Position numbers and translations under genes: made by a program. Of a stretch of DNA of 64,000 bases, positions 1-64,000 are shown in pieces. Numbering within the stretch: the first letter of the stretch is position 1; each line of letters starts with the position of its first letter. This DNA comes from Fidelibacterota bacterium (GTDB taxonomy: Bacteria > Fidelibacterota > Marinisomatia > Marinisomatales > TCS55), in contig JAPYRG010000005.1 of assembly GCA_029936965.1 (NCBI GenBank), positions 1 through 64,000 on the forward strand. Direction: 5' to 3'. The notes under the pieces are model-generated. The model did not search any database. It was given only the letters and a program-made list of their open reading frames with translations, and was not told the origin of the DNA.

Positions 1-2
1 CG

Positions 3-83
3 GGAATGTTAGAATCAAGTAATATAAAGCCTGATGGTTTAATTGACTCAATTGAGGATATAGCAAAAATTATTGGTCTTTGA
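3..83 (+). CDS. C-terminal end of an unidentified protein (5' truncated)
   Basis: An open frame runs in from the window edge and ends at TGA 81-83, giving 26 residues that finish in DSIEDIAKIIGL. The stop lies about 20 bases before a strong intrinsic terminator, as expected for the last gene of a transcription unit. The visible tail holds no motif I recognise, so no function is offered. The frame could be fortuitous, but its position directly before the terminator supports a real gene end. Confidence 0.5.
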   Translation, partial: GMLESSNIKPDGLIDSIEDIAKIIGL

Positions 84-105
84 AAAGAAATTATTAAACT
101 ATAAA

Positions 106-129
106 GCCCCACATTCGTGGGTTTTTTTT
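106..129 (+). terminator. Rho-independent terminator
   Basis: CCCAC (108-112) pairs with GTGGG (117-121) across an ATTC loop and is followed at once by eight T residues (122-129). It ends the transcription unit whose last codons lie at 3-83. Confidence 0.8.
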
Positions 130-216
130 GTTTGTACTATAATTCGACATATGCCAACTTTACCCACCCCCCATCAAAATGTATTATCAGATGTATTACT
201 TATAGAAGAACTAAAT

Positions 217-222
217 AAGGAG
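217..222 (+). promoter_or_regulatory. Shine-Dalgarno that fixes the zinc-ribbon start
   Basis: AAGGAG lies six bases before ATG 229. A much longer open frame runs from 73 through the preceding terminator, but this ribosome binding site and the family length both place the start at 229. Confidence 0.8.
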
Positions 223-228
223 AATAAA

Positions 229-441
229 ATGAAACATGAGAAATGGTCATGCCCTAAATGCAGTCATAGAGAGTATGATTTGGATGAAATGCGAGTAGCT
301 GGCAGCTTTTGGACAAAGATATTTAATATACAAAATAAGAAGTATAGTGCAGTGTCGTGCACAAAGTGCTCTTATACAGAATTTTTTAAGGACCAGCCAG
401 CTTCAAAGCTTGCAAATATATTTGACTTTTTTACCAACTAA
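229..441 (+). CDS. small zinc-ribbon protein (zinc_ribbon_13/DUF2082 type)
   Basis: This 70-residue protein resembles the family annotated as nucleic-acid-binding zinc-ribbon proteins; the biochemical role of that family is not established. Two cysteine knuckles are visible: CPKC at residues 9-12 and CTKC near residue 45, followed by SYTEFF, a family hallmark. The middle FWTKIFNIQNKKYSAV is also typical. A perfect AAGGAG six bases upstream sets the start, and the open frame further 5' runs back through a terminator and is not translated. It is flanked by terminators on both sides, so it is probably a single-gene unit. Family assignment is confident; function is not. Confidence 0.85.
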   Translation: MKHEKWSCPKCSHREYDLDEMRVAGSFWTKIFNIQNKKYSAVSCTKCSYTEFFKDQPASKLANIFDFFTN

Positions 442-471
442 AATAGAATGAAACACCTCTGGCTCAATCAA

Positions 472-492
472 GCCCCCATTAATGGGGTTTTT
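472..492 (+). terminator. Rho-independent terminator after the zinc-ribbon gene
   Basis: CCCCAT (474-479) pairs perfectly with ATGGGG (482-487) over a two-base loop, followed by five T residues. It lies about 30 bases after the stop at 441. Confidence 0.8.
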
Positions 493-545
493 GTTTCTAG
501 ACATTTAGGACTACTGCTTTATAATATTGCAATCCTCAATCTTAG

Positions 546-1094
546 ATGAATAAAGAACTAAAATTTATAATAACTTCTATTTGGATATTATTTACAAGAT
601 GGTTTGATGCATTTTCAACCTACCGACATACACCAGATTTAGGCAAGGAAGCAAATCCATTAGTTTCAATTTTTGGTTTTGGTTGGACTCCTTTGCTTGT
701 TGTTATTGTAGTTTTGAGTATATATGTGATTTACGCCTACTATCTTGCAACCTTTCAAACATTTAATTTAGTGCCAAGTGAAAAGGGGTATAGTTTTAGT
801 CATTTTATAGGATATGTTTACACTGGGAAAAAACAAAGCTGGGTTTCATTGTTTTATAAATTCCCAAAAGACTTAAATAGGTTAAATCATTTTGTAGGTC
901 AACTACTTTCTGGATGTTTGGTCTTTGCAGGTTTTTTATCAACTATAATGTGGTTACTGATAAATTACACAGAATTCTATAAAAGCATTCATAGTGCTCC
1001 AATGATATATTTAATACTCATAATTGGAAGTATTTATATATCTTATAGATGGTTCAAAAATATATATAATGAATATTTAACTTTTGTCCGGTAA
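546..1094 (+). CDS. unknown integral membrane protein
   Basis: This 182-residue protein has about four hydrophobic segments: near residues 5-18, 48-68, 117-141 and 151-169. The stretch WFDAFSTYRHTPDLGKEANPLV resembles poorly characterised small membrane proteins that carry a D-STY...EANPLV signature after the first helix, but I cannot name the family with confidence. No signal peptide cleavage site, metal motif or catalytic motif is visible. It sits alone between a terminator at 472-492 and the spacer at 1095-1240, so context gives no hint of its role. It is probably a real gene, given its length and conserved-looking N-terminal motif. Confidence 0.6.
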   Translation: MNKELKFIITSIWILFTRWFDAFSTYRHTPDLGKEANPLVSIFGFGWTPLLVVIVVLSIYVIYAYYLATFQTFNLVPSEKGYSFSHFIGYVYTGKKQSWVSLFYKFPKDLNRLNHFVGQLLSGCLVFAGFLSTIMWLLINYTEFYKSIHSAPMIYLILIIGSIYISYRWFKNIYNEYLTFVR

Positions 1095-1095
1095 G

Positions 1096-1215
1096 GGGAT
1101 TTTTTGTTGATAAAATCGACGCCCCTTCGCCTTCCGGCCAATTTAAAATAGAAGAAGATGCGTGAGGCTCATAACCTAATCGGAGAGTTTTTGATCTTAA
1201 TCGGGATTTTTTGTT
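1096..1215 (+). repeat. 13-bp direct repeat in the spacer before the OYE gene
   Basis: GGGATTTTTTGTT occurs exactly at 1096-1108 and again at 1203-1215. A second pair, TAATCGG, sits at 1177-1183 and 1198-1204, 21 bases apart. The 13-mers look like the 3' halves of intrinsic terminators, as do the ends of the two terminators further upstream, but I see no good left stem arms here. The spacer contains no convincing gene. Confidence 0.4.
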
Positions 1216-1240
1216 TATGGAATGATAGGTAGATTTGAGG

Positions 1241-2350
1241 ATGGTACAACATGAACAGCCAAATCCTTCCGATTCATTTACTTTTAATCGTACAGGTCAT
1301 AGTACACGCAATCGTGCTGTTCTTGCCGCAATGACAAATAAACAGAGTCATTCTGATGGTACTATTTCTGATAAGGAGATGAGGTGGCTAATACGTCGTG
1401 CTAAAGGGTGTTTTGGAATCATTACAACTGCAGCAGCACATGTTTCCAAAGACGGCCAAGGATGGGAGGGAGAGCTTGGACTTTTTGATGATATGCACAT
1501 TGATAAACTAACTATACTTACAGATTCAATTCATACTTATGGAAGTCTGATTTTCGCACAATTATTTCATGGTGGAATGCGTGCGCCACAGTATTTGACA
1601 GGAAGAGAACCTTTATCGGCAAGCAAGGTTCGTTGCGATGAGTCAGAGAGTGGGTTTTCCCGCTCTGCATCTGGGAAAGAAATTAAAAAAATTATCCGAG
1701 ATTTTACTTCCGCGGCTATTCGTTGTGTTAAATCAGGTTTTGATGGTATTGAGCTACATGGAGCCCATGGTTATCTAATATCACAGTTTTTGGGCACAAA
1801 GACGAACAAGCGAACGGATGAATGGGGAAGCGATTTAAAGGGCAGGTCGAGATTTTTAATCGAGATATTTCGTTCAATAAAAGAAAATGTTCCAGATTCA
1901 TTTATTATTGGCACTCGAATTTCTCCCGAGATTGAAAACCTGGGAATAAATCTGAACGATAGTATTAACCTTGCAGGTTTTCTTAGGGATGAAGGAGTAG
2001 ATTTTCTACACCTTTCATGCTGGGATGTGTTTGCCAACTCAAAAGAGCATCAGGATGATCCTAGAAGATTGACTGAGTGGTTTACCCAAAGTTTTGATGA
2101 TTTGCCTCCTATAATTAGCACAGGGAGTGTTTGGTCTAAATCAGATGCTCAGGAATTAATTAATCAGGGTGCAGATCTGATTGGAGTAGCGAGGGCTGGA
2201 ATACCTTATCCTGATTGGGCCAAAAATCTTTCTCAAGAAAATTATAATCCACCACGAGCTCCTTTTACTGTTAAGCAGCTTAGGAAAGCAGATTTGAGTG
2301 ATAGTTTTATTAATTATATGCGTAAATGGAAAGGATTTGTACAAAATTGA
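1241..2350 (+). CDS. Old Yellow Enzyme family NADH:flavin oxidoreductase
   Basis: This FMN-dependent ene-reductase-type TIM barrel has 369 residues, the usual single-domain length. Family marks are NRAVLAAMTN near the N-terminus, AQLFHGGMRA, the substrate and flavin motif ELHGAHGYLISQFL, RTDEWGSDLKGRSRFLIEI, and the C-terminal phosphate-binding region STGSV...LIGVARAGI. The physiological substrate cannot be read from sequence; relatives reduce activated C=C bonds with NAD(P)H. ATG 1241 is preferred, with AGGT ten bases upstream; an in-frame TTG at 1235 would add two residues. It converges on the leftward DUF805 gene with only ten bases between stops. No 4Fe-4S or second flavin domain is fused to it. 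Confidence 0.88.
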   Translation: MVQHEQPNPSDSFTFNRTGHSTRNRAVLAAMTNKQSHSDGTISDKEMRWLIRRAKGCFGIITTAAAHVSKDGQGWEGELGLFDDMHIDKLTILTDSIHTYGSLIFAQLFHGGMRAPQYLTGREPLSASKVRCDESESGFSRSASGKEIKKIIRDFTSAAIRCVKSGFDGIELHGAHGYLISQFLGTKTNKRTDEWGSDLKGRSRFLIEIFRSIKENVPDSFIIGTRISPEIENLGINLNDSINLAGFLRDEGVDFLHLSCWDVFANSKEHQDDPRRLTEWFTQSFDDLPPIISTGSVWSKSDAQELINQGADLIGVARAGIPYPDWAKNLSQENYNPPRAPFTVKQLRKADLSDSFINYMRKWKGFVQN

Positions 2351-2360
2351 GAATGATTAA

Positions 2361-2774
2361 TTAATGAGGCGTGCTGCCATATTGATTTTTTACGATATCA
2401 CCCTTTTTAATCAATAACAACATAACAAAGGGCGCTAATGGTGTTAGAAGGAGTATACTCCATTTTCCACTCATATTAATATCATGCAGTCTTCTAGTTG
2501 CAGCTGCAATGCTTGGTATAATTGTTAATGGTCTATAAAAGAGTATAAGAGGACCCACCTCCCCGGAAACTTGCGCTAAGGGGATATATTCAGAATACGG
2601 CAAATCATTTAGATTTATAATATTATATCCAATAGTTCTATCAATTAGAATTATTACTCCATATAGAATAATCCAGTATAGAATAAAATACCAAAACTCT
2701 GGCCTATTAGCTCTTCCTTTAAAAACTGCATAATTTTCCATGCATTTGATAAAATAATTGATTTTTATATCCAT
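2361..2774 (-). CDS. DUF805 family membrane protein
   Basis: This 137-residue membrane protein starts MDIKINYFIKCMENYAVF and continues with KGRANRPEFWYF, the DUF805 signature. Three to four transmembrane helices follow, and the family's RRLHDINMSGKW motif comes after the third. DUF805 proteins have no firm biochemical role. The start is set at 2774 because the ATG overlaps the TAA stop of the upstream CoA-binding gene (TAATG), a normal translational-coupling arrangement; the longer frame from 2804 would run far into that gene. It is the last gene of a three-gene leftward operon with the CoA-binding protein and proline dehydrogenase. Confidence 0.85.
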   Translation of the reverse strand: MDIKINYFIKCMENYAVFKGRANRPEFWYFILYWIILYGVIILIDRTIGYNIINLNDLPYSEYIPLAQVSGEVGPLILFYRPLTIIPSIAAATRRLHDINMSGKWSILLLTPLAPFVMLLLIKKGDIVKNQYGSTPH

Positions 2775-3169
2775 TATATTTGTCGATGTCTTCGAAGCAT
2801 ACAATCATCCATAACAACAATTAAACCTGAATTATTTGCTAATTCTGCTGCTTCATGATTAATGACTCCATCTTGAAGCCATAATGCTTTTGCCTTGATG
2901 TTTATTGCGCTCTCTGCAATCGGTAAAATATATTCTGAACGACGAAACACATCCACAACATCTACAGGCTCACTAATCTCTTTTAGAGAAGGATAACATT
3001 TTATTCCAGCAATTTCATCGTGTCCTGGATTAACAGGAATAATATTATATCCTTGCTCCTTCATATACATGGAGACATAATGACTAGGGCGTTCAGGCTT
3101 AGGGCTCATGCCGACCACTGCTATAGTTTGCATTGAAAAAATTTCTTTGATGTCGACTAATGAACTCAT
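2774..3169 (-). CDS. CoA-binding domain protein (YccU-like)
   Basis: This 131-residue stand-alone Rossmann-type CoA-binding protein is related to the N-terminal domain of succinyl-CoA synthetase alpha and ADP-forming acyl-CoA synthetases. Motifs are IAVVGMSPKPERPSHYVS (nucleotide/CoA loop near residues 16-33), IIPVNPGHDEIAGIKCYPSL, VDVVDVFRRSE and ALWLQDGVINHEAAELA; the order and length match YccU-like proteins. The exact function of the family is unknown, with CoA or acyl-CoA binding inferred. Its start overlaps the stop of the proline dehydrogenase gene by four bases (ATGA) and its stop overlaps the DUF805 start, so the three are translationally coupled. Confidence 0.88.
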   Translation of the reverse strand: MSSLVDIKEIFSMQTIAVVGMSPKPERPSHYVSMYMKEQGYNIIPVNPGHDEIAGIKCYPSLKEISEPVDVVDVFRRSEYILPIAESAINIKAKALWLQDGVINHEAAELANNSGLIVVMDDCMLRRHRQI

Positions 3170-4065
3170 CGTTTAAATAAGTTAGCAAGAACGTAAGATA
3201 TTATCTTAGGATTTTCCTTTAATCGGCGTAACGAATAATCGAACCAATCTGGTCCAAAAGGAATATACTGTCTTACAGTATATCCTTTACTAAGCAACCT
3301 TTTCAGTTTAAAACCCATAGGAACTCCATATAAGACCTGAAATTCAAATCGATCATTTGAGATATTATTTTGTTCAATCCAACTTTCAATCCGATCAATA
3401 AGAGGGATATCATGTGTCGCGATTGCAGCAAACCCTTCTCCTGAAAGAATTTCTTTAGTAATTAGAAAGAAATTATCCTGTATTTCTATTTTCTCTTTGA
3501 AAGCAATATTTGAGGGTTCATTATAAATGCCTTTGCAAATTCTTGTATTAAAACCGGGAGCATTTAACGCTTGAGCATCTTCTAGCGAGCGCTTAAGATA
3601 TGCTTGCAATACAATTCCTATCTTTTCGTAGTTATGAATATTTTTTTGATATAAATCAATTGTCTTTTGTGTATATGGAGAGTTCTCCATATCTATTCTT
3701 AGGAAATTATTATGAGAATCTGCCTGCCGTAAAATCATTTGAAAATTATTTTCAACAAGCTTTTCATCAAGCTCAAGACCGATGTGTGTCAGCTTAATTG
3801 AAATATTGCAATTTAATGTTTCTTTATCAATTACCTCATATAGACTACAATAGTCTTTTGTTATTTTTTCTGCTTTAGAAGGAGATTGTATATGCTCTCC
3901 TAATATATCAAGTGTACAAGTATAACCAAGTTGATTCATTCTTTTTACTACTTGAACTGTTTTTTCAATTGTTTCACCAGCAACGTATGCTTTTGCAAAT
4001 GGATGAACAATCCATCTAGGCAAAATACTAATGAGGGACAGGATCCCTATATTTATCCAAGACAT
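3166..4065 (-). CDS. proline dehydrogenase (monofunctional)
   Basis: This is an FAD-dependent proline dehydrogenase that oxidises proline to pyrroline-5-carboxylate and passes electrons to the quinone pool. At 299 residues it has the length of the monofunctional enzyme; no P5C dehydrogenase domain is fused. Supporting motifs are the beta-alpha barrel strands NISIKLTHIGLELD, FLRIDMENSPYTQ, GIVLQAYLKRSLEDA and RICKGIYNEP, then FAAIATHDIPLI, FEFQVLYGVPMGF and the terminal YIPFGPDWFDYSLRRLKENP with the substrate-binding YSLRRL. It is the first gene of the leftward operon and is divergent from nuoA, with 132 bases between starts. I see no P5C dehydrogenase gene in the window. Confidence 0.92.
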   Translation of the reverse strand: MSWINIGILSLISILPRWIVHPFAKAYVAGETIEKTVQVVKRMNQLGYTCTLDILGEHIQSPSKAEKITKDYCSLYEVIDKETLNCNISIKLTHIGLELDEKLVENNFQMILRQADSHNNFLRIDMENSPYTQKTIDLYQKNIHNYEKIGIVLQAYLKRSLEDAQALNAPGFNTRICKGIYNEPSNIAFKEKIEIQDNFFLITKEILSGEGFAAIATHDIPLIDRIESWIEQNNISNDRFEFQVLYGVPMGFKLKRLLSKGYTVRQYIPFGPDWFDYSLRRLKENPKIISYVLANLFKR

Positions 4066-4138
4066 GATCGTATAATTTAGGATAATGCTATTAATGTTGC
4101 CAATTGCTTTGCTGACGAAAAATATAGTGAAGTTTGGC

Positions 4139-4168
4139 TTGACTACGGAAAAGGCATTCCGCTAAATT
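4139..4168 (+). promoter_or_regulatory. possible promoter of the nuo-nqr unit
   Basis: TTGACT at 4139-4144 and TAAATT at 4163-4168 are separated by 18 bases, close to the sigma-70 type consensus, and would start transcription about 20 bases before nuoA ATG 4198. On the opposite strand TTGGCA with an 18-base spacer to TAAATT could serve proline dehydrogenase. Both are weak pattern matches in AT-rich DNA. Confidence 0.3.
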
Positions 4169-4197
4169 CAGTGCTTGCGAAAAGCCGTATTGATATA

Positions 4198-4632
4198 ATG
4201 TACCGAGACTTTGGAACTGTTTTAATTTTTGCTATGCTAGCAATAGTTTTAGTATACGTTCCTCTATTTATACAAAGTTTAGTAGCCCCTAGTCAAAAGA
4301 CACCAGATAAACTTGATAATTATGAATGCGGTGAAGAACCCGAAGGCTCTGCTTGGGTGCAATTCAATATTCGTTTTTATGTTATTGCACTCATATTTTT
4401 AATTTTTGATGTTGAAGTTGTATTCTTGTTTCCATGGGCCATGGTTTTTAAAGAAATGGGTATGGTAGCATTTATTGAAATGGGAATCTTTCTACTTATA
4501 TTGATTGTAGGCTTAGCATATGTTTGGAAAAAAGGTGATTTGGATTGGGTAAAATATAATGTGAAGTATGGTAGAGGACGATATCGTCAAAAAGCTTCGC
4601 AAACGGAAGGAGAAGCTGTTGGGAGTATTTGA
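4198..4632 (+). CDS. nuoA: NADH-quinone oxidoreductase subunit A
   Basis: This small membrane subunit of complex I has 144 residues with three transmembrane helices. The family signature is plain: the helix 1 region, then [40 protein letters not shown], with the acidic residues in the FDVEVV helix conserved. ATG 4198 starts the protein at MYRDFG, the usual place; the open frame extends 5' without a stop to 4081, but that part is not homologous to NuoA. It is the first gene of the nuoABCDHIJKLMN-nqrABCDEF run and overlaps nuoB. No Shine-Dalgarno is visible. Confidence 0.95.
4607..4612 (+). promoter_or_regulatory. Shine-Dalgarno that points to a TTG start for nuoB
   Basis: AAGGAG lies within the end of nuoA, six bases before an in-frame TTG at 4619. 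The upstream ATG 4568 has no comparable site. Confidence 0.65.
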
Positions 4633-5110
4633 AAATAAATTTCAGGATAATATAGTTGTTGCGTCACTAGATAAGTTAATAGGATGGGCAAGATCAACAT
4701 CTCCTTGGTTTTTTCAATTTGGTTTAGCTTGTTGTGCAATTGAAATGATGGCTACGGCAGCTAGTAGGCATGATTTGATGCGTATAGGAATGATCCCAAG
4801 ATCATCTCCAAGACAAGCCGATGTGATGATTGTTGCAGGTACCGTTACTTTAAAAATGGCTCTAAGAGTAAAGAAACTCTATGAACAGATGGCGAACCCC
4901 AAATATGTTATTTCCATGGGTAGTTGTGCTACAAGCGGAGGACCTTACTGGCAACATGGATATCATGTCTTAAAAGGAGTTGATTTGGTAGTGCCAGTGG
5001 ATGTGTATGTACCAGGATGTCCACCAAGACCAGAAGCATTAATTGAAGGATTATTAAAACTTCAAGAAAAGATACAAAGCGAACGACCTCTTACACGGAA
5101 GACTGCATGA
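4619..5110 (+). CDS. nuoB: NADH-quinone oxidoreductase subunit B
   Basis: This peripheral-arm subunit holds iron-sulfur cluster N2, which passes electrons to quinone. With the TTG start at 4619 the protein is 163 residues beginning (M)[12 protein letters not shown], the common NuoB N-terminus. The four ligand positions are visible: the tandem pair in [10 protein letters not shown] (C38, C39), [10 protein letters not shown] (C103) and [11 protein letters not shown] (C134). An ATG at 4568 would add 17 basic residues; TTG is preferred because AAGGAG sits six bases before it and the extension lies wholly inside nuoA. The last four bases overlap the nuoC start (ATGA). Confidence 0.93.
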
Positions 5111-5808
5111 CGGTTAATTTAGAACAGCTAATTAAAGAAGCTGTTGAAAAAGCATTAGAAGGAGATATGGATGCGATCAATAATATTGAGGATCGTGTAA
5201 CACGTTCGAGAGCGAAAGCATCTCTTGTAAAAGCAAAACGAGAAGCTACTAAAGAAAAAACAGAAACAAGTCTTGATGAAAATTCAGATGCTACATCAGA
5301 TTCTAAAAAGGATAAAACATCTAATGAGCATATATCTGAATTACTTATCCAGCAATTTCCAGATGACATTAATAAAGAATTATCTTCTAAAAAACATATC
5401 CAAATACAACCTAAGAATTGGTTGGTTATTTCTAGGTATTTGCGTGACGATCCAGCTTCATTATTTGATTCTTTACAGTGTATAACTGGAGTAGACCTAG
5501 GTGAAGAATCTGATCTTGAAGTTAGATATAATTTGCATTCTATGACCCATCTCCATGCAGTTGAAATAAGAATTTCCTGTCCACGCAATAAAGCAAAAGT
5601 TCCATCAGTTGAATCAATATGGCGAATTGGAGATTGGTTTGAAAGAGAAACTTATGATATGTATGGAATAGAATTTGAAGGACATAGAAATCTTAAACGG
5701 ATTTTACTTCCTGAGGATTGGGAAGGATGGCCATTGAGAAAAGATTATGAAGTGCAGGAAACATACCATGGCATTATAGTTCCAAAGGTGAAAGAAGGAT
5801 GGGAATAG
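5107..5808 (+). CDS. nuoC: NADH-quinone oxidoreductase subunit C with N-terminal extension
   Basis: This peripheral-arm (30-kDa type) subunit packs against NuoD. The canonical domain starts near residue 77 ([12 protein letters not shown]) and carries [15 protein letters not shown], then the signature [18 protein letters not shown] and [15 protein letters not shown]. At 233 residues it is longer than most NuoC proteins because about 75 residues precede the domain; they are rich in Lys, Glu, Ser and Asp and probably disordered after a short predicted helix. No fusion to NuoD is present: the next gene starts ten bases before the nuoC stop in another frame. Confidence 0.92.
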
Positions 5809-6920
5809 TTAAAGGCGACCAAATGGTTTTAAACATAGGGCCTCAGCACCCTAGTACTCATGGCGTCCTACGTTTAAAAGTAGTGACTGATGGTGAGATT
5901 GTTTCAGATATAGAGCCTATTATTGGTTACTTACATCGATGTTTTGAAAAACATTGTGAGAATTCAACCTATGAACAAGTGATTCCATTTACAGACCGTT
6001 GCGATTATATCGCGTCCATGAATAACAATTTTGGATATGTTGTGGCAATGGAAAAGCTAATGGAAATTAAAGTCCCTGATCGAGTAGAATATATTCGAGT
6101 AATTATGGCTGAATTGAATCGTATTGCTAGCCATCTTCTTGCTCTAGGTGTTTATGGTCTTGATGTGGGTGCTTTCACTCCTTTCCTTTATATGTTTAGA
6201 GATCGTGAACGTATTCTTGATATTTTTGAACTGACATGTGGCGCAAGATTATTATATAATTATATGTGGGTAGGTGGTCTTTCTCATGATCTTCCTGTTG
6301 GATTCGTTGAGACTGTATATGGGTTTTTAGATTATTTTGAACCCAAATTAAAAGAATACAATGAAATATTAACCTATAATAAGATTTTTATAGAAAGAAC
6401 TGCAGACGTAGGAGTGTTACCACCAGAAGTTGCCATTAGTTATGGAGTTTCAGGCCCTAATTTGAGAGGGTCTGGTGTTAAATGGGATTTGCGCAAAGAC
6501 GAACCTTATTCGGTTTATGAGCGTTTTGACTTTGATATTCCTATTGGAGAAGGTACCGTTGGCACTACTGGTGATTGTTGGGATCGATTTTATGTCCGTA
6601 TGCTAGAAATCACTGAAAGTGCAAAAATTTTACGTCAAGCATTAAAAGATCTTCCGCAAGATGGGGATGTACATCAGGCGATTCCTAAAAAAATTCGCCC
6701 GCCAAAAGGATCAATATACCAGAGGACGGAAAGCCCTAGGGGTGATTTAGCGTACTATATTATTAGCGATGGTTCGCCACAGCCATACCGGTTAAAAATG
6801 CGTTCCCCTGCCTTTACTGCCCTCAGTGTCCTTAATGAAATATCTAGAGGATGGATGCTCTCTGATGTAATTGCCATCTTAGGAAGTCTTGATATTGTTT
6901 TAGGAGAGATCGATCGATGA
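5799..6920 (+). CDS. nuoD: NADH-quinone oxidoreductase subunit D
   Basis: This 49-kDa-type subunit forms, with NuoB and NuoH, the quinone-reduction chamber. Its 373 residues are close to usual for NuoD. Hallmarks are LNIGPQHPSTHGVLRL at the N-terminus, with the quinone-site histidine in the STHG turn, YLHRCFEKHCE, NRIASHLLALG, the DVGVLPPEVAISYGVSGPNLRGSG region, and the C-terminal ESPRGDLAYYIISDGS and LGSLDIVLGEIDR. It overlaps nuoC by ten bases and nuoH by four. The nickel-ligand cysteines of related hydrogenases are absent, as expected for complex I. Confidence 0.96.
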   Translation: MGIVKGDQMVLNIGPQHPSTHGVLRLKVVTDGEIVSDIEPIIGYLHRCFEKHCENSTYEQVIPFTDRCDYIASMNNNFGYVVAMEKLMEIKVPDRVEYIRVIMAELNRIASHLLALGVYGLDVGAFTPFLYMFRDRERILDIFELTCGARLLYNYMWVGGLSHDLPVGFVETVYGFLDYFEPKLKEYNEILTYNKIFIERTADVGVLPPEVAISYGVSGPNLRGSGVKWDLRKDEPYSVYERFDFDIPIGEGTVGTTGDCWDRFYVRMLEITESAKILRQALKDLPQDGDVHQAIPKKIRPPKGSIYQRTESPRGDLAYYIISDGSPQPYRLKMRSPAFTALSVLNEISRGWMLSDVIAILGSLDIVLGEIDR

Positions 6921-7993
6921 TTGTTGATAATCTTATTGATTGGTTCCCAACGAGCGCAGCCTGGCCTGGTCTTACATTTATTGTTGCAGTCATTTTATGC
7001 GCAGTTCCAGTATTCATTTTTATTGCTGTATATGCATTAGTTGCTATATATGGCGAATTAAAAATTTCTTCTTTTATTCAGGATAAGGTTGGTCCCATGG
7101 GGCAAGGCGTTGGTCTACATGCTTGGAGGTGGGGATTGCTTCAACCTGTTGCAGACGCGTTAAAATTAATTTTAAAAGAAGATATTATTCCTTCATCCGC
7201 TGATAAGAAATTATTTATCCTAGCTCCTTTTATTGTTTTTATTGGGGCATTTATTGCTTTTTCAGCATTGCCTTTTAGTCAGACATTAATTATAGCAGAT
7301 ATGAATATTGGCATATTTTATATCTTAGCTGTTAGCTCATTGGGAGTTATTGGTATAATATTAGCTGGATGGAGTTCAAATAATAAATGGTCTTTATATG
7401 GTGCAATGCGTTCTGCTGCACAGATTGTTAGTTATGAAATCCCAGCTGCTTTATCTATTGTAGTAGTAATTATGCTAACTAGCACAATGAGTATGCAAGG
7501 AATTATTCAATATCAGAGCGGTTTGGTTTGGGGCTTTCTGCCAAATTGGTTGCTATTTAATAATCCATTTACCTTTTTAGCTTTTTTTATTTTTTTTATT
7601 AGTGGTGTTGCAGAATGTAATCGCACACCTTTTGATATTCCTGAAGCAGAATCAGAACTTGTAGCTGGAGCGTTTACTGAGTATTCGGGCATGCGATATG
7701 CGTTCTTCTTTTTAAGTGAATATGCAAATATGTTTGTAGTCAGCGGTGTAGCTGCAACTGCTTTTATGGGAGGATGGCAAAGCCCTATCCCTGGAATGTT
7801 TAATACTCCAGGTTGGGGTTTATTTTGGTTTATTAGTAAGAGTATGTTTTTGATATTTATGATGATATGGTTTCGTTGGACTTTTCCAAGATTAAGAGTT
7901 GATCAGTTAATGGATGTATGCTGGAAGGGATTTATACCTATTTCATTATTTAATATTTTTGGTGTTGGCATTTGGTATTTATTAATAGGATAA
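6917..7993 (+). CDS. nuoH: NADH-quinone oxidoreductase subunit H
   Basis: This membrane subunit joins the quinone cavity to the proton-pumping arm. It has 358 residues with about eight transmembrane helices. Characteristic stretches are IYGELKISSFIQDKVGP, PVADALKLILKEDI, MRSAAQIVSYEIP and the cytoplasmic loop NRTPFDIPEAESELVAG, followed by EYSGMRYAFFFLSEYANM, all containing the acidic and arginine residues of the E-channel. It overlaps nuoD by four bases and is followed by nuoI after four bases. Confidence 0.96.
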   Translation: MIVDNLIDWFPTSAAWPGLTFIVAVILCAVPVFIFIAVYALVAIYGELKISSFIQDKVGPMGQGVGLHAWRWGLLQPVADALKLILKEDIIPSSADKKLFILAPFIVFIGAFIAFSALPFSQTLIIADMNIGIFYILAVSSLGVIGIILAGWSSNNKWSLYGAMRSAAQIVSYEIPAALSIVVVIMLTSTMSMQGIIQYQSGLVWGFLPNWLLFNNPFTFLAFFIFFISGVAECNRTPFDIPEAESELVAGAFTEYSGMRYAFFFLSEYANMFVVSGVAATAFMGGWQSPIPGMFNTPGWGLFWFISKSMFLIFMMIWFRWTFPRLRVDQLMDVCWKGFIPISLFNIFGVGIWYLLIG

Positions 7994-7997
7994 GCTT

Positions 7998-8582
7998 ATG
8001 GGTAATTATTTAGGAAATATTTGGGAAACTATAACAACGATGCTGACTGGTATGAGAGTCACTTTACAGCATTTATTATCCATACGTCGTAACAATGTCA
8101 CATTACAATATCCTGAAGAAAGATGGCCTCGCCCTGAAAGAAATATTGGTTTTGACCATAGTAATTATAATGTAATTAGATCAAGATTACATGTAGATAT
8201 TGATGATTGTATTGGATGTTTAAAATGTGAAAGAGCATGCCCAGTAGATTGTATTAAAATTGAAACAGTAAAAGTCCCTAATAGAGGGGAAGATATACGT
8301 AGTATTGGACACACTGGTATCACAGCAAATGGGACAAAGAAAGCAATGGTTGTCTCAAGGTTTGATATTGATATGACTGAATGTTGTTATTGTAACCTAT
8401 GCACATATCCTTGCCCAGAGGAATGTATTTATATGACGGGTGGACCAAATTCCGAGAAACATGAAATTGATTATGAGTTTTCTGAGTATGATCGCAATGA
8501 TTTGATATTTCGGTTTGCAAAAAAAGTTTCTGATGAAGAAATTGAAAGTGCGACATCTGTTTCTTCTGGAGAAGAAAGCTAA
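7998..8582 (+). CDS. nuoI: NADH-quinone oxidoreductase subunit I (2x 4Fe-4S)
   Basis: This ferredoxin-like subunit carries clusters N6a and N6b. Two CxxCxxCxxxCP motifs are complete: C71, C74, C77, C81 (CIGCLKCERACP) and C129, C132, C135, C139 (in ECCYCNLCTYPCP). The N-terminal part provides the membrane-associated helix typical of NuoI. The C-terminus beyond residue 150 is acidic. In this locus NuoI is of special interest because NuoE, NuoF and NuoG are missing, so it may be the entry point for electrons from a soluble donor such as ferredoxin; that is inference from related eleven-subunit complexes. Confidence 0.95.
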   Translation: MGNYLGNIWETITTMLTGMRVTLQHLLSIRRNNVTLQYPEERWPRPERNIGFDHSNYNVIRSRLHVDIDDCIGCLKCERACPVDCIKIETVKVPNRGEDIRSIGHTGITANGTKKAMVVSRFDIDMTECCYCNLCTYPCPEECIYMTGGPNSEKHEIDYEFSEYDRNDLIFRFAKKVSDEEIESATSVSSGEES

Positions 8583-9071
8583 ATGGAGAATATTGCTTTT
8601 GGATTAATTGTAGCAATTACGCTTGGCTCAGCATTGATGGTAGTGATGACGCAACAGTTATTATACTCAGCAATTGCATTATTATTTACACTTTTCGGTG
8701 TTGCCGGTTTATATATATTCATGTGGGCAGATTTTATGGCAGGTGTTCAAATTGTAATATATATAGGGGGCATTTTGGTCCTTTTGATTTTTGGTATTAT
8801 GTTAACGAATAAGATCAGTTCTGTTAATATATCTCATACAAGTTTGCAAAGAAGAGTAGGTGCTGTAATTACATTGGGTGTCTTGGGTTTTTTAATTCCA
8901 ATGATTACAAACACATCCTGGTTACAGCTTTCTTCTGAAGAACCAGCTCAGACAGCAGATAGCATAGGAAGATTATTAATGATGGAATACTTACTTCCCT
9001 TTGAAGTTGCATCTTTGCTTTTATTGGGTGCTTTAATTGGTGCTGCAATGCTTTCAAGAAATACGAATTGA
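8583..9071 (+). CDS. nuoJ: NADH-quinone oxidoreductase subunit J
   Basis: This 162-residue membrane subunit has five transmembrane helices. The third helix region, LYIFMWADFMAGVQIVIYIGGILVLLIFGIMLTNK, is the conserved part of the family, including the pi-bulge helix and the AGVQIVIYIGGILVL pattern. It starts on the base after the nuoI stop and overlaps nuoK by four bases. The C-terminal part is more variable, as usual for NuoJ. Confidence 0.93.
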   Translation: MENIAFGLIVAITLGSALMVVMTQQLLYSAIALLFTLFGVAGLYIFMWADFMAGVQIVIYIGGILVLLIFGIMLTNKISSVNISHTSLQRRVGAVITLGVLGFLIPMITNTSWLQLSSEEPAQTADSIGRLLMMEYLLPFEVASLLLLGALIGAAMLSRNTN

Positions 9072-9376
9072 TGGATAATCTTCAAACATACCTCTATATA
9101 AGCGCCATTTTATTTTCTTTAGGGTTATATGGAGTCATTACTCGAAGGAATGGAATCGCTGTTTTGATGGGAGTAGAGTTAATATTGAATTCTGCAAATA
9201 TTAATTTTGTTGCCTTTGCTCGTTTTGGAGGAATGAACTTCAGTGGGCAGGTTTTCGCATTGTTTGTAATTATAATGGCTGCAGCGGAAGCAGCTGTTGC
9301 GTTAGCAATTATTATAAATGTATTTAATAATCTGGATACAGTAAATATTGATGATGCAAGAGAATTAAAATTATGA
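9068..9376 (+). CDS. nuoK: NADH-quinone oxidoreductase subunit K
   Basis: This 102-residue subunit has three transmembrane helices and the strict NuoK signature GVELILNSANINFVAF, with a conserved membrane glutamate, and the second glutamate in MAAAEAAVALAIIINVF. Both acidic residues belong to the central proton-conducting axis. The start ATG overlaps the nuoJ stop (ATGA type) and the stop overlaps the nuoL start by four bases, so translation is coupled through the three genes. Confidence 0.95.
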   Translation: MMDNLQTYLYISAILFSLGLYGVITRRNGIAVLMGVELILNSANINFVAFARFGGMNFSGQVFALFVIIMAAAEAAVALAIIINVFNNLDTVNIDDARELKL

Positions 9377-11424
9377 CTGGAGACATGTTAATTAATTATG
9401 CCCTAGGGATATTATTCTTTCCTCTAATCTCATTCATAATTTTAATATTTGTTGGCAAGCGTTTACCTCGACAAGGTGATGTTGTAGGAATTGGTACAAT
9501 CATACTTACCTTAATTTTATCGTTGGCTATGTTTGGTAGTATGCTACTATCACATGATCCTGGATTCAGGCATGAAGCTTCTTTTACATGGATAGATCTA
9601 GGAGATTTTGAAATTAGGCTTGGTTTTTTAATTGATAATATCACAATAATTATGCTTCTTGTAGTCTCCCTCATTTCAACTATGACACACATTTTTTCAA
9701 CTAAATATATGGAAGGTGATATACGGTATTCTAGATACTACGCTTATCTTGGTTTATTTACGTTTAGTATGAATGGTATTGTATTGGCAAATAATCTTGT
9801 TTCCCTATATATCTTTTGGGAATTAGTTGGAGTTAGTTCTTATTTATTAATTGGTCATTGGTTTGAAAAAGATTCTGCTGCTGATGCAAGCAAAAAGGCT
9901 TTCCTAACAAATAGAGTAGGCGATATTGGTTTTTTTATTGGTTTAATGTTAGTGTTCACTGCTTTGGGAACCTTTAATTATGCGGAAGTTTTTGAAGGTG
10001 TAGCCAAGGGGGCTATATCGGGTACACTATTGACATTTGCTGGAATTGGATTATTTATGGGTGCCGTAGGAAAATCATCTCAGTTTCCTTTGCATATTTG
10101 GTTACCAGATGCGATGGAGGGACCAACGCCAGTTTCTGCATTGATGCATGCAGCAACAATGGTTGCCGCTGGTGTATATCTTTCTGTAAGGCTTTTTCCA
10201 TTATTTACACCAGAAGCTTTACTCTTTATTGCTTATACAGGAGGATTTACTGCTATTTTTGCAGCAACAATAGCAATAACGCAAAACGATATAAAAAAGG
10301 TTTTAGCCTATTCAACTATTAGTCAATTAGGGTACATGATTTTGGCAGTGGGCACAGGAGCATATGTAGCAGGTTTTTTCCATTTAGTTACGCATGCAAT
10401 GTTTAAAGCATGTCTCTTTTATGGCTCAGGCAGTGTTATACATGCTATGCACCATGCTTTACATAACTTAAAAGATCATGATACTGATCCGCAGGATATG
10501 AGAAATATGGGTGGTTTCAAATCAAAAATGCCAATTACATATTGGACGATGTTAGTTGCCACACTTGCAATTTCAGGAGTTCCTTTATTTTCGGGATTTT
10601 TATCTAAAGATGCTATTCTAGCAGGAACTCTTTCATTTGCTAGTCATCACCCTCAACATTTTCTTTTACCAGTTTTTGGTTTTTCCGCTGCTTTAATTAC
10701 AGCTTTTTATATGTTTAGACTAATTTTTATGACCTTTCATAATCAGCCAAAATTGCCAAATGTTTATAGTGATATACATGAATCTCCTAAGCCTATGGTT
10801 TTCCCCTTAATTCTTTTAAGCTCGCTCAGTGTATTTATTTTTTATACTCTACCTTATTTTAATCCTTTATCAGATCATGGTTGGTTTATGGAATTAATAA
10901 AAGCCAAAGATTCTATGGTTCCAGGGAGTCCAAGTGCTCATGATATAGCTGAAGGGATGCACCATAGTCACACTCTTACAATGATTCTATCTATTCTTGT
11001 TGCATCATTAGGTATTTTACTTTCATGGGCCGTATATATTAAAAATAGTGTATCTGCTGATAACTGGTCTAAAAGATTGGATCTTTATTATAATCTATCC
11101 CTAAACAAATATTATTTTGATGAAAATTATAATAAATATCTTTATCAACCTTTTTTACGTTTAGCAAATCGTGTTTCTTATATCGATTGGGATTTATACG
11201 ATAAATATTTTATTAATGGTTTTGGCCATATTACAAAATGGCTTTCAAGCGTTACTGGCCGGATAGATTATGATGGCCTTGACCAAACTATTGTAGATGG
11301 ACTCGGTAGATCAATGGGGAAAGCTGGATCTTCTTTGAAAGAAATTCAGACTGGTCGTTTGCAAAACTATATGCTATTCGCTCTTTTTGGAGTAATTATT
11401 ATTATAATTTTTCAATCTTTTTAA
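9373..11424 (+). CDS. nuoL: NADH-quinone oxidoreductase subunit L
   Basis: This distal antiporter-like proton-pumping subunit has 683 residues. The core has the family motifs ELVGVSSYLLIGHWFEK, KKAFLTNRVGDIGF, FPLHIWLPDAMEGPTPVSALMHAATMVAAGVYL and IKKVLAYSTISQLGYMILAVG. The C-terminal portion after residue 500 supplies the long amphipathic lateral helix and final transmembrane anchor (ending ALFGVIIIIIFQSF) that distinguish NuoL from NuoM and NuoN. It is followed by nuoM after 24 bases. Conserved Lys and Glu residues of the hydrophilic axis are present, so proton pumping is expected. Confidence 0.95.
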   Translation: MTGDMLINYALGILFFPLISFIILIFVGKRLPRQGDVVGIGTIILTLILSLAMFGSMLLSHDPGFRHEASFTWIDLGDFEIRLGFLIDNITIIMLLVVSLISTMTHIFSTKYMEGDIRYSRYYAYLGLFTFSMNGIVLANNLVSLYIFWELVGVSSYLLIGHWFEKDSAADASKKAFLTNRVGDIGFFIGLMLVFTALGTFNYAEVFEGVAKGAISGTLLTFAGIGLFMGAVGKSSQFPLHIWLPDAMEGPTPVSALMHAATMVAAGVYLSVRLFPLFTPEALLFIAYTGGFTAIFAATIAITQNDIKKVLAYSTISQLGYMILAVGTGAYVAGFFHLVTHAMFKACLFYGSGSVIHAMHHALHNLKDHDTDPQDMRNMGGFKSKMPITYWTMLVATLAISGVPLFSGFLSKDAILAGTLSFASHHPQHFLLPVFGFSAALITAFYMFRLIFMTFHNQPKLPNVYSDIHESPKPMVFPLILLSSLSVFIFYTLPYFNPLSDHGWFMELIKAKDSMVPGSPSAHDIAEGMHHSHTLTMILSILVASLGILLSWAVYIKNSVSADNWSKRLDLYYNLSLNKYYFDENYNKYLYQPFLRLANRVSYIDWDLYDKYFINGFGHITKWLSSVTGRIDYDGLDQTIVDGLGRSMGKAGSSLKEIQTGRLQNYMLFALFGVIIIIIFQSF

Positions 11425-11448
11425 CTATGAAATGATTAGGACAATGGT

Positions 11449-12996
11449 ATGGATAATATTTTAAGTTGGATTATATGGATTCCTGTTTTAGGAATGGTTG
11501 CAATAGCCTTTATCCCAAGGGAAAAACAAGATCTTATTAAACAAGTAGCTGCTGTTACAACTGGTATTCAGTTGCTTGTTGCAATTGTATTATGGTCAAC
11601 TTTTGATGCAACTAATGGAACCTTTCAATTCATGGAAAGAGCTGAATGGATTCCATCTCTAGGAATCAGTTATATTCTTGGAATAGATGGTCTTAGTTTG
11701 CCAATGGTAGCCTTAAATGCATTAATTATATTTATTGGCGTTTTTGTTAGTTGGAATATTGATCGCGCGGTAAAAGGATATTTTGCTTTATTTCTTTTAC
11801 TTGATACTGGTATTATGGGTGTCTTTTTATCATTGGACTTTTTTCTATTTTACGTTTTTTGGGAGGTAATGTTATTGCCGATGTATTTTTTGATTGGAAT
11901 GTGGGGCGGTCCTCAAAGAGAATATGCTGCAATAAAATTTTTCTTATATACTTTATTTGGTTCAGTTTTAATGTTAATCGCATTACTTGCCTTATATTTC
12001 GCTTGTGGTGAGACTTTTGATATGCAATTGATGATAGAACGTGCACCTTTTGCTCTTGATGGAGTGGTTTGGTGGGGAATGAGTGCTATAAAAGTAATAT
12101 GGGTGTTATTATTTATTGGTTTTGCGATTAAAGTACCAGTATTTCCTTTCCATACATGGCTTCCTTTAGCCCATGTTGAGGCACCAACGGCTATATCGGT
12201 TGTATTAGCTGGTATACTTCTAAAGTTGGGAGTCTATGGTATGCTCAGAATTAATTATACTATGCTTCCTGATGCAGTTTGGTGGTTTTCTGGTGCGCTT
12301 GCCTTTTTAGGTATGATTAATGTTATTTGGGGAGCAATGTGTGCTTTAGCTCAAAAAGACTTAAAGAAAATGGTAGCTTACTCAAGTATCAATCATATGG
12401 GATACTTATTATTGGGTATGGCTGCTGTTATAGCTGGCGGATCTGCAAATGGTTCAAATTTAATGGCTGCACAAGCTGGAATGAATGGTGCTGTATTCCA
12501 GATGTTTAATCATGGTACTATATCAGCTATGTTATTTATTCTAGTGGGAGTTATTTATGATCAGGCTCATCACCGAGACATTGAAGGTTTTGGTGGTCTT
12601 GCATCACAAATGCCTATCTATACAGCTATTGTAGCTTTAGCATTTTTTGCTGGTTTAGGCTTGCCTGGTCTTTCAGGATTTGTAAGTGAAGCCATGTGTT
12701 TAATTGGAGCATTTCCTGTTTTTCGTACTATTGTAATTATTTCTACAATCGGGATTTTATTGAATGCTGCATATTTTTTATGGGCATTTCAAAGAATGTT
12801 TTTTGGCAAACTGAATGAAAAGTATACAAAACTAGTTGATATTAATAATCGAGAATTGTTTACAGTTATACCTCTTTTAGTAATTACAATTTTTCTTGGT
12901 ATATACCCCCGGCCTTTCTTAGATATGATTAAAGAAACAATGAGCATCTTAATAGATCAAGTTGTAGTTGTTGGAGGGATTGCTGGTATATTTTAG
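11449..12996 (+). CDS. nuoM: NADH-quinone oxidoreductase subunit M
   Basis: This antiporter-like pumping subunit has 515 residues and about 14 transmembrane helices. The signature includes YILGIDGLSLPMVALNALI, FYVFWEVMLLPMYFLIGMWGG, FPFHTWLPLAHVEAPTAISVVLAGILLKLGVYG, LKKMVAYSSINHMGYLLLG and GLGLPGLSGFVSEAM. Position between nuoL and nuoN is the standard one. Gaps of 24 and 15 bases to its neighbours keep it in the same unit. Confidence 0.95.
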   Translation: MDNILSWIIWIPVLGMVAIAFIPREKQDLIKQVAAVTTGIQLLVAIVLWSTFDATNGTFQFMERAEWIPSLGISYILGIDGLSLPMVALNALIIFIGVFVSWNIDRAVKGYFALFLLLDTGIMGVFLSLDFFLFYVFWEVMLLPMYFLIGMWGGPQREYAAIKFFLYTLFGSVLMLIALLALYFACGETFDMQLMIERAPFALDGVVWWGMSAIKVIWVLLFIGFAIKVPVFPFHTWLPLAHVEAPTAISVVLAGILLKLGVYGMLRINYTMLPDAVWWFSGALAFLGMINVIWGAMCALAQKDLKKMVAYSSINHMGYLLLGMAAVIAGGSANGSNLMAAQAGMNGAVFQMFNHGTISAMLFILVGVIYDQAHHRDIEGFGGLASQMPIYTAIVALAFFAGLGLPGLSGFVSEAMCLIGAFPVFRTIVIISTIGILLNAAYFLWAFQRMFFGKLNEKYTKLVDINNRELFTVIPLLVITIFLGIYPRPFLDMIKETMSILIDQVVVVGGIAGIF

Positions 12997-13011
12997 CTAG
13001 CAAAGCTTTAG

Positions 13012-14499
13012 ATGAATAACCTGTTGAGTATATCATTATTTTTGCCGGAACTTGTGTTAACTGCCACAATAATAATTGCTATTATTGTTGATATTTTTTC
13101 AGTATCAAATAGAACAAGTAAGGTAAGCAACTATGTTATTATTGGTCTATTAGCAACCTTAGCTGCAGTTTTTCTAACTAACCATTCGCCAACCACTTTG
13201 TTTATGGATTCATTGGCTTTTGATCCATTTGCTAGTTTTATCAAATCTGTGGTTTTGGTAGCTACATTACTTATTATTATTTTTACTAGATACAGTAATG
13301 AGTTTAAAGGGTATCATACTGGAGAGTACTATGCTCTATTATGTATTATGGTATTTGGAATGTTTTTGATGGCAAGTGCTATTGATTTGATAACGGTTTA
13401 TTTATCAATTGAAGTTGTATCATTAATGTCATTTATCTTAGCTGGGTACCTTAAAAATAATCCCAGATCAAATGAAGCTTCATTAAAATATGTTATTTAT
13501 GGTGCATTTTCATCTGGGATTATGTTGTATGGATTAAGTATTATTTTTGGCCTCACAGGTACAACCAAATTTTTTGCTATACGAGATGCAATTACAACTT
13601 TGGACTCATCATCGAATCTTGCATTAACATTATCAACTGTATTTGTATTAGCGGGATTCGGATATAAAATATCAGCCGTTCCATTCCATTTTTGGACACC
13701 AGATGTATATGAGGGATCACCAACTCCTATTACTGCATATTTGTCTGTTGCACCAAAAGCAGCAGGTTTCGCTTTAATGATACGTTTTTTTAATCAGGTT
13801 TTTGTTGATGGTGATTCTTTAAGTACTCTAGGATGGTATGCCGATGTTAGCTTTGCCTGGCCAGAAATATTAGGTGTTATTTCTGTAGTAACAATGACAA
13901 TGGGGAATTTGGTAGCTATTCAACAAAACAGTGTTAAAAGAATGCTGGCCTATTCAAGTATTGCACATGCCGGATATATGTTAATGGCGTTTCCCACCAT
14001 TTCTTCTGAAGGTGTTTTTGCTGTAATGATTTATCTGGTCATGTATCTTTTTATGAATTTAGGAGCATTTTTTGTTCTTATATATGTTGCGCAAAAACAA
14101 GGAGGAGAAAATTTTGAGCATTTTAGTGGATTAGGATGGCGAATGCCAATTGTTGGTATTGTTATGACAATATTTATGTTTTCCCTCACAGGTTTGCCAC
14201 CCACAGTTGGGTTTATAGGAAAATTTTACTTATTTGTTGCTGTTATTAATGCTGGTTCAGCCTTTTACTGGATTGCTTTTTTTGGAGCGATTAATACGGT
14301 AGTGTCTCTGTATTTTTATATGAGAGTAGTAAAAACGATGTATTTAGATGGAAACCCAAGTGAGGAAATTATTGTGCCGCCTTTATCAGTAACTCTAATA
14401 TTATTGGTTTTAGCAGTTCCATCTGTATTTTTTGGAATTTATTGGACCCCTATACTTAATTGGGTAAATAATAGCTTATTATTTTTTGTACAAATATAA
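13012..14499 (+). CDS. nuoN: NADH-quinone oxidoreductase subunit N
   Basis: This third antiporter-like subunit of complex I has 495 residues. Motifs are TVYLSIEVVSLMSFILAGYLK, RSNEASLKYVIYGAFSSGIMLYG, VPFHFWTPDVYEGSPTPITAYLSVAPKAAGFAL, QNSVKRMLAYSSIAHAGYMLM and LTGLPPTVGFIGKFYLF. It ends the nuo part of the locus; the first nqr gene starts 24 bases later without a visible terminator, so the two sets are probably one transcript. Confidence 0.95.
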   Translation: MNNLLSISLFLPELVLTATIIIAIIVDIFSVSNRTSKVSNYVIIGLLATLAAVFLTNHSPTTLFMDSLAFDPFASFIKSVVLVATLLIIIFTRYSNEFKGYHTGEYYALLCIMVFGMFLMASAIDLITVYLSIEVVSLMSFILAGYLKNNPRSNEASLKYVIYGAFSSGIMLYGLSIIFGLTGTTKFFAIRDAITTLDSSSNLALTLSTVFVLAGFGYKISAVPFHFWTPDVYEGSPTPITAYLSVAPKAAGFALMIRFFNQVFVDGDSLSTLGWYADVSFAWPEILGVISVVTMTMGNLVAIQQNSVKRMLAYSSIAHAGYMLMAFPTISSEGVFAVMIYLVMYLFMNLGAFFVLIYVAQKQGGENFEHFSGLGWRMPIVGIVMTIFMFSLTGLPPTVGFIGKFYLFVAVINAGSAFYWIAFFGAINTVVSLYFYMRVVKTMYLDGNPSEEIIVPPLSVTLILLVLAVPSVFFGIYWTPILNWVNNSLLFFVQI

Positions 14500-14523
14500 T
14501 TATTAGCCACCTAGGAAACATAC

Positions 14524-15876
14524 TTGACTCATATTAAAATTAGAAAAGGACATAATATTCGGATATCGGGCTCTCCAGTAAATGAATATTATAATGTAGA
14601 AAAGACAAAAACCGTTTCTATTCAACCACAAGATTTTAGATATGTAAAACCTAAACTTTTAGTTAAGGTTGGTGATAAAGTGGATATTGGATCTCCATTA
14701 TTTTTTGATAAAGTACAACCAGATATTAAATGGGCATCACCTGGAGGTGGAGAAATAAAAGAAGTGATTTTGGGTGAAAGAAGATCTATTCAAAATATAA
14801 TTATCGAATTAAATAAAGAAGAAAAGTCAATTATTCATTCACCAATCAAATACCAAGAAATATCTTCTCTTGGTAAGAGTAAAGTAACAGATAGAATCTT
14901 GGAAGCGAATTTATGGCCTATAATTAGACAGCGCCCGTTTAATAAAATTGCAGATCCAAATGATAATCCTAGAGCAATATTTGTTTCAGGCTTTAATTCT
15001 GCCCCTTTGACTGTTAATCTTGATTTTGCTTTACGTTATAAACAATCAGTATTTCAATCTGGGCTTGATATTTTAAATCAATTATCAGAGGGAGGTGTGC
15101 ATCTTACATTTGAAGCTGATACGAATTGCGAAGCATTAACTTCTGCAAGGAATGTTAATCTTCATACAGTTATCGGACCCCACCCATCAGGAAATGTTGG
15201 GGTTCAAATTCATCATATTGATCCTTGGAAACCGAATGAAGTTGTCTGGGTTGTAAATGCTCAGCATGTTCTTACCCTAGGAGATTTATTTCTTAAAGGT
15301 ATTTATGATCCCTCAATTGTGGCGACCATTGCTGGCCCGGGAGTAAAAAATCCTGCGCATATAAAAACACGTATCGGTGCGAATGTTGAAACATTTCTAT
15401 CCAACAATCTTCATTCTGATGATAATCGAATTATTTCTGGTGATGTTTTAACAGGAAAAGTGACCAATATAAATGGATTTTTAGGTTATTATGATACAAC
15501 TATATCCGTTGTTCCTAATTCTGATGAAAGAGAATTTCTTGGCCTATTAAAGCCTGGTAATGAACAGACAAGGTATAGCGTAACAAATGCGTTTCTATCT
15601 CAAAGTAAAAACACATTTAGTTTTACTACACAACAGTCAGGATCTCTGAGACCGATGGTGCCAATTAATTCTTGGGAAGATGTGCTTCCGATGGATATTT
15701 ACCCTAATGCATTATATCGTTCTATCTTAGCGGAGGATTTTGAAGAAATGGAAGGGTTAGGGTTGTTAGAATGCGATGAAGAGGATTTTGCTCTTTGCTC
15801 CTTTGTTTGTCCAAGTAAAATTGATGTTGGATCAGTAATACGACATGGATTAAATCTAATGAAGGCTGATGGATAA
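14524..15876 (+). CDS. nqrA: Na+-translocating NADH:quinone reductase subunit A
   Basis: This peripheral subunit of the sodium-pumping NQR is the one implicated in ubiquinone binding and, being absent from Rnf complexes, it identifies the locus as NQR. Its 450 residues are normal for the family. Supporting stretches are KTVSIQPQDFRYVKPKLLVKVGDKV, GGEIKEVILGERRSIQNIIIE, GPHPSGNVGVQIHHIDP, VWVVNAQHVLTLGDLFLKGIYDP and the C-terminal LECDEEDFALCSFVCPSKIDVG. The start codon is TTG (14524); no nearer ATG gives the conserved N-terminus. It overlaps nqrB by eight bases. Confidence 0.94.
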   Translation: MTHIKIRKGHNIRISGSPVNEYYNVEKTKTVSIQPQDFRYVKPKLLVKVGDKVDIGSPLFFDKVQPDIKWASPGGGEIKEVILGERRSIQNIIIELNKEEKSIIHSPIKYQEISSLGKSKVTDRILEANLWPIIRQRPFNKIADPNDNPRAIFVSGFNSAPLTVNLDFALRYKQSVFQSGLDILNQLSEGGVHLTFEADTNCEALTSARNVNLHTVIGPHPSGNVGVQIHHIDPWKPNEVVWVVNAQHVLTLGDLFLKGIYDPSIVATIAGPGVKNPAHIKTRIGANVETFLSNNLHSDDNRIISGDVLTGKVTNINGFLGYYDTTISVVPNSDEREFLGLLKPGNEQTRYSVTNAFLSQSKNTFSFTTQQSGSLRPMVPINSWEDVLPMDIYPNALYRSILAEDFEEMEGLGLLECDEEDFALCSFVCPSKIDVGSVIRHGLNLMKADG

Positions 15877-17056
15877 TATGGTAAATGCTCTACGAAAATT
15901 AATTAAAAATATTGAACCAAAATTTACTGATGATGGACCTTTACAAAGATTTTTTCCAATCTTTGAAGCAACGGAGTCCTTTTTATTCTCCTCTGATGAA
16001 AAGACGAAATCTGGTCCTCATATCCGCGATAGTGTCGATATTAAAAGAGTGATGATCCTAGTTGTTTTAGCATTAATACCTTGTTATATCTTTGGTGCGA
16101 TAAATATTGGTGTACAAGCTGGAATAGCATCAGGAAAAGAACGTACCCTTTTTGATAATTTTGTTTTTGGTATGGGATATATTATTCCTGTTATAATAGT
16201 AACTTTTATTGCTGGAGGGTTTTGGGAAGTGCTCTTTGCAGTTATAAGAAAACATGATATTTACGAGGGATTTTTAGTTACTTGTGCTCTTATTCCTTTA
16301 TTAATGCCCCCAACTATACCCCTTTGGCAGGTATTTGTTGCGACATCATTTGGAATAGTAATTGGAAAAGAAATTTTTGGTGGTGTAGGTTATAATATTT
16401 TTAATCCAGCATTAGTAACTAGAGCATTTATTTATTTTGCATATCCAACAACAATAGCTGGCGATAAAGTCTGGCTAGTTGGTCCCGATGGATATTCAGG
16501 AGCTACGGCTTTATCTATTCCTGCTGCTACTGAAAATAGTAATGCATTAGATTTATTAAATAATGTTAATCAGTTTGATTTTTCATGGATTAATATGGTT
16601 ATGGGATATATCCCTGGATCTATTGGTGAGACAAATAAAATTATTATTCTACTTGGAGCATTATTTCTCATCTATGTTAAAATTGCTTCATGGAGGACGA
16701 TGTTAGGTGCAATCCTTGGTTTATTTTTTACAGCTATAGTAACAAATACACTGGCGCCATTTTCATCAAATACTATGTTAAGTTTACCTCCCCATTATCA
16801 CTTAGTAATGGGGAGCTTTATGTTTGGCGTAGCATTTATGGCTACTGAGCCCGTTACATCTGCTCATACAAATAGGGGCAAATGGATTTATGGTTTTCTG
16901 ATAGGATCATTAACTGTAATAATTCGCTCTATAAACCCAGCCTACCCTGAAGGTATAATGCTAGCAATATTATTAATGAATGCCTTCGCACCACTTATAG
17001 ATTATTTTGTTGTGCAGAAAAATATAAATCAGAGGAAATTTCGTTATGCAAAGTAA
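15869..17056 (+). CDS. nqrB: Na+-translocating NADH:quinone reductase subunit B
   Basis: This integral membrane subunit carries covalently bound FMN and riboflavin and is central to Na+ translocation. It has 395 residues and about ten transmembrane helices. The flavinylation motif SGAT is present at residues 210-213 (DGYSGATALS), with T213 the expected FMN attachment site. Other conserved parts are HIRDSVDIKRVMILV, GGVGYNIFNPALVTRAF and FMFGVAFMATEPVTSAHTNRGKW. Attachment of FMN normally needs the ApbE transferase, which is not encoded in this window. It overlaps nqrA and nqrC. Confidence 0.95.
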   Translation: MDNMVNALRKLIKNIEPKFTDDGPLQRFFPIFEATESFLFSSDEKTKSGPHIRDSVDIKRVMILVVLALIPCYIFGAINIGVQAGIASGKERTLFDNFVFGMGYIIPVIIVTFIAGGFWEVLFAVIRKHDIYEGFLVTCALIPLLMPPTIPLWQVFVATSFGIVIGKEIFGGVGYNIFNPALVTRAFIYFAYPTTIAGDKVWLVGPDGYSGATALSIPAATENSNALDLLNNVNQFDFSWINMVMGYIPGSIGETNKIIILLGALFLIYVKIASWRTMLGAILGLFFTAIVTNTLAPFSSNTMLSLPPHYHLVMGSFMFGVAFMATEPVTSAHTNRGKWIYGFLIGSLTVIIRSINPAYPEGIMLAILLMNAFAPLIDYFVVQKNINQRKFRYAK

Positions 17057-17759
17057 TGCATACACTTTGATATTTACTTCAATTACGACAATAATTCTTG
17101 GATTTCTTTTATCTTTTGTATCTATATCATTAAAAGATACTCAACAAATCAATGAAGATATAGATATCATGAAAAACATTTTGTATTCATTAGAATTCAG
17201 TGAAAAAGATAAACCTTGGACAGGAGAAGAAGTAAAAATATTATTTGATTCATCCATAATTCAGAAAGTAGTAAATGTTGATGGTGAAGTTATTGCTGAC
17301 TTAGTTCCTTCTGAAATACCTATAGATAAAATGGAAACACAATTTCCTCTGTATATTAAAGTTGTCAATAATTCTATTGATGGTTATGCCATTCCTATCT
17401 CCGGTAAAGGATTATGGTCAACTTTATATGGGTATTTTGCATTAGAAAATGATGGATCAACTGTAAAAGGAATACGATTTTATAAACATAAAGAAACACC
17501 TGGTCTTGGAGGGGAAGTAGAGAAGGATTGGTTTACAAATAATTATGTTGGTAAAAAAATAATAGACAAGAATGGTGGATTGGTAAGTATTCAGTCTATT
17601 AAAGGACAAGTAGATTCCTTATCTCCAGATGCATATCATCAGGTTGATGGCATATCGGGAGCTACCATGACAACAAAAGGTCTAAATGAATTTTTAATGA
17701 ATGATTTAAAAAAATACGATTCTTTTTTCCAAAAGGTTAGGATGGAGTTAAAGGGTTAA
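17046..17759 (+). CDS. nqrC: Na+-translocating NADH:quinone reductase subunit C
   Basis: This subunit has one N-terminal membrane helix (about residues 8-28) and a periplasmic FMN-binding domain. The flavinylation motif SGAT is at residues 204-207 (VDGISGATMTTKG), making T207 the likely FMN-bearing residue. KGLWSTLYGYFALENDG and FYKHKETPGLGGEVEKDWF are typical of the family. At 237 residues it is slightly shorter than well-studied NqrC proteins. It overlaps nqrB by 11 bases and nqrD by one base. Confidence 0.94.
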   Translation: MQSNAYTLIFTSITTIILGFLLSFVSISLKDTQQINEDIDIMKNILYSLEFSEKDKPWTGEEVKILFDSSIIQKVVNVDGEVIADLVPSEIPIDKMETQFPLYIKVVNNSIDGYAIPISGKGLWSTLYGYFALENDGSTVKGIRFYKHKETPGLGGEVEKDWFTNNYVGKKIIDKNGGLVSIQSIKGQVDSLSPDAYHQVDGISGATMTTKGLNEFLMNDLKKYDSFFQKVRMELKG

Positions 17760-18385
17760 TGTCATTATTTGATAGCAAATCCAGACAAGTCCTCAAAGAC
17801 CCCTTAATGCAGGATAATCCTATTACGTTGCAGGTATTAGGAATATGCTCCGCATTGGCAGTAACCGTAAAAATGGATACGGCCATAGTAATGTCTATTG
17901 CGGTGATTTTTGTTCTTACGATGTCTAACACAGTAGTATCAATTTTTAGAAATATGATTCCCTCACGTGTACGAATTATTTTCGCTCTCTTAGTTATCTC
18001 TTCTTTAGTTACCTTAACGGATCAATATCTAAAAGCATATATGTATGATATGAGCAAACAATTAAATGTGTTCTTGGCATTAATAATTACAAATTGTATA
18101 GTTTTGGGAAGAGCTGAAGCGTTTGCTATGAAAGAAGGTCCTTGGAGGTCATTCTTAGATGGACTTGGGAATGCATTGGGTTACGGTATAATATTGGTTG
18201 CAGTTTCTGCTTTTCGCGAATTCTTTGGTAGTGGTTCCTTGATGGGTTATCAAATAATATCAGAAGAAATGTATGCTTCTGGATACCAAGATAATGGGTT
18301 AATTGCTTTTCCGCCAGGCGCATTTATTATCCTTGGATTAATTATATGGGTACAGCGTACAATTGGTAAAATAGAGGAAGAATGA
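17759..18385 (+). CDS. nqrD: Na+-translocating NADH:quinone reductase subunit D
   Basis: This 208-residue membrane subunit has six helices and is paired with NqrE as an inverted repeat in the membrane. The two cysteines expected to ligate the intramembrane iron-sulfur site are visible: C30 in [16 protein letters not shown] and C113 in [37 protein letters not shown] is the conserved later part. It starts at the last base of nqrC and is followed by nqrE after one base. Confidence 0.94.
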
Positions 18386-18386
18386 T

Positions 18387-18998
18387 TTGTTAGAACATTA
18401 TTTAAGTTTAGCTACTAAAGCAATATTTATTGAGAATATTCTACTAGCCTATTTTCTTGGTATGTGCTCATTCTTAGCAATTTCTAAACGTGTAGATACA
18501 AGTATTGGACTTGGATTTGCGGTAACTTTTGTATTAACTATAACAGCGCCTGCAAACTGGGCAATCCATCATTATTTTTTGGAAGATGGTGCGCTTTCCT
18601 GGGCAGGGTTGCCTGAAGTAGATCTAAGTTTTTTGAATTTTATTGTTTTTATTGCTGTCATTGCAGCAATGGTACAGCTAGTAGAATTGATTCTAGATCG
18701 GTTTTCAGAGAAATTATATCATAATCTAGGAATATTCCTTCCGTTGATTGCAGTGAACTGTTCCATATTAGGAGGTTCATTGTTTTTAGTAGAAAGAGAT
18801 TATAACTTTATGGAATCTACTATTTTTGGATTTGGTTCAGGTTTAGGTTGGTTTTTAGCGATTGCATCAATGTCTTCAATAAGGTATAAACTCCGTTATT
18901 CTAATGTGCCATTAAGATTAAAAGGTCTTGGTATAACTATGTTGTTAACTGGTTTATTATCAATGGCTTTCATGGCATTTTCTGGAATTGATTTATAA
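18387..18998 (+). CDS. nqrE: Na+-translocating NADH:quinone reductase subunit E
   Basis: This 203-residue membrane subunit is homologous to NqrD with opposite topology. Conserved cysteines C27 ([16 protein letters not shown]) and C125 ([17 protein letters not shown]) supply the other half of the intramembrane iron-sulfur site. The sequence [20 protein letters not shown] is typical. The start is a TTG right after the nqrD stop, giving [20 protein letters not shown], the normal N-terminus. It overlaps nqrF by one base. Confidence 0.94.
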
Positions 18999-20233
18999 TG
19001 ATTATTGCAACTACTATTTCTGGAATTTTAGTATTTACAGGTGTCATACTAATATTAGTCCTTATATTGAATTTTGCTCAATCAAAATTATTGCCGCAGG
19101 AAGAGGTCTTTCTTACTATAAATGATAAATCTGATGAAGCCATTAATGTTGCACCTGGATCTACCTTATTATCTGCGTTATCTGGACAAAAAATCTTTTT
19201 ACCTTCAGCTTGTGGTGGAGGCGGCACATGTGCTTTATGTAAATGTCAAGTATTGGATGGGGGTGGAGATATTTTACCAACTGAGACAAGTCATATTAAT
19301 AGAAATGAAGCAAAAGATAATTGGCGACTTTCTTGTCAGGTAAAAATTAAACAGGATATGAAAATTCGTGTTCCTGATGAAATATTTAATATACAGAAAT
19401 GGGAATGCACTGTTAGATCAAATGAAAATGTTGCCACTTTTATAAAAGAGTTGATTCTTGAACTGCCTGAAGGAGAAAATCTTAATTTTACTGCAGGGGG
19501 ATATATTCAAATTGATATTCCTGAATATCATAATTTAACCTATTCAGATTTTGCAGTTGAGGATCAGTATCATCCAAATTGGGATAAATATAATATCTGG
19601 GATTTGGTTGCAAATAATGATGAAGAATGTTTTCGAGCCTATTCCATGGCAAACCACCCTGCGGAAGGAAATAAGATGATGCTAAATGTCCGTATTGCAA
19701 CCCCACCCCCCCCACTTTGGGATACTGTTCCTCCTGGAATAGCCTCATCATTTATTTTTAATCTCAAAGAAAATGATAAAGTAACTATTTCAGGTCCTTA
19801 TGGAGATTTTTTTGCTAAAAATACTGATAGAGAAATGGTCTATATTGGTGGTGGCGCAGGAATGGCGCCAATGCGTAGTCATTTATTTGATTTATTTCAT
19901 TCTAAAAAGACAAATAGAAAGGTCTCATTTTGGTATGGAGCAAGATCATTAAGAGAAATGTTTTATGAAAAAAACTTTAAAGATATTGTTGAAAAATTTT
20001 CAAACTTTTCATTTCATGTTGCAATGTCAGAACCTCTCCCTGAAGACAATTGGAATGGGCCTACTGGATTTATTCATCAAGTTGTTCTAGATAATTACCT
20101 TAATGAACACGAAGATCCTACAGAGATAGAATATTATCTATGCGGTCCTCCATTAATGATTGATGCATGTCAAAAAATGCTTTATAAATTAGGTGTTGAA
20201 CAGGAAATGATTGCTTATGATAGTTTTGGATAA
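18998..20233 (+). CDS. nqrF: Na+-translocating NADH:quinone reductase subunit F
   Basis: This electron-input subunit has an N-terminal membrane helix (residues 4-26), a 2Fe-2S ferredoxin domain with C72, C78, C81 and C113 (ACGGGGTCALCKC ... LSCQV), then an FAD/NADH reductase module. The FAD motif RAYSMANHP and the nucleotide-binding GGGAGMAPMRSHLFDL are clear, as is the C-terminal YYLCGPPLMIDACQKML. At 411 residues it is a normal NqrF. It closes the long operon and converges with nqrM, with nine bases between stops. Confidence 0.95.
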   Translation: MIIATTISGILVFTGVILILVLILNFAQSKLLPQEEVFLTINDKSDEAINVAPGSTLLSALSGQKIFLPSACGGGGTCALCKCQVLDGGGDILPTETSHINRNEAKDNWRLSCQVKIKQDMKIRVPDEIFNIQKWECTVRSNENVATFIKELILELPEGENLNFTAGGYIQIDIPEYHNLTYSDFAVEDQYHPNWDKYNIWDLVANNDEECFRAYSMANHPAEGNKMMLNVRIATPPPPLWDTVPPGIASSFIFNLKENDKVTISGPYGDFFAKNTDREMVYIGGGAGMAPMRSHLFDLFHSKKTNRKVSFWYGARSLREMFYEKNFKDIVEKFSNFSFHVAMSEPLPEDNWNGPTGFIHQVVLDNYLNEHEDPTEIEYYLCGPPLMIDACQKMLYKLGVEQEMIAYDSFG

Positions 20234-20242
20234 TAATTCAAT

Positions 20243-20425
20243 TTAGATTTTATTAGTATCTGATAGCTGTCCTTCACATTTATTAATATCGCCACCACAT
20301 ACAGAGCATGATCCATCCGGATTTCCTCCACAAGACCCGCTTAATGGTTTATCATTAAATATTACTCCTATTGACATTAATAGAATAGCAAATAATAGAA
20401 TGATTATTCCGATAATAATATCCAT
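20243..20425 (-). CDS. nqrM: Na+-NQR maturation protein NqrM
   Basis: This 60-residue protein has one N-terminal helix (residues 3-23) and a Cys-rich tail: C32, C40, C43 and C50 in the pattern SGSCGG...SCSVCGGD...KC. That matches NqrM (formerly DUF539), known to be required for maturation of the Na+-NQR, probably by supplying iron to the NqrD/NqrE site. The GVIFNDKPLSGSCGG stretch is the family core. It lies on the opposite strand just beyond nqrF, so it is not in the nqr transcript but clearly linked in function. The flavin transferase ApbE, the other maturation factor, is not here. Confidence 0.87.
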   Translation of the reverse strand: MDIIIGIIILLFAILLMSIGVIFNDKPLSGSCGGNPDGSCSVCGGDINKCEGQLSDTNKI

Positions 20426-20550
20426 TTACAAATTTAATCTAAATCAATCAATTCTGTAAAAGATGATTTTATATTACAATATTTATTATGATTTAATTAT
20501 GAAAAGAGTAATTTTAGAACTTATTTTTAATAAAAATAATTATATAAGAA

Positions 20551-21987
20551 ATGAAATATTTGAAATATATCTATTTGTTATTTCTTTTTCCTATCCAGTT
20601 ATTTGGAGCAAGTGGAGAGATGTCCAATCATTCCCCTCATCTTGACGGGTCAATATTAACTATTTATTGGGTTATTCCTTTTGCAGGTATTCTTTTATCG
20701 ATTGCAATCTTTCCACTTGTAGCACCGAACTTTTGGCATAAAAATTTTGGAAAAGTTTCATTGTTTTGGGCTATTTCTTTACTTATACCTTTATTATTTA
20801 GTCAGTATATAGGCTTTAACGTTACTTTATATGAAGTACTTCATGTAGGCCTATTAGAATATGTACCATTTATAATCCTTTTACTGGCATTATTTACTAT
20901 TTCTGGCGGTGTTCGACTTAAAGGGAGCCTTGTTGGAAAACCTATTGTTAATGTATCAATTATTTTAATTGGCACATTACTAGCTAGCTGGATGGGGACA
21001 ACAGGTGCCGCAATGTTATTAATTCGTCCTATTATTCGTGCCAATCAAGAACGTAAATATAAAGTACATACCATTGTATTCTTTATATTCTTGGTTGCCA
21101 ATATTGGGGGTTCTTTAACTCCTTTGGGTGACCCTCCTTTATTTTTAGGATTTTTGAAAGGGGTCTCTTTCTTCTGGACAACTTCTGCAATGTTTTTGCC
21201 CATGTTAATGGTTGTATGCTATCTAATCATTGTTTATTTCTTAATTGATAGTTACTTGTATAAAAAAGAAGATATTTCAGCTATAGAAAATAATGATAAT
21301 ACAAATGCCGAAAAACTTTCATTAGATGGATCATTTAATCTGTTATTACTTTTAGGTGTCATTGGTTCTGTTTTGCTGAGTGGTTTTTGGAAACCACATA
21401 TACATTTTTCAATTTATCATGTACATGTAGAGTTGCAGAATTTAACTCGTGATATTCTACTTCTATTATTAACATATTTGAGTTGGCAACAAACACCACA
21501 GAGCATAAGGAAGAAAAATGAGTATACTTGGTTTCCCATTGTAGAGGTAGCAAAATTATTTGCTGGGATATTTATTACTATTATACCTGCAATTGCTATA
21601 TTAAAGGCGGGCGATAAAGGAGCTCTTGCTACCATTATTCAATCTGTATCCAATGAATCTGGCCCTGTAAATTTCATGTATTTTTGGTTAACAGGTATTT
21701 TATCTAGTTTCTTAGATAATGCTCCAACATATCTAGTATTTTTTAATACTGCTGGGGGTGACCCTACGTTACTAATGAATGATAATTATAATACACTTCT
21801 AGCAATTTCTGCTGGTGCTGTATTTATGGGGGCTAATACATATATTGGTAATGCTCCTAATTTTATGGTTAAATCGATATCTGAATCCTCAGGTATTGAA
21901 ATGCCAAGTTTTTTTGGTTATTTAGTCAAATATTCTTTACCTATTCTACTTCCTATTTTCATTATTGTTAGCTTGGTCTTTTTCTAG
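20551..21987 (+). CDS. sodium:proton antiporter (NhaD/CitMHS-like)
   Basis: This 478-residue polytopic membrane protein has a signal-like first helix and about twelve further hydrophobic segments. Motifs fit the ion-transporter superfamily members annotated as sodium:proton antiporters or putative citrate transporters: GTTGAAMLLIRPIIRAN, NIGGSLTPLGDPPLFLGFLKG and SSFLDNAPTYLVFFNTA, the last two being the repeated NxGGxLTPxGDPP and xDNAPT hairpin elements. Placement beside nqr and nqrM suggests exchange of Na+ with H+ to use or balance the sodium gradient; the substrate is not proved by sequence. ATG 20551 is preferred. The stop overlaps the GTG start of the next gene. Confidence 0.82.
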   Translation: MKYLKYIYLLFLFPIQLFGASGEMSNHSPHLDGSILTIYWVIPFAGILLSIAIFPLVAPNFWHKNFGKVSLFWAISLLIPLLFSQYIGFNVTLYEVLHVGLLEYVPFIILLLALFTISGGVRLKGSLVGKPIVNVSIILIGTLLASWMGTTGAAMLLIRPIIRANQERKYKVHTIVFFIFLVANIGGSLTPLGDPPLFLGFLKGVSFFWTTSAMFLPMLMVVCYLIIVYFLIDSYLYKKEDISAIENNDNTNAEKLSLDGSFNLLLLLGVIGSVLLSGFWKPHIHFSIYHVHVELQNLTRDILLLLLTYLSWQQTPQSIRKKNEYTWFPIVEVAKLFAGIFITIIPAIAILKAGDKGALATIIQSVSNESGPVNFMYFWLTGILSSFLDNAPTYLVFFNTAGGDPTLLMNDNYNTLLAISAGAVFMGANTYIGNAPNFMVKSISESSGIEMPSFFGYLVKYSLPILLPIFIIVSLVFF

Positions 21988-22526
21988 TGCGTATTACAAA
22001 AGTTACTACGAAAACCGGCGATAAAGGTAAAACAGCCCTTGGTGATGGCAGCCGAGTATCGAAAGACAGCTTGCGCATTCATTGTTTAGGCGCTATTGAT
22101 GAGTTAAATGCTTCTATTGGGTTAGCAGCTGTATTATTACCAATAAAACCAGAAATTGATTTTAAATCCATTCAGAACGATCTATTTAATATTGGCGCAG
22201 AGATTTCGATTCCTATTTCTGAAAAAGTATTCCTTAAAAAAGATCGTATCATTTATCTTGATCAAGAGATTGAATTAATTAATAATGATTTGCCTCCTTT
22301 AAAAGAATTTATTTTACCTGGTGGTAATGATATATGTTCAAGAATACACCTGGCCAGATCTATTTGTCGAAGAGCAGAACGCGATCTTGTCTCGTTAAAT
22401 AATAAGGAACAAATTTCACCTGAAATTCTTCAATACATTAATAGATTATCAGATTATTTATTTGTTGTTGCTAGATTGCTGATTAGAATCAGTGACAGCG
22501 ATGAAATTCAGTGGAATAGAAGCTAG
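21987..22526 (+). CDS. cob(I)yrinic acid a,c-diamide adenosyltransferase, PduO type
   Basis: This enzyme transfers the adenosyl group of ATP to cob(I)alamin, making adenosylcobalamin. Its 179 residues fit a PduO-type enzyme. The ATP-binding N-terminus VTTKTGDKGKTALGDGSRVSKDSLRIHCLGAIDELNASIG is diagnostic, as are HLARSICRRAERDLV and INRLSDYLFVVARL. The start is GTG 21987, overlapping the antiporter stop. A B12-dependent methylmalonyl-CoA mutase gene lies about 5 kb downstream on the same strand, which fits a role in supplying its cofactor. Confidence 0.9.
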   Translation: MRITKVTTKTGDKGKTALGDGSRVSKDSLRIHCLGAIDELNASIGLAAVLLPIKPEIDFKSIQNDLFNIGAEISIPISEKVFLKKDRIIYLDQEIELINNDLPPLKEFILPGGNDICSRIHLARSICRRAERDLVSLNNKEQISPEILQYINRLSDYLFVVARLLIRISDSDEIQWNRS

Positions 22527-22598
22527 CTAAAAATACTATTAATGGTTTATTAATTAATATCTAATAATTATAAATTCTATCTTGAATCAAGTATTAAA

Positions 22599-23606
22599 AT
22601 GATTGATTGGAAACATATAAATAACTACATAAACGAAGCAGATACAATTTTGCTTACAATGCATGAAAACCCTGATGGCGATGGCCTAGGAAGCGCTACG
22701 GCTATGTATCATTATTTGAAGGAAATTAAAAAAGACTGTCGAATACTTAATGTTTCTTTGTTGCCTGTTGAATATGATTTTCTAAATAAAGATGATATTA
22801 TTGAAACGTATGACCCAGATGTTCATAATTCCTGGATTTCTACTGTAGATTTAGCAATAATTTTTGATGTGGGAGATTATAAAAGGATTAGAGAACTAAA
22901 AACGCAAATTAAAGATAATAAAATCAAAACGTTAAATATTGACCATCATCCTCATCCAAAAGAACATCCATTTACCTATAATATTGTTGATTTAAATGCT
23001 GCTTCAACTGGTGATATGGTTTATGATTATATAAAGAGTGTTAGAAAAGGAAAAATATCTAAGTTAATGGCTAAAGGTATTTATACTGCTGTAATGACAG
23101 ATACAGGGTGTTTTCGATATTCAAATACAAATACTCATTGCCATAATATCGCCATTGAGTGTATTGAAGTGGGTATAGATACTACAAATATTTATCAAAT
23201 AATTTATGAATCAAGCTCTCAATCAAGAATTGCTTTATTAGGAAAAATACTGCAAAATATTCATTATGAATTAGACGGTGAATTTGCATGGTTCATCATT
23301 GATCAAAAATTGTTATCTAACGTTAAAGCTTCAAAAGCAGATGTTGAAGGGTTTAGCGATTTTGTTCGTACTATAAGAGGTGTTGAGGTGTCAATGATGG
23401 TCATGGAATATGAAGATCGGAATTGTAGACTAAATTTTCGTTCTACTGGAAAATATACTATTAATGGCGTTGCTATTGAACTAGGTGGAGGTGGACATAA
23501 ATTTGCTTCAGGAGCCATTGTAAATGACCCCTTGGATTCTGTAGTAAAAAATGCAGTAGAAAAAATGAAAAAGTCTATACTAGAACAACGTTCAGGTGTT
23601 GTATGA
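22599..23606 (+). CDS. DHH family phosphoesterase (NrnA-like oligoribonuclease/pAp phosphatase)
   Basis: This 335-residue protein has the two-domain DHH/DHHA1 organisation of NrnA. Metal-binding motifs are present in order: HENPDGDGLGS (residues 21-31), FDVGDYKRI, IDHHPHPKEHPF, TDTGCFRYSNT, and the DHHA1 signature ELGGGGHKFASGA near residue 295. Relatives degrade nanoRNAs and dephosphorylate 3'-phosphoadenosine 5'-phosphate; some also act on cyclic-dinucleotide products such as pApA, which is of interest because a diadenylate cyclase is encoded at 42761. It overlaps ispH by four bases. Confidence 0.88.
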   Translation: MIDWKHINNYINEADTILLTMHENPDGDGLGSATAMYHYLKEIKKDCRILNVSLLPVEYDFLNKDDIIETYDPDVHNSWISTVDLAIIFDVGDYKRIRELKTQIKDNKIKTLNIDHHPHPKEHPFTYNIVDLNAASTGDMVYDYIKSVRKGKISKLMAKGIYTAVMTDTGCFRYSNTNTHCHNIAIECIEVGIDTTNIYQIIYESSSQSRIALLGKILQNIHYELDGEFAWFIIDQKLLSNVKASKADVEGFSDFVRTIRGVEVSMMVMEYEDRNCRLNFRSTGKYTINGVAIELGGGGHKFASGAIVNDPLDSVVKNAVEKMKKSILEQRSGVV

Positions 23607-24466
23607 AAATATTATTAGCAAAAGATGCAGGATATTGTTTTGGAGTAAGAGACGCAGTTAATCTCGCGCATCAAACTGCAAAAGAAGAAGGTGAAGTCTT
23701 TATGCTTGGTGATATCGTCCACAATGAAAATGTTGTAAAAGAACTTGAAGAATCAGGTGTTAAAGTTGTAAAAAATCTAGATGAAGTACCGGATAATAAA
23801 CCAATTTTATTTCGCGCACATGGTACTGTGCCAGATATATGGAAAGAATCGAATGAAAGAGCGATGGATGTTGTAGATGCAACTTGCCCATTAGTTATAG
23901 AAATCCATGAAGAAGTAAAAAAATTAGATTCTGAAGATAGAAAAATTATAATAATTGGTGATCATGGGCACGATGAAGTAAATGGAATTAAAGAACAAGT
24001 CAAAGATGCTTTAGTAGTCTCAAGTTCAAAAGAAGCGATGAAATTAAGAAAAATGAAGAAAGCTGGTGTTGTTTCTCAGTCAACTCAAAGGATAGAGAAT
24101 GTACAGGCAATAATAAATATTTTGATGACGAAGGTGTTTGACTTACGGTTTGTAAACACAATTTGTTTTCCTACGAGAAGAAATCATGAACAGATAAAGA
24201 ATTTATCTGAGATTTGTGATATAATGATTGTTATAGGATCGTTTACAAGCGCTAATTCCAAACGATTAACAGAATTAGCTAAGATGAGAAACGAAAGGAC
24301 ATTTCAAGTTACGAGTGCAGAGGATTTAGATATTGACTGGTTTCAAAAATCTGATACAGTTGGTATATCTGCCGGAGCCTCAACACCTGATAGCATTATT
24401 AATCAAGTATTAGATGGAATTAAATCAATAGGAAAAATAACAGAGGAGGAGTTGGTTTATGAGTAA
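23603..24466 (+). CDS. ispH: 4-hydroxy-3-methylbut-2-enyl diphosphate reductase
   Basis: This is the last enzyme of the MEP isoprenoid pathway, reducing HMBPP to IPP and DMAPP with a 4Fe-4S cluster. The three cluster cysteines are visible: C12 ([12 protein letters not shown]), C95 (VVDATCPLV) and C188 ([12 protein letters not shown]). Substrate-contact histidines lie in [16 protein letters not shown] and DHGHDEVNG, and [14 protein letters not shown] is the conserved C-terminal substrate loop. The 287-residue length is normal. It overlaps the DHH gene upstream and pdxS downstream, and dxs of the same pathway follows two genes later. Confidence 0.95.
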
Positions 24467-25340
24467 AGGATCTTTTGAAGTGAAAGTTGGGTTGGCTGAA
24501 ATGCTAAAAGGTGGCGTCATTATGGATGTAACGGATTCTAAGCAAGCAAAAATCGCTGAAGATGCTGGGGCAGTTGCTGTAATGGCACTTGAGCGTATAC
24601 CAGCTGACATAAGAGTTGATGGAGGTATTGCTCGTATGAGCGATCCTTCAATGATAAAAGAAATCCAAGACACCGTATCTATACCAGTAATGGCAAAATG
24701 CCGTATTGGTCATTTTGCTGAAGCTCAAATATTAGAAGCGCTGGAAATTGATTTTATTGATGAAAGTGAAGTCCTAACACCTGCTGATGAAAAAAATCAT
24801 ATTTGGAAACATTCTTTTAAAGTTCCTTTTGTTTGTGGGTGCAGAAATTTAGGTGAAGCTCTTAGAAGAATTGGAGAAGGCGCTGCATTAATTCGCACAA
24901 AGGGTGAAGCTGGAAGTGGGAATATTGTTGAGGCAGTTAGACATATGCGGGAAGTTCAATCAAATATAAAAAAACTATCAAAAATGGATGATGATGAATT
25001 AATGGCTGCATCAAAAGATATGGGAGCACCTTTTGCTCTTGTTCAACAGGTTTCAAATTTGGGTAAATTGCCTGTTCCAAATTTTGCAGCTGGCGGAATT
25101 GCTACACCTGCTGATGCTTCATTGATGATGCAGCTTGGCGCAGAAACAGCATTTGTTGGTTCGGGAATATTTAAATCAGAAGATCCTGCAAGTCGTGCAA
25201 CAGCAATTGTAGAAGCTGTAACATATTTCGAGGATCCAGATAAATTACTTAATGTATCAACCGGTTTGAAATCAGCAATGAAAGGTTTAGATATATCAGA
25301 AATTCCTGAGGATCAATTGCTACAGGAGAGAGGGTGGTAA
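24459..25340 (+). CDS. pdxS: pyridoxal 5'-phosphate synthase lyase subunit
   Basis: This synthase subunit of the DXP-independent vitamin B6 pathway combines ribose 5-phosphate, glyceraldehyde 3-phosphate and ammonia into PLP. It has 293 residues. Conserved features are [21 protein letters not shown], the imine-forming lysine K80 in [11 protein letters not shown], the second lysine K148 in [21 protein letters not shown], and [16 protein letters not shown] with GSGIFKS for phosphate binding. It overlaps ispH by eight bases and pdxT by seven, so the pair is coupled in the same operon. Confidence 0.97.
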
Positions 25341-25933
25341 AAAAAATAGGTATATTAGCCCTACAAGGGAATTTTCAAAAACATAAGTTGATACTTGATC
25401 AATTAGGTGTGGAATCAACTTATGTACGATATAGTTCAAGCCTAGATGATGTAAATGGGCTAATTATCCCTGGTGGAGAATCAACTACAATGACAAAACT
25501 GCTTGATCGCTCAGGATTATTTGAATCCATAGTTTCATTTGCAGATAAAAATCCAATATTAGGTACTTGTGCAGGATTAATTATGATGGCTAATAACGCA
25601 ATGGATGATCGCGTAAATACATTTAAGTTATTAGATATTGATATAGAAAGAAATGCTTCAGGAAGACAAATTGATTCATTAGTTGAATCTTTGACTGTTA
25701 GCTATGATAATATTCAAAAAAGAATTGATGCAACTTTTATAAGAGCCCCAAAGATTATTCGCCATGGTAAAAATGTGAATGTAATAGCTTATTATAAAGG
25801 AACGCCATGTGCGGTTAAGTCTGGTAAACATGTTGGGCTTTCATTTCACCCTGAGCTGAATGGAGTTTCTCTCTTTCATGAGATTGCATTTAATAATATA
25901 ATTAATAATAAAGAAGGACTTCATGCAGCTTAA
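25334..25933 (+). CDS. pdxT: pyridoxal 5'-phosphate synthase glutaminase subunit
   Basis: This class I glutamine amidotransferase feeds ammonia to PdxS. The 199 residues include [13 protein letters not shown] at the N-terminus, [12 protein letters not shown] as oxyanion strand, the nucleophile C79 in LGTCAGLI, and the catalytic H172 and E174 in LSFHPEL. The start is GTG 25334, within the last codons of pdx[10 protein letters not shown] matches the family contact region. It overlaps dxs by 11 bases. Confidence 0.95.
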
Positions 25934-27845
25934 ATATCTAAAGAATATTCATTCGCCTAAAGATATTAGAGATTATTCGTTAGAAGACTTACACAAATTA
26001 TCTGAAGAAGTTCGTAATTACACAATTGAAACTGTTACGCAAGTAGGTGGGCATCTAGCTTCTACATTAGGAGCTGTTGAACTAACAGTAGCTTTGCACT
26101 ATGTATTTAATACTCCAAAAGATAAACTGATTTGGGATGTAGGCCATCAGGCTTATGCGCATAAGATATTAACGGGTAGAATGAATCAAATGAATACAAT
26201 AAGACAATCTGGCGGATTAAGTGGTTTTTTAAAAAGATCTGAAAGTGAATATGATGTTTTTGGTGCTGGGCATGCCTCTACCTCTATATCAGCAGCTTTA
26301 GGCGTGGCTGCGGCTCGAGATCATAAAAATCAAGATTATAAAGTTGCTGCAATAATTGGTGATGGGTCATTGACAGGAGGTTTAGCATATGAAGGCTTAA
26401 ATAACTCTGGTATTTTAAATACACAGATTCTTGTAGTATTGAATGATAACGAGATGTCAATTAGCCCTAATGTGGGCGCAATAAGCAAATATTTGACTCG
26501 AATCACAACGAACCCTTTATATAACAAAATCAGGAATGAAATTTGGAATATTACTGATTCTTTCCCTTGGGGAAAGAGATTATCTAAAAAAATACTCCAA
26601 AAAATAGATGAAAGTTTAAAAGCCCTTTTGGTTCCAGGTGTGTTATTTGATGAGCTTGGTTTTCGTTATTTTGGCCCTTTAGATGGTCATGATATTAATG
26701 AACTAGTAAAAACATTGAAAAATATTAAGAATATTGATCAACCAGTCCTTTTGCATATAATAACGAAAAAAGGGAAAGGAATGGTTTCCACTAGTGAAAC
26801 TAATGGAGAATATTATAAAGATGCAGTAAAATTTCACGCGGTTAAACCTAATTCAAGCAATGGTCAATCAAAAAATCCGCCTATTAAAACGACACCTTCT
26901 TTTCAAGATGTTTTTGGATATTTATCCTGCGAGGTTGCTCGCAATCGCGATGACACTATTTGTATAACTGCAGCAATGAGAGAAGGAACTGGTTTGGTTC
27001 CATATGAAAAAGAATTTCCTAATAGGTATTTTGATGTAGGTATTGCTGAAGGACATGGTGTAACCTTTTCAGCAGGGTTTGCTACTGAAGGGTTAAGGCC
27101 AATAGTAGCTATTTATTCAACATTTCTACAACGTGCTTTTGATCATATTGTACATGATGTTGCTCTTCAACATTTGCCGGTTATATTTTGTATGGATAGA
27201 GCAGGAATTGCAGGAGAAGATGGGCCTACACATCATGGTTCTTTAGATATTGCTTATTTGCGTTGTATACAAGATATGGTTGTTTCTGCACCTAGAAATG
27301 GAAATGAGTTTCGTCACTTACTTTATTCTGCGCTGAATCAGAACGAAGCACCCTTTTCTATTCGCTATCCTAAATCAAGTGCAATTGATTTTGATGAAAA
27401 TGGACAAGCAGAGCTTTTACCTATAGGAAGTTGGGAAGTTTTACGCACAGGTTCAGATATAGCAGTTTTGACTGTGGGCCCAATTTCTTATGATGTCGAA
27501 AAAGCTGCTAAAGAACTGCACAATGACGGTATTTCAATCGAATTAGTTAATTGTCGTTTTATTAAGCCAATGGATGACAGTTATCTAAGATCTATAATAG
27601 ATCGATTTCAAGTTGTCCTAACAATTGAAGAAGGTGTAATTGTTGGTGGATTTGGTGATGCTGTATCTTCATGGCTATTAGAGAATAATTATCAAGGCAG
27701 TATAAAAAGATTAGGCTTACCAGATAGATTTATCCAGCATGGAAAGCGTGAACAACTTCTTTCGGATATTGGTTTAGATGAAAATGGAATAATTAATACA
27801 GTTAAATCGATGATAAATGTTACTAGTAATACCTTCATAGAATAA
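25923..27845 (+). CDS. dxs: 1-deoxy-D-xylulose-5-phosphate synthase
   Basis: This thiamine-diphosphate enzyme condenses pyruvate with glyceraldehyde 3-phosphate, the first step of the MEP isoprenoid pathway. It has 640 residues in the usual three domains. Motifs are GGHLASTLGAVELTVALHYVF, WDVGHQAYAHKILTGR, the ThDP/Mg motif IGDGSLTGGLAYEGLNN, the DIAGEDGPTHHG-like MDRAGIAGEDGPTHHGSLD, and the transketolase C-terminal domain with IEEGVIVGGFG. It shares the operon with ispH and pdxST, and both Dxs and PdxS consume glyceraldehyde 3-phosphate. The methylmalonyl-CoA mutase gene follows after 12 bases. Confidence 0.96.
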   Translation: MQLKYLKNIHSPKDIRDYSLEDLHKLSEEVRNYTIETVTQVGGHLASTLGAVELTVALHYVFNTPKDKLIWDVGHQAYAHKILTGRMNQMNTIRQSGGLSGFLKRSESEYDVFGAGHASTSISAALGVAAARDHKNQDYKVAAIIGDGSLTGGLAYEGLNNSGILNTQILVVLNDNEMSISPNVGAISKYLTRITTNPLYNKIRNEIWNITDSFPWGKRLSKKILQKIDESLKALLVPGVLFDELGFRYFGPLDGHDINELVKTLKNIKNIDQPVLLHIITKKGKGMVSTSETNGEYYKDAVKFHAVKPNSSNGQSKNPPIKTTPSFQDVFGYLSCEVARNRDDTICITAAMREGTGLVPYEKEFPNRYFDVGIAEGHGVTFSAGFATEGLRPIVAIYSTFLQRAFDHIVHDVALQHLPVIFCMDRAGIAGEDGPTHHGSLDIAYLRCIQDMVVSAPRNGNEFRHLLYSALNQNEAPFSIRYPKSSAIDFDENGQAELLPIGSWEVLRTGSDIAVLTVGPISYDVEKAAKELHNDGISIELVNCRFIKPMDDSYLRSIIDRFQVVLTIEEGVIVGGFGDAVSSWLLENNYQGSIKRLGLPDRFIQHGKREQLLSDIGLDENGIINTVKSMINVTSNTFIE

Positions 27846-27857
27846 TAAAAACTTTTT

Positions 27858-29516
27858 ATGAATAAAAGAAAAGAAGAATTTCTCAAAAGAGAAAAAAAAT
27901 GGAAGGAAGACATAGACAGTTATCCTAAACGAGATTATAATTTTAATTCCATAAGTGGAAAAAATCTTGAAGAATTATATTATCCTGATAATCCAAATGA
28001 TGAATATATTGATAAACTAGGTTTTCCAGGTCAATATCCTTACACAAGAGGAGTACATGCAAATATGTATCGGGGGAAACTTTGGACAATGCGTCAATTT
28101 TCAGGATACGGTAGTCCAGCAGAATCTAACAAACGATATCATTATTTATTGAGCCAAGGGCAAACTGGGTTATCAATAGCATATGATTTGCCAACACTAA
28201 TGGGTTATGACCCGGATCATCCAATTTCAAATGGTGAAGTAGGTAAGTGTGGAGTAAGTGTTGCAACTTTGAATGATATGGAAATATTATTGAAAGATAT
28301 TGATCTTAGTAAAGTTTCTATTTCACAGACCATTAATGGCCCAGCTATAATCCTTTTAGCTTTTTACATTGCTCTTGCTGAAAAGCAGGGAGTACCATTA
28401 AGTAAACTTCGAGGTACTCTACAAAATGATATATTAAAGGAGTTTACTGCTCAAAAAGAGTGGATATTCCCCCCAGTTCCATCGATGCGAATTATCACAG
28501 ACATGCTATCATACTGTACAGAAAATATGCCTCAATATAATACTATTTCTATATCTGGCTATCATATTCGTGAAGCTGGTGCAACAGCTGCTCAAGAGCT
28601 GGCATTTACTTTAGCTGATGGTTTTACATATATTGAATATGCATTAGAGGCAGGATTAAGAATTGATGATTTTGCACCCAGATTATCTTTTTTCTTCAAT
28701 TCTCATTTAGATTTTTTTGAGGAAATAGCAAAATTTAGAGCGGCTAGAAGAATATGGGCGAGGCATTTAAAAGAAAAATATGGAGCAAAAAAAGAAAGTT
28801 CGTTAAAATTAAGATTTCATGCCCAAACTGCAGGATGTTCATTAACTGCCCAACAACCTGAAAACAATATCTCTCGTACAGCGTTTCAAGCAATTGCTGC
28901 TGTATTGGGTGGAGCACAGTCATTGCATACAAACTCTATGGATGAAACTCTTGCTTTACCATCAGAAAAAGCCGCGGAAATCGCTTTGCGGACTCAACAG
29001 TTAATTGCCTATGAAACAGGCGTCGCGAACGTAGCAGATCCCCTAGGTGGAAGCTGGTTTATCGAATCTTTAACGGATCAACTTGAAAGAGATGCTGAGA
29101 AGTATTTTGAAGATATTGAAAAGAATGGAGGTGTAATTCAAGCTATTGAAGATGGATATTTTCAAAGAGAGATTGCAAAATCAGCTGAGGATTATCAAAG
29201 ATTAATTGATGAGAAAAAGTTATATACTATTGGAGTAAATAAATTTATTAAGAATGATGAAGATATTGATATTCCAATCTTAGAGATTGGATCTGAAGTT
29301 GAAGGTGAGCGTATAAAATACATAAATAATTTGAGGAACAATCGTGACGAAACGATGGTACAGCAGTCACTTAATACGATACAAGAATGTTGTAGAAATG
29401 AAAATAATATTTTGCCAGCAATTATTGAAGCTGCAAAATCGTATGTAACGCTTGGCGAAATTGTAACTGTGATGAAAGCTGAATTTGGCGAATGGCAGGA
29501 GACTCCGGCCTTTTAA
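27858..29516 (+). CDS. methylmalonyl-CoA mutase large (catalytic) subunit, N-terminal domain only
   Basis: This adenosylcobalamin-dependent mutase subunit interconverts methylmalonyl-CoA and succinyl-CoA. At 552 residues it holds only the substrate-binding TIM-barrel part. Motifs are [30 protein letters not shown], with the active-site YTRGV tyrosine, FDLPTL-type [40 protein letters not shown], and [19 protein letters not shown]. The cobalamin-binding domain with DxHxxG is absent, so this is the split type needing a separate B12-binding partner, not seen here. Related mutases (ethylmalonyl- or isobutyryl-CoA) cannot be fully excluded, but the motifs favour methylmalonyl-CoA. Confidence 0.9.
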
Positions 29517-29536
29517 ATAATCTTTTATAGTCTTAT

Positions 29537-29971
29537 ATGTCACAAAAATATAAAGTAATCTTAACTGTAATTGGACTTTCTATAATAACCACTTTCTGGA
29601 TTTTATGGTCGTCATTCAATCCTGTAAATGAAAAAGCGTTGGTAAAGTTTATTTCAGTTAAAGAAATATTAGACTCTAATAATATTGAGCGTGTTCGTAT
29701 AGGTGGAATTGTTTCTGATAGTTCTATTATTGTAACCCCATCAAATAGAATGGAAGTTTTTTTTAACATAAAGGAGGGTGTTTCCATATTGCCAGTTAGA
29801 TTTGTAGGTGCAAGGCCTGATCTTTTTAAGCATGGAGCTGAGGTTATTGTGGAAGGTGCATATTCTAATGGTTTATTCAATGCAGATATGTTACAGACTA
29901 AGTGTGCCTCCCGTTATGAAGGAGATTTAAGAGATGTCTCATCATATAAACTTGATGAAATAAACATATGA
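29537..29971 (+). CDS. ccmE: cytochrome c maturation protein CcmE, cysteine (CxxxY) type
   Basis: This periplasmic heme chaperone receives heme from CcmC and hands it to CcmF. Its 144 residues have one N-terminal anchor (about 7-25) and an OB-fold beta barrel: RVRIGGIVSDSSII, FFNIKEGVSILPVRFVGARPDLF, GAEVIVEGAYSNGLFNADMLQTKC. The heme-attaching residue is normally a histidine in HDENY; here the position is C123 in KCASRY, with tyrosine at 127. That CxxxY form is known from sulfate reducers and archaea. It overlaps ccmF by four bases and is the first gene of the ccm operon. Confidence 0.9.
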   Translation: MSQKYKVILTVIGLSIITTFWILWSSFNPVNEKALVKFISVKEILDSNNIERVRIGGIVSDSSIIVTPSNRMEVFFNIKEGVSILPVRFVGARPDLFKHGAEVIVEGAYSNGLFNADMLQTKCASRYEGDLRDVSSYKLDEINI

Positions 29972-31944
29972 CCTCTGTATTTGGTAGCGTTTCAATTAGT
30001 CTTGCTGCTGGTTTTTCCATTTTATCAATCTTTTTATTGTTATTGTATATTCGTAAGGGCGATTATCGCTTATTCCTTTCTGGTAGAAGGATGGCGATCG
30101 TTGTTTCTTTTCTTGTAATAATTGCTACTTTTATTTTAGTCAATGAACTTATCTCTGGTAATTTTAATATAGATTATGTAGCTCATCATACAAGTCATGA
30201 AACACCTACTATATATAAGTTTAGCGCCTTATGGGCCGGTCAATCTGGATCTCTATTGTTTTGGTTGTTCATCCTATCTATTTTTAGTTTAATAGCTATT
30301 TATCAAAACAGAAACAGGTATCATAAAATGATGCCTTGGATATTAGTAGTAATTCAAATGGTGCAACTTTTTTTTCTAATTCTTACAACATTTATTACGA
30401 ATCCTTTTGAACCAACAAAAGCTGATTTTGAAGTTATAAATGGACTAGGGCTTAATCCTTTACTGCAAAACTTAACAATGGCAATACATCCTCCAATATT
30501 ATACTTGGGATTTGTTGGATTTACAATTCCCTTTGCCTTTGCATTTGCTTCACTTATGACAAATGAAAGTGGATCTTTATGGATAAGATCAATTAGAAGA
30601 TGGTCTTTAGTCGCTTGGTTAGCGCTTAGCTGCGGTATTATTCTCGGTGGTTGGTGGGCTTATCAAGAATTAGGATGGGGAGGATATTGGGCATGGGACC
30701 CTGTAGAAAACGCATCATTTATGCCCTGGTTAACTGGAACAGCTTTGTTGCATTCTATAATAATACAAGAGAAGAAGAATATGCTTCGCTTATGGAATAT
30801 GATTCTAATAATGTTAACATTTATCTTAACTATTTTTGGCACTTTTCTTACTCGAAGCGGGGTAATGTCGTCAGTTCATTCATTTACACAATCACCTTTA
30901 GGTCCTTTCTTCCTATCATTTGTTATAATCTTATTGTTTATATGTGCTTTTCTTATTATTAAAAATTTATCTAATCTTAAATCAGATAAGCGTATAGAAT
31001 CTCTAACTTCAAGAGAAAGTGGATTCTTATTTAATAATGTAATTTTTGTTACACTTTGTTTTGCTGTATTTTGGGGAACAATTTTCCCTGTAATAACAGA
31101 AGCTGTCCAAGGAACAAAGATTACGGTTGGAGCTCCTTTTTTTAATCAAGTAACCATTCCCATTGGTTTGTTTTTATTATTTCTAACTGGAGTTGGTCCA
31201 TTACTAGCTTGGAGGAAAACTTCAACTCAAAACTTTAAAAATAATTTTACTTTACCAGTAATTTTATCTCTTAGTTCTTCATTAGTTTTTTTACTATTTG
31301 GACTCAGGGGTTATGTTGTTATCTCTCTTATGCTTTCAGTCTTTGTAATTGCTTCAATCTCTATGGAATTCAATCGTGGTATCAAATCACGGGTTAGACG
31401 CTTCAATGAACCAATATTATCTGCATTTTTAACATTAATTAAGAAAAATAGAAGTCGATATGGTGGCTATTTTGTTCACCTAGGTATTGTTCTGATGTTT
31501 ATTGGTTTTACAGGGCAGGCTTTTAATTTGAAAAAAGAAATAGGATTATCTATCAATGAACAAAATCATTTGGGTGATATTAATTTAAAATTAGTCAAAT
31601 TGTGGTCAGAAGAAAGGTCTAATCATTTTTCATGGATTGCTGAGTTATTAGTAACTGAAGATGATGGAAATATCATTACATCATTAAGACCTGAAAAAAG
31701 AATATACTTTCATCTTGATCCTAATCCCGATAGAAGACAGCCACATAGTGAATTAGATATTTATAGTACACTTAAAAGAGATATCTATTCTGTTTTTTCA
31801 AGTATAGACACTAATAACAATATTGCTTTCTTCCAAATTATGATAAATCCACTAGTAAGATTTGTATGGTATGGCGGTTATATCCTTGTTTTTGGAACTT
31901 TTATTGCACTATGGCCAAGTAATAGAAGGAAATTGTTATTATAA
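29968..31944 (+). CDS. ccmF: cytochrome c heme lyase subunit CcmF
   Basis: This large membrane protein of System I cytochrome c biogenesis transfers heme to apocytochrome. It has 658 residues and around 14-15 helices. The tryptophan-rich heme-handling motif is complete: WWAYQELGWGGYWAWDPVENASFMPWL (about residues 228-254). Earlier, HHTSHETPTIYKFSALWAGQSGSLLFW and NPLLQNLTMAIHPPILYLGFVG carry conserved histidines. A periplasmic loop precedes the last helix. It shares one base with the following small gene. In systems with cysteine-type CcmE, CcmF is expected to be adapted to that partner. Confidence 0.95.
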   Translation: MTSVFGSVSISLAAGFSILSIFLLLLYIRKGDYRLFLSGRRMAIVVSFLVIIATFILVNELISGNFNIDYVAHHTSHETPTIYKFSALWAGQSGSLLFWLFILSIFSLIAIYQNRNRYHKMMPWILVVIQMVQLFFLILTTFITNPFEPTKADFEVINGLGLNPLLQNLTMAIHPPILYLGFVGFTIPFAFAFASLMTNESGSLWIRSIRRWSLVAWLALSCGIILGGWWAYQELGWGGYWAWDPVENASFMPWLTGTALLHSIIIQEKKNMLRLWNMILIMLTFILTIFGTFLTRSGVMSSVHSFTQSPLGPFFLSFVIILLFICAFLIIKNLSNLKSDKRIESLTSRESGFLFNNVIFVTLCFAVFWGTIFPVITEAVQGTKITVGAPFFNQVTIPIGLFLLFLTGVGPLLAWRKTSTQNFKNNFTLPVILSLSSSLVFLLFGLRGYVVISLMLSVFVIASISMEFNRGIKSRVRRFNEPILSAFLTLIKKNRSRYGGYFVHLGIVLMFIGFTGQAFNLKKEIGLSINEQNHLGDINLKLVKLWSEERSNHFSWIAELLVTEDDGNIITSLRPEKRIYFHLDPNPDRRQPHSELDIYSTLKRDIYSVFSSIDTNNNIAFFQIMINPLVRFVWYGGYILVFGTFIALWPSNRRKLLL

Positions 31945-32237
31945 TGAGTTGGCTTCCAATGTTTTTATTATTTTTAATTTTTTCGGGTTTATTTCTTTTT
32001 TCGATTTGGCCTTTGTTTTTGGAAGAAATAATCAATGATAAAGAGGATTATGATTTACTTAATACTTTAGAAAGAAGAAAATCAATATTATACAGAGAGA
32101 TTCAATACCTTGATAATGAATATTTTATTGATAATATAAATGTAGAAGATTACAACTCATCTAGAGCTGAAATAGTAAGTGAAGTATCTAAGATAATTGA
32201 TCAAATTAATTTACAATCATCTAATCAAGATATTTAA
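31944..32237 (+). CDS. CcmI-like small membrane protein (N-terminal domain only)
   Basis: This 97-residue protein has one N-terminal transmembrane helix (about residues 4-26) and then a charged helical region ERRKSILYREIQYLDNEYFIDNINVEDYNSSRAEI. That pattern (one helix, then an ERRxxLYREIxxL coiled segment and a short Ile/Asp-rich hairpin) resembles the N-terminal part of CcmI/CycH, but the periplasmic TPR domain that binds apocytochrome is missing. Placement between ccmF and ccmA supports a role in cytochrome c maturation. The assignment rests on pattern and context and is moderate. Confidence 0.6.
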   Translation: MSWLPMFLLFLIFSGLFLFSIWPLFLEEIINDKEDYDLLNTLERRKSILYREIQYLDNEYFIDNINVEDYNSSRAEIVSEVSKIIDQINLQSSNQDI

Positions 32238-32239
32238 CA

Positions 32240-32923
32240 TTGTATACTATTAATAATATATATAAAAGTTTTTACCATAGAGCAATATTAGAAGATATTT
32301 CATTCAAAGTTAATCAAGGTGATATGATAGCTTTATTAGGCAAAAATGGTATTGGAAAATCGACTTTATTAAGAATATTAGGAAAAATTAGTCAACCTGA
32401 TAAGGGAACAATATTATACAATGATGCAAATATATATAAAGAAAAAGCAATTGCCAGAAAAGGGATTTTATACTTAGGTCATGATGTAGGTCTGTATCCT
32501 TCTTTATCTGCTTTAGATAATTTAAAGTTTGCTTGCGCTATTCATGGAAAGAAAAATAAAGATAGTAGTATTATCAGCACTCTGAATCAATTAGGGCTTT
32601 CAAATAGAATGAATGATCAAATACAGATTTTCTCAAAAGGCATGTTACAAAGTCTAAAATATGCTTTAGCTGATCTAATAGAATGGAACATTTTATTTTT
32701 TGATGAACCTTTTTCATATTTGGATTTAAAAGGAAGAAAATCCGCACAGGATTATATCGATAAATGGATTGAAAATTCCAAAACAATGATTTTTGCAACA
32801 CATGATGCTCAGTGGAGTTTATTATACTGTTCTAGATTATTATTATTAGATAATCGCAAAATATTATTTGATCAAAAGACCAATGATATTGATATTAACA
32901 AAATAGTAAAAATATTGCGATAA
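32240..32923 (+). CDS. ccmA: heme exporter ATP-binding protein CcmA
   Basis: This ATPase subunit of the CcmABCD machine is thought to release holo-CcmE from CcmC. Its 227 residues are a single ABC domain with Walker A GKNGIGKST (residues 34-42), Q-loop region ILYLGHDVGLYPSLSALDNL, Walker B ILFFDEPFSYLD and switch histidine in ATHDAQWSL. The signature loop reads FSKGM rather than LSGGQ. The start is TTG 32240, two bases after the previous stop; no better start is apparent. It shares one base with ccmB. Gene order identifies it as CcmA rather than a generic exporter ATPase. Confidence 0.88.
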   Translation: MYTINNIYKSFYHRAILEDISFKVNQGDMIALLGKNGIGKSTLLRILGKISQPDKGTILYNDANIYKEKAIARKGILYLGHDVGLYPSLSALDNLKFACAIHGKKNKDSSIISTLNQLGLSNRMNDQIQIFSKGMLQSLKYALADLIEWNILFFDEPFSYLDLKGRKSAQDYIDKWIENSKTMIFATHDAQWSLLYCSRLLLLDNRKILFDQKTNDIDINKIVKILR

Positions 32924-33588
32924 TGATGTTTTATACATTAGTACGTAAAGATCTTCTACTTGAATTTCGGGCTAAAGAAATTATTATTCCAATGTTTGCC
33001 TTTGGTTTAGCAATTATTATGATTTTTGCTCTTTCTTTTAATGCTTCACAAGCGATAAATCATGCTTTTTCACCTGGATTATTATGGATAATTATTCTTT
33101 TTATAAGTTCCTTAGGATTAAACAGAATGTTTGTTCTTGAAAAAGAATTTGATGCATTTACATTAACTTTGGCTGCGCCAGTTGATCGAGGTATAATCTT
33201 TTTATCCAAAGCAATAAGTGGAACAATACTACTTTTAATTGCTGAAATTTTGATTATTCCGCCATTTATAATTTTTATGAATCTTACTATACCTAGTGAT
33301 TGGCACATTATGGTATTAATACTTCTTATTGGTGATTTAGGCATTATGTCTATAGGAGCAATTGTTAGTGGTTTATCCATGAGAGCAAAATTAAGTGAAA
33401 TGCTATTGCCGATTCTTTTTTTCCCTTTAGTTTCTCCCCACATAATTGCTTGCGTTAAATCTACAAATTATTGGTTTAAAGGATTGAGCTTTATTAATTG
33501 GCAATTTTGGATTTTTTTGATGATATCTTTTGTTCTAGTCTTTTTTTTATTAGGGTTCATGATATTTGAATATATAACTGAAGAATAA
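32923..33588 (+). CDS. ccmB: heme exporter membrane protein CcmB
   Basis: This 221-residue integral membrane subunit of CcmABCD has six predicted helices. The N-terminus LVRKDLLLEFRAKEIIIPMFAFGLAIIMIFAL and the RMFVLEKEFDAFTLTLAAPVDRGIIFLSKA segment are the family marks. It overlaps ccmA and ccmC by a single base each, giving tight coupling. The FSKGM signature of CcmA and CcmB probably co-evolved in this lineage, which is inference. Confidence 0.9.
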   Translation: MMFYTLVRKDLLLEFRAKEIIIPMFAFGLAIIMIFALSFNASQAINHAFSPGLLWIIILFISSLGLNRMFVLEKEFDAFTLTLAAPVDRGIIFLSKAISGTILLLIAEILIIPPFIIFMNLTIPSDWHIMVLILLIGDLGIMSIGAIVSGLSMRAKLSEMLLPILFFPLVSPHIIACVKSTNYWFKGLSFINWQFWIFLMISFVLVFFLLGFMIFEYITEE

Positions 33589-34256
33589 TGGAATTATTCT
33601 TTTCAAAAAGAATAAATGTAATAGTTGCTGTTTTCGTATTTACTTTAATGGTATTTAACATTTATAACATTGTAAATAATACACCAATGGTACCAGACCA
33701 ATTTTGGGCACAAAAAATTTTCTATTTTCATGTGCCTATTGCCTGGATAGGGTTTTTATCGTATCTGATTGTAATGATTGCTGGGATTCTTTACCTAATA
33801 AACAAGAAGACGGTTTGGGATCATTTAGGTTTTGCTGCTGCGGAAATTGGAACTTTATTTGTTGTTCTTGTATTAATTACAGGGCCTATATGGGCTAAAC
33901 CAATTTGGGGAACTTGGTGGACATGGGAGCCAAGATTGACTACAACTTTAATCTTATTTTTAATATATGTTGGTTATTTTATGTTAAGAGCATTTGGAGG
34001 TCATCCTGAACGCACTTCACGATATGCAGCTGTGTTAGGCATTGTTGCGTTTTTCGATGTTCCAATTATTTTTTATTCAGTACGCTTCTGGGAAGAAAAA
34101 TACCAATCGCATCCACAGGTAGAAATAACAAAACAGAACCCCGAGATTGTTTTGCCATTTTTAATATCACTAGTGATTATTACAATATTATTTTCTTTTA
34201 TGTTAAAATATAGATTACATGTACTTAAAGTCACTCATAATCGCAAAATTGATTAA
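33588..34256 (+). CDS. ccmC: heme exporter membrane protein CcmC
   Basis: This heme-handling membrane protein loads heme onto CcmE at the periplasmic face. It has 222 residues and six helices. The FYFHVPIAWIGFL segment carries the first conserved histidine. The WWD domain is present as GTWWTWEPRLTTTLILFLIY, with glutamate where the WWxWD form has aspartate. AFGGHPERTSRYAAVLGIVAFFDVPI and the following VRFW match family positions. The stop TAA overlaps the ATG of the 35-codon downstream gene. Confidence 0.93.
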   Translation: MELFFSKRINVIVAVFVFTLMVFNIYNIVNNTPMVPDQFWAQKIFYFHVPIAWIGFLSYLIVMIAGILYLINKKTVWDHLGFAAAEIGTLFVVLVLITGPIWAKPIWGTWWTWEPRLTTTLILFLIYVGYFMLRAFGGHPERTSRYAAVLGIVAFFDVPIIFYSVRFWEEKYQSHPQVEITKQNPEIVLPFLISLVIITILFSFMLKYRLHVLKVTHNRKID

Positions 34257-34363
34257 TGGAAAATTATTTTTTTAATAGTTTTCTTAGTGCTATAGTTATT
34301 GTAATTATTTCTATAATTATTTGGTTTATTAAACAGATAATTACTGAAAGAAAACACTTATAA
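34256..34363 (+). CDS. ccmD: CcmD-like single-helix microprotein
   Basis: This is a 35-codon open frame whose ATG overlaps the ccmC TAA (TAATG). The product MENYFFNSFLSAIVIVIISI... is a single transmembrane helix (about residues 8-25) followed by a basic tail ending ERKHL. Size, topology and location directly after ccmC match CcmD, the small protein that stabilises CcmABC with CcmE in System I. CcmD proteins are too short and divergent for a firm motif match, so the call rests on position and topology. Confidence 0.6.
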   Translation: MENYFFNSFLSAIVIVIISIIIWFIKQIITERKHL

Positions 34364-34399
34364 AATTTTTAACTAAACTTGTTTAATATAAAATAAAAT

Positions 34400-35473
34400 A
34401 TGTCAGATAGAAAAATCATACACGTTATAGGGACTGGGACAATTGGAGAACCTTTAATTGGACTATTGACAGATTACAAAGATAAAATTGGGATTGATCA
34501 AGTTACGTTTCACAAAAATAGTGCATTAAAAGGTGATTTTACTAAAGTAATAGATTTGCAAAAACGTGGAGCACATTTAGCTGTTGATAATGATAAAATA
34601 GAAGATTTTCGTACTCTTGGAATGAATCCTGAGTTTGAAACTGAACAAGCTATTGCCAGAGCGAGCGTAGTAATTGATTGTACACCAAAAGGCATTGGAC
34701 ATAAAAATAAAGAAAAATACTATTCTAAATTTTCAGATAATGTAAAAGGTTTTCTTGCCCAAGGAAGTGAATCGGATTTTGGTAAAAAATATGCCCTTGG
34801 GATCAATGACGAAGCATTAAATATTGATGATGATCAATTCATCCAAGTAGTCTCATGTAATACGCATAATATTTCATGTATAACCAACACTATTGCTTTA
34901 GATGGGAATAGTGCAGATAATCTAGTTGAAGGTAAATATCTATGCGTTAGAAGAGCGAATGATATGCATCAAGAAGATGGTTATATTCCTTCACCTTTAG
35001 TAAATGAACATCTTACAGAACAATTTGGGTCGCATCATGCTGAAGATGCGGCTAACTTATTTAAGACTCTAAATTTTGATTTAAATCTTTTTTCTTCAGC
35101 CATGAAGGTAAATAGTCAGTATATGCATGTCCTTTGGTTCTCAATAAAAGTGGATGAACCAATTAGTTTAGATGATGTGAAAAATAAACTATATCAAAAT
35201 CAACTTGTTGCTTTTACATCAAAGAACTTAACTAGTCGTGTATTCTCATTTGGCAGGGATCATGGTCATTATGGAAGAATTTTAAATCAAACTGTAGTAG
35301 TTGAACAAACTTTGAATGTTAAGAATGGTAACGAAATAAGTGGTTTTTGTTTTACACCTCAAGATGGAAATTCTATTCTTAGTAGCTTATCGGCATCATT
35401 ATGGTTTCTTTATCCTGATTCATATAAAGAAAAAATTAAAGCCCTATCTCACTTATTTTTTGAAAATATTTGA
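34400..35473 (+). CDS. archaeal-type (class II) glyceraldehyde-3-phosphate dehydrogenase-like protein
   Basis: This NAD(P)-binding dehydrogenase has 357 residues. It starts with a Rossmann loop GTGTIG (residues 11-16) and carries VVIDCTPKGIGHKNKEKYY, very like the archaeal GAPDH stretch IDCTPEGIGAKN, then the presumed nucleophile C153 in VVSCNTHNIS (archaeal VVSCNTTG) and a paired histidine in FGSHHAEDAANL (archaeal PSHHGPDV). The C-terminal region LTSRVFSFGRDHGHYGRILNQTVVVEQ also follows the archaeal pattern. Bacterial class I GAPDH motifs such as SCTTNC are absent. Carbon substrate and cofactor are inferred, not seen. It overlaps the hydrolase gene by four bases. Confidence 0.75.
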   Translation: MSDRKIIHVIGTGTIGEPLIGLLTDYKDKIGIDQVTFHKNSALKGDFTKVIDLQKRGAHLAVDNDKIEDFRTLGMNPEFETEQAIARASVVIDCTPKGIGHKNKEKYYSKFSDNVKGFLAQGSESDFGKKYALGINDEALNIDDDQFIQVVSCNTHNISCITNTIALDGNSADNLVEGKYLCVRRANDMHQEDGYIPSPLVNEHLTEQFGSHHAEDAANLFKTLNFDLNLFSSAMKVNSQYMHVLWFSIKVDEPISLDDVKNKLYQNQLVAFTSKNLTSRVFSFGRDHGHYGRILNQTVVVEQTLNVKNGNEISGFCFTPQDGNSILSSLSASLWFLYPDSYKEKIKALSHLFFENI

Positions 35474-36117
35474 AACTTCAAGTTCACAGTCTAATTACTG
35501 GTCCTTTCCAGGAAAATAGTTATATCCTAAGTGAAATGTTATCTAAGGATTGTATATTAATTGACCCTGGAGATGAAGCAGAAAAAATTTGTTATTTCAT
35601 CGATAGTAATAAATTCAATCCTATCGCTATAATTAATACGCATGCCCATTTAGATCATATAGGAGCCGTACAAGAAATAAAAAATAAATATAATATACCT
35701 TTTTATCTTCATTATTTAGAGAAGCCTATACTGGAATCGTATCCTATGTCATGTAGATTGTTTGGTATTACAGCTAAACCAATACCAACAGTAGATAATT
35801 GGATACAAGAAGGCGGTGAATTAAATATTGGCATATTCAAATTTTCCATTATTGAGACACCAGGTCATACCCCTGGAGGTTGTTGTCTTTTAATTGAAAA
35901 GTTACTTTTTGTCGGGGACACACTTTTCCATGGTTCTGTTGGAAGAACTGACTTGCCAGGAGGAGATTGGGATATGCTAGAAGAATCACTTTTATATCTT
36001 ATGGAGAATGTGAAATCTGATGTAACGGTTTATTCAGGACATGGTATAGAGACTAATCTTAGGATTGAGAAGGAAAAAAACCCTTTTTTAATTTCACTTA
36101 AATCCAATTTAAATTAG
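35470..36117 (+). CDS. metallo-beta-lactamase fold hydrolase (glyoxalase II-like)
   Basis: This 215-residue single-domain hydrolase has the complete zinc motif THAHLDHIG (H58, H60, D62, H63), a third histidine in TPGHTPGGCC, the bridging aspartate in FVGDTLFHGSVGRTDLPGG and the last histidine in YSGHGIETNL. The layout is that of YcbL/hydroxyacylglutathione hydrolase-like enzymes, which hydrolyse thioesters, but the C-terminal glutathione-binding domain of true glyoxalase II is absent. The start is TTG 35470, overlapping the GAPDH-like stop. Whether it acts on a product of that dehydrogenase is unknown. Confidence 0.85.
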   Translation: MKLQVHSLITGPFQENSYILSEMLSKDCILIDPGDEAEKICYFIDSNKFNPIAIINTHAHLDHIGAVQEIKNKYNIPFYLHYLEKPILESYPMSCRLFGITAKPIPTVDNWIQEGGELNIGIFKFSIIETPGHTPGGCCLLIEKLLFVGDTLFHGSVGRTDLPGGDWDMLEESLLYLMENVKSDVTVYSGHGIETNLRIEKEKNPFLISLKSNLN

Positions 36118-36163
36118 TATTAATTACTTTAAATTTATGTTTTACAGTATTTTGTGAGTTTAG

Positions 36164-37927
36164 ATGAAAATTTCAGATAAAATAAAAGAATATAAAAAAC
36201 AAAAAAAAGTATTCTATAGTTTTGAATATTTTCCACCCAAAACTGATTTTGGTATGGATAATTTATATAGTAGAATTGATAAAATGTCCTCTCTTGATCC
36301 AGCTTATATTGATATTACTTGGGGTGCAGGCGGTAGTACAGCAGAAAGAACATTAGATATGAGCAAAACAATTCAAAAATACTTTGGATTGGATGTTATG
36401 ATGCATCTTACTTGTACAAATATGTCTGTTAAATTGATAGATGAGGTTCTTTCTGAAGCTAAAAAAAATAACATTTCTAATATATTGGCCCTTAGAGGAG
36501 ACCCACCGGAAGGTAGTAATGAGTGGCGAAAAGAAAATCAGGCATTTAATTATGGTGTAGATTTAGTTCATTATATTAGAAAAAATTTCGGTGACACATT
36601 TTTTTTGGCTGTAGGGGCATATCCAGAAACGCATCAAGAGCAATCTGATCCTGACTTAGATATTACTTATTTAAAAGAGAAGGTAGACGCAGGTGTTGAT
36701 ATTATCGTTACTCAGTTATTTTATGATATAGATAAATTTCTCATATTTAGAGATAAATGTTTATCCAAAGGAATAGATATACCCATTATTCCAGGAATTA
36801 TGCCAATTCATAATTATTCTAGATTTAGAAAATTTACTCAGTTTTGTAAGGTAAATATTCCTGAAAATATTCTTAAAAAACTTGAACCAATAAGAAATGA
36901 TGATGCAAGTGTAATTAATTTTGGTATTGAGGAGGGAGCCGATATGTGTGAAAAGCTAGTAAAAGAAGGGGTGCCAGGATTGCATTTCTATACGCTCAAT
37001 TTAGAGCATTCGGTAAAAGAAATATTAAACTCAATTGGATTGATTTCAGATAACAAAGCTAATAGAGAACTACCTTGGAGACAATCTTCAGATGAAATCA
37101 GAAAATCATCTGAAGATGTTCGTCCAATATTTTGGAGTAATCGTCCAATAAGCTATCTTACTCGCACTGAAAACTGGGATGATTTTCCGAATGGTAGATG
37201 GGGAGATATAAGTAGTCCTACTTTTGGTGAATTAAACCAATATCATGCAATAAGAGCGGGATCGCAGAGTAATGAAATTAGAGATAAAAGAAAAAAGATT
37301 TGGGGTCAGCCACAGTCTATAAAAGATATATCAAATGTTTTTATGTCTTTTTGCAAGGGAGATATTAATGCTTTGCCTTGGTGTGAAACAAAACTTGCAA
37401 TTGAAAGTAAGCAGATTTCTAATGAATTAATCAAATTAAATGAATCAGGATATTTTACTATAAATTCACAACCTAATGTTAATGGGGTCCCATCTGATGA
37501 TACTCATTTTGGATGGGGAGCTGAAGGCGGAAGAGTATACCAGAAAGCATATTTGGAGTTTTTTACTTCAAAAGAAAATCTTGATATATTAATAACCAAG
37601 ATTAAAAAGAATAATAATATTTCATATCAAGCTGTAAATGTATCTGAGGATCTAATTTCAAACGTAAGAAAAGATAGCGTAAATGTTGTAACATGGGGAG
37701 TGTTTCCTGGTGAGAAGATAAAACAACCAACTATAGTGGATGCACGCTCGTTCATGATCTGGAAAAATGAAGCGTTTAGCCTATGGATAAATGATTGGGC
37801 ATCTATTTATGAAAAAGATTCTATTTCTTACTTATTATTAAAAAAAATATATGAAAATTATTATTTGGTAAATATTGTAGATAATAACTTTATTAAAAGT
37901 AATATGATAAAACAGATTATAAAATAA
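36164..37927 (+). CDS. metF: methylenetetrahydrofolate reductase with a eukaryote-like C-terminal regulatory domain
   Basis: This reductase makes 5-methyltetrahydrofolate from 5,10-methylenetetrahydrofolate using FAD, supplying methyl groups for methionine. Residues 1-292 are the catalytic barrel: FEYFPPK with catalytic Glu21, YIDITWGAGGST, HLTCTNM, NILALRGDPPEG and IIVTQLFYD. Bacterial MetF ends there, at about 300 residues; this protein has 587. Residues 303-587 match the eukaryotic MTHFR regulatory domain: LPWRQS linker, EDVRPIFWSNRPISY, WDDFPNGRWGD, FTINSQPNVNG, VYQKAYLEFFTSKE, VTWGVFPGEKIKQPTIVD and YYLVNIVDNNF. From memory of the human structure, the SAM contacts correspond here to P304, W305, E414, T432, S435, T510 and T523, all present. 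Allosteric inhibition by SAM is therefore predicted. The stop overlaps tilS by one base. Confidence 0.93.
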   Translation: MKISDKIKEYKKQKKVFYSFEYFPPKTDFGMDNLYSRIDKMSSLDPAYIDITWGAGGSTAERTLDMSKTIQKYFGLDVMMHLTCTNMSVKLIDEVLSEAKKNNISNILALRGDPPEGSNEWRKENQAFNYGVDLVHYIRKNFGDTFFLAVGAYPETHQEQSDPDLDITYLKEKVDAGVDIIVTQLFYDIDKFLIFRDKCLSKGIDIPIIPGIMPIHNYSRFRKFTQFCKVNIPENILKKLEPIRNDDASVINFGIEEGADMCEKLVKEGVPGLHFYTLNLEHSVKEILNSIGLISDNKANRELPWRQSSDEIRKSSEDVRPIFWSNRPISYLTRTENWDDFPNGRWGDISSPTFGELNQYHAIRAGSQSNEIRDKRKKIWGQPQSIKDISNVFMSFCKGDINALPWCETKLAIESKQISNELIKLNESGYFTINSQPNVNGVPSDDTHFGWGAEGGRVYQKAYLEFFTSKENLDILITKIKKNNNISYQAVNVSEDLISNVRKDSVNVVTWGVFPGEKIKQPTIVDARSFMIWKNEAFSLWINDWASIYEKDSISYLLLKKIYENYYLVNIVDNNFIKSNMIKQIIK

Positions 37928-39294
37928 TGAGACAACAGAAATTACATAGTTTTGAAAAATCCTTATTAAATAGTATATATACAATAGGATATGTTAAGAG
38001 CAATCAGAGTATCATTATAGCTGTTTCTGGTGGTAAAGATTCTATGGCACTATTACATGCCATGATAAAATTAAATCATTTACTGAAACTAAATCTAATT
38101 GCTGTACATATTAACCACCATATAAGAAAAAATTCTACAGCAGATGAGTTATTTGTTAAAGAATTTTGTGATCTCAATGATGTAGAAATTATTATTGATC
38201 ATCTTGACCCAGATATAAAGTCAAAAGATATGAGTATTGAAGAATGGGGACGAGAGTTACGCTATAAGTCATTATATAGAATTTCATCCAATTTTGATTC
38301 TTGTCATATTATGACTGCACATCATGGAAATGATCAGATAGAAACAATTCTATTTCATTTATCACAAGGAGCCGGAGTTTCTGGATTAAGAGGTATACAT
38401 TCAAAAAGAAATAGACTAATAAGACCACTCTTATCATTATCTAATAATAAAATAGACAACTACATACAAGATATTGGAATTCCATGGATTGAGGATCAAT
38501 CAAATAGCGATTTATCTATTCCACGTAATTTCTTAAGACATAAAATTGTTCTTCCTTGGGAAAAAGAAAATCCTAATTTGGTTTCAGCGTTTAACCAAAT
38601 TAGTAAGAATGCTAATGATGTGCATGAATCATTAAAGTTTTCTGCAAGTATTCTAATTCCACAATTAATTTGCAATAAAGAGGATGATCAAATTTTCTTA
38701 GATGAGCAACTATTAAAAGCTATCCCTCCATACTTATTATCAATTATTTTTCAGGAACTGACTTTGTCAAATGGGCCATGGAGAAGACATATCCATTATG
38801 AATTATATAATTTTGTTACATGCTCTAAAATTGGTCAGATATATAATATAGATAATAGCTGGAGGTTACTTAAAGACAGGAAAAAATTTATACTAAAATA
38901 TGAAGATTATATTAAAAAAAATTCAATACCTGTTAATCCAGATACAGAAATATTAATAGATAATTTTATTTTTTCTTGGAAATCAAGTACAACAAAAGAG
39001 CAATTCAATAATTCGTATAGTTCAGAAATAATTGATGCAAATAAAATAAGGAACAAGACCCTAAATCTGAGATTATGGGAAAAAGGAGATAGGTTTAAAC
39101 CAATTGGCATGAAAGGGTCAAAAAAATTAAGTGATTTTTTTATAGATGAAAAAATTGATATTTTTACTAAAAACAAACAGTGGTTATTATTAGATGGTAA
39201 TAGAATAATTTGGGTTTGTGGTAGAAGAATCAGTGATGATATAAAGATCACTTCTAAGACTAGAAAATTTGGAAAATTTATTTTTAAGAAATGA
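37927..39294 (+). CDS. tilS: tRNA(Ile)-lysidine synthase
   Basis: This N-type ATP pyrophosphatase converts the wobble cytidine of the AUA-decoding tRNA-Ile to lysidine. It has 455 residues. The PP-loop SGGKDS is at residues 34-39, followed by VHINHHIRKNSTADELFVKEFC, MTAHHGNDQIETILFHLSQGAGVSGLRGI and RPLLSLSNNKIDNYI. The C-terminal TilS_C domain is present (LWEKGDRFKPIGMKGSKKLSDFFIDEKI). It shares one base with metF. Confidence 0.93.
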   Translation: MRQQKLHSFEKSLLNSIYTIGYVKSNQSIIIAVSGGKDSMALLHAMIKLNHLLKLNLIAVHINHHIRKNSTADELFVKEFCDLNDVEIIIDHLDPDIKSKDMSIEEWGRELRYKSLYRISSNFDSCHIMTAHHGNDQIETILFHLSQGAGVSGLRGIHSKRNRLIRPLLSLSNNKIDNYIQDIGIPWIEDQSNSDLSIPRNFLRHKIVLPWEKENPNLVSAFNQISKNANDVHESLKFSASILIPQLICNKEDDQIFLDEQLLKAIPPYLLSIIFQELTLSNGPWRRHIHYELYNFVTCSKIGQIYNIDNSWRLLKDRKKFILKYEDYIKKNSIPVNPDTEILIDNFIFSWKSSTTKEQFNNSYSSEIIDANKIRNKTLNLRLWEKGDRFKPIGMKGSKKLSDFFIDEKIDIFTKNKQWLLLDGNRIIWVCGRRISDDIKITSKTRKFGKFIFKK

Positions 39295-39304
39295 TATATT
39301 TATA

Positions 39305-39832
39305 ATGGAAATTAATAAAATAAAACTAATAAAAATTATTGATGAGACTGCTATACAAAGTCGGGTAAAAGAGATAGCTACTGAGTTATCAAATAAGTTT
39401 GATAATAAAAAACCAATATTTATTGGTGTATTAAATGGGAGCTTTATTTTTATATCAGATTTGGTTAGAAATCTTAGTATTAATTGTGAAGTAGATTTTA
39501 TTAAAGTATCAAGTTATAAAGGACAGAATACTACCGGCACAGTAAAGCTATTAAAGGATATATCTGCTGATATTACAAACCGACATGTTGTTATTGTAGA
39601 GGACATAATTGATTCAGGATTAACAATTGAATTTCTTGTGAAAAGACTAAAAGGGGCTTCGCCACAAAGTATATCAATTGTAACTTTATTGCTAAAGCCT
39701 GATATTGCAAAATTAAGTTTACCAATAGATATAATTGGGTTTGAAATTGCACCAGATTTTGTTGTAGGATACGGCTTAGATTATGATCAAGACTTTAGAC
39801 ACTTACCGGCAGTTTATAGATTGGAAAAATAA
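39305..39832 (+). CDS. hpt: hypoxanthine phosphoribosyltransferase
   Basis: This purine salvage enzyme joins hypoxanthine or guanine to PRPP. The PRPP-binding motif VVIVEDIIDSGLT is exact, and FIGVLNGSFIFISDLVR, VDFIKVSSYKG and VVGYGLDYDQDFRHLPAVY complete the family pattern. ATG 39305 gives 175 residues and begins ten bases after tilS ends; a TTG at 39269 would add twelve residues inside tilS that do not look conserved. tilS-hpt-ftsH is a gene order seen widely in bacteria, which supports all three calls. It is followed by ftsH after three bases. Confidence 0.93.
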   Translation: MEINKIKLIKIIDETAIQSRVKEIATELSNKFDNKKPIFIGVLNGSFIFISDLVRNLSINCEVDFIKVSSYKGQNTTGTVKLLKDISADITNRHVVIVEDIIDSGLTIEFLVKRLKGASPQSISIVTLLLKPDIAKLSLPIDIIGFEIAPDFVVGYGLDYDQDFRHLPAVYRLEK

Positions 39833-39835
39833 AAT

Positions 39836-41860
39836 ATGACAAAACAAAATGGAAAAATTGATCCTTCAAATAGTAAAATGAAATATAAGGATAATAAAGA
39901 TAATAAGAACAACGAATTTCAATGGAAAAGAGCTGGGAAGACATCTTTTATTTGGGTGTTTATACTAATCGCTGCAATCTTTTTTTCAGGACTATTTACT
40001 TCTGCTCATCAAAAAACTATAGAAATTCAGTATTATCAATATAGAGCATTTTTAGAAGATAAGCTTATTAGTAAAGCAACAGTAATTGAGGATGTTTTTA
40101 CAGGAGAGTTTGAAACACCACAGACAATAATATCTGATGTAGGACCCATTGAAAATGTAACAAAGTTTAAAGTTATTATTCCTTTTATTGATCGCGAAAT
40201 AATGTCAGAATGGAACAATTATGGTGTTGATTATAGTTTTAAGCAGCAGTCTATAGACTGGACAGGATACTTTTTAAATATGCTTCCTTGGCTATTAATT
40301 ATAGCAGTATGGATTTTTATTCTAAGAAGGATGCAGTCAGGTGCAGGTGGAATGAAGGGTATTTTTAATTTTGGTAAAAGTAGAGCAAAAATTTGGACGT
40401 CAGATATGGAAAAAATAACATTTGATGATGTTGCTGGCTGTGTTGAGGCTAAAGAAGAATTAAAAGAGGTTATAGATTTTTTAAAACATCCTAAGTTATT
40501 TGAAAGATTAGGGGCAAAAATTCCAAGAGGAGCGTTATTAGTTGGACCACCAGGAACGGGAAAAACTCTTCTTGCAAGAGCTGTTGCAGGTGAGGCTGAT
40601 GTGCCTTTTTTCAGTTTAAGTGGTGCTGACTTTGTTGAAATGTTTGTAGGTGTTGGAGCATCACGGGTACGCGATTTATTTGAACAAGGAAAAACAAATT
40701 CTCCGTGTATTATATTCATCGATGAGTTAGATGCGGTTGGTAGACAAAGAGGAGCCGGTCTTGGTGGTGGACATGATGAAAGAGAACAAACCTTAAATGC
40801 TTTACTAGTTGAGATGGATGGTTTTAATTCAGAACAGAATGTCATAATTATAGCAGCAACTAATAGGCCTGATGTTCTAGATCCGGCACTTTTAAGACCA
40901 GGTAGATTTGATAGACAAATAATTGTTGATCCCCCAGATTATCTGGGTCGTTTAGGTATTCTCAAGGTTCATACAAAAAAAGTTATTATTAATAAACGTA
41001 AAGTAAAATTGGAAGTATTGGCTAAAGGTACGCCTGGATTAGTTGGTGCAGATCTAGCAAACTTGGTAAATGAGGCAGCGCTGTTAGCAGCTCGTAAAAA
41101 GAAAAAATCAGTTGATATGGATGATTTTGATGAGGCCAAGGATAAGGTTATGATTGGAATCCAAAGAAAGAGCGTTATTCTATCAGATGAGGAAAAGAAA
41201 GTGACTGCTTACCATGAATCAGGCCATGCGCTAGTTGCATCTTTAACTGCTGGAGCAGACCCAATACATAAGGTAACAATTATCCCAAGAGGTAGAGCTC
41301 TAGGCGTAACAACGCAATTACCAATTGATGAAAAACATACTTACTCAAAGGACTACATTGAAGGACGCTTAGCTATTTTACTTGGTGGGAGAGCTGCTGA
41401 AACAATTATTTTCAATGAATTGACAACAGGAGCAGGTAATGATATTGAACAGGCAACAGAGATAGCTAGAAAAATGGTTTGCGAATGGGGTATGAGCGAA
41501 GATTTAGGCCCTATGACTTTTGGAAAAAAGAATGAAGAAATATTCTTGGGTAGAGAGATACAGTCTCATCGTGATTATAGTGAAACAACTGCAAAATTAA
41601 TTGATGAAGAAGTTGTGAAAATTATAAGAAAAGCAGAAAAATCTGCTGATAATATTTTAAGAAAGAATGATAAAATTTTGCATGCAATGGCAAATGCATT
41701 ACTTAAGCATGAGACAATTGATCATAATGATGTTCAAAAACTCATTGATGGCAAAATATTGCGTAGGAGGAAAATGAATGGATCTGCTAAAACAGTCAAA
41801 AAGGATTCTAAAGTTAAGACTCCAAAGAAAAGTTCAACTAATAAACCATCTAAATCTTAA
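39836..41860 (+). CDS. ftsH: ATP-dependent zinc metalloprotease FtsH
   Basis: This membrane-bound AAA+ protease degrades misassembled membrane proteins and short-lived regulators. It has 674 residues: a first transmembrane helix near 39-55, a periplasmic domain, a second helix near 143-162, and the AAA module with Walker A GPPGTGKT (about 239-246), Walker [13 protein letters not shown] and second region of homology [21 protein letters not shown]. The protease zinc site is HESGH (starting about residue 460). The tail after residue 640 is Lys-rich and probably disordered. A 57-base spacer precedes folP. Confidence 0.96.
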
Positions 41861-41917
41861 TATGGATCTTCAGTATTTATTATCTGTATAAATTGATATT
41901 TTTTATTATTATTTATA

Positions 41918-42760
41918 TTGATTAATTCATCGCTAGTTAAAAATATTAATAATCCTCTGTCACCCACATTAATTATGGGTATACTAAATGTAACACCTGA
42001 TTCTTTCAGTGATGGTGGTAAATATTATAATTTAGACAAGGCTATTGAATATTCTTTAGAATTAGTTAATCAAGGGGTTGATATAATTGATGTGGGGGGA
42101 GAATCAACTCGTCCAGGTGCTAATGCAATATCTTTTAATGATGAAATCGAGCGTGTTATCCCCGTAATTAAAGGGATACGATCTGTTTCTTCTATACCAA
42201 TCTCTATTGATACCTATAAATCGGAAGTTGCAAAAGAAGCATTAGACTCAGGTGCAGATATTGTTAATGACATTAGTGGACTTAATTTTGATCCAAAAAT
42301 GATAAGTGTAATAAAAGATTATAATGTTCCGATAGTTATAATGCATATTAAGGGGACGCCAACGAATATGCAGCTTAATCCTAAATATGATAATATTATT
42401 GATGAAATAATGTCTTATTTTGAGAAACAAATAAACCTTTGTTTGGATTATGGTATACCGAAATCACATATTATTTTAGACCCTGGTATTGGTTTTGGTA
42501 AACAGTTGAATGATAATTTTATTTTAATTAGAGAATTAAATTCTTTTGCAGATTTGGGTTATCCAATATTAATTGGTCCATCGAGAAAATCATTTATTGG
42601 GCTTACTTTAGATTTGCAAGTTGATGAAAGGTTAGAAGGGACAGCTGCTGCAATTACTGCTTCAATCATAAACGGAGCTCGGATTGTTCGAGTTCATGAT
42701 GTTCTAGAAATGAAACGCGTTCAAATTATATCAGATAAAATAAGAGGAGCAATCGCTTAG
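41918..42760 (+). CDS. folP: dihydropteroate synthase
   Basis: This folate biosynthesis enzyme joins p-aminobenzoate to 6-hydroxymethyl-dihydropterin diphosphate. It has 280 residues in a TIM barrel. Motifs are MGILNVTPDSFSDGGKY, VDIIDVGGESTRPGA, IPISIDTYKSEVA, DIVNDISGLNFD, IVIMHIKGTP, IILDPGIGFGKQL, LIGPSRKSFIG and ARIVRVHDV. The start is TTG 41918, giving a short leader before the first strand. cdaA starts on the next base after the stop; a folP-cdaA pairing is known in several phyla. Confidence 0.94.
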   Translation: MINSSLVKNINNPLSPTLIMGILNVTPDSFSDGGKYYNLDKAIEYSLELVNQGVDIIDVGGESTRPGANAISFNDEIERVIPVIKGIRSVSSIPISIDTYKSEVAKEALDSGADIVNDISGLNFDPKMISVIKDYNVPIVIMHIKGTPTNMQLNPKYDNIIDEIMSYFEKQINLCLDYGIPKSHIILDPGIGFGKQLNDNFILIRELNSFADLGYPILIGPSRKSFIGLTLDLQVDERLEGTAAAITASIINGARIVRVHDVLEMKRVQIISDKIRGAIA

Positions 42761-43537
42761 ATGTATCTTTTTGATTTATGGTTTATACGTGTTACTCTAA
42801 TTGATATAATTGACCTTATATTAGTTACATGGTTGTTTTATAAAGTCTATAAATATTTCCATGAGACTAGAGCAGGACAGATGTTATTGGGTCTTGTAAT
42901 ATTATTAATAGCCTCTGTATTATTTAATTCTGTGGGTTTGAGTGCATCATCTTGGGTTGTTAATCAATTTCAAACTGTTTGGGTAGTTGCATTTGTAATT
43001 CTGTTCCAGCCCGAAATTAGACGTTTATTAATTTATGTTGGACAGACTGGATTTTTTAGACGAATCTTTCAAATTGGTTCCTCTCGAACAATTGAAGCAA
43101 TAGTGGAAGCATCTATTCAATTAACAAATAATAAATGGGGAGCGCTTATTGTAATCCAAAGGGAGACGGGCCTAAGATTATATAAAGAAGCAGGAACTGA
43201 ATTAAAGGCTGAAGTTACAGCGCCTTTATTGCTTTCAATCTTTAATCCTGGATCTCCTTTGCATGATGGGTCTGTAATTATTAATAATGATATCATAGAT
43301 GCTGCTGCATGCATTTTACCATTAACTGAAAGTACAATGGTGGAGCCTGGAATGGGAACACGTCACAGAGCAGCCTTAGGAATTTCTGAAGAAACTGATT
43401 CAATAGTTGTAGTTATATCTGAAGAAACATCTAAAATATCTCTTGCTGAAAATGGTAGATTTGTAAATATAGGCATGGATGAAATGGATTTACGTCGTTA
43501 TCTTAATGAACGTATGTTTATTTCTTCTGGTGATTAA
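42761..43537 (+). CDS. cdaA: diadenylate cyclase CdaA (c-di-AMP synthase)
   Basis: This membrane-anchored DisA_N-domain enzyme makes cyclic di-AMP from two ATP. The 258 residues comprise three N-terminal helices (about 10-85) and a cyclase domain. Catalytic motifs are GSPLHDGSVIINN (DGA-type loop, here DGS) and MGTRHRAALGISEETDSIVVVISEETSKISLAENGR, with the RHR nucleotide-binding motif. No regulator CdaR (YbbR) gene follows; the next gene is prfB. Targets of c-di-AMP in this organism are unknown, though osmotic control fits a sodium-dependent lifestyle. Confidence 0.93.
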   Translation: MYLFDLWFIRVTLIDIIDLILVTWLFYKVYKYFHETRAGQMLLGLVILLIASVLFNSVGLSASSWVVNQFQTVWVVAFVILFQPEIRRLLIYVGQTGFFRRIFQIGSSRTIEAIVEASIQLTNNKWGALIVIQRETGLRLYKEAGTELKAEVTAPLLLSIFNPGSPLHDGSVIINNDIIDAAACILPLTESTMVEPGMGTRHRAALGISEETDSIVVVISEETSKISLAENGRFVNIGMDEMDLRRYLNERMFISSGD

Positions 43538-43589
43538 TATTTAGTTATAATTTCAATATCTTCTATATATTTGATATGTAAATTTCCCA

Positions 43590-44703
43590 ATGGAATTGGT
43601 AGCACTAAAAGGCAGATTTTCATCATCGAAGTCAAAACACTTTGAACTTAGGGGGTATCTTTGACCTTAATTCACAAGAGTCGAAGTTAGAATCCTTGAG
43701 AAAGGAATCTCTAGATCCTGATTTGTGGAATAATAAAAATAATGCCAGTAATATATTAAGGAGTATTGGTCGTTTAGAGAATAATATAAAAATTTGGGCA
43801 GATCTAGAAAAAAGGCATAGTGACATTACTGTATTATTCGAATTTGCCGAAAGCGGTGAAGTTGAAGAAAAAGAAATTATTGATGAGTTAAATCAATATG
43901 AAAAAATTATTAATGATTTAGAATTAAAATTAATTTTAGGAGATGATCAAGACATCCAAGATGCAATCTTAACTATTCATCCTGGAGCTGGTGGTACTGA
44001 GAGTCAAGATTGGGCTGATATGTTATTTAGAATGTATTCTAGATATATTGAAAGAAAATCTTTTAATAAAATGATTTTAGATTATCAACCAGGCGATGAG
44101 GCCGGCATTAAAGATATTACAATGGAGATTAAAGGAGACTATGCTTACGGCATGCTTAAGGCTGAAGCAGGTATACATAGATTAGTTAGAATTTCTCCAT
44201 TTGATTCTAATAGTAGGAGACATACAAGCTTTGCTTCAGTTTTTGTTTATCCATCGGTATCTGAAGAAATTGATATTGAAATTAATCCTAATGATTTAAG
44301 AATTGATACTTATCGGGCTAGCGGAGCAGGAGGGCAGCATGTTAATAAAACAGATTCTGCTATACGTATTACTCATTTACCAACAAATATTGTGGTTCAA
44401 TGTCAAAATGAGCGTTCTCAACATAAGAATAAATCGCAGGCGATGAAAGTTTTGAAGGCTAGGTTATATAAATTAGAAATCGAAAAAGAAAAAGAAGCGG
44501 TTCAAGAACTTGAAGATCAAAAAAAAGATATTGGTTGGGGCAGCCAAATTAGGTCTTATGTTTTTCACCCATATAATATGGTAAAGGATCATCGTACAAA
44601 AGTTGAGTCAGCTAATGTCCAAAATATTATGGATGGTAATTTAGATAATTTTATTAGAGCTTACTTAATGGAAAATATATCAGATAAAGAGTTAAAAAAT
44701 TAA
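43590..44703 (+). CDS. prfB: peptide chain release factor 2 with programmed +1 frameshift
   Basis: RF2 terminates translation at UGA and UAA. The first 24 codons run from ATG 43590 (MELVALKGRF...HFELRGYL) to an in-frame TGA at 43662-43664. A +1 shift at CTT 43659-43661 continues reading at GAC 43663, giving a product of about 370 residues. The anticodon-like tripeptide SPF appears in ISPFDSNSRRHTSFASV, and the catalytic GGQ in SGAGGQHVNKTDSAIRI. The long open frame that starts at 43642 in the second frame lacks this first exon-like part and is not the true start. lysS follows after 11 bases. Confidence 0.94.
43650..43665 (+). promoter_or_regulatory. prfB programmed frameshift signal
   Basis: The string AGGGGGTATCTTTGAC contains the internal Shine-Dalgarno-like AGGGGG (43650-43655), three bases, the slippery CTT (43659-43661) and the UGA stop with following C. 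It is identical to the well-known E. coli prfB site. Slow recognition of UGA when RF2 is scarce favours the +1 shift, so the gene regulates itself. Confidence 0.95.
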
Positions 44704-44714
44704 AGTAGTTATAT

Positions 44715-46202
44715 ATGTCATTAGAAAAACAGAGCTTAAAAGAGATTATTAACTTTAGATTGCAAAAACTTAAAAAATTGCGTGAATCTGGAATTGATCC
44801 TTATCCGCATAATTTTAAACCATCTAATTATAGCAATGAATTAAAGAATGAGTTTAAAAGTTATGAAAACAAGGATGTAGTGATTGCAGGTCGAATTATG
44901 GCTGTGCGCAAAATGGGTAAAGCATCTTTTTTTCATTTAAAGGATGCTGGTGGTAGAATACAAGTTTATATTAAAAAAGATGTTATCGGGGAATCGCAAT
45001 ATGACATGTTTAAATTGCTAGATATAGGTGACTTTGTGGGTGTGAACGGGTTTGCGTTTAAGACTAAAACAAAAGAAATATCTGTGCATGCAAAATCGAT
45101 AAAAGTTTTAGCTAAGAGTATACGTCCTCTACCAATTGTTAAAGAAAAAGATGGTGAAACATTTGATTCTTTTGATGATAAGGAACAGCGTTATCGAAAT
45201 CGCCATTTAGATTTAATTGTAAATCCAGAAGTCAAAGAAGTTTTTAAGAAAAGAGCATTAATTACTTCAGCTTTGAGAGCCTACTTAGATAACGAAGACT
45301 TTTTGGAAGTTGAAACTCCTGTTTTGCAACCATTATATGGGGGAGCAAATGCTCGTCCTTTTAAAACGCATCATAATTCTTTAGATCAAACATTTTATCT
45401 GCGAATTGCAGATGAATTATATCTTAAAAGACTGATTATTGGAGGTTATGATAAGGTCTATGAGTTATCAAAGGATTTTAGAAATGAAGGAATGGATAGA
45501 AATCATAATCCTGAATTTACTATGTTAGAATGGTATGAAGCCTATAGCGATTATAAAGACCAGATGAACAGAGTAGAAGATATTATCAGATTCGCCGCTA
45601 AATCAATTGGTAAAGTGAAGGTTGATTGGGGAGATATTAAAATTGATTTAAGTAAGAAGTTTGATAGGAAACCATTTTTAGAATTACTTAAAGATGCAAC
45701 AGGAAAAGATTTGTTAGATGCTGATGAAAAAAAGTTACGTTTAGTATGTAAAGAAAATAAAATTGAAATATCTAATAAAGAAAATTATGGACAATTATTA
45801 GATGAATTAATGAGAAAATTGGTTGAGCCAAATCTTATTCACCCTGTATTTGTTATTGATCATCCAAGGGAGATTTCTCCTCTCGCAAAATCTCATCGTT
45901 CTGGAGAAAAAAAATTAGTTGAAAGGTTTGAGTTATTTATTGGTGGTGCGGAATTTGCAAATTCTTTTTCTGAATTAAATGATCCTTTGGATCAGCGGGT
46001 ACGATTAAAAAATCAAGTAAAGCTTAAGGAAGAAGGTGATGAGGAAGCTCAACCTATAGATGATAATTTTATTGAAGCAATGGAATGTGGTATGCCACCC
46101 ACAGGTGGTGTTGGGTTAGGCGTGGATAGATTAGTAATGTTATTAACTGATAATAGATCAATCAGAGATGTTTTATTTTTTCCTGCTATGAGAAATAACT
46201 AA
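44715..46202 (+). CDS. lysS: lysyl-tRNA synthetase, class II
   Basis: This enzyme charges tRNA-Lys. It has 495 residues: an N-terminal anticodon-binding OB fold (VVIAGRIMAVRKMGKASFFHLKDAGG near 54-79) and a class II catalytic domain. Motif 2 is FRNEGMDRNHNPEFTMLEWYEAY and motif 3 GVGLGVDRLVMLLTDNRSIRDVLFFP. LEVETPVLQPLYGGANARPF and DHPREISPLAKSHR are also typical of LysRS-II. It lies between prfB and the lol genes in the same direction, with gaps of 11 and 12 bases; the prfB-lysS pairing is common in bacteria. Confidence 0.96.
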   Translation: MSLEKQSLKEIINFRLQKLKKLRESGIDPYPHNFKPSNYSNELKNEFKSYENKDVVIAGRIMAVRKMGKASFFHLKDAGGRIQVYIKKDVIGESQYDMFKLLDIGDFVGVNGFAFKTKTKEISVHAKSIKVLAKSIRPLPIVKEKDGETFDSFDDKEQRYRNRHLDLIVNPEVKEVFKKRALITSALRAYLDNEDFLEVETPVLQPLYGGANARPFKTHHNSLDQTFYLRIADELYLKRLIIGGYDKVYELSKDFRNEGMDRNHNPEFTMLEWYEAYSDYKDQMNRVEDIIRFAAKSIGKVKVDWGDIKIDLSKKFDRKPFLELLKDATGKDLLDADEKKLRLVCKENKIEISNKENYGQLLDELMRKLVEPNLIHPVFVIDHPREISPLAKSHRSGEKKLVERFELFIGGAEFANSFSELNDPLDQRVRLKNQVKLKEEGDEEAQPIDDNFIEAMECGMPPTGGVGLGVDRLVMLLTDNRSIRDVLFFPAMRNN

Positions 46203-46214
46203 ATATATACCAAT

Positions 46215-47423
46215 ATGAAGTTAAGCTTACATTTAGCTTTACGTCATTTAAATTCATCTGATAAGTCTAATTTTTCTTCTTTTGCGGGTAAATTATCCAT
46301 AATTGGTTTATCATTTGGTATCGCATCGTTAATCCTAACAATGTCTGTCTATCAAGGTTTTGAAAATACTATTTCCAATAAAATAGCTAGTTTTGATGGC
46401 CATTATAGATTTCAGGATATTCTTGGAAGACCTATTGATGAAAACTCAGATCTAAATAGTACTTTAGAAAATATCCTAAGAGAAAGAAAAGATCCGATCA
46501 TTAGATCATTTGTTCAGGGTCCAGCTCTAATTCGTAAAGGAATCAATGCTGAAGGAGTTATTATTGAAGGAATCAGTGGCAATGGATTAGTAGAACCATT
46601 GAATAATCTTTTAATTGGCGGAACGGGTATATTATCTGATAATTCGATAATAATTGGCAAATCTCTTTCAGATAAATATGGATTAGTAATTGGAGACCCA
46701 CTAGTTATTTTTGATTTAAGTTCTATTTCTGATATTTCTGGGATGTATAGATTGAAACAATTTACAATTGGCGGAATCTTCCATTCAGGGTTAAGTGAGT
46801 ATGATAATAATATGGTATATACATCTATTCAAAATGCTCAATATTTATTAGGGATCGAAGAAAAGATTTCTGGCAAAGTAGTATATTTTACTAAAAATAA
46901 CTTTTCATCAATTTCTAAATTAATAGATGAGAAACTGAGATATCCTTATTACTCTAGTTCTTGGAAAGAAAAACATCATACCTTATTTAAATGGTTAGAA
47001 GTTCAAAAATTGCCTATTATTATTATTTTTGGAATGATTTCATTAGTTGCTATTGTAAATATTATTTCTGCATTAACTATGATTGTGCTAGATAAAATCA
47101 AAACTATAGGAGCCTTACAAGCAGTTGGATTTCGTAAAAAACAGATTAACCTAATATTTCTTTCAAAAGGAGCAATTATTGGGATAATAGGTTCATTGAT
47201 TGGATTATTTATTGCCTTAGTTCTTGGTTGGATGCAAATGAAATATCACATCCTTTCAATATCGGAGGATATATATTTCATGGATCATTTGCCTATATCA
47301 TTCAATATAAATAATATATTATTAATTTTAATTCTAGGGATTATATCTTCTCTAATAGCAAGTTATTGGCCTGCAAGAATCGCAGCAAATATTGAACCAG
47401 CGGATGCGATGAGATACGAATGA
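46215..47423 (+). CDS. lipoprotein-releasing system transmembrane protein (LolC/LolE family)
   Basis: This 402-residue inner-membrane permease is of the FtsX/MacB type. One N-terminal helix (about 26-48, SIIGLSFGIASLILTMSVYQGFENTI) is followed by a large periplasmic domain and three C-terminal helices, with VNIISALTMIVLDKIKTIGALQAVGFRKKQI as the conserved cytoplasmic coupling segment. It overlaps the next permease gene by four bases. With that gene and LolD it should form the exporter that frees lipoproteins from the inner membrane for transfer to LolA. Which permease is LolC and which LolE is not decided from sequence alone. Confidence 0.87.
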   Translation: MKLSLHLALRHLNSSDKSNFSSFAGKLSIIGLSFGIASLILTMSVYQGFENTISNKIASFDGHYRFQDILGRPIDENSDLNSTLENILRERKDPIIRSFVQGPALIRKGINAEGVIIEGISGNGLVEPLNNLLIGGTGILSDNSIIIGKSLSDKYGLVIGDPLVIFDLSSISDISGMYRLKQFTIGGIFHSGLSEYDNNMVYTSIQNAQYLLGIEEKISGKVVYFTKNNFSSISKLIDEKLRYPYYSSSWKEKHHTLFKWLEVQKLPIIIIFGMISLVAIVNIISALTMIVLDKIKTIGALQAVGFRKKQINLIFLSKGAIIGIIGSLIGLFIALVLGWMQMKYHILSISEDIYFMDHLPISFNINNILLILILGIISSLIASYWPARIAANIEPADAMRYE

Positions 47424-48616
47424 AATTCCAATTATTAATTGCAAGAAAGTTTATGTTAGGTGGCTCTGGATCAGGACCAAGCAGGCTAAACGGATGGCTT
47501 TCAATTATTGGTATGATTATTGGTACTTTTGCCATTTTAATATCTTTATCTGTTATGAATGGTTTTGAGGAAAGGGTAATTAAAAAACTGATTGGGTTTG
47601 AAGGAGATATAAGAATAGCATCAAACTTTAATGCTAATCTTGAGCAAATCTATAGTCAGATCGCTTCTAACCCTTTAATTGATGAAGCATTATTATATAA
47701 AGAAAGGATTGGATTGATATTAGCTAAAGATGATTCCAAAAGAATAGTAACATTTAAATCTATTAATATGGAAAATCTCAGCTCATTTTATAATATTGAC
47801 TTTATTAATAACGCAACAGATGTATCGGAAGATGGGATAGCAGTTGGTTACTTATTAGCTCAGAGATTAAATATAGATATTGGCGATCAATTGACAATTA
47901 TGAGCCCTATTGATCAATCAAATTCTATTGGGCTCCCAATTCTTGTGGATGTTACAGTAAGTAAAATATTTAATTCTGAAGTTTTGGATTTTGATGATAG
48001 AGTAGTTTTTATTAGTAAAGAAATTGGAAATAGAATATTTTTGCGTAAGAAACATTATGATGGAATTGATATCCGTTTAAAAAATAGAAACGATTTATCT
48101 CGTTTAAAATTAAAGTTACAAAATGATTATAAAAATTTATCTATTAAGAGTTGGGAAGATTTACATGAAGCATTAATTACAGCTATGCGACTCGAAAGAT
48201 TGGGCGCATTGGCAGTACTTTGTTTAATTATTTTAGTATCAAGTTTTAATCTTATTTCCACATTAGTTTTAGTCATTATACAAAAAATTCGCCAAATTGG
48301 AATTCTTAGAGCTATAGGATCTTCTAATAAGGATATCAGAAAAATAATTCTTATTCAAGGGATCTTAATTGGTGGAGTTGGAGCATCTATTGGAATTATA
48401 GCCAGTCTTTTACTAATTACAATTCAAAATATTTATGGAATTATACCCATCCCATCTGATATATATTTTATAAGCCAATTACCTATGACAATAAAGCCAA
48501 ATGATGTAATGATTGTTGTGTTAATATCATTAATATTTATTACTGTTTCTAGTTTAATTGCTTCAAGACAAGCTATAATTATTGGAATAAGGGATTCGCT
48601 ACAATGGGAAAAATAA
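47420..48616 (+). CDS. lipoprotein-releasing system transmembrane protein (LolC/LolE family)
   Basis: This second permease of the pair has 398 residues and the same architecture: N-terminal helix in LNGWLSIIGMIIGTFAILISLSVMNGFEERV, a periplasmic domain, then three helices with the coupling segment TLVLVIIQKIRQIGILRAIGSSNKDI. It is diverged from its neighbour, which argues for a true LolC-LolE heterodimer rather than a single LolF-like permease. It overlaps lolD by 13 bases. Confidence 0.87.
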   Translation: MKFQLLIARKFMLGGSGSGPSRLNGWLSIIGMIIGTFAILISLSVMNGFEERVIKKLIGFEGDIRIASNFNANLEQIYSQIASNPLIDEALLYKERIGLILAKDDSKRIVTFKSINMENLSSFYNIDFINNATDVSEDGIAVGYLLAQRLNIDIGDQLTIMSPIDQSNSIGLPILVDVTVSKIFNSEVLDFDDRVVFISKEIGNRIFLRKKHYDGIDIRLKNRNDLSRLKLKLQNDYKNLSIKSWEDLHEALITAMRLERLGALAVLCLIILVSSFNLISTLVLVIIQKIRQIGILRAIGSSNKDIRKIILIQGILIGGVGASIGIIASLLLITIQNIYGIIPIPSDIYFISQLPMTIKPNDVMIVVLISLIFITVSSLIASRQAIIIGIRDSLQWEK

Positions 48617-49287
48617 TTTTAGAAACAAAAAAACTTACCAAATCATATTCTAATGGAAAAAAAAAATTAGATGTTATAAAAAATCTAAATTTAAAAATCG
48701 ATACTGCTGAAATTATCACTATTGTTGGAGAGTCTGGTTCCGGGAAAACAACATTGTTGAATTTGCTTGGAGGTCTTGATCATCCAGATTCAGGCGAATT
48801 AATTATTCTAGGTAAAAATATTTTAGAATTGAATAATAATGATATATCAGAATTTAGAAATAAAGATTTAGGTTTTATTTTTCAATTTCATCATTTGCTT
48901 CCAGAGTTCACTGCCTATGAAAACGTTTTAATGCCTACGCTAATAAATGATGATGTGCATGATAAAGAAATTATGGCTGATGAATTGTTTGAATATGTTA
49001 ATCTTTATGATAGAAAGGGCCATTATCCTTCTGAACTTTCTGGCGGAGAAAGATTGCGTGTAGCAGTTCTTAGGGCATTAATAAATCGGCCAGCTTTGAT
49101 ATTAGCTGATGAGCCAACAGGAAATCTAGATGCTGATAATTCAAAAAAATTAATGAAATTATTCAAAAAAATTAATTCTGATTTTAATCAAACGTTTATA
49201 ATAACAACACATAACCCTGTAGTTGCTAAAATTGGAACGCGTTGTTTAAAAATGATTAATGGCCGATTAAGAAAAAATAATTTATAA
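48604..49287 (+). CDS. lolD: lipoprotein-releasing system ATP-binding protein LolD
   Basis: This ATPase of the LolCDE exporter has 227 residues. Walker A GESGSGKTT is at 42-50, the signature LSGGERLRVAVLRAL in the middle, Walker B ALILADEPTGNLDADN after it and the switch histidine in ITTHNPVVA. IFQFHHLLPEFTAYENVLMP is typical of the LolD/MacB/FtsE group. The two preceding permeases identify it as LolD. A strong terminator follows at 49298-49324, closing the unit that runs at least from lysS. Confidence 0.9.
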   Translation: MGKIILETKKLTKSYSNGKKKLDVIKNLNLKIDTAEIITIVGESGSGKTTLLNLLGGLDHPDSGELIILGKNILELNNNDISEFRNKDLGFIFQFHHLLPEFTAYENVLMPTLINDDVHDKEIMADELFEYVNLYDRKGHYPSELSGGERLRVAVLRALINRPALILADEPTGNLDADNSKKLMKLFKKINSDFNQTFIITTHNPVVAKIGTRCLKMINGRLRKNNL

Positions 49288-49297
49288 TTAATTTATT

Positions 49298-49324
49298 AGC
49301 TTTATATCATACTAAAGCTTTTTT
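49298..49324 (+). terminator. Rho-independent terminator after lolD
   Basis: AGCTTTA (49298-49304) pairs perfectly with TAAAGCT (49313-49319) across an eight-base loop, followed by a run of T to 49324. It separates the lol genes from clpC, whose ATG is 16 bases further. Confidence 0.7.
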
Positions 49325-49339
49325 AATATTTGGTTCGAT

Positions 49340-51829
49340 ATGAAGGAGAATTTTTCTAAACGCGTTCAGTTAATTATAAAAAATGCTAAAGAAGAAGCTA
49401 TACGACTTGGGCATAGCTATGTAGGTTCTGAACATCTTCTTTTAGGCATCATTAAGGAATCTTCAGGCCTTTCTATAAAAATATTCGAGATTTATGATTG
49501 TAATATTTTAGATCTAAAATCTATGATTGAGGATATGATTAAAAGTTCAGGCGGAACACTAACATTAGGTCATTTGCCTTTTACAAGAAGATCTGAAAGG
49601 ATATTGCGAAATTCATATAATGAGGCTACTGCACTAGGAGCATCATTAGCTGATGATGAGCATTTATTATTATCGATGCTTAAAGAGACTGATGGTATCG
49701 CCTATGAAGTACTAAATGCATATAGTATAGATTATGATAGTGTTTTAAGTCTGATGGAGAATGAAGAGATTGATGATAATGAAGAATATGACTCAACAAA
49801 AGTTTCAAAAAAGTCTAATATTTCAAAAACTCCAGCATTAGATCATTTTTCTAGAGATATTACTAATCTTGCTAAAAACGGGGATCTTGACCCTGTAATT
49901 GGTCGAGACGAAGAGATAGAACGTGTTGCCCAGATATTAACACGTAGAAAAAAGAATAATCCTGTATTAATAGGTGAACCTGGTGTCGGAAAAACAGCAA
50001 TTATAGAAGGATTGGCTCAAAGAATTATTGGTAAAGAGATTCCAAGATTATTACATAATAAACGCATTTTATCATTGGATTTGCCTGCCATAGTTGCTGG
50101 AACTAAATATAGAGGGCAATTTGAAGAGCGTTTGAAAACAATAATGCTTGAATTAGAGTCATCAGAAAATATAATTATTTTTATTGATGAACTTCATACT
50201 ATTGTTGGAGCAGGTGGGGCTTCAGGGTCTTTAGATGCATCTAATATGTTTAAACCCTCTTTAGCTCGAGGAGATATCCACTGTATTGGCGCTACTACAT
50301 TAGATGAATTTCGTAAATATGTTGAGAAGGATGGTGCGTTAGAACGTAGGTTTCAAAAAATAACGGTTAATCCGCCAAGTATTGAAGAATCTATAGAGAT
50401 ATTAAAAGGGTTGCAGGATTCATATGAAAATCATCATAATGTTTCCTATGAAGATAAAGCTATTGAAGCATGCGTATATTTATCACACAGATATATTTCA
50501 GATAAATTTTTACCTGATAAAGCCATTGATATTTTAGATGAATCTGGTAGCCGAGCACATATGTTAAATATGGATGTGCCTCAAGAACTAATTGATATTG
50601 AGTTGAAAATAGAAAAGTTGCGTCGTCAAAAAGAAGATGTCATTGTTGCGCAGAAATATGAAGATGCTGCAGCTATTCGAGATAAAGAACAAAATCTTCT
50701 ATCTAAGCTTGAAACGCTTCAAAAAAAATGGTATCAAGACGACTCTAAAAATCGGTTTGTGATTACGGAAGACAATGTTGCTGATGTAGTGAGTTTAGTC
50801 TCAGGAATACCAGTTAATAAAGTTGCTCAGTCCGAATCTCAAAAATTGCTTAAGATGAAAGATGAACTACACAAATTAATTATTGGGCAGAATGAAGCAA
50901 TTGATAGCGTTACAAGATCAATCCAAAGAGCAAGAACAGGTTTAAAAAGCCATAAAAGACCAATAGGTGTATTTATGTTTCTTGGACCCACAGGCGTAGG
51001 AAAAACTGAACTTGCAAAGGTTCTTGCTAATTATTTATTTAGCCATACAGAATCCTTAATAAAAATTGATATGTCTGAATATGGGGAGAGATTTTCTGTA
51101 TCTCGTCTAATTGGTGCTCCTCCTGGGTATGTCGGATATGAAGAAGGGGGAGAATTAACTGAAAAAGTTAGACGTAACCCCTACTCAGTTATTTTATTTG
51201 ATGAGTTTGAAAAAGCACATTTAGATATAACAAATATATTACTGCAGGTATTTGATGAGGGAGTTCTGACTGATGGTCTTGGTCGCAAAGTAGATTTTCG
51301 AAATACGATAATAATAATGACTTCTAATCTTGGTACTAAAGACATAAAGAGCGATAGCAGATATGGTTTTATTGAAAAATCTAACGCTTTTGATTATGAA
51401 AACATTAAGAGTATAATAATTAAAAATGTAAAAAATGTATTTAGTCCAGAATTATTAAATCGCATAGATGAAAAAATTGTATTCCATACATTGGATGAAA
51501 ATGATGTACTAAGTATTGTGGATTTACAATTAAAAGAGCTTGTTCATAATCTTGAAAAATTAAATTATGATATTAATGTAACTAAGCGCGCGCGGAAGCT
51601 ACTAACTAAACTTGGTTTTCATAATGAATATGGCGCAAGAAATTTAAGAAGAACAATTCAGAATTATATCGAAGATTCAATATCTGAGTTGCTTTTGGAA
51701 AATAAATTTGTTCAAGGCGATAAAATTACTGTTGATGTTAAACAGAATGAATTTACTTTTTCCTCAAATCAAAAAAAAAACGTCCACAAGCGTAAAAAGA
51801 GTAAAAACGAAAACCCCCAAAAAGTATAG
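49340..51829 (+). CDS. clpC: ATP-dependent Clp protease ATP-binding subunit ClpC
   Basis: This AAA+ unfoldase feeds substrates to ClpP. It has 829 residues: two Clp-N repeats (about 5-145), first AAA domain with Walker [10 protein letters not shown] (about 212-220), a middle region with a UVR-type motif ([17 protein letters not shown]...[15 protein letters not shown], about 414-455) that distinguishes ClpC from ClpB, and second AAA domain with GPTGVGKTE (about 549). SRYGFIEKS near residue 680 probably forms the ClpP-docking loop. No mcsA, mcsB or ctsR gene is nearby. The C-terminus is a Lys-rich tail. Confidence 0.94.
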
Positions 51830-51865
51830 CTATAGCTGTCATATTGGTGTATAATATTCATATAT

Positions 51866-51897
51866 ATGCCAATAAGGCACATATAGTGCTTTGGCAT
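51866..51897 (+). other. imperfect inverted repeat between clpC and the small membrane protein
   Basis: ATGCCAA (51866-51872) pairs with TTGGCAT (51891-51897), and inside it GCAC (51877-51880) pairs with GTGC (51886-51889) around ATATA. No T run follows, so it is not a standard intrinsic terminator; it could be an mRNA 3'-end structure or an operator. Confidence 0.45.
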
Positions 51898-51942
51898 AGA
51901 TATTGTCTTAATATTTATAATACATTAAAAAATAAAAAGAAT

Positions 51943-52167
51943 ATGCAAAATATTAGAAATTTTATGATTAAGTATCCGTTATTATCTATAGCAATGCTTT
52001 TTCCTATTTGTTTAATAATAATAACTGGAGTTATGTCAATCATTATAAAATTTGTTTTACCTATTGTACTAGCATTTTGGTTATCTAGTATAATTTATAC
52101 TTCAATTATAGGTAAAAATTCTATTAAATATTATTCTAAACCATTATGGTTTATAAGGTATAGATAA
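51943..52167 (+). CDS. small unknown membrane protein
   Basis: This 74-residue product from ATG 51943 (MQNIRNFMIKYPLLSI...) has two hydrophobic segments (about 12-32 and 34-52) and a basic C-terminus ending in FIRYR. I do not recognise a family. The open frame extends upstream to a TTG at 51844, but that part is a run of unlikely codons through an inverted repeat, so the shorter form is preferred. It lies between clpC and dnaK, both proteostasis genes, with no evidence that it shares their role. It may be an authentic small membrane protein or a chance frame. Confidence 0.45.
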   Translation: MQNIRNFMIKYPLLSIAMLFPICLIIITGVMSIIIKFVLPIVLAFWLSSIIYTSIIGKNSIKYYSKPLWFIRYR

Positions 52168-52187
52168 AATTTTCTAATTAGTACAGT

Positions 52188-52193
52188 AAGGAG
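52188..52193 (+). promoter_or_regulatory. strong Shine-Dalgarno of dnaK
   Basis: AAGGAG nine bases before ATG 52203. It is one of the few perfect ribosome binding sites in the window, in line with high expression of dnaK. I did not find a CIRCE inverted repeat in the 35-base spacer. Confidence 0.75.
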
Positions 52194-52202
52194 AAATATA
52201 TT

Positions 52203-54107
52203 ATGAGCAAAATTATTGGAATTGATCTAGGAACAACAAATTCATGTGTAGCTGTTCTTGAAGGTGGAGAACCATCAGTTATAACAAGCCCTGAAGGAGG
52301 ACGTACTATGCCATCAGTTATTGCATTTACAAACAATGATGAAAGACTGGTAGGTCAACCTGCTAAACGTCAAGCTGTTACTAATCCATTAAATACAATT
52401 TTTTCCATTAAAAGATTTATGGGAAGAAAATTTGGTGAGGTAGCAAATGAAATAGATGAAGTTCCTTACAAGATCGAAAAAGGAACAAATGATGGAGTCG
52501 TGGTTAATATAAATGATAAAAAATATAATCCTCCTGAAATCAGTGCTATGGTTCTGCAAAAACTAAAACAAATGGCTGAAGAACATCTTGGATCAACTGT
52601 TACTGATGCAGTAATTACAGTTCCAGCATATTTTAATGATTCTCAAAGGCAAGCAACTAAAGATGCTGGCAAAATAGCCGGATTAAATGTACGTAGAATA
52701 ATTAATGAACCAACAGCTGCTGCACTTGCATATGGACTTGAAAAGAAAAAAGATGAAAAAATTGCTGTATTTGATTTAGGTGGTGGAACATTTGATATAT
52801 CCATCCTTGAATTAGGAGATGGTGTTTTTGAAGTAAAGTCTACTAATGGTGATACGCATTTAGGTGGAGATGACTTTGATCAAAAAGTGCTTAATTGGAT
52901 AGCAGATGAATTTAAATCAAGTGATGGTATTAATCTTAAAGAAGACCCTATGGCCCTTCAACGATTGAGGGAGGCTGCTGAAGCAGCTAAAAAAGAATTA
53001 TCTAGTTCTAAACAAACTGAAATTAATTTACCATTTATTACCGCAGATGCTTCAGGTCCAAAGCATTTAAACCTAACTCTCACCAGGGCAAAGTTCGAAG
53101 AATTAGTAGCTGATTTAGTCCAAAGGATTATCGATCCATGTAAAACAGCATTAAGCGATGCTGGTTTAAAACCTGATGAAATCGATGAGGTGATTCTAGT
53201 GGGAGGTTCGTCAAGAATGCCTAAGATACAAGAGAAAGTGAAAGAAATTTTTGGAAAAGAATCAAATAAAAGTGTAAATCCGGATGAAGTTGTTGCTTTA
53301 GGAGCATCAATTCAAGGTGGAGTTCTTGCTGGTGATGTAGATGATGTATTATTGCTTGATGTTACACCCTTGTCTCTTGGTATTGAGACTCTTGGCTCTG
53401 TATCAACCAAATTAATAGAAAGAAATACAACTATACCAACAAAGAAATCCCAAATATTCAGCACTGCTGCAGATAATCAGACTACTGTAGAAATACACGT
53501 TTTGCAAGGTGAGAGAGAAATGGCAGTTGATAATAAAACTATAGGAAGATTTCATCTTGATGGCATACCTGCATCTCCACGTGGCGTACCTCAAATTGAG
53601 GTTACTTTTGATATTGATGCAAATGGAATACTAAATGTAGGCGCAAAGGATAAAGCAACAGGAAAAGAACAGAGTATTAGGATCGAAGCTTCAAGTGGCC
53701 TAAGTGACTCAGAAGTAGATAAGATGATAAATGAAGCAAAGCAACACGAACAAGAGGATAAACAGAAAAGAGAGCTTATTGATTTACACAATCAAGCTGA
53801 ACAATTAGTTTATCAAACTGAGAGTAATATTAAAGAGTTTGATAAAAAAATGGGTGATGAAGACAAGAAGAGCATAAATGATGCACTTGAAAATTTGAAA
53901 AAAGCAAATGCTAACTCTACCAAAAGCGATATTCAATCAGCTATAGATTCATTGAATAATGTATGGAGTGGTTTAGCAAATAAACTATATGATGAAACCA
54001 AACCCCCTAATGAAAATAGTGATAAGAATGCAAATAAAGATAAGACAAAAAAAGGCGTAAAAGAAGAGGGTGAAATAGAGGATGCAGATTTTGAAGTTGT
54101 TGATTAG
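52203..54107 (+). CDS. dnaK: molecular chaperone DnaK (Hsp70)
   Basis: This 634-residue Hsp70 binds unfolded polypeptides in an ATP-driven cycle. ATPase-domain motifs are [68 protein letters not shown] and [14 protein letters not shown]. The substrate-binding domain begins at [13 protein letters not shown], and the acidic C-terminal tail ends [11 protein letters not shown], close to the EEVKDKK-type end of bacterial DnaK. grpE and dnaJ are not in the window. A perfect intrinsic terminator follows, so it appears to end its unit. Confidence 0.97.
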
Positions 54108-54141
54108 TTAGTTTGTATTAATTGTCAATTACATAAAAACG

Positions 54142-54176
54142 AAAAGAGCGTCTATATAGACGCTCTTTTTGTTTTT
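54142..54176 (+). terminator. strong Rho-independent terminator after dnaK
   Basis: AGAGCGTCTA (54145-54154) pairs perfectly with TAGACGCTCT (54157-54166) over a two-base loop and is followed by TTTTTGTTTTT; A residues precede the stem, so it may work in both directions. It lies 35 bases after the dnaK stop. Confidence 0.92.
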
Positions 54177-54223
54177 GGAACATGACGCTTGTATATTCGT
54201 TAGCTTAGTATAACGTATACAAT

Positions 54224-57200
54224 ATGAAAATTACACTTTCTATTATATCTATTATTACTATAACAATAATATTTGTGATATTAACTCCCTCTTTTTGGAA
54301 AAACCGAATAGAAGATCAGTTGAATAAGCAGTTATCTCAAAGAGGCGATTGGGAAGTTAAATTTCATAAGTTAAATGGACACCTACTATTCAATGTGTCT
54401 ATTGATTCTTTATATCTAAGCAATCCCAATAGTTCTAATGTTTCAATATCAAAGGTTGATATGAAACTTAATTTTTTTAAGTCATTATTCGCTTATCCAA
54501 GTCTCAAATATTTAAAATTGACAGATCTAACTACAAATCTTTATAGATCATCTAAATCTATTGATTCAAAATCGGACCCTTTTGAATTAAAATCTATTCT
54601 AGAGCAAAAAATGTCTATAGATCTATTATATATTAACGGAATGATTTCAATTCCCGAAATTAAGATTATTAATGATTTTGTTTTTGATTTTGATGGAAAA
54701 TTCCATATTGATAAGAATTCAATTGATCTAGATGTAAATAGATTATTTGTTTCGTTAGATAGCACGGAATTTGATATGCAATTAAAAGACTCTAAAATTT
54801 CATTATTACCAGCTAAGATTATTTGTGATGATTTAAATGGATATATTGATTCTTTGGGTATTTCAGGACAATTTATTTATAGTTGGATTGATGAAGAAGA
54901 AATGAAAATGGATCTTTTCATCGATAAATACGAAATACCTAAAACATTTTTTGAGAGATTACCCCTTCATCCAAAGTTTTCAGCATTAGAGACTGAAGTT
55001 CATATTCAATCTGATTTAAAAACATTTGAAGGAAATATTACACTCTCTAATGATTTAGGTCTAAATACATCTGGGAATATCTCACTTACTAACTTTGAAA
55101 ATTTTATTTCTATTGATGAAGTAAAGTTAGAAGGTGAAAATGCAAGTCTATCAATGAATGGTATTTACCAAAAAAATGGACAGTTTAATTCTTCAATAAA
55201 ATTGACAGACTTTGATATTAATCAATGGATTGTTGATGATATGCCAACTGATCTAAATGGGCAGTTAGATATAGAAGCGAATATAATTGAAAGTAGACTT
55301 CAGGAAATAATTCTAACGATGGAACTTATTGAAAATAAATTATATAAAGATCGTCAGATTTCTATATTTGGTACCGTAGACTATGTTGATAATTATTTAA
55401 ATATTGAAGAGCCTCTTCAATTATCCATTGGTAAAAGTAAAATTATTGTTACTGGTTCTAGTAATTTTAAAGATAAGATATATGATTTAGATTTTGATTT
55501 AGATAATGCAGATGTTTTTATAATAAATAATTTCTGGTCTGATAGCCTAGAAAGTGGTAAGGCTACAGGCAATCTTTCTGTTTCAGGAACTTTTGAGGAT
55601 CCAGATTTAAATGCTGAATTAGTATTAGATGATATAAAGTATAAAAATTTTAATTTAGAGAGTTTTGAGTTTTTTGGAAATTTGAATAAAAAAGGTGATT
55701 ATACTATTGGTAATTGTCAATTAAGAATTGGTAATGGTAAATGGAACGATGAAAGTTTTGAAAGTGGAGTAGTTGATTTATCATACTCAAAAGAAGGCAT
55801 AGAGATTCAGAGTGCTGAGTTTAAAAACAATATGGATTTTTTCCAGTTATCAGGTTTTTTGCACAGTGATGGTAATGGTATTTTTAATCGATTACAAATA
55901 GCAACTGGTCAAAGATATATAATTAACACTAAACCAGTAGAATTTACACTTGGAGAAGGCGTTGACCTTCTCCAAGTGGATCTTGGTGAAAATGAATTAA
56001 TCTTAAAGCCGTTTGAATTCCATGTAAATGATGGAATCATTACAGGACATTTATCACTTACTGATGAGGTTGATGGTCGATTAAAAATATCAAATGTTGG
56101 AACAGATATAATCGACTTTTTAATACCTGAAAATTTAATAATTAATGGACAGGTTTTCGGTGAGTTTTATGTTTCAACTGTTGATCATTCTTTAGATTAC
56201 TCCATAGATGTTTCGATAAAAAATGGTGAAATTGCCTCACAAAAATTTGATGAATTGATTATTTCAACATTCTATAGTGATTCAACTCTTCATATAGAAG
56301 ATATTACCCTGATTCATGGCGCTGAAACCGGTATTCAGATTTCTGGTATAGTCCCTCAATATTATGAATTAGACAATCCTAAGGAAATTGACGCTAGTAT
56401 AAATATGAAAAATATTGATATCTCAGTATTTACACAGTTTGTTCCCAATTGGTTTGAACTTGATGGATTAATTTCTGGAGATATACATTTAGGGGGGGTT
56501 CCCAATATGACAAAATTCGATTTTAGCTTAAATATTAATGATGCAATGTTTGAAGGTCTCCATTTAGGATCTGTAGCTGCTTTTGGCCTTTATGATTCTT
56601 ACAAACTTTATTTTAACAAATTTTCAGCAATTAGAAATTTTGACCACTCAATTTCTGGCGTTGCTTATTTGCCTTTAGATTTAAACTTTAGTTCGGATAA
56701 TTTTGGTCAATACTTTTTTTCTGATTCTATGATTGTTGATGTATCTGGCGAGTTCAATCATCTTGAATTTTTAAGTCATTATTTATCTGATATTGATTCT
56801 ATAAATGGTGATCATGATATCTCATTAACTATATATGGAACACCTAATAAATTGTATCGAGATGGAAAAATTTTAATAAATGATGCAACAATTTATACTA
56901 TTTTACTAGATAACCCAATTGAAGGTATAAAAGGATCAGGGAAGCTTCATAAAAATTTGCTTACTATTGATAATTTATCTGGAGATATAATAAAAAATAA
57001 TGAAAATAAAACTGACAACATTTTAGTTAGTGGGAATTTAAATATGAATAAATTCTTTGATCCTTATTATAACTTAAATATTATTGGTGACAATGTTTTT
57101 TTTAAAACTTTATTAGGAGATATTGAAGGCATAGTAAATCTAGATCTCGATATTTATGGTAGAGATACAATAACAATTGCCGGTCAGATTGAAGCACTAG

Positions 57201-58024
57201 ATGCAATCATGTATCAAGAATTCAAAGTAAATGATTTACCGTCATCTGAATTAGATCAAGATGAATTAATAATTAATTACAAGTTAAATTTTCCTATATC
57301 TGGCAATTTTGTTTTAAGGAATAGTCAAATTGATGCTCAATTAGGTGGAGAATTAAGTATATCAATGTTTGGAAATCAAAATGCTGATTATTCTGGAGAA
57401 TTATTTGTTCGAGAAGGTAAATTTTATTACTATGGTGATATATTTACTATTACGAGTGGATACTTATCTTTTGATACAAAAGGATTTAATCCATATCTTG
57501 ATTTATCTGCTTTTACTAAAATACAAGATGAAAATATAACTATTAACTTAGTAGGTCCTTTAGATAACCCAAATTTAGGATTGGAATCATCAAGTGGATT
57601 CACTGAAAGTGATATCCTTGAATTATTAACTATAAGAAGTAGATTTGAAGATCAAGAAATTAGTTCTTCAGGTATAGGAAGTCAGGCACAGTCAATATTT
57701 GTTGCATATTTAGAAAAAGAGTTAGAAAGAAATTTTATGCAAATAAGTGGCCTTGGGAAATTAGGCCTCATTAAAGATGTAAGCATATCGGGTTCATCTG
57801 CATTGATAGACCCCTCAAGGTCCAAGGAAGACTTAGTAATAAAGGCACAAGTATCAAAAAATTTATCACTAAATTATTCTTACAAACGGTCATTTTCTTT
57901 TTCTAATGCACCATATAACCAGGTAGGAGTTGAGTTGAAGGTTAATCCATATTTTTCTCTAATTGGTAATGTTGATGAATTAGGAAATATGCATGTAAAA
58001 TACCGTTTGCGCTATTCATATTAA
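54224..58024 (+). CDS. tamB: translocation and assembly module protein TamB (DUF490)
   Basis: This very long AsmA-like envelope protein of 1266 residues has a single N-terminal anchor (about 3-21) followed by repetitive beta strands that should form a hydrophobic groove spanning the periplasm. The C-terminal DUF490 domain is clear: SGELFVREGKFYYYGDIFTITSGYLSFDTKGFNPYLDLSAFT, then NLVGPLDNPNLGLESSSGFTESDILELLT and the final KVNPYFSLIGNVDELGNMHVKYRLRYSY. TamB proteins work with an Omp85 partner, here encoded 18 bases downstream, in outer-membrane protein insertion and are also proposed to move lipids. The coding sequence contains a perfect hairpin at 55947-55978. Confidence 0.88.
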   Translation: MKITLSIISIITITIIFVILTPSFWKNRIEDQLNKQLSQRGDWEVKFHKLNGHLLFNVSIDSLYLSNPNSSNVSISKVDMKLNFFKSLFAYPSLKYLKLTDLTTNLYRSSKSIDSKSDPFELKSILEQKMSIDLLYINGMISIPEIKIINDFVFDFDGKFHIDKNSIDLDVNRLFVSLDSTEFDMQLKDSKISLLPAKIICDDLNGYIDSLGISGQFIYSWIDEEEMKMDLFIDKYEIPKTFFERLPLHPKFSALETEVHIQSDLKTFEGNITLSNDLGLNTSGNISLTNFENFISIDEVKLEGENASLSMNGIYQKNGQFNSSIKLTDFDINQWIVDDMPTDLNGQLDIEANIIESRLQEIILTMELIENKLYKDRQISIFGTVDYVDNYLNIEEPLQLSIGKSKIIVTGSSNFKDKIYDLDFDLDNADVFIINNFWSDSLESGKATGNLSVSGTFEDPDLNAELVLDDIKYKNFNLESFEFFGNLNKKGDYTIGNCQLRIGNGKWNDESFESGVVDLSYSKEGIEIQSAEFKNNMDFFQLSGFLHSDGNGIFNRLQIATGQRYIINTKPVEFTLGEGVDLLQVDLGENELILKPFEFHVNDGIITGHLSLTDEVDGRLKISNVGTDIIDFLIPENLIINGQVFGEFYVSTVDHSLDYSIDVSIKNGEIASQKFDELIISTFYSDSTLHIEDITLIHGAETGIQISGIVPQYYELDNPKEIDASINMKNIDISVFTQFVPNWFELDGLISGDIHLGGVPNMTKFDFSLNINDAMFEGLHLGSVAAFGLYDSYKLYFNKFSAIRNFDHSISGVAYLPLDLNFSSDNFGQYFFSDSMIVDVSGEFNHLEFLSHYLSDIDSINGDHDISLTIYGTPNKLYRDGKILINDATIYTILLDNPIEGIKGSGKLHKNLLTIDNLSGDIIKNNENKTDNILVSGNLNMNKFFDPYYNLNIIGDNVFFKTLLGDIEGIVNLDLDIYGRDTITIAGQIEALDAIMYQEFKVNDLPSSELDQDELIINYKLNFPISGNFVLRNSQIDAQLGGELSISMFGNQNADYSGELFVREGKFYYYGDIFTITSGYLSFDTKGFNPYLDLSAFTKIQDENITINLVGPLDNPNLGLESSSGFTESDILELLTIRSRFEDQEISSSGIGSQAQSIFVAYLEKELERNFMQISGLGKLGLIKDVSISGSSALIDPSRSKEDLVIKAQVSKNLSLNYSYKRSFSFSNAPYNQVGVELKVNPYFSLIGNVDELGNMHVKYRLRYSY
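55947..55978 (+). repeat. perfect 13-bp inverted repeat inside tamB
   Basis: CACTTGGAGAAGG (55947-55959) and CCTTCTCCAAGTG (55966-55978) are exact reverse complements separated by six bases. It is translated as TLGEGVDLLQV without disturbing the frame. It is unusually stable for this AT-rich sequence, and no T run follows. Confidence 0.9.
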
Positions 58025-58042
58025 GTTTTTAAATATAATATA

Positions 58043-59881
58043 ATGAAAATTTATCAATGGATAGTTATAGGCTTAATTAGTCTTAATATAATATTTGCCA
58101 TTTCTGATGAATCTACACAGATAAAAAGTGTAACATTCATTGGTAATAAGAATATTAAATCTAAATTTCTTCTAAATATAATCAATATTCAGAATAAAAC
58201 ATTTTTCACTGATCAATCATTTGATCGTAGGGTAATAAAACTAGATGCTATAAGTATAAAAAATTATTATCTCACAAATGGATATTTAGATGTAGCGGTT
58301 GTTGATTCGTTTCGGATTAGTGAAAATTCAGCTGACATTTATTTTCGTATTATGGAGGGGAAACAGTATTTTTTAAAGTCAATTAATATTTCTGGTAATT
58401 ATTCACTTAAAGATGAAGAAATTTCTTCAATACTTAATTTGAGAAAAAATAAACCATTTAACCCCGTATCTATCCAAATTAATAGAAATAGACTAGACGA
58501 TAGATATTTTGAGCATAGTAAGTTATTTACGAATATTAAAATTGAACCTTTAGTTTCTGATTCAGTAATCATAAATATATCTATTGAGGAAGGTCCAGAT
58601 ATTCTTATTGATAAAATATATATTGAAGGAATGAATGTAGATCTAGATTCAAATCTAGTTTATAGAGAACTATTATTTTCAAAAAAAGAAAGATATGTAA
58701 AGAGTAAAATAGATTTGAGTCAAAGAAAATTAATGGAGATTGGCATTTTTTCTATGGCTGCAATAACCCCTATAAAAAATACAACTAATGATTCTACAGT
58801 GAATCTTGTAATTGAATTAAGAGAGATGAACCGAAGAGAAATTTTATCTTCTGGCGGATACTATCCAATAACTGTTAATGAAGGTGTCGATCAGGTAATT
58901 GCTCTTGCTGGAGATATAGCATGGAAAGATAGAAGGGTGCTTAATTCAGTTTCTAGTTTCCAAGTTAAATCCTCACTTGCTATTCCTTTTGAAGCTGGAT
59001 ATCAATATCCTCGATTTGCTTTTGATATGCTTTTATCTAATCAATGGATATTTGGATTTCGTATTCCTTCTGAGTTGAAAGGGTTTTTTCAATCATTTAG
59101 AAATTACAATCAAGATGATGGTATTTATCGATATGGTTTTCAATTAGCAAATATTTTGCGATTAAACGACAGATCATATATTAGAGCAATTTTACGATGG
59201 GAATTATTTGATGATAATAAGAGAGATAATAAAAATGATATTGAAAATCGTTCATTTAGATTAGTTGCGAGATTTGATAAATCAAATAACCCTATATATC
59301 CATCTAAAGGATATGTGCTAAATACAGAAATGATTAGTGTCGGGGGTGTCTTAGGTGGTAACAGAACATATCAAAAAATAGATGCAGGTATTCAAAGTTA
59401 TGTTACTATACGAAAAAGGTCGGTTTTCGCTTCTAGGATAAAATATGGTATGATATTTAATTGGAAGGATAATTATGATATTTATGAATCATTATTGTAT
59501 GATAAATTTTATCTTGGTGGAAGTTCAAGTTTAAGAGCATGGGATCCGCTAAAATTTTTAACAGAAATAGATCCAGGAACTGATTTAGTTGGCATTGCTG
59601 ATGATAGAGTTATACCAAAAGGTATGCTAACAAGGCTATTAGTGAATTTTGAAATTCGTTTTCCTATATATGGGCTATTTGGTGGGGAAGTTTTTATAGA
59701 TGGCGGACAATTAACAGATAGAAAAAGTAATATTTCTATTAATGATATCGAATGGGGAAAAGGGTTTGGTGTCACCATTTCTTCACCTTTTGGACCCATT
59801 CGACTTGATTATTCGAACCATTTAAATAATAAAAATATTAATAATGGAAAACTAAACCTTGGTTTATTGTATATTTTTTAG
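58043..59881 (+). CDS. Omp85 family outer-membrane protein (BamA/TamA-like)
   Basis: This 612-residue protein has a signal peptide (about 1-20), three POTRA-like repeats (IKSVTFIGNKNIKSKFLLNIIN, YFLKSINISGNYSLKDEEISSILNL, ILIDKIYIEGMNVDLDSNLVYREL) and a C-terminal beta barrel from about residue 270. Barrel marks are FDKSNNPIYPSKGYVLNTEMI, KFYLGGSSSLRAWDP (the RGF-type loop, here LRAW), and IFDGGQ-type VFIDGGQLTD near the end, with the terminal strand finishing in LGLLYIF. Adjacency to tamB favours a TamA-like partner; three POTRA repeats also fit TamA better than BamA. Confidence 0.85.
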   Translation: MKIYQWIVIGLISLNIIFAISDESTQIKSVTFIGNKNIKSKFLLNIINIQNKTFFTDQSFDRRVIKLDAISIKNYYLTNGYLDVAVVDSFRISENSADIYFRIMEGKQYFLKSINISGNYSLKDEEISSILNLRKNKPFNPVSIQINRNRLDDRYFEHSKLFTNIKIEPLVSDSVIINISIEEGPDILIDKIYIEGMNVDLDSNLVYRELLFSKKERYVKSKIDLSQRKLMEIGIFSMAAITPIKNTTNDSTVNLVIELREMNRREILSSGGYYPITVNEGVDQVIALAGDIAWKDRRVLNSVSSFQVKSSLAIPFEAGYQYPRFAFDMLLSNQWIFGFRIPSELKGFFQSFRNYNQDDGIYRYGFQLANILRLNDRSYIRAILRWELFDDNKRDNKNDIENRSFRLVARFDKSNNPIYPSKGYVLNTEMISVGGVLGGNRTYQKIDAGIQSYVTIRKRSVFASRIKYGMIFNWKDNYDIYESLLYDKFYLGGSSSLRAWDPLKFLTEIDPGTDLVGIADDRVIPKGMLTRLLVNFEIRFPIYGLFGGEVFIDGGQLTDRKSNISINDIEWGKGFGVTISSPFGPIRLDYSNHLNNKNINNGKLNLGLLYIF

Positions 59882-59975
59882 AAACATTTTTTATTATTAA
59901 TAGTAGTTCTTTCTTGATGATAGATATGCTTCCATATAAATTCGACAGTTTTTTAATAAAGGAAAATTATAAATA

Positions 59976-60455
59976 ATGAATAGAATCTTAATATATATAA
60001 TAATTATTTTTATTTCTAGTTGTGTTAATAATCAGACGGCAGATGAACTATATAGTAATGCTGAAGTTGCTAGAAATGATAAAAATATAAAAGGTGCATT
60101 ATCAAATCTTGATTTAATATTAATAAAATATCCTAATCATAATCTTGCAGCAAAAACACAATATTTGATTGGAGATATTTATATGAATGATTTGCGTGAC
60201 TTTAATAATGCGATTAGTGCATATAGCGATGTTGTGCATAAATTTCCTGATACTGATCAAGAAGCTCAAGCACAATTTATGATAGGTTATATTTATGCAA
60301 ATATTTTAGGTGATAAATCTAAAGCAGAAAAAAATTATAAGACCTTTTTGGAAAAATATCCTGATCATGAATTAGCCCCATCTGTAAAATTTGAATTAGA
60401 TTATTTGGGAAAGGATATTAATGAGATCGATGTGCTTAAGCATATCACTTCTTAA
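59976..60455 (+). CDS. TPR-repeat lipoprotein
   Basis: This 159-residue protein has a signal peptide ending in the lipobox ISSC with C16 as lipid-bearing residue, followed by two to three tetratricopeptide-like repeats of the tol-pal YbgF/BamD style (AAKTQYLIGDIYMNDLRDFNNAISAYSDVVHKFP and AQAQFMIGYIYANILGDKSKAEKNYKTFLEKYPDHELA). It follows the Omp85 gene and precedes moxR, so it could assist outer-membrane assembly like BamD or belong to the moxR group. No single function can be fixed. Confidence 0.8.
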   Translation: MNRILIYIIIIFISSCVNNQTADELYSNAEVARNDKNIKGALSNLDLILIKYPNHNLAAKTQYLIGDIYMNDLRDFNNAISAYSDVVHKFPDTDQEAQAQFMIGYIYANILGDKSKAEKNYKTFLEKYPDHELAPSVKFELDYLGKDINEIDVLKHITS

Positions 60456-60470
60456 CATATTATAAACCCT

Positions 60471-61466
60471 ATGTCAGATTTTAGTCTTTCAGAAATAAAT
60501 GAACGGATTTCAAGAGAATCTGAATTTATAGATATAATTAGAGATGAAATTAGTACAGTTGTTTTTGGACAAACAGACCTTATAAATAGATTACTTATAG
60601 GGATACTAGCTAATGGACATATTCTAATTGAAGGAGTTCCAGGATTAGCAAAGACACTTCTAGTAAAGACTATTGCACAACTTATTGAAGCTAAATTTCA
60701 AAGGATACAGTTTACCCCTGACATGCTACCTGCTGATTTAATTGGAACTCTTATTTATAATCAAAAAACAGGTGTTTTTGAAACTCGAAAAGGCCCAATA
60801 TTTTCAAATATTATCTTAGCGGATGAAATAAATCGTTCACCAGCCAAGGTTCAGAGTGCTTTATTAGAGAGCATGCAAGAGAGGCAGGTTACCATTGGGG
60901 AAGAAACATTTACCATGGATAGGCCGTTTCTTGTACTTGCTACCCAAAATCCAATTGAACAAGAAGGAACTTATCCGCTACCAGAAGCTCAAGTTGATCG
61001 TTTTATGTTAAAGTTAAAAGTCTCATATCCTTCAATGGATGAAGAAAAATTAATCTTAAGGAAGATGGCAAAAACCACAGTGGATAATTCTTTAAAACCA
61101 GTCACGCATCCAAAGCAAATATTAAATGCGCAAAAAACAATTAATGATATCTATGTAGATGAAAAAGTTGAAGAATATATTTTGAATTTAATTTTTGCAA
61201 CAAGAGACCCAAAGTCTTTTGGTTTGAATGATATAACAGGATTAATTGAATATGGCGCCTCACCAAGGGCTTCGATAAATATTGTATTGGCATCAAAAGC
61301 TAGAGCATTTATGGAGCATCGTGGTTATATCACGCCGGAAGATGTTCGTTTTGTAGGAATGGATGTATTAAGACATAGAGTGATTCTAACTTATGAGGCA
61401 GAAGCCGAAGAACTATCATCTGAAGATATTATTCAAAGACTTTTTGAAACAATAGAAGTTCCCTGA
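60471..61466 (+). CDS. MoxR family AAA+ ATPase
   Basis: This 331-residue AAA+ ATPase is of the MoxR type, thought to act as a chaperone in maturation of complexes often containing von Willebrand A proteins. Motifs are VFGQTDLINRLLIGILANGHILIEGVPGLAKT (Walker A), FTPDMLPADLIGT, ILADEINRSPAKVQSALLESMQERQVT (Walker B and sensor helix), LATQNPIEQEGTYPLPEAQVDRFMLK and SPRASINIVLASKARAFMEHRGYITPEDV. It starts the moxR-DUF58-BatD-like operon, with gaps of 12 and 6 bases. Confidence 0.93.
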   Translation: MSDFSLSEINERISRESEFIDIIRDEISTVVFGQTDLINRLLIGILANGHILIEGVPGLAKTLLVKTIAQLIEAKFQRIQFTPDMLPADLIGTLIYNQKTGVFETRKGPIFSNIILADEINRSPAKVQSALLESMQERQVTIGEETFTMDRPFLVLATQNPIEQEGTYPLPEAQVDRFMLKLKVSYPSMDEEKLILRKMAKTTVDNSLKPVTHPKQILNAQKTINDIYVDEKVEEYILNLIFATRDPKSFGLNDITGLIEYGASPRASINIVLASKARAFMEHRGYITPEDVRFVGMDVLRHRVILTYEAEAEELSSEDIIQRLFETIEVP

Positions 61467-61478
61467 TTATTATTAGTA

Positions 61479-62354
61479 ATGATCCCAACTGAGATCATAG
61501 AAAAAGTTCGCCATATTGAGATAAGAACCAGAGGTTTGGTCAATGATCTTTTTGGTGGAGAATATCATTCTGTTTTTAAAGGAAGAGGAATGTCATTCTC
61601 AGAGGTTAGAGAATATTTTCCAGGTGATGATATTAAATTGATTGATTGGAATGTTACTGCTCGGTCAAATCTTCCTCATATAAAAATTTTTGAAGAAGAA
61701 AGAGAATTAACTGTATATCTTATTGTTGATATTAGTAAATCAGGAGATTTTGGAACATTAGATAAATATAAAAATGAAATTGCTACTGAGATTGCTGCAG
61801 TATTAGGATTTTCTGCTATAAAGAATAATGATAAAGTAGGATTAATTATGTTTAGTGATAAAATAGAGAAATATGTTCCTCCAAAAAAAGGAAAGTCGCA
61901 TGTACTTCGAGTTGTAAGAGAGCTACTTTATCATAAGTCTAAAGGTCAGAATACTTCTATTCATAATGCTGTAGATTTTTTATTAAAAGTTGCTAAGAGA
62001 AAAAGTGTAGTTTTTCTTATTTCAGATTATATAGATAATGGTTACTGGAAGTCGCTTAAGATTGCAAATCGCAAACATGATTTGATTGGGATTAAAGTTT
62101 CTGATATTGCTGAGTCTTTAATACCAAACTTAGGTTTTTTAAAAATCCATGACCCTGAAACGAATAAGGAATTTTGGATCGATACAAGTTCTGAATCTGA
62201 TAGATTAAAATTTAGCAATGATCAAGAAGAAGCTTCTAATAATTTTAAAAAGAAGTGTGATAAAATTAATTTTGATCTGATCCAAATAAATACTAATGAA
62301 GATTATGTTGATCCCTTAATGAATTATTTTAAACGGAGGGAAAAGAGGATTTAG
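61479..62354 (+). CDS. DUF58 domain protein (vWA-like)
   Basis: This 291-residue protein carries the DUF58 hallmark VREYFPGDDIKLIDWNVTARSNLPHIKIFEEERELTVYLIVDISKSGDFG near residues 43-90, then a vWA-like fold with the incomplete metal site VDISKSG and a later FLISDYIDNGYW. DUF58 proteins pair with MoxR ATPases, as here, in aerotolerance (Bat)-type operons of Bacteroidetes and relatives. Biochemical activity is not known. Overlap is absent, but spacing of six bases to the next gene keeps it in the operon. Confidence 0.9.
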   Translation: MIPTEIIEKVRHIEIRTRGLVNDLFGGEYHSVFKGRGMSFSEVREYFPGDDIKLIDWNVTARSNLPHIKIFEEERELTVYLIVDISKSGDFGTLDKYKNEIATEIAAVLGFSAIKNNDKVGLIMFSDKIEKYVPPKKGKSHVLRVVRELLYHKSKGQNTSIHNAVDFLLKVAKRKSVVFLISDYIDNGYWKSLKIANRKHDLIGIKVSDIAESLIPNLGFLKIHDPETNKEFWIDTSSESDRLKFSNDQEEASNNFKKKCDKINFDLIQINTNEDYVDPLMNYFKRREKRI

Positions 62355-62360
62355 TATAAG

Positions 62361-63299
62361 ATGCTTTTAAATAGACTATTACTTATCTGTTCTTTAATAG
62401 TTTTAGCAAACTCTTGTAAAAATAGTGATCAATTGGATGGGTCATTTCAATTATCTGTAACTACAGATACAGCTAGCGCTTCAATTGGAGACCTCATTAC
62501 TTATAAGATTATTACTTATAATATTGGAAATAAATATTTTGAGATTGCAAATCGCCAATTTTCAGAACCATTAGAATTGCGAAACTCAAAATTATTATAT
62601 GATAAAGTAAATAAAGTAACAGGAGCAGAGTTTATTTTTTCTGTGTGGGATACTGGTATGGTAACTATCCCTCCAATTACTATTAATCTATTTAATTCTG
62701 ATAGTGTTTTTGATTTTGCGATGGCGACTGATTCAATCTCTATTGAAGTTATATCTATAGTTGATGTTACTGGTGATCAAAATATGAAACCTATTAAGGG
62801 CCCAATTCCTATTGAAAATGTGTTACAAATAAGAATATTTCTTCTAATGATATTATTATCAATTATTTTATATGGATTATATTTTATTTATGGAAAAAGA
62901 AATAAGAATATATATGATGAGGTTAAAGTAGAGACTAATATAGACCCAGCTGATAAAATCGCACTTAATAAATTAGAATTATTAAGCAAAGATTCTTATG
63001 ATACAAAGATCAAGACCAAAGAATTTTATATAATCCTTTCACACATTTTAAGAGAATATGTTGAAAATAGTGTTTATATCAAATCTTTAGAAATGACAAC
63101 TGAGGAAATAAGTAGAAATAGAGATTCTTTTCCATTTAATAAGGAAGAAATTAATAGGTGGTTGGACATCTTGAATCGTGCAGATCTTAGCAAATATGCA
63201 AAGTCTAATCCTGAGAAAAATATATGTGATGATGATTTAAATGCAGGAAAGGAATTTGTTATCAATACTGCTTCATCATGGAAAGTATTAAATGATTAA
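62361..63299 (+). CDS. BatD-like membrane lipoprotein
   Basis: This 312-residue protein starts with a signal peptide ending LANSC (lipid-bearing C19), then a beta-rich domain (LSVTTDTASASIGDLITYKIITYNIGN ... FIFSVWDTGMVTIPPITI) like the Ig-type domains of BatD, one transmembrane helix (about 154-176) and a cytoplasmic helical domain (FYIILSHILREYVENSVYIKSLEMTTEEI) of the DUF4381 style. It follows moxR and DUF58 in the usual order for Bat-like clusters; the vWA proteins BatA and BatB would be expected next but are not found before efp. Confidence 0.75.
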   Translation: MLLNRLLLICSLIVLANSCKNSDQLDGSFQLSVTTDTASASIGDLITYKIITYNIGNKYFEIANRQFSEPLELRNSKLLYDKVNKVTGAEFIFSVWDTGMVTIPPITINLFNSDSVFDFAMATDSISIEVISIVDVTGDQNMKPIKGPIPIENVLQIRIFLLMILLSIILYGLYFIYGKRNKNIYDEVKVETNIDPADKIALNKLELLSKDSYDTKIKTKEFYIILSHILREYVENSVYIKSLEMTTEEISRNRDSFPFNKEEINRWLDILNRADLSKYAKSNPEKNICDDDLNAGKEFVINTASSWKVLND

Positions 63300-63360
63300 T
63301 TATTTTATAAATAACTAAAATTTGAGATATTACAGGAATAAGTTAAATTCAAAATGAAAT

Positions 63361-63365
63361 AAGGA
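63361..63365 (+). promoter_or_regulatory. Shine-Dalgarno that fixes the efp start
   Basis: AAGGA lies six bases before ATG 63372; an ATG at 63366 directly abuts it and is too close to be used. Confidence 0.75.
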
Positions 63366-63371
63366 ATGCAA

Positions 63372-63935
63372 ATGGCGACGACAAGCGATATTAAAAATGG
63401 TGTTGTTTTACTTGAGAATGGCAAAAGAATGAAAGTTATGGAATTTTTACATGTGAAACCTGGAAAGGGTAATGCATTTGTGCGTACTAAACTTCGCGAT
63501 TTACAATCTGGTAAAATTATTGAAAAAAGATTTAATGCTGGTGCAAAAATTGAATTGATTAGAATTGATGCTAAAGAAATGCAGTATCTTTATAATGATG
63601 ATGATATTCATATTTTTATGGATAATCAGACTTATGATCAGATAAATATTTTAAATGACGTAATAGGTAATAAAATAAATTATCTGAAGGCAGGGCAGAA
63701 TGTTGATATTTTATTTGATGATGAGTTAATAATTGATATCAGATTACCTGCACATGTACATCTGGAAGTTGTCAGTACAGAACCAGGAGAAAAAGGCAAC
63801 ACAGCAACTGGAGCTACAAAGCCCGCTACTTTAGAAACACATTATACGGTAAATGTTCCTTTATTTATTGATAATGGTGATATATTAAAAGTTGATACAA
63901 GAAGTGGAGAATATATTGAAAGAACTAAATCTTAA
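63372..63935 (+). CDS. efp: translation elongation factor P
   Basis: EF-P relieves ribosome stalling at polyproline stretches. The 187-residue protein starts MATTSDIKNGVVLLENGKRMKVMEF and has three domains of the family. The tip loop HVKPGKGNAFVRTKLRD carries K32 at the position that is modified or rhamnosylated-equivalent in other bacteria; no EpmA, EpmB or EarP gene is visible here. The C-terminal domain includes GNTATGATKPATLETHYTVNVPLFIDNGD. The start is set by AAGGA six bases upstream. A probable accB follows, the usual neighbour. Confidence 0.95.
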   Translation: MATTSDIKNGVVLLENGKRMKVMEFLHVKPGKGNAFVRTKLRDLQSGKIIEKRFNAGAKIELIRIDAKEMQYLYNDDDIHIFMDNQTYDQINILNDVIGNKINYLKAGQNVDILFDDELIIDIRLPAHVHLEVVSTEPGEKGNTATGATKPATLETHYTVNVPLFIDNGDILKVDTRSGEYIERTKS

Positions 63936-63956
63936 TGTTATACTATTATTTAAACT

Positions 63957-64000
63957 ATGTGGAAAAATAGATTAAAAGAATTATTGTATATACTGGAGAA
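63957..64000 (+). CDS. start of a gene, probably biotin carboxyl carrier protein (3' truncated)
   Basis: ATG 63957 opens a frame to the window edge: MWKNRLKELLYILE. The N-terminus has the helix typical of AccB (KKIKxLIxLLE-like), and efp-accB-accC is a very common gene order, so acetyl-CoA carboxylase biotin carrier is the likeliest identity. Fourteen codons are too few to prove it. Confidence 0.4.
   Translation, partial: MWKNRLKELLYILE

Follow-up and report, generated by a model that had tools for sequence, protein, structure and literature searches.

A eukaryote-type two-domain methylenetetrahydrofolate reductase, very probably inhibited by SAM, encoded in the chromosome of a Marinimicrobia bacterium

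The methylenetetrahydrofolate reductase (MTHFR) of eukaryotes, known from the structures of the human enzyme (6FCX/8QA4-8QA6) and of Chaetomium thermophilum cMTHFR (8UY1/8UY2), joins a TIM barrel to a SAM-binding regulatory domain (RD) by a long linker with LPW and FPNGRW motifs. In the human enzyme, SAH or the first SAM molecule (SAM1, site 1) is contacted by P348, W349, E463, T464, T481, S484, T560 and T573, and A368 lies near the sulphonium (PMC5995969). A second SAM (site 2) is held by FPNGRW 384-389, W583 and the D289-A292 loop, and Q509 lies between both ligands (PMC11018872). In the SAM-bound state the active site is closed by an aromatic plug, which is YYLF 403-406 in human and includes Y361 in Chaetomium (PMC11018872, PMC11183114), and Y404 is essential in the human enzyme (PMC11018872). 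The short MetF of bacteria, such as that of E. coli, Thermus and several Marinimicrobia relatives described below, catalyzes the same reaction, but is a single domain of about 290-340 aa that has no SAM-binding domain.

The RD has been regarded as a eukaryotic feature in papers dated from 2018 to 2026. Prokaryotes were described as free of SAM regulation and the RD sequence as unknown beyond eukaryotic MTHFR (PMC5995969), while other reports stated that the RD is absent from bacteria or prokaryotes or typical only of eukaryotes (PMC11183114, PMC13001107, PMC11018872), and Pfam gives the two-domain architecture as typical only of eukaryotes (PMC11701544). The domain DUF6919 (PF21897), a standalone bacterial relative, shares SAM-site residues with the RD (PMC11701544). 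No description of a bacterial two-domain MTHFR was found in the open-licence literature, and a report outside it may exist. The RD itself is thus known; what appears to be new is that it occurs in bacteria, that it exchanges with ordinary MetF as a swap-in and that it can help to trace the eukaryotic enzyme.

The window, i.e., the whole stretch of 64,000 nucleotides analysed here (contig JAPYRG010000005.1 of a Fidelibacterota genome, the phylum also called Marinimicrobia), carries a long metF at 36164-37927 (+) as a single open frame of 587 aa, according to the list of open reading frames and their translation. The product matches MTHFR (PF02219) at 374 bits (E 4.8e-112, residues 7-292) and MTHFR_C (PF21895, 'SAM-binding regulatory domain') at 310 bits (E 2.4e-92, residues 301-586), so that with its length and two domains it is not an ordinary MetF of one catalytic domain of about 300 aa. 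Among NCBIfam models, the eukaryotic-type TIGR00677 is reached at 384 bits (cut-off 310), and the general TIGR00676 is also matched, more weakly. The best PDB relatives over the whole chain are Chaetomium 8uy1 (577 bits, E 3e-172) and human 6fcx (556 bits, E 7e-166), with about 41-45% identity in the catalytic domain and 48% in the RD. The FAD/folate-site residues E21, D50, T52, H81, R111, Q184 and Y276 are all retained. In the PDB alignment the N-terminus coincides with the start of the human catalytic domain, and the Ser/Thr-rich, phosphorylated N-terminal extension of animal-type MTHFR has no counterpart; lower eukaryotes also have none. The RD also has a weak similarity to DUF6919 (E 1.3e-6, residues 377-487; model of 183 positions), a domain that stands alone and is not fused to MTHFR. 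An earlier note, made from the letters of the window alone, had proposed a MetF with a eukaryotic-type regulatory half; its coordinates, strand and length were exact, every motif that it quoted is in the translation, the phosphorylated extension is missing as it said, and the family search that it suggested for the C-terminal half returned PF21895 and a full-length alignment with human and Chaetomium MTHFR. As a separate observation, residue 178 (36695-36697), at the position of human A222V (677C>T), is Val in the window protein; 37 other bacterial long forms have Ala or Ser there. The features are collected in Table 1.

Table 1. Features of the long metF and its surroundings, in window coordinates where given.
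Feature	Coordinates	Strand	Basis
357-aa GAPDH-like protein, conserved beside MBL-metF-tilS in Marinimicrobia	34400-35473	+	NF003251, PDB match
MBL-fold hydrolase, conserved upstream neighbour of long or short metF in relatives	35470..36117	+	neighbourhood comparison
metF, long form, two-domain methylenetetrahydrofolate reductase	36164..37927	+	ORF, Pfam, PDB alignment
Catalytic domain, TIM barrel, PF02219, residues 7-292	36182..37039	+	Pfam, alignment, structure comparison
Inter-domain linker, about residues 293-365	37040..37258	+	alignment; segment roles from PMC11018872, PMC11183114
Linker motifs: LPW 303-305, EDVRPIFW 317-324, S325, FPNGRW 341-346, Y360-H361	within 37040..37258	+	alignment
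Linker end and SAM-binding regulatory domain (RD), PF21895, residues 301-586	37064..37924	+	Pfam, RD model
Glu414 = human Glu463, SAM1 ribose and sulphonium contact	37403..37405	+	alignment; PMC5995969
TINSQ 432-436 = human T481-Q485, SAM1 adenine contacts	37457..37471	+	alignment; PMC5995969
Thr510 to Thr523 = human Thr560, Thr573; methionine-moiety contacts of SAM1	37691..37732	+	alignment; PMC5995969
tilS, downstream neighbour of long or short metF in relatives; marks replacement slot	37927..39294	+	neighbourhood comparison
SAM_alpha candidates upstream of metH, loci L155, L156, L157, L158, L159, L160, L161, L163, L166			

Taken together, we consider it very probable that this is a functional chromosomal eukaryote-type two-domain MTHFR that is inhibited by SAM, with SAM binding, allosteric inhibition and the linker plug deduced from the homologous human and Chaetomium structures. 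At site 1, the equivalents of human P348, W349, E463, T481, S484, Q485, Q509, T560 and T573 are all identical in the alignment, the exception being human T464, which is Ser415. At site 2, FPNGRW 341-346, W533 and D247 match human F384-W389, W583 and D291, while the human D289 loop is in part altered (NDDA); the position of human Ala368 is Ser325, as in some lower animals. The seven SAM/SAH residues singled out beforehand (P304, W305, E414, T432, S435, T510 and T523) proved to be the counterparts of human P348, W349, E463, T481, S484, T560 and T573. Across 37 other bacterial sequences, site 1 is invariant at the equivalents of P348, W349, E463, S484, Q485, Q509, T560 and T573 and site 2 at those of P385, N386, G387, R388, W389 and W583, and the T481 and F384 equivalents show one variation each. 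The plug positions read Y360-H361-A362-I363 against human YYLF; Y360 aligns with human Y403 and Chaetomium Y361, and both plug positions, Y360 and H361, are Tyr or His across the bacterial long forms, with few exceptions. A linker plug is therefore plausible in the bacterial enzyme, since the Chaetomium Tyr is retained, though human Y404 is replaced by His361.

The fold was modelled by AlphaFold with bacterial sequences only as input. Both domains of the full-length model are confident, and the arrangement of the domains is left unpredicted because linker residues 304-365 have pLDDT mostly <50. Chaetomium and human MTHFR take the top Foldseek ranks for this model (E 6e-58 to 4e-48) at a TM of about 0.5, a value due to the orientation of the domains not being fixed. 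The RD-only model (pTM 0.79, with low confidence in its first ~65 residues, which belong to the linker) retrieves 13 MTHFR chains, with E from 1e-27 to 2e-24, the next structure lying at E 0.17, and overlays the human RD in 8qa4 with TM 0.89 and rmsd 1.5 A. The RD is under purifying selection, like the catalytic domain: its dN/dS is 0.08-0.22 in 7 of 8 pair comparisons within Marinimicrobia, the same range as for the catalytic domain, and the eighth value of 0.37, between the window and a 95%-identical relative, comes from few changes. The overlay, PF21895, the full-length PDB match, the conserved SAM sites and this selection bear out the proposal that the C-terminal half is a homologue of the eukaryotic-type RD.

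By analogy with the eukaryotic enzyme, SAM feedback inhibition is most likely the function of the RD. The N-terminal TIM barrel would reduce methylene-THF to methyl-THF for MetH; when SAM is plentiful, the C-terminal RD would bind it, draw the linker into the active site and shut the enzyme, and SAH would favour the active state, whereby one-carbon flow into the methionine/SAM cycle could be set at the protein level. The host encodes the SAM/SAH cycle, as metH lies on contig 35 of the window's genome and ahcY and metK on contig 49. Bacteria, too, would then probably throttle their methyl supply by a SAM switch. It could be asked whether the RD mainly serves dimerisation or stability, or binds a different ligand, with SAM control lost or retuned. 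The RD is the dimer interface in eukaryotes (PMC5995969), the plug residues differ from human (Y404 to His361), and a candidate SAM-II-type riboswitch already precedes metH in this host (32.9 bits, gathering score 36). Nevertheless, it is the residues touching SAM, beyond those of the fold, that are invariant across five phyla, the conserved site-2 residues matter only when SAM is bound (PMC11018872), and by dN/dS the constraint on the RD matches that on the catalytic domain, which makes the alternative improbable and SAM inhibition the preferred reading.

Regulation by RNA may accompany that by protein in this group. Candidates of the SAM_alpha riboswitch (RF00521, SAM-II-type), a family named after Alphaproteobacteria in Rfam, score above the gathering score at nine Marinimicrobia loci (Table 1), where they precede a metH-metF-metK-ahcY operon in several relatives and metH alone in others. 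The sub-threshold candidate of the window's genome (L153:2174-2250) ends 20 bases before metH, and the window metF itself, which sits in the tilS cluster, has no riboswitch match. The candidates stand upstream of metH in short-form and long-form genomes alike. A role of the RD as a replacement for an absent SAM riboswitch is not supported: both layers coexist in the long-form genomes G049, G044 and G020, so the RD is no simple substitute. Most probably, SAM would curb the synthesis of MetH by way of RNA, and that of methyl-THF by acting on the RD of MetF itself.

To describe the distribution, two RD peptide motifs were searched in a set with a single genome for each GTDB species; being strict, these motifs may overlook other forms. 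Among 43 loci, one is a eukaryotic contaminant and 42 are bacterial, assigned by record title and search group to Acidobacteriota (19), Marinimicrobia (12), an Oligoflexales type (7), Myxococcota (3) and Planctomycetota (1); the archaeal records, also one genome per GTDB species, have no match to the two strict motifs. With the RD profile, the domain turns up in 13 of the 245 genomes of the window's phylum, Fidelibacterota; in the group around an Acidobacteriota member the figure is 15 of 396 sampled genomes, and for the Oligoflexales group it is 7 of 58, while TIGR00677 is above its cut-off in 3 of 5 genomes of a small group around the Myxococcota copy and in 1 of 294 sampled Planctomycetota. 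The lone Planctomycetota copy could be a binning error, and for that reason it carries no weight. All bacterial long-form copies come from MAGs or other uncultured assemblies, the closest named one, with 94% identity in the RD, belonging to a Candidatus Neomarinimicrobiota MAG. The long form is the only MTHFR in all 11 long-form genomes of other phyla, and the only one found in the window's genome (2.14-Mb assembly, rated 97% complete). Carriage by viruses, phages or plasmids was rejected: none of the viral contigs encodes the RD, phage and plasmid matches cover the catalytic half only, and a query with the RD alone finds nothing on plasmids.

With MAGs, eukaryotic contamination or a protist gene mis-binned into a bacterial bin has to be considered, and bins do contain such genes. 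At L086:3897-5947, a contig of a Verrucomicrobiaceae MAG (JAIYDP010000498.1) holds a eukaryotic MTHFR with short introns and exons in different frames, an instance of contamination in public genomes. The window gene, however, is free of introns and the only metF of its genome, both of its halves match the neighbouring genes in base composition and codon usage, and conserved bacterial genes flank it. The same arrangement is seen again in 9 Marinimicrobia genomes, two Acidobacteriota long forms sit on contigs of 3.9 and 4.6 Mb, and a direct grouping of eukaryotes with Marinimicrobia is rejected (AU p 0.0016). Linkage, recurrence and composition rule contamination out, and we give it next to no credence, in agreement with the earlier note, which saw no sign of it in gene density and base composition.

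The relatives of the window's genome reveal how the long form came into its place. Of the 61 relatives, 50 encode an MTHFR catalytic domain, always as a single copy. Ten of these are long forms (372-387 bits), another long form is interrupted by a contig break (G020), and the remainder are short forms at 164-218 bits and one outlier at 31 bits. Long and short metF together occur in none of the 61. The short metF adjoins tilS in 16 of the 19 short-form loci read, usually as GAPDH-like-MBL-metF-tilS, and the other three read metH-metF-metK(-ahcY). In the window and eight other genomes the long metF takes the tilS slot; in three it belongs to the metH-metF-metK-ahcY operon (cut off at metF by a contig end in one of them), and in one it lies elsewhere, so that operon slot and neighbourhood are common to both forms in these relatives. 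As two distantly related enzymes exchange in two slots without duplicates, the long metF has displaced the short metF in place in Marinimicrobia. The GAPDH-like neighbour in the window has no Pfam match and is distantly like archaeal type II GAPDH (NF003251 98.9 bits, below cut-off; PDB 2yyy E 3e-16). In the outlier G054 (L160:3498-4433), what lies between metH and metK, in the metF slot, is a highly divergent MetF-like protein (PF02219 31 bits, MRIKDKIKRPRRPVVAYEILPP).

Furthermore, the long metF has moved between families of the order. Identity between the copies of G017 (family f1) and G044 (family f9) reaches 92% for the protein and 93.5% for the DNA, far above the values for their metH genes (65% and 68%, respectively); a weaker case is G049/G036, with 87% for metF and 70% for metH in protein; and the gene tree joins both pairs across families (support 100/98-99). 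For the window and its genus mate G005, metF identity is 70%, below the 75% of metH. The statement that recent transfer is not suggested therefore stands in part: the composition of the window copy matches its neighbours, but the long metF did replace the short form and did pass between families.

For the origin relative to eukaryotes, trees of the catalytic domain were rooted with short MetF and contained three to five eukaryotic rows, namely human and Chaetomium from PDB alignments, the yeast Met12 catalytic domain and the hand-spliced contaminant L086; an unverified Arabidopsis row entered some alignment and tree runs, and no conclusion depends on it. In two data sets the bacterial long forms and the eukaryotic enzymes group in a single clade, apart from short MetF (100/99 and 100/100). 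The Marinimicrobia long forms fall into a clade of their own, whose sister is an Oligoflexales-type sequence (99/87 to 100/97). A union of Marinimicrobia and eukaryotes that excludes other bacteria is rejected at the AU p of 0.0016 given above, which rules out direct capture by Marinimicrobia from a sampled eukaryote. In the two data sets, AU tests reject neither the monophyly of all bacterial long forms (p 0.44 and 0.37) nor that of all eukaryotes (p 0.38 and 0.24), so either direction of transfer between bacteria and eukaryotes is possible; the placement of eukaryotes, whose branches are long, shifts with sampling. The tree that the earlier note had called for thus unites the bacterial with the eukaryotic forms, and the bacterial monophyly by which it meant to judge ancestry is neither rejected nor established.

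We tentatively put forward, giving it somewhat less than an even chance, that the two-domain SAM-inhibited MTHFR is a bacterial invention from MetF and a DUF6919-like SAM sensor, that it is still moving as a swap-in for unregulated MetF, and that eukaryotes acquired theirs from bacteria. The same functional enzyme may instead have reached bacteria by transfer from a eukaryote and then spread among them, which would suit its patchy, low frequency (the 13/245 Fidelibacterota, 15/396 in the Acidobacteriota group, 7/58 and 1/294 above) and the description of the RD in the literature as general in eukaryotes. Against this, the bacterial long forms branch deeply and come from five phyla, with none placed close to any of the three to five eukaryotic rows, and the standalone relatives of the RD, DUF6919, are bacterial (PMC11701544); we regard such a transfer as possible, though less likely than not.

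This marine Marinimicrobia bacterium, together with scattered representatives of some four further bacterial phyla, breaks the eukaryote-only rule for the RD, and their long forms are outgroups for tracing where the human RD came from. The regulated and the unregulated enzyme in the same operon slot of close relatives are natural matched pairs in which the benefit of SAM feedback is testable. For structural studies of this medically important switch, bacterial long forms may also provide enzymes that are simple and not phosphorylated.

Two observations concern the Oligoflexales group. Outside Marinimicrobia, a long metF directly adjoins metH in convergent orientation in an Oligoflexales genome (L080:5868-9560). 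In group relatives that do not have the long form (L136-L148), proteins of 620-680 aa carry the MTHFR domain at the C-terminus and, judged from length and domain position only, are probably of the fused homocysteine methyltransferase-MTHFR type.
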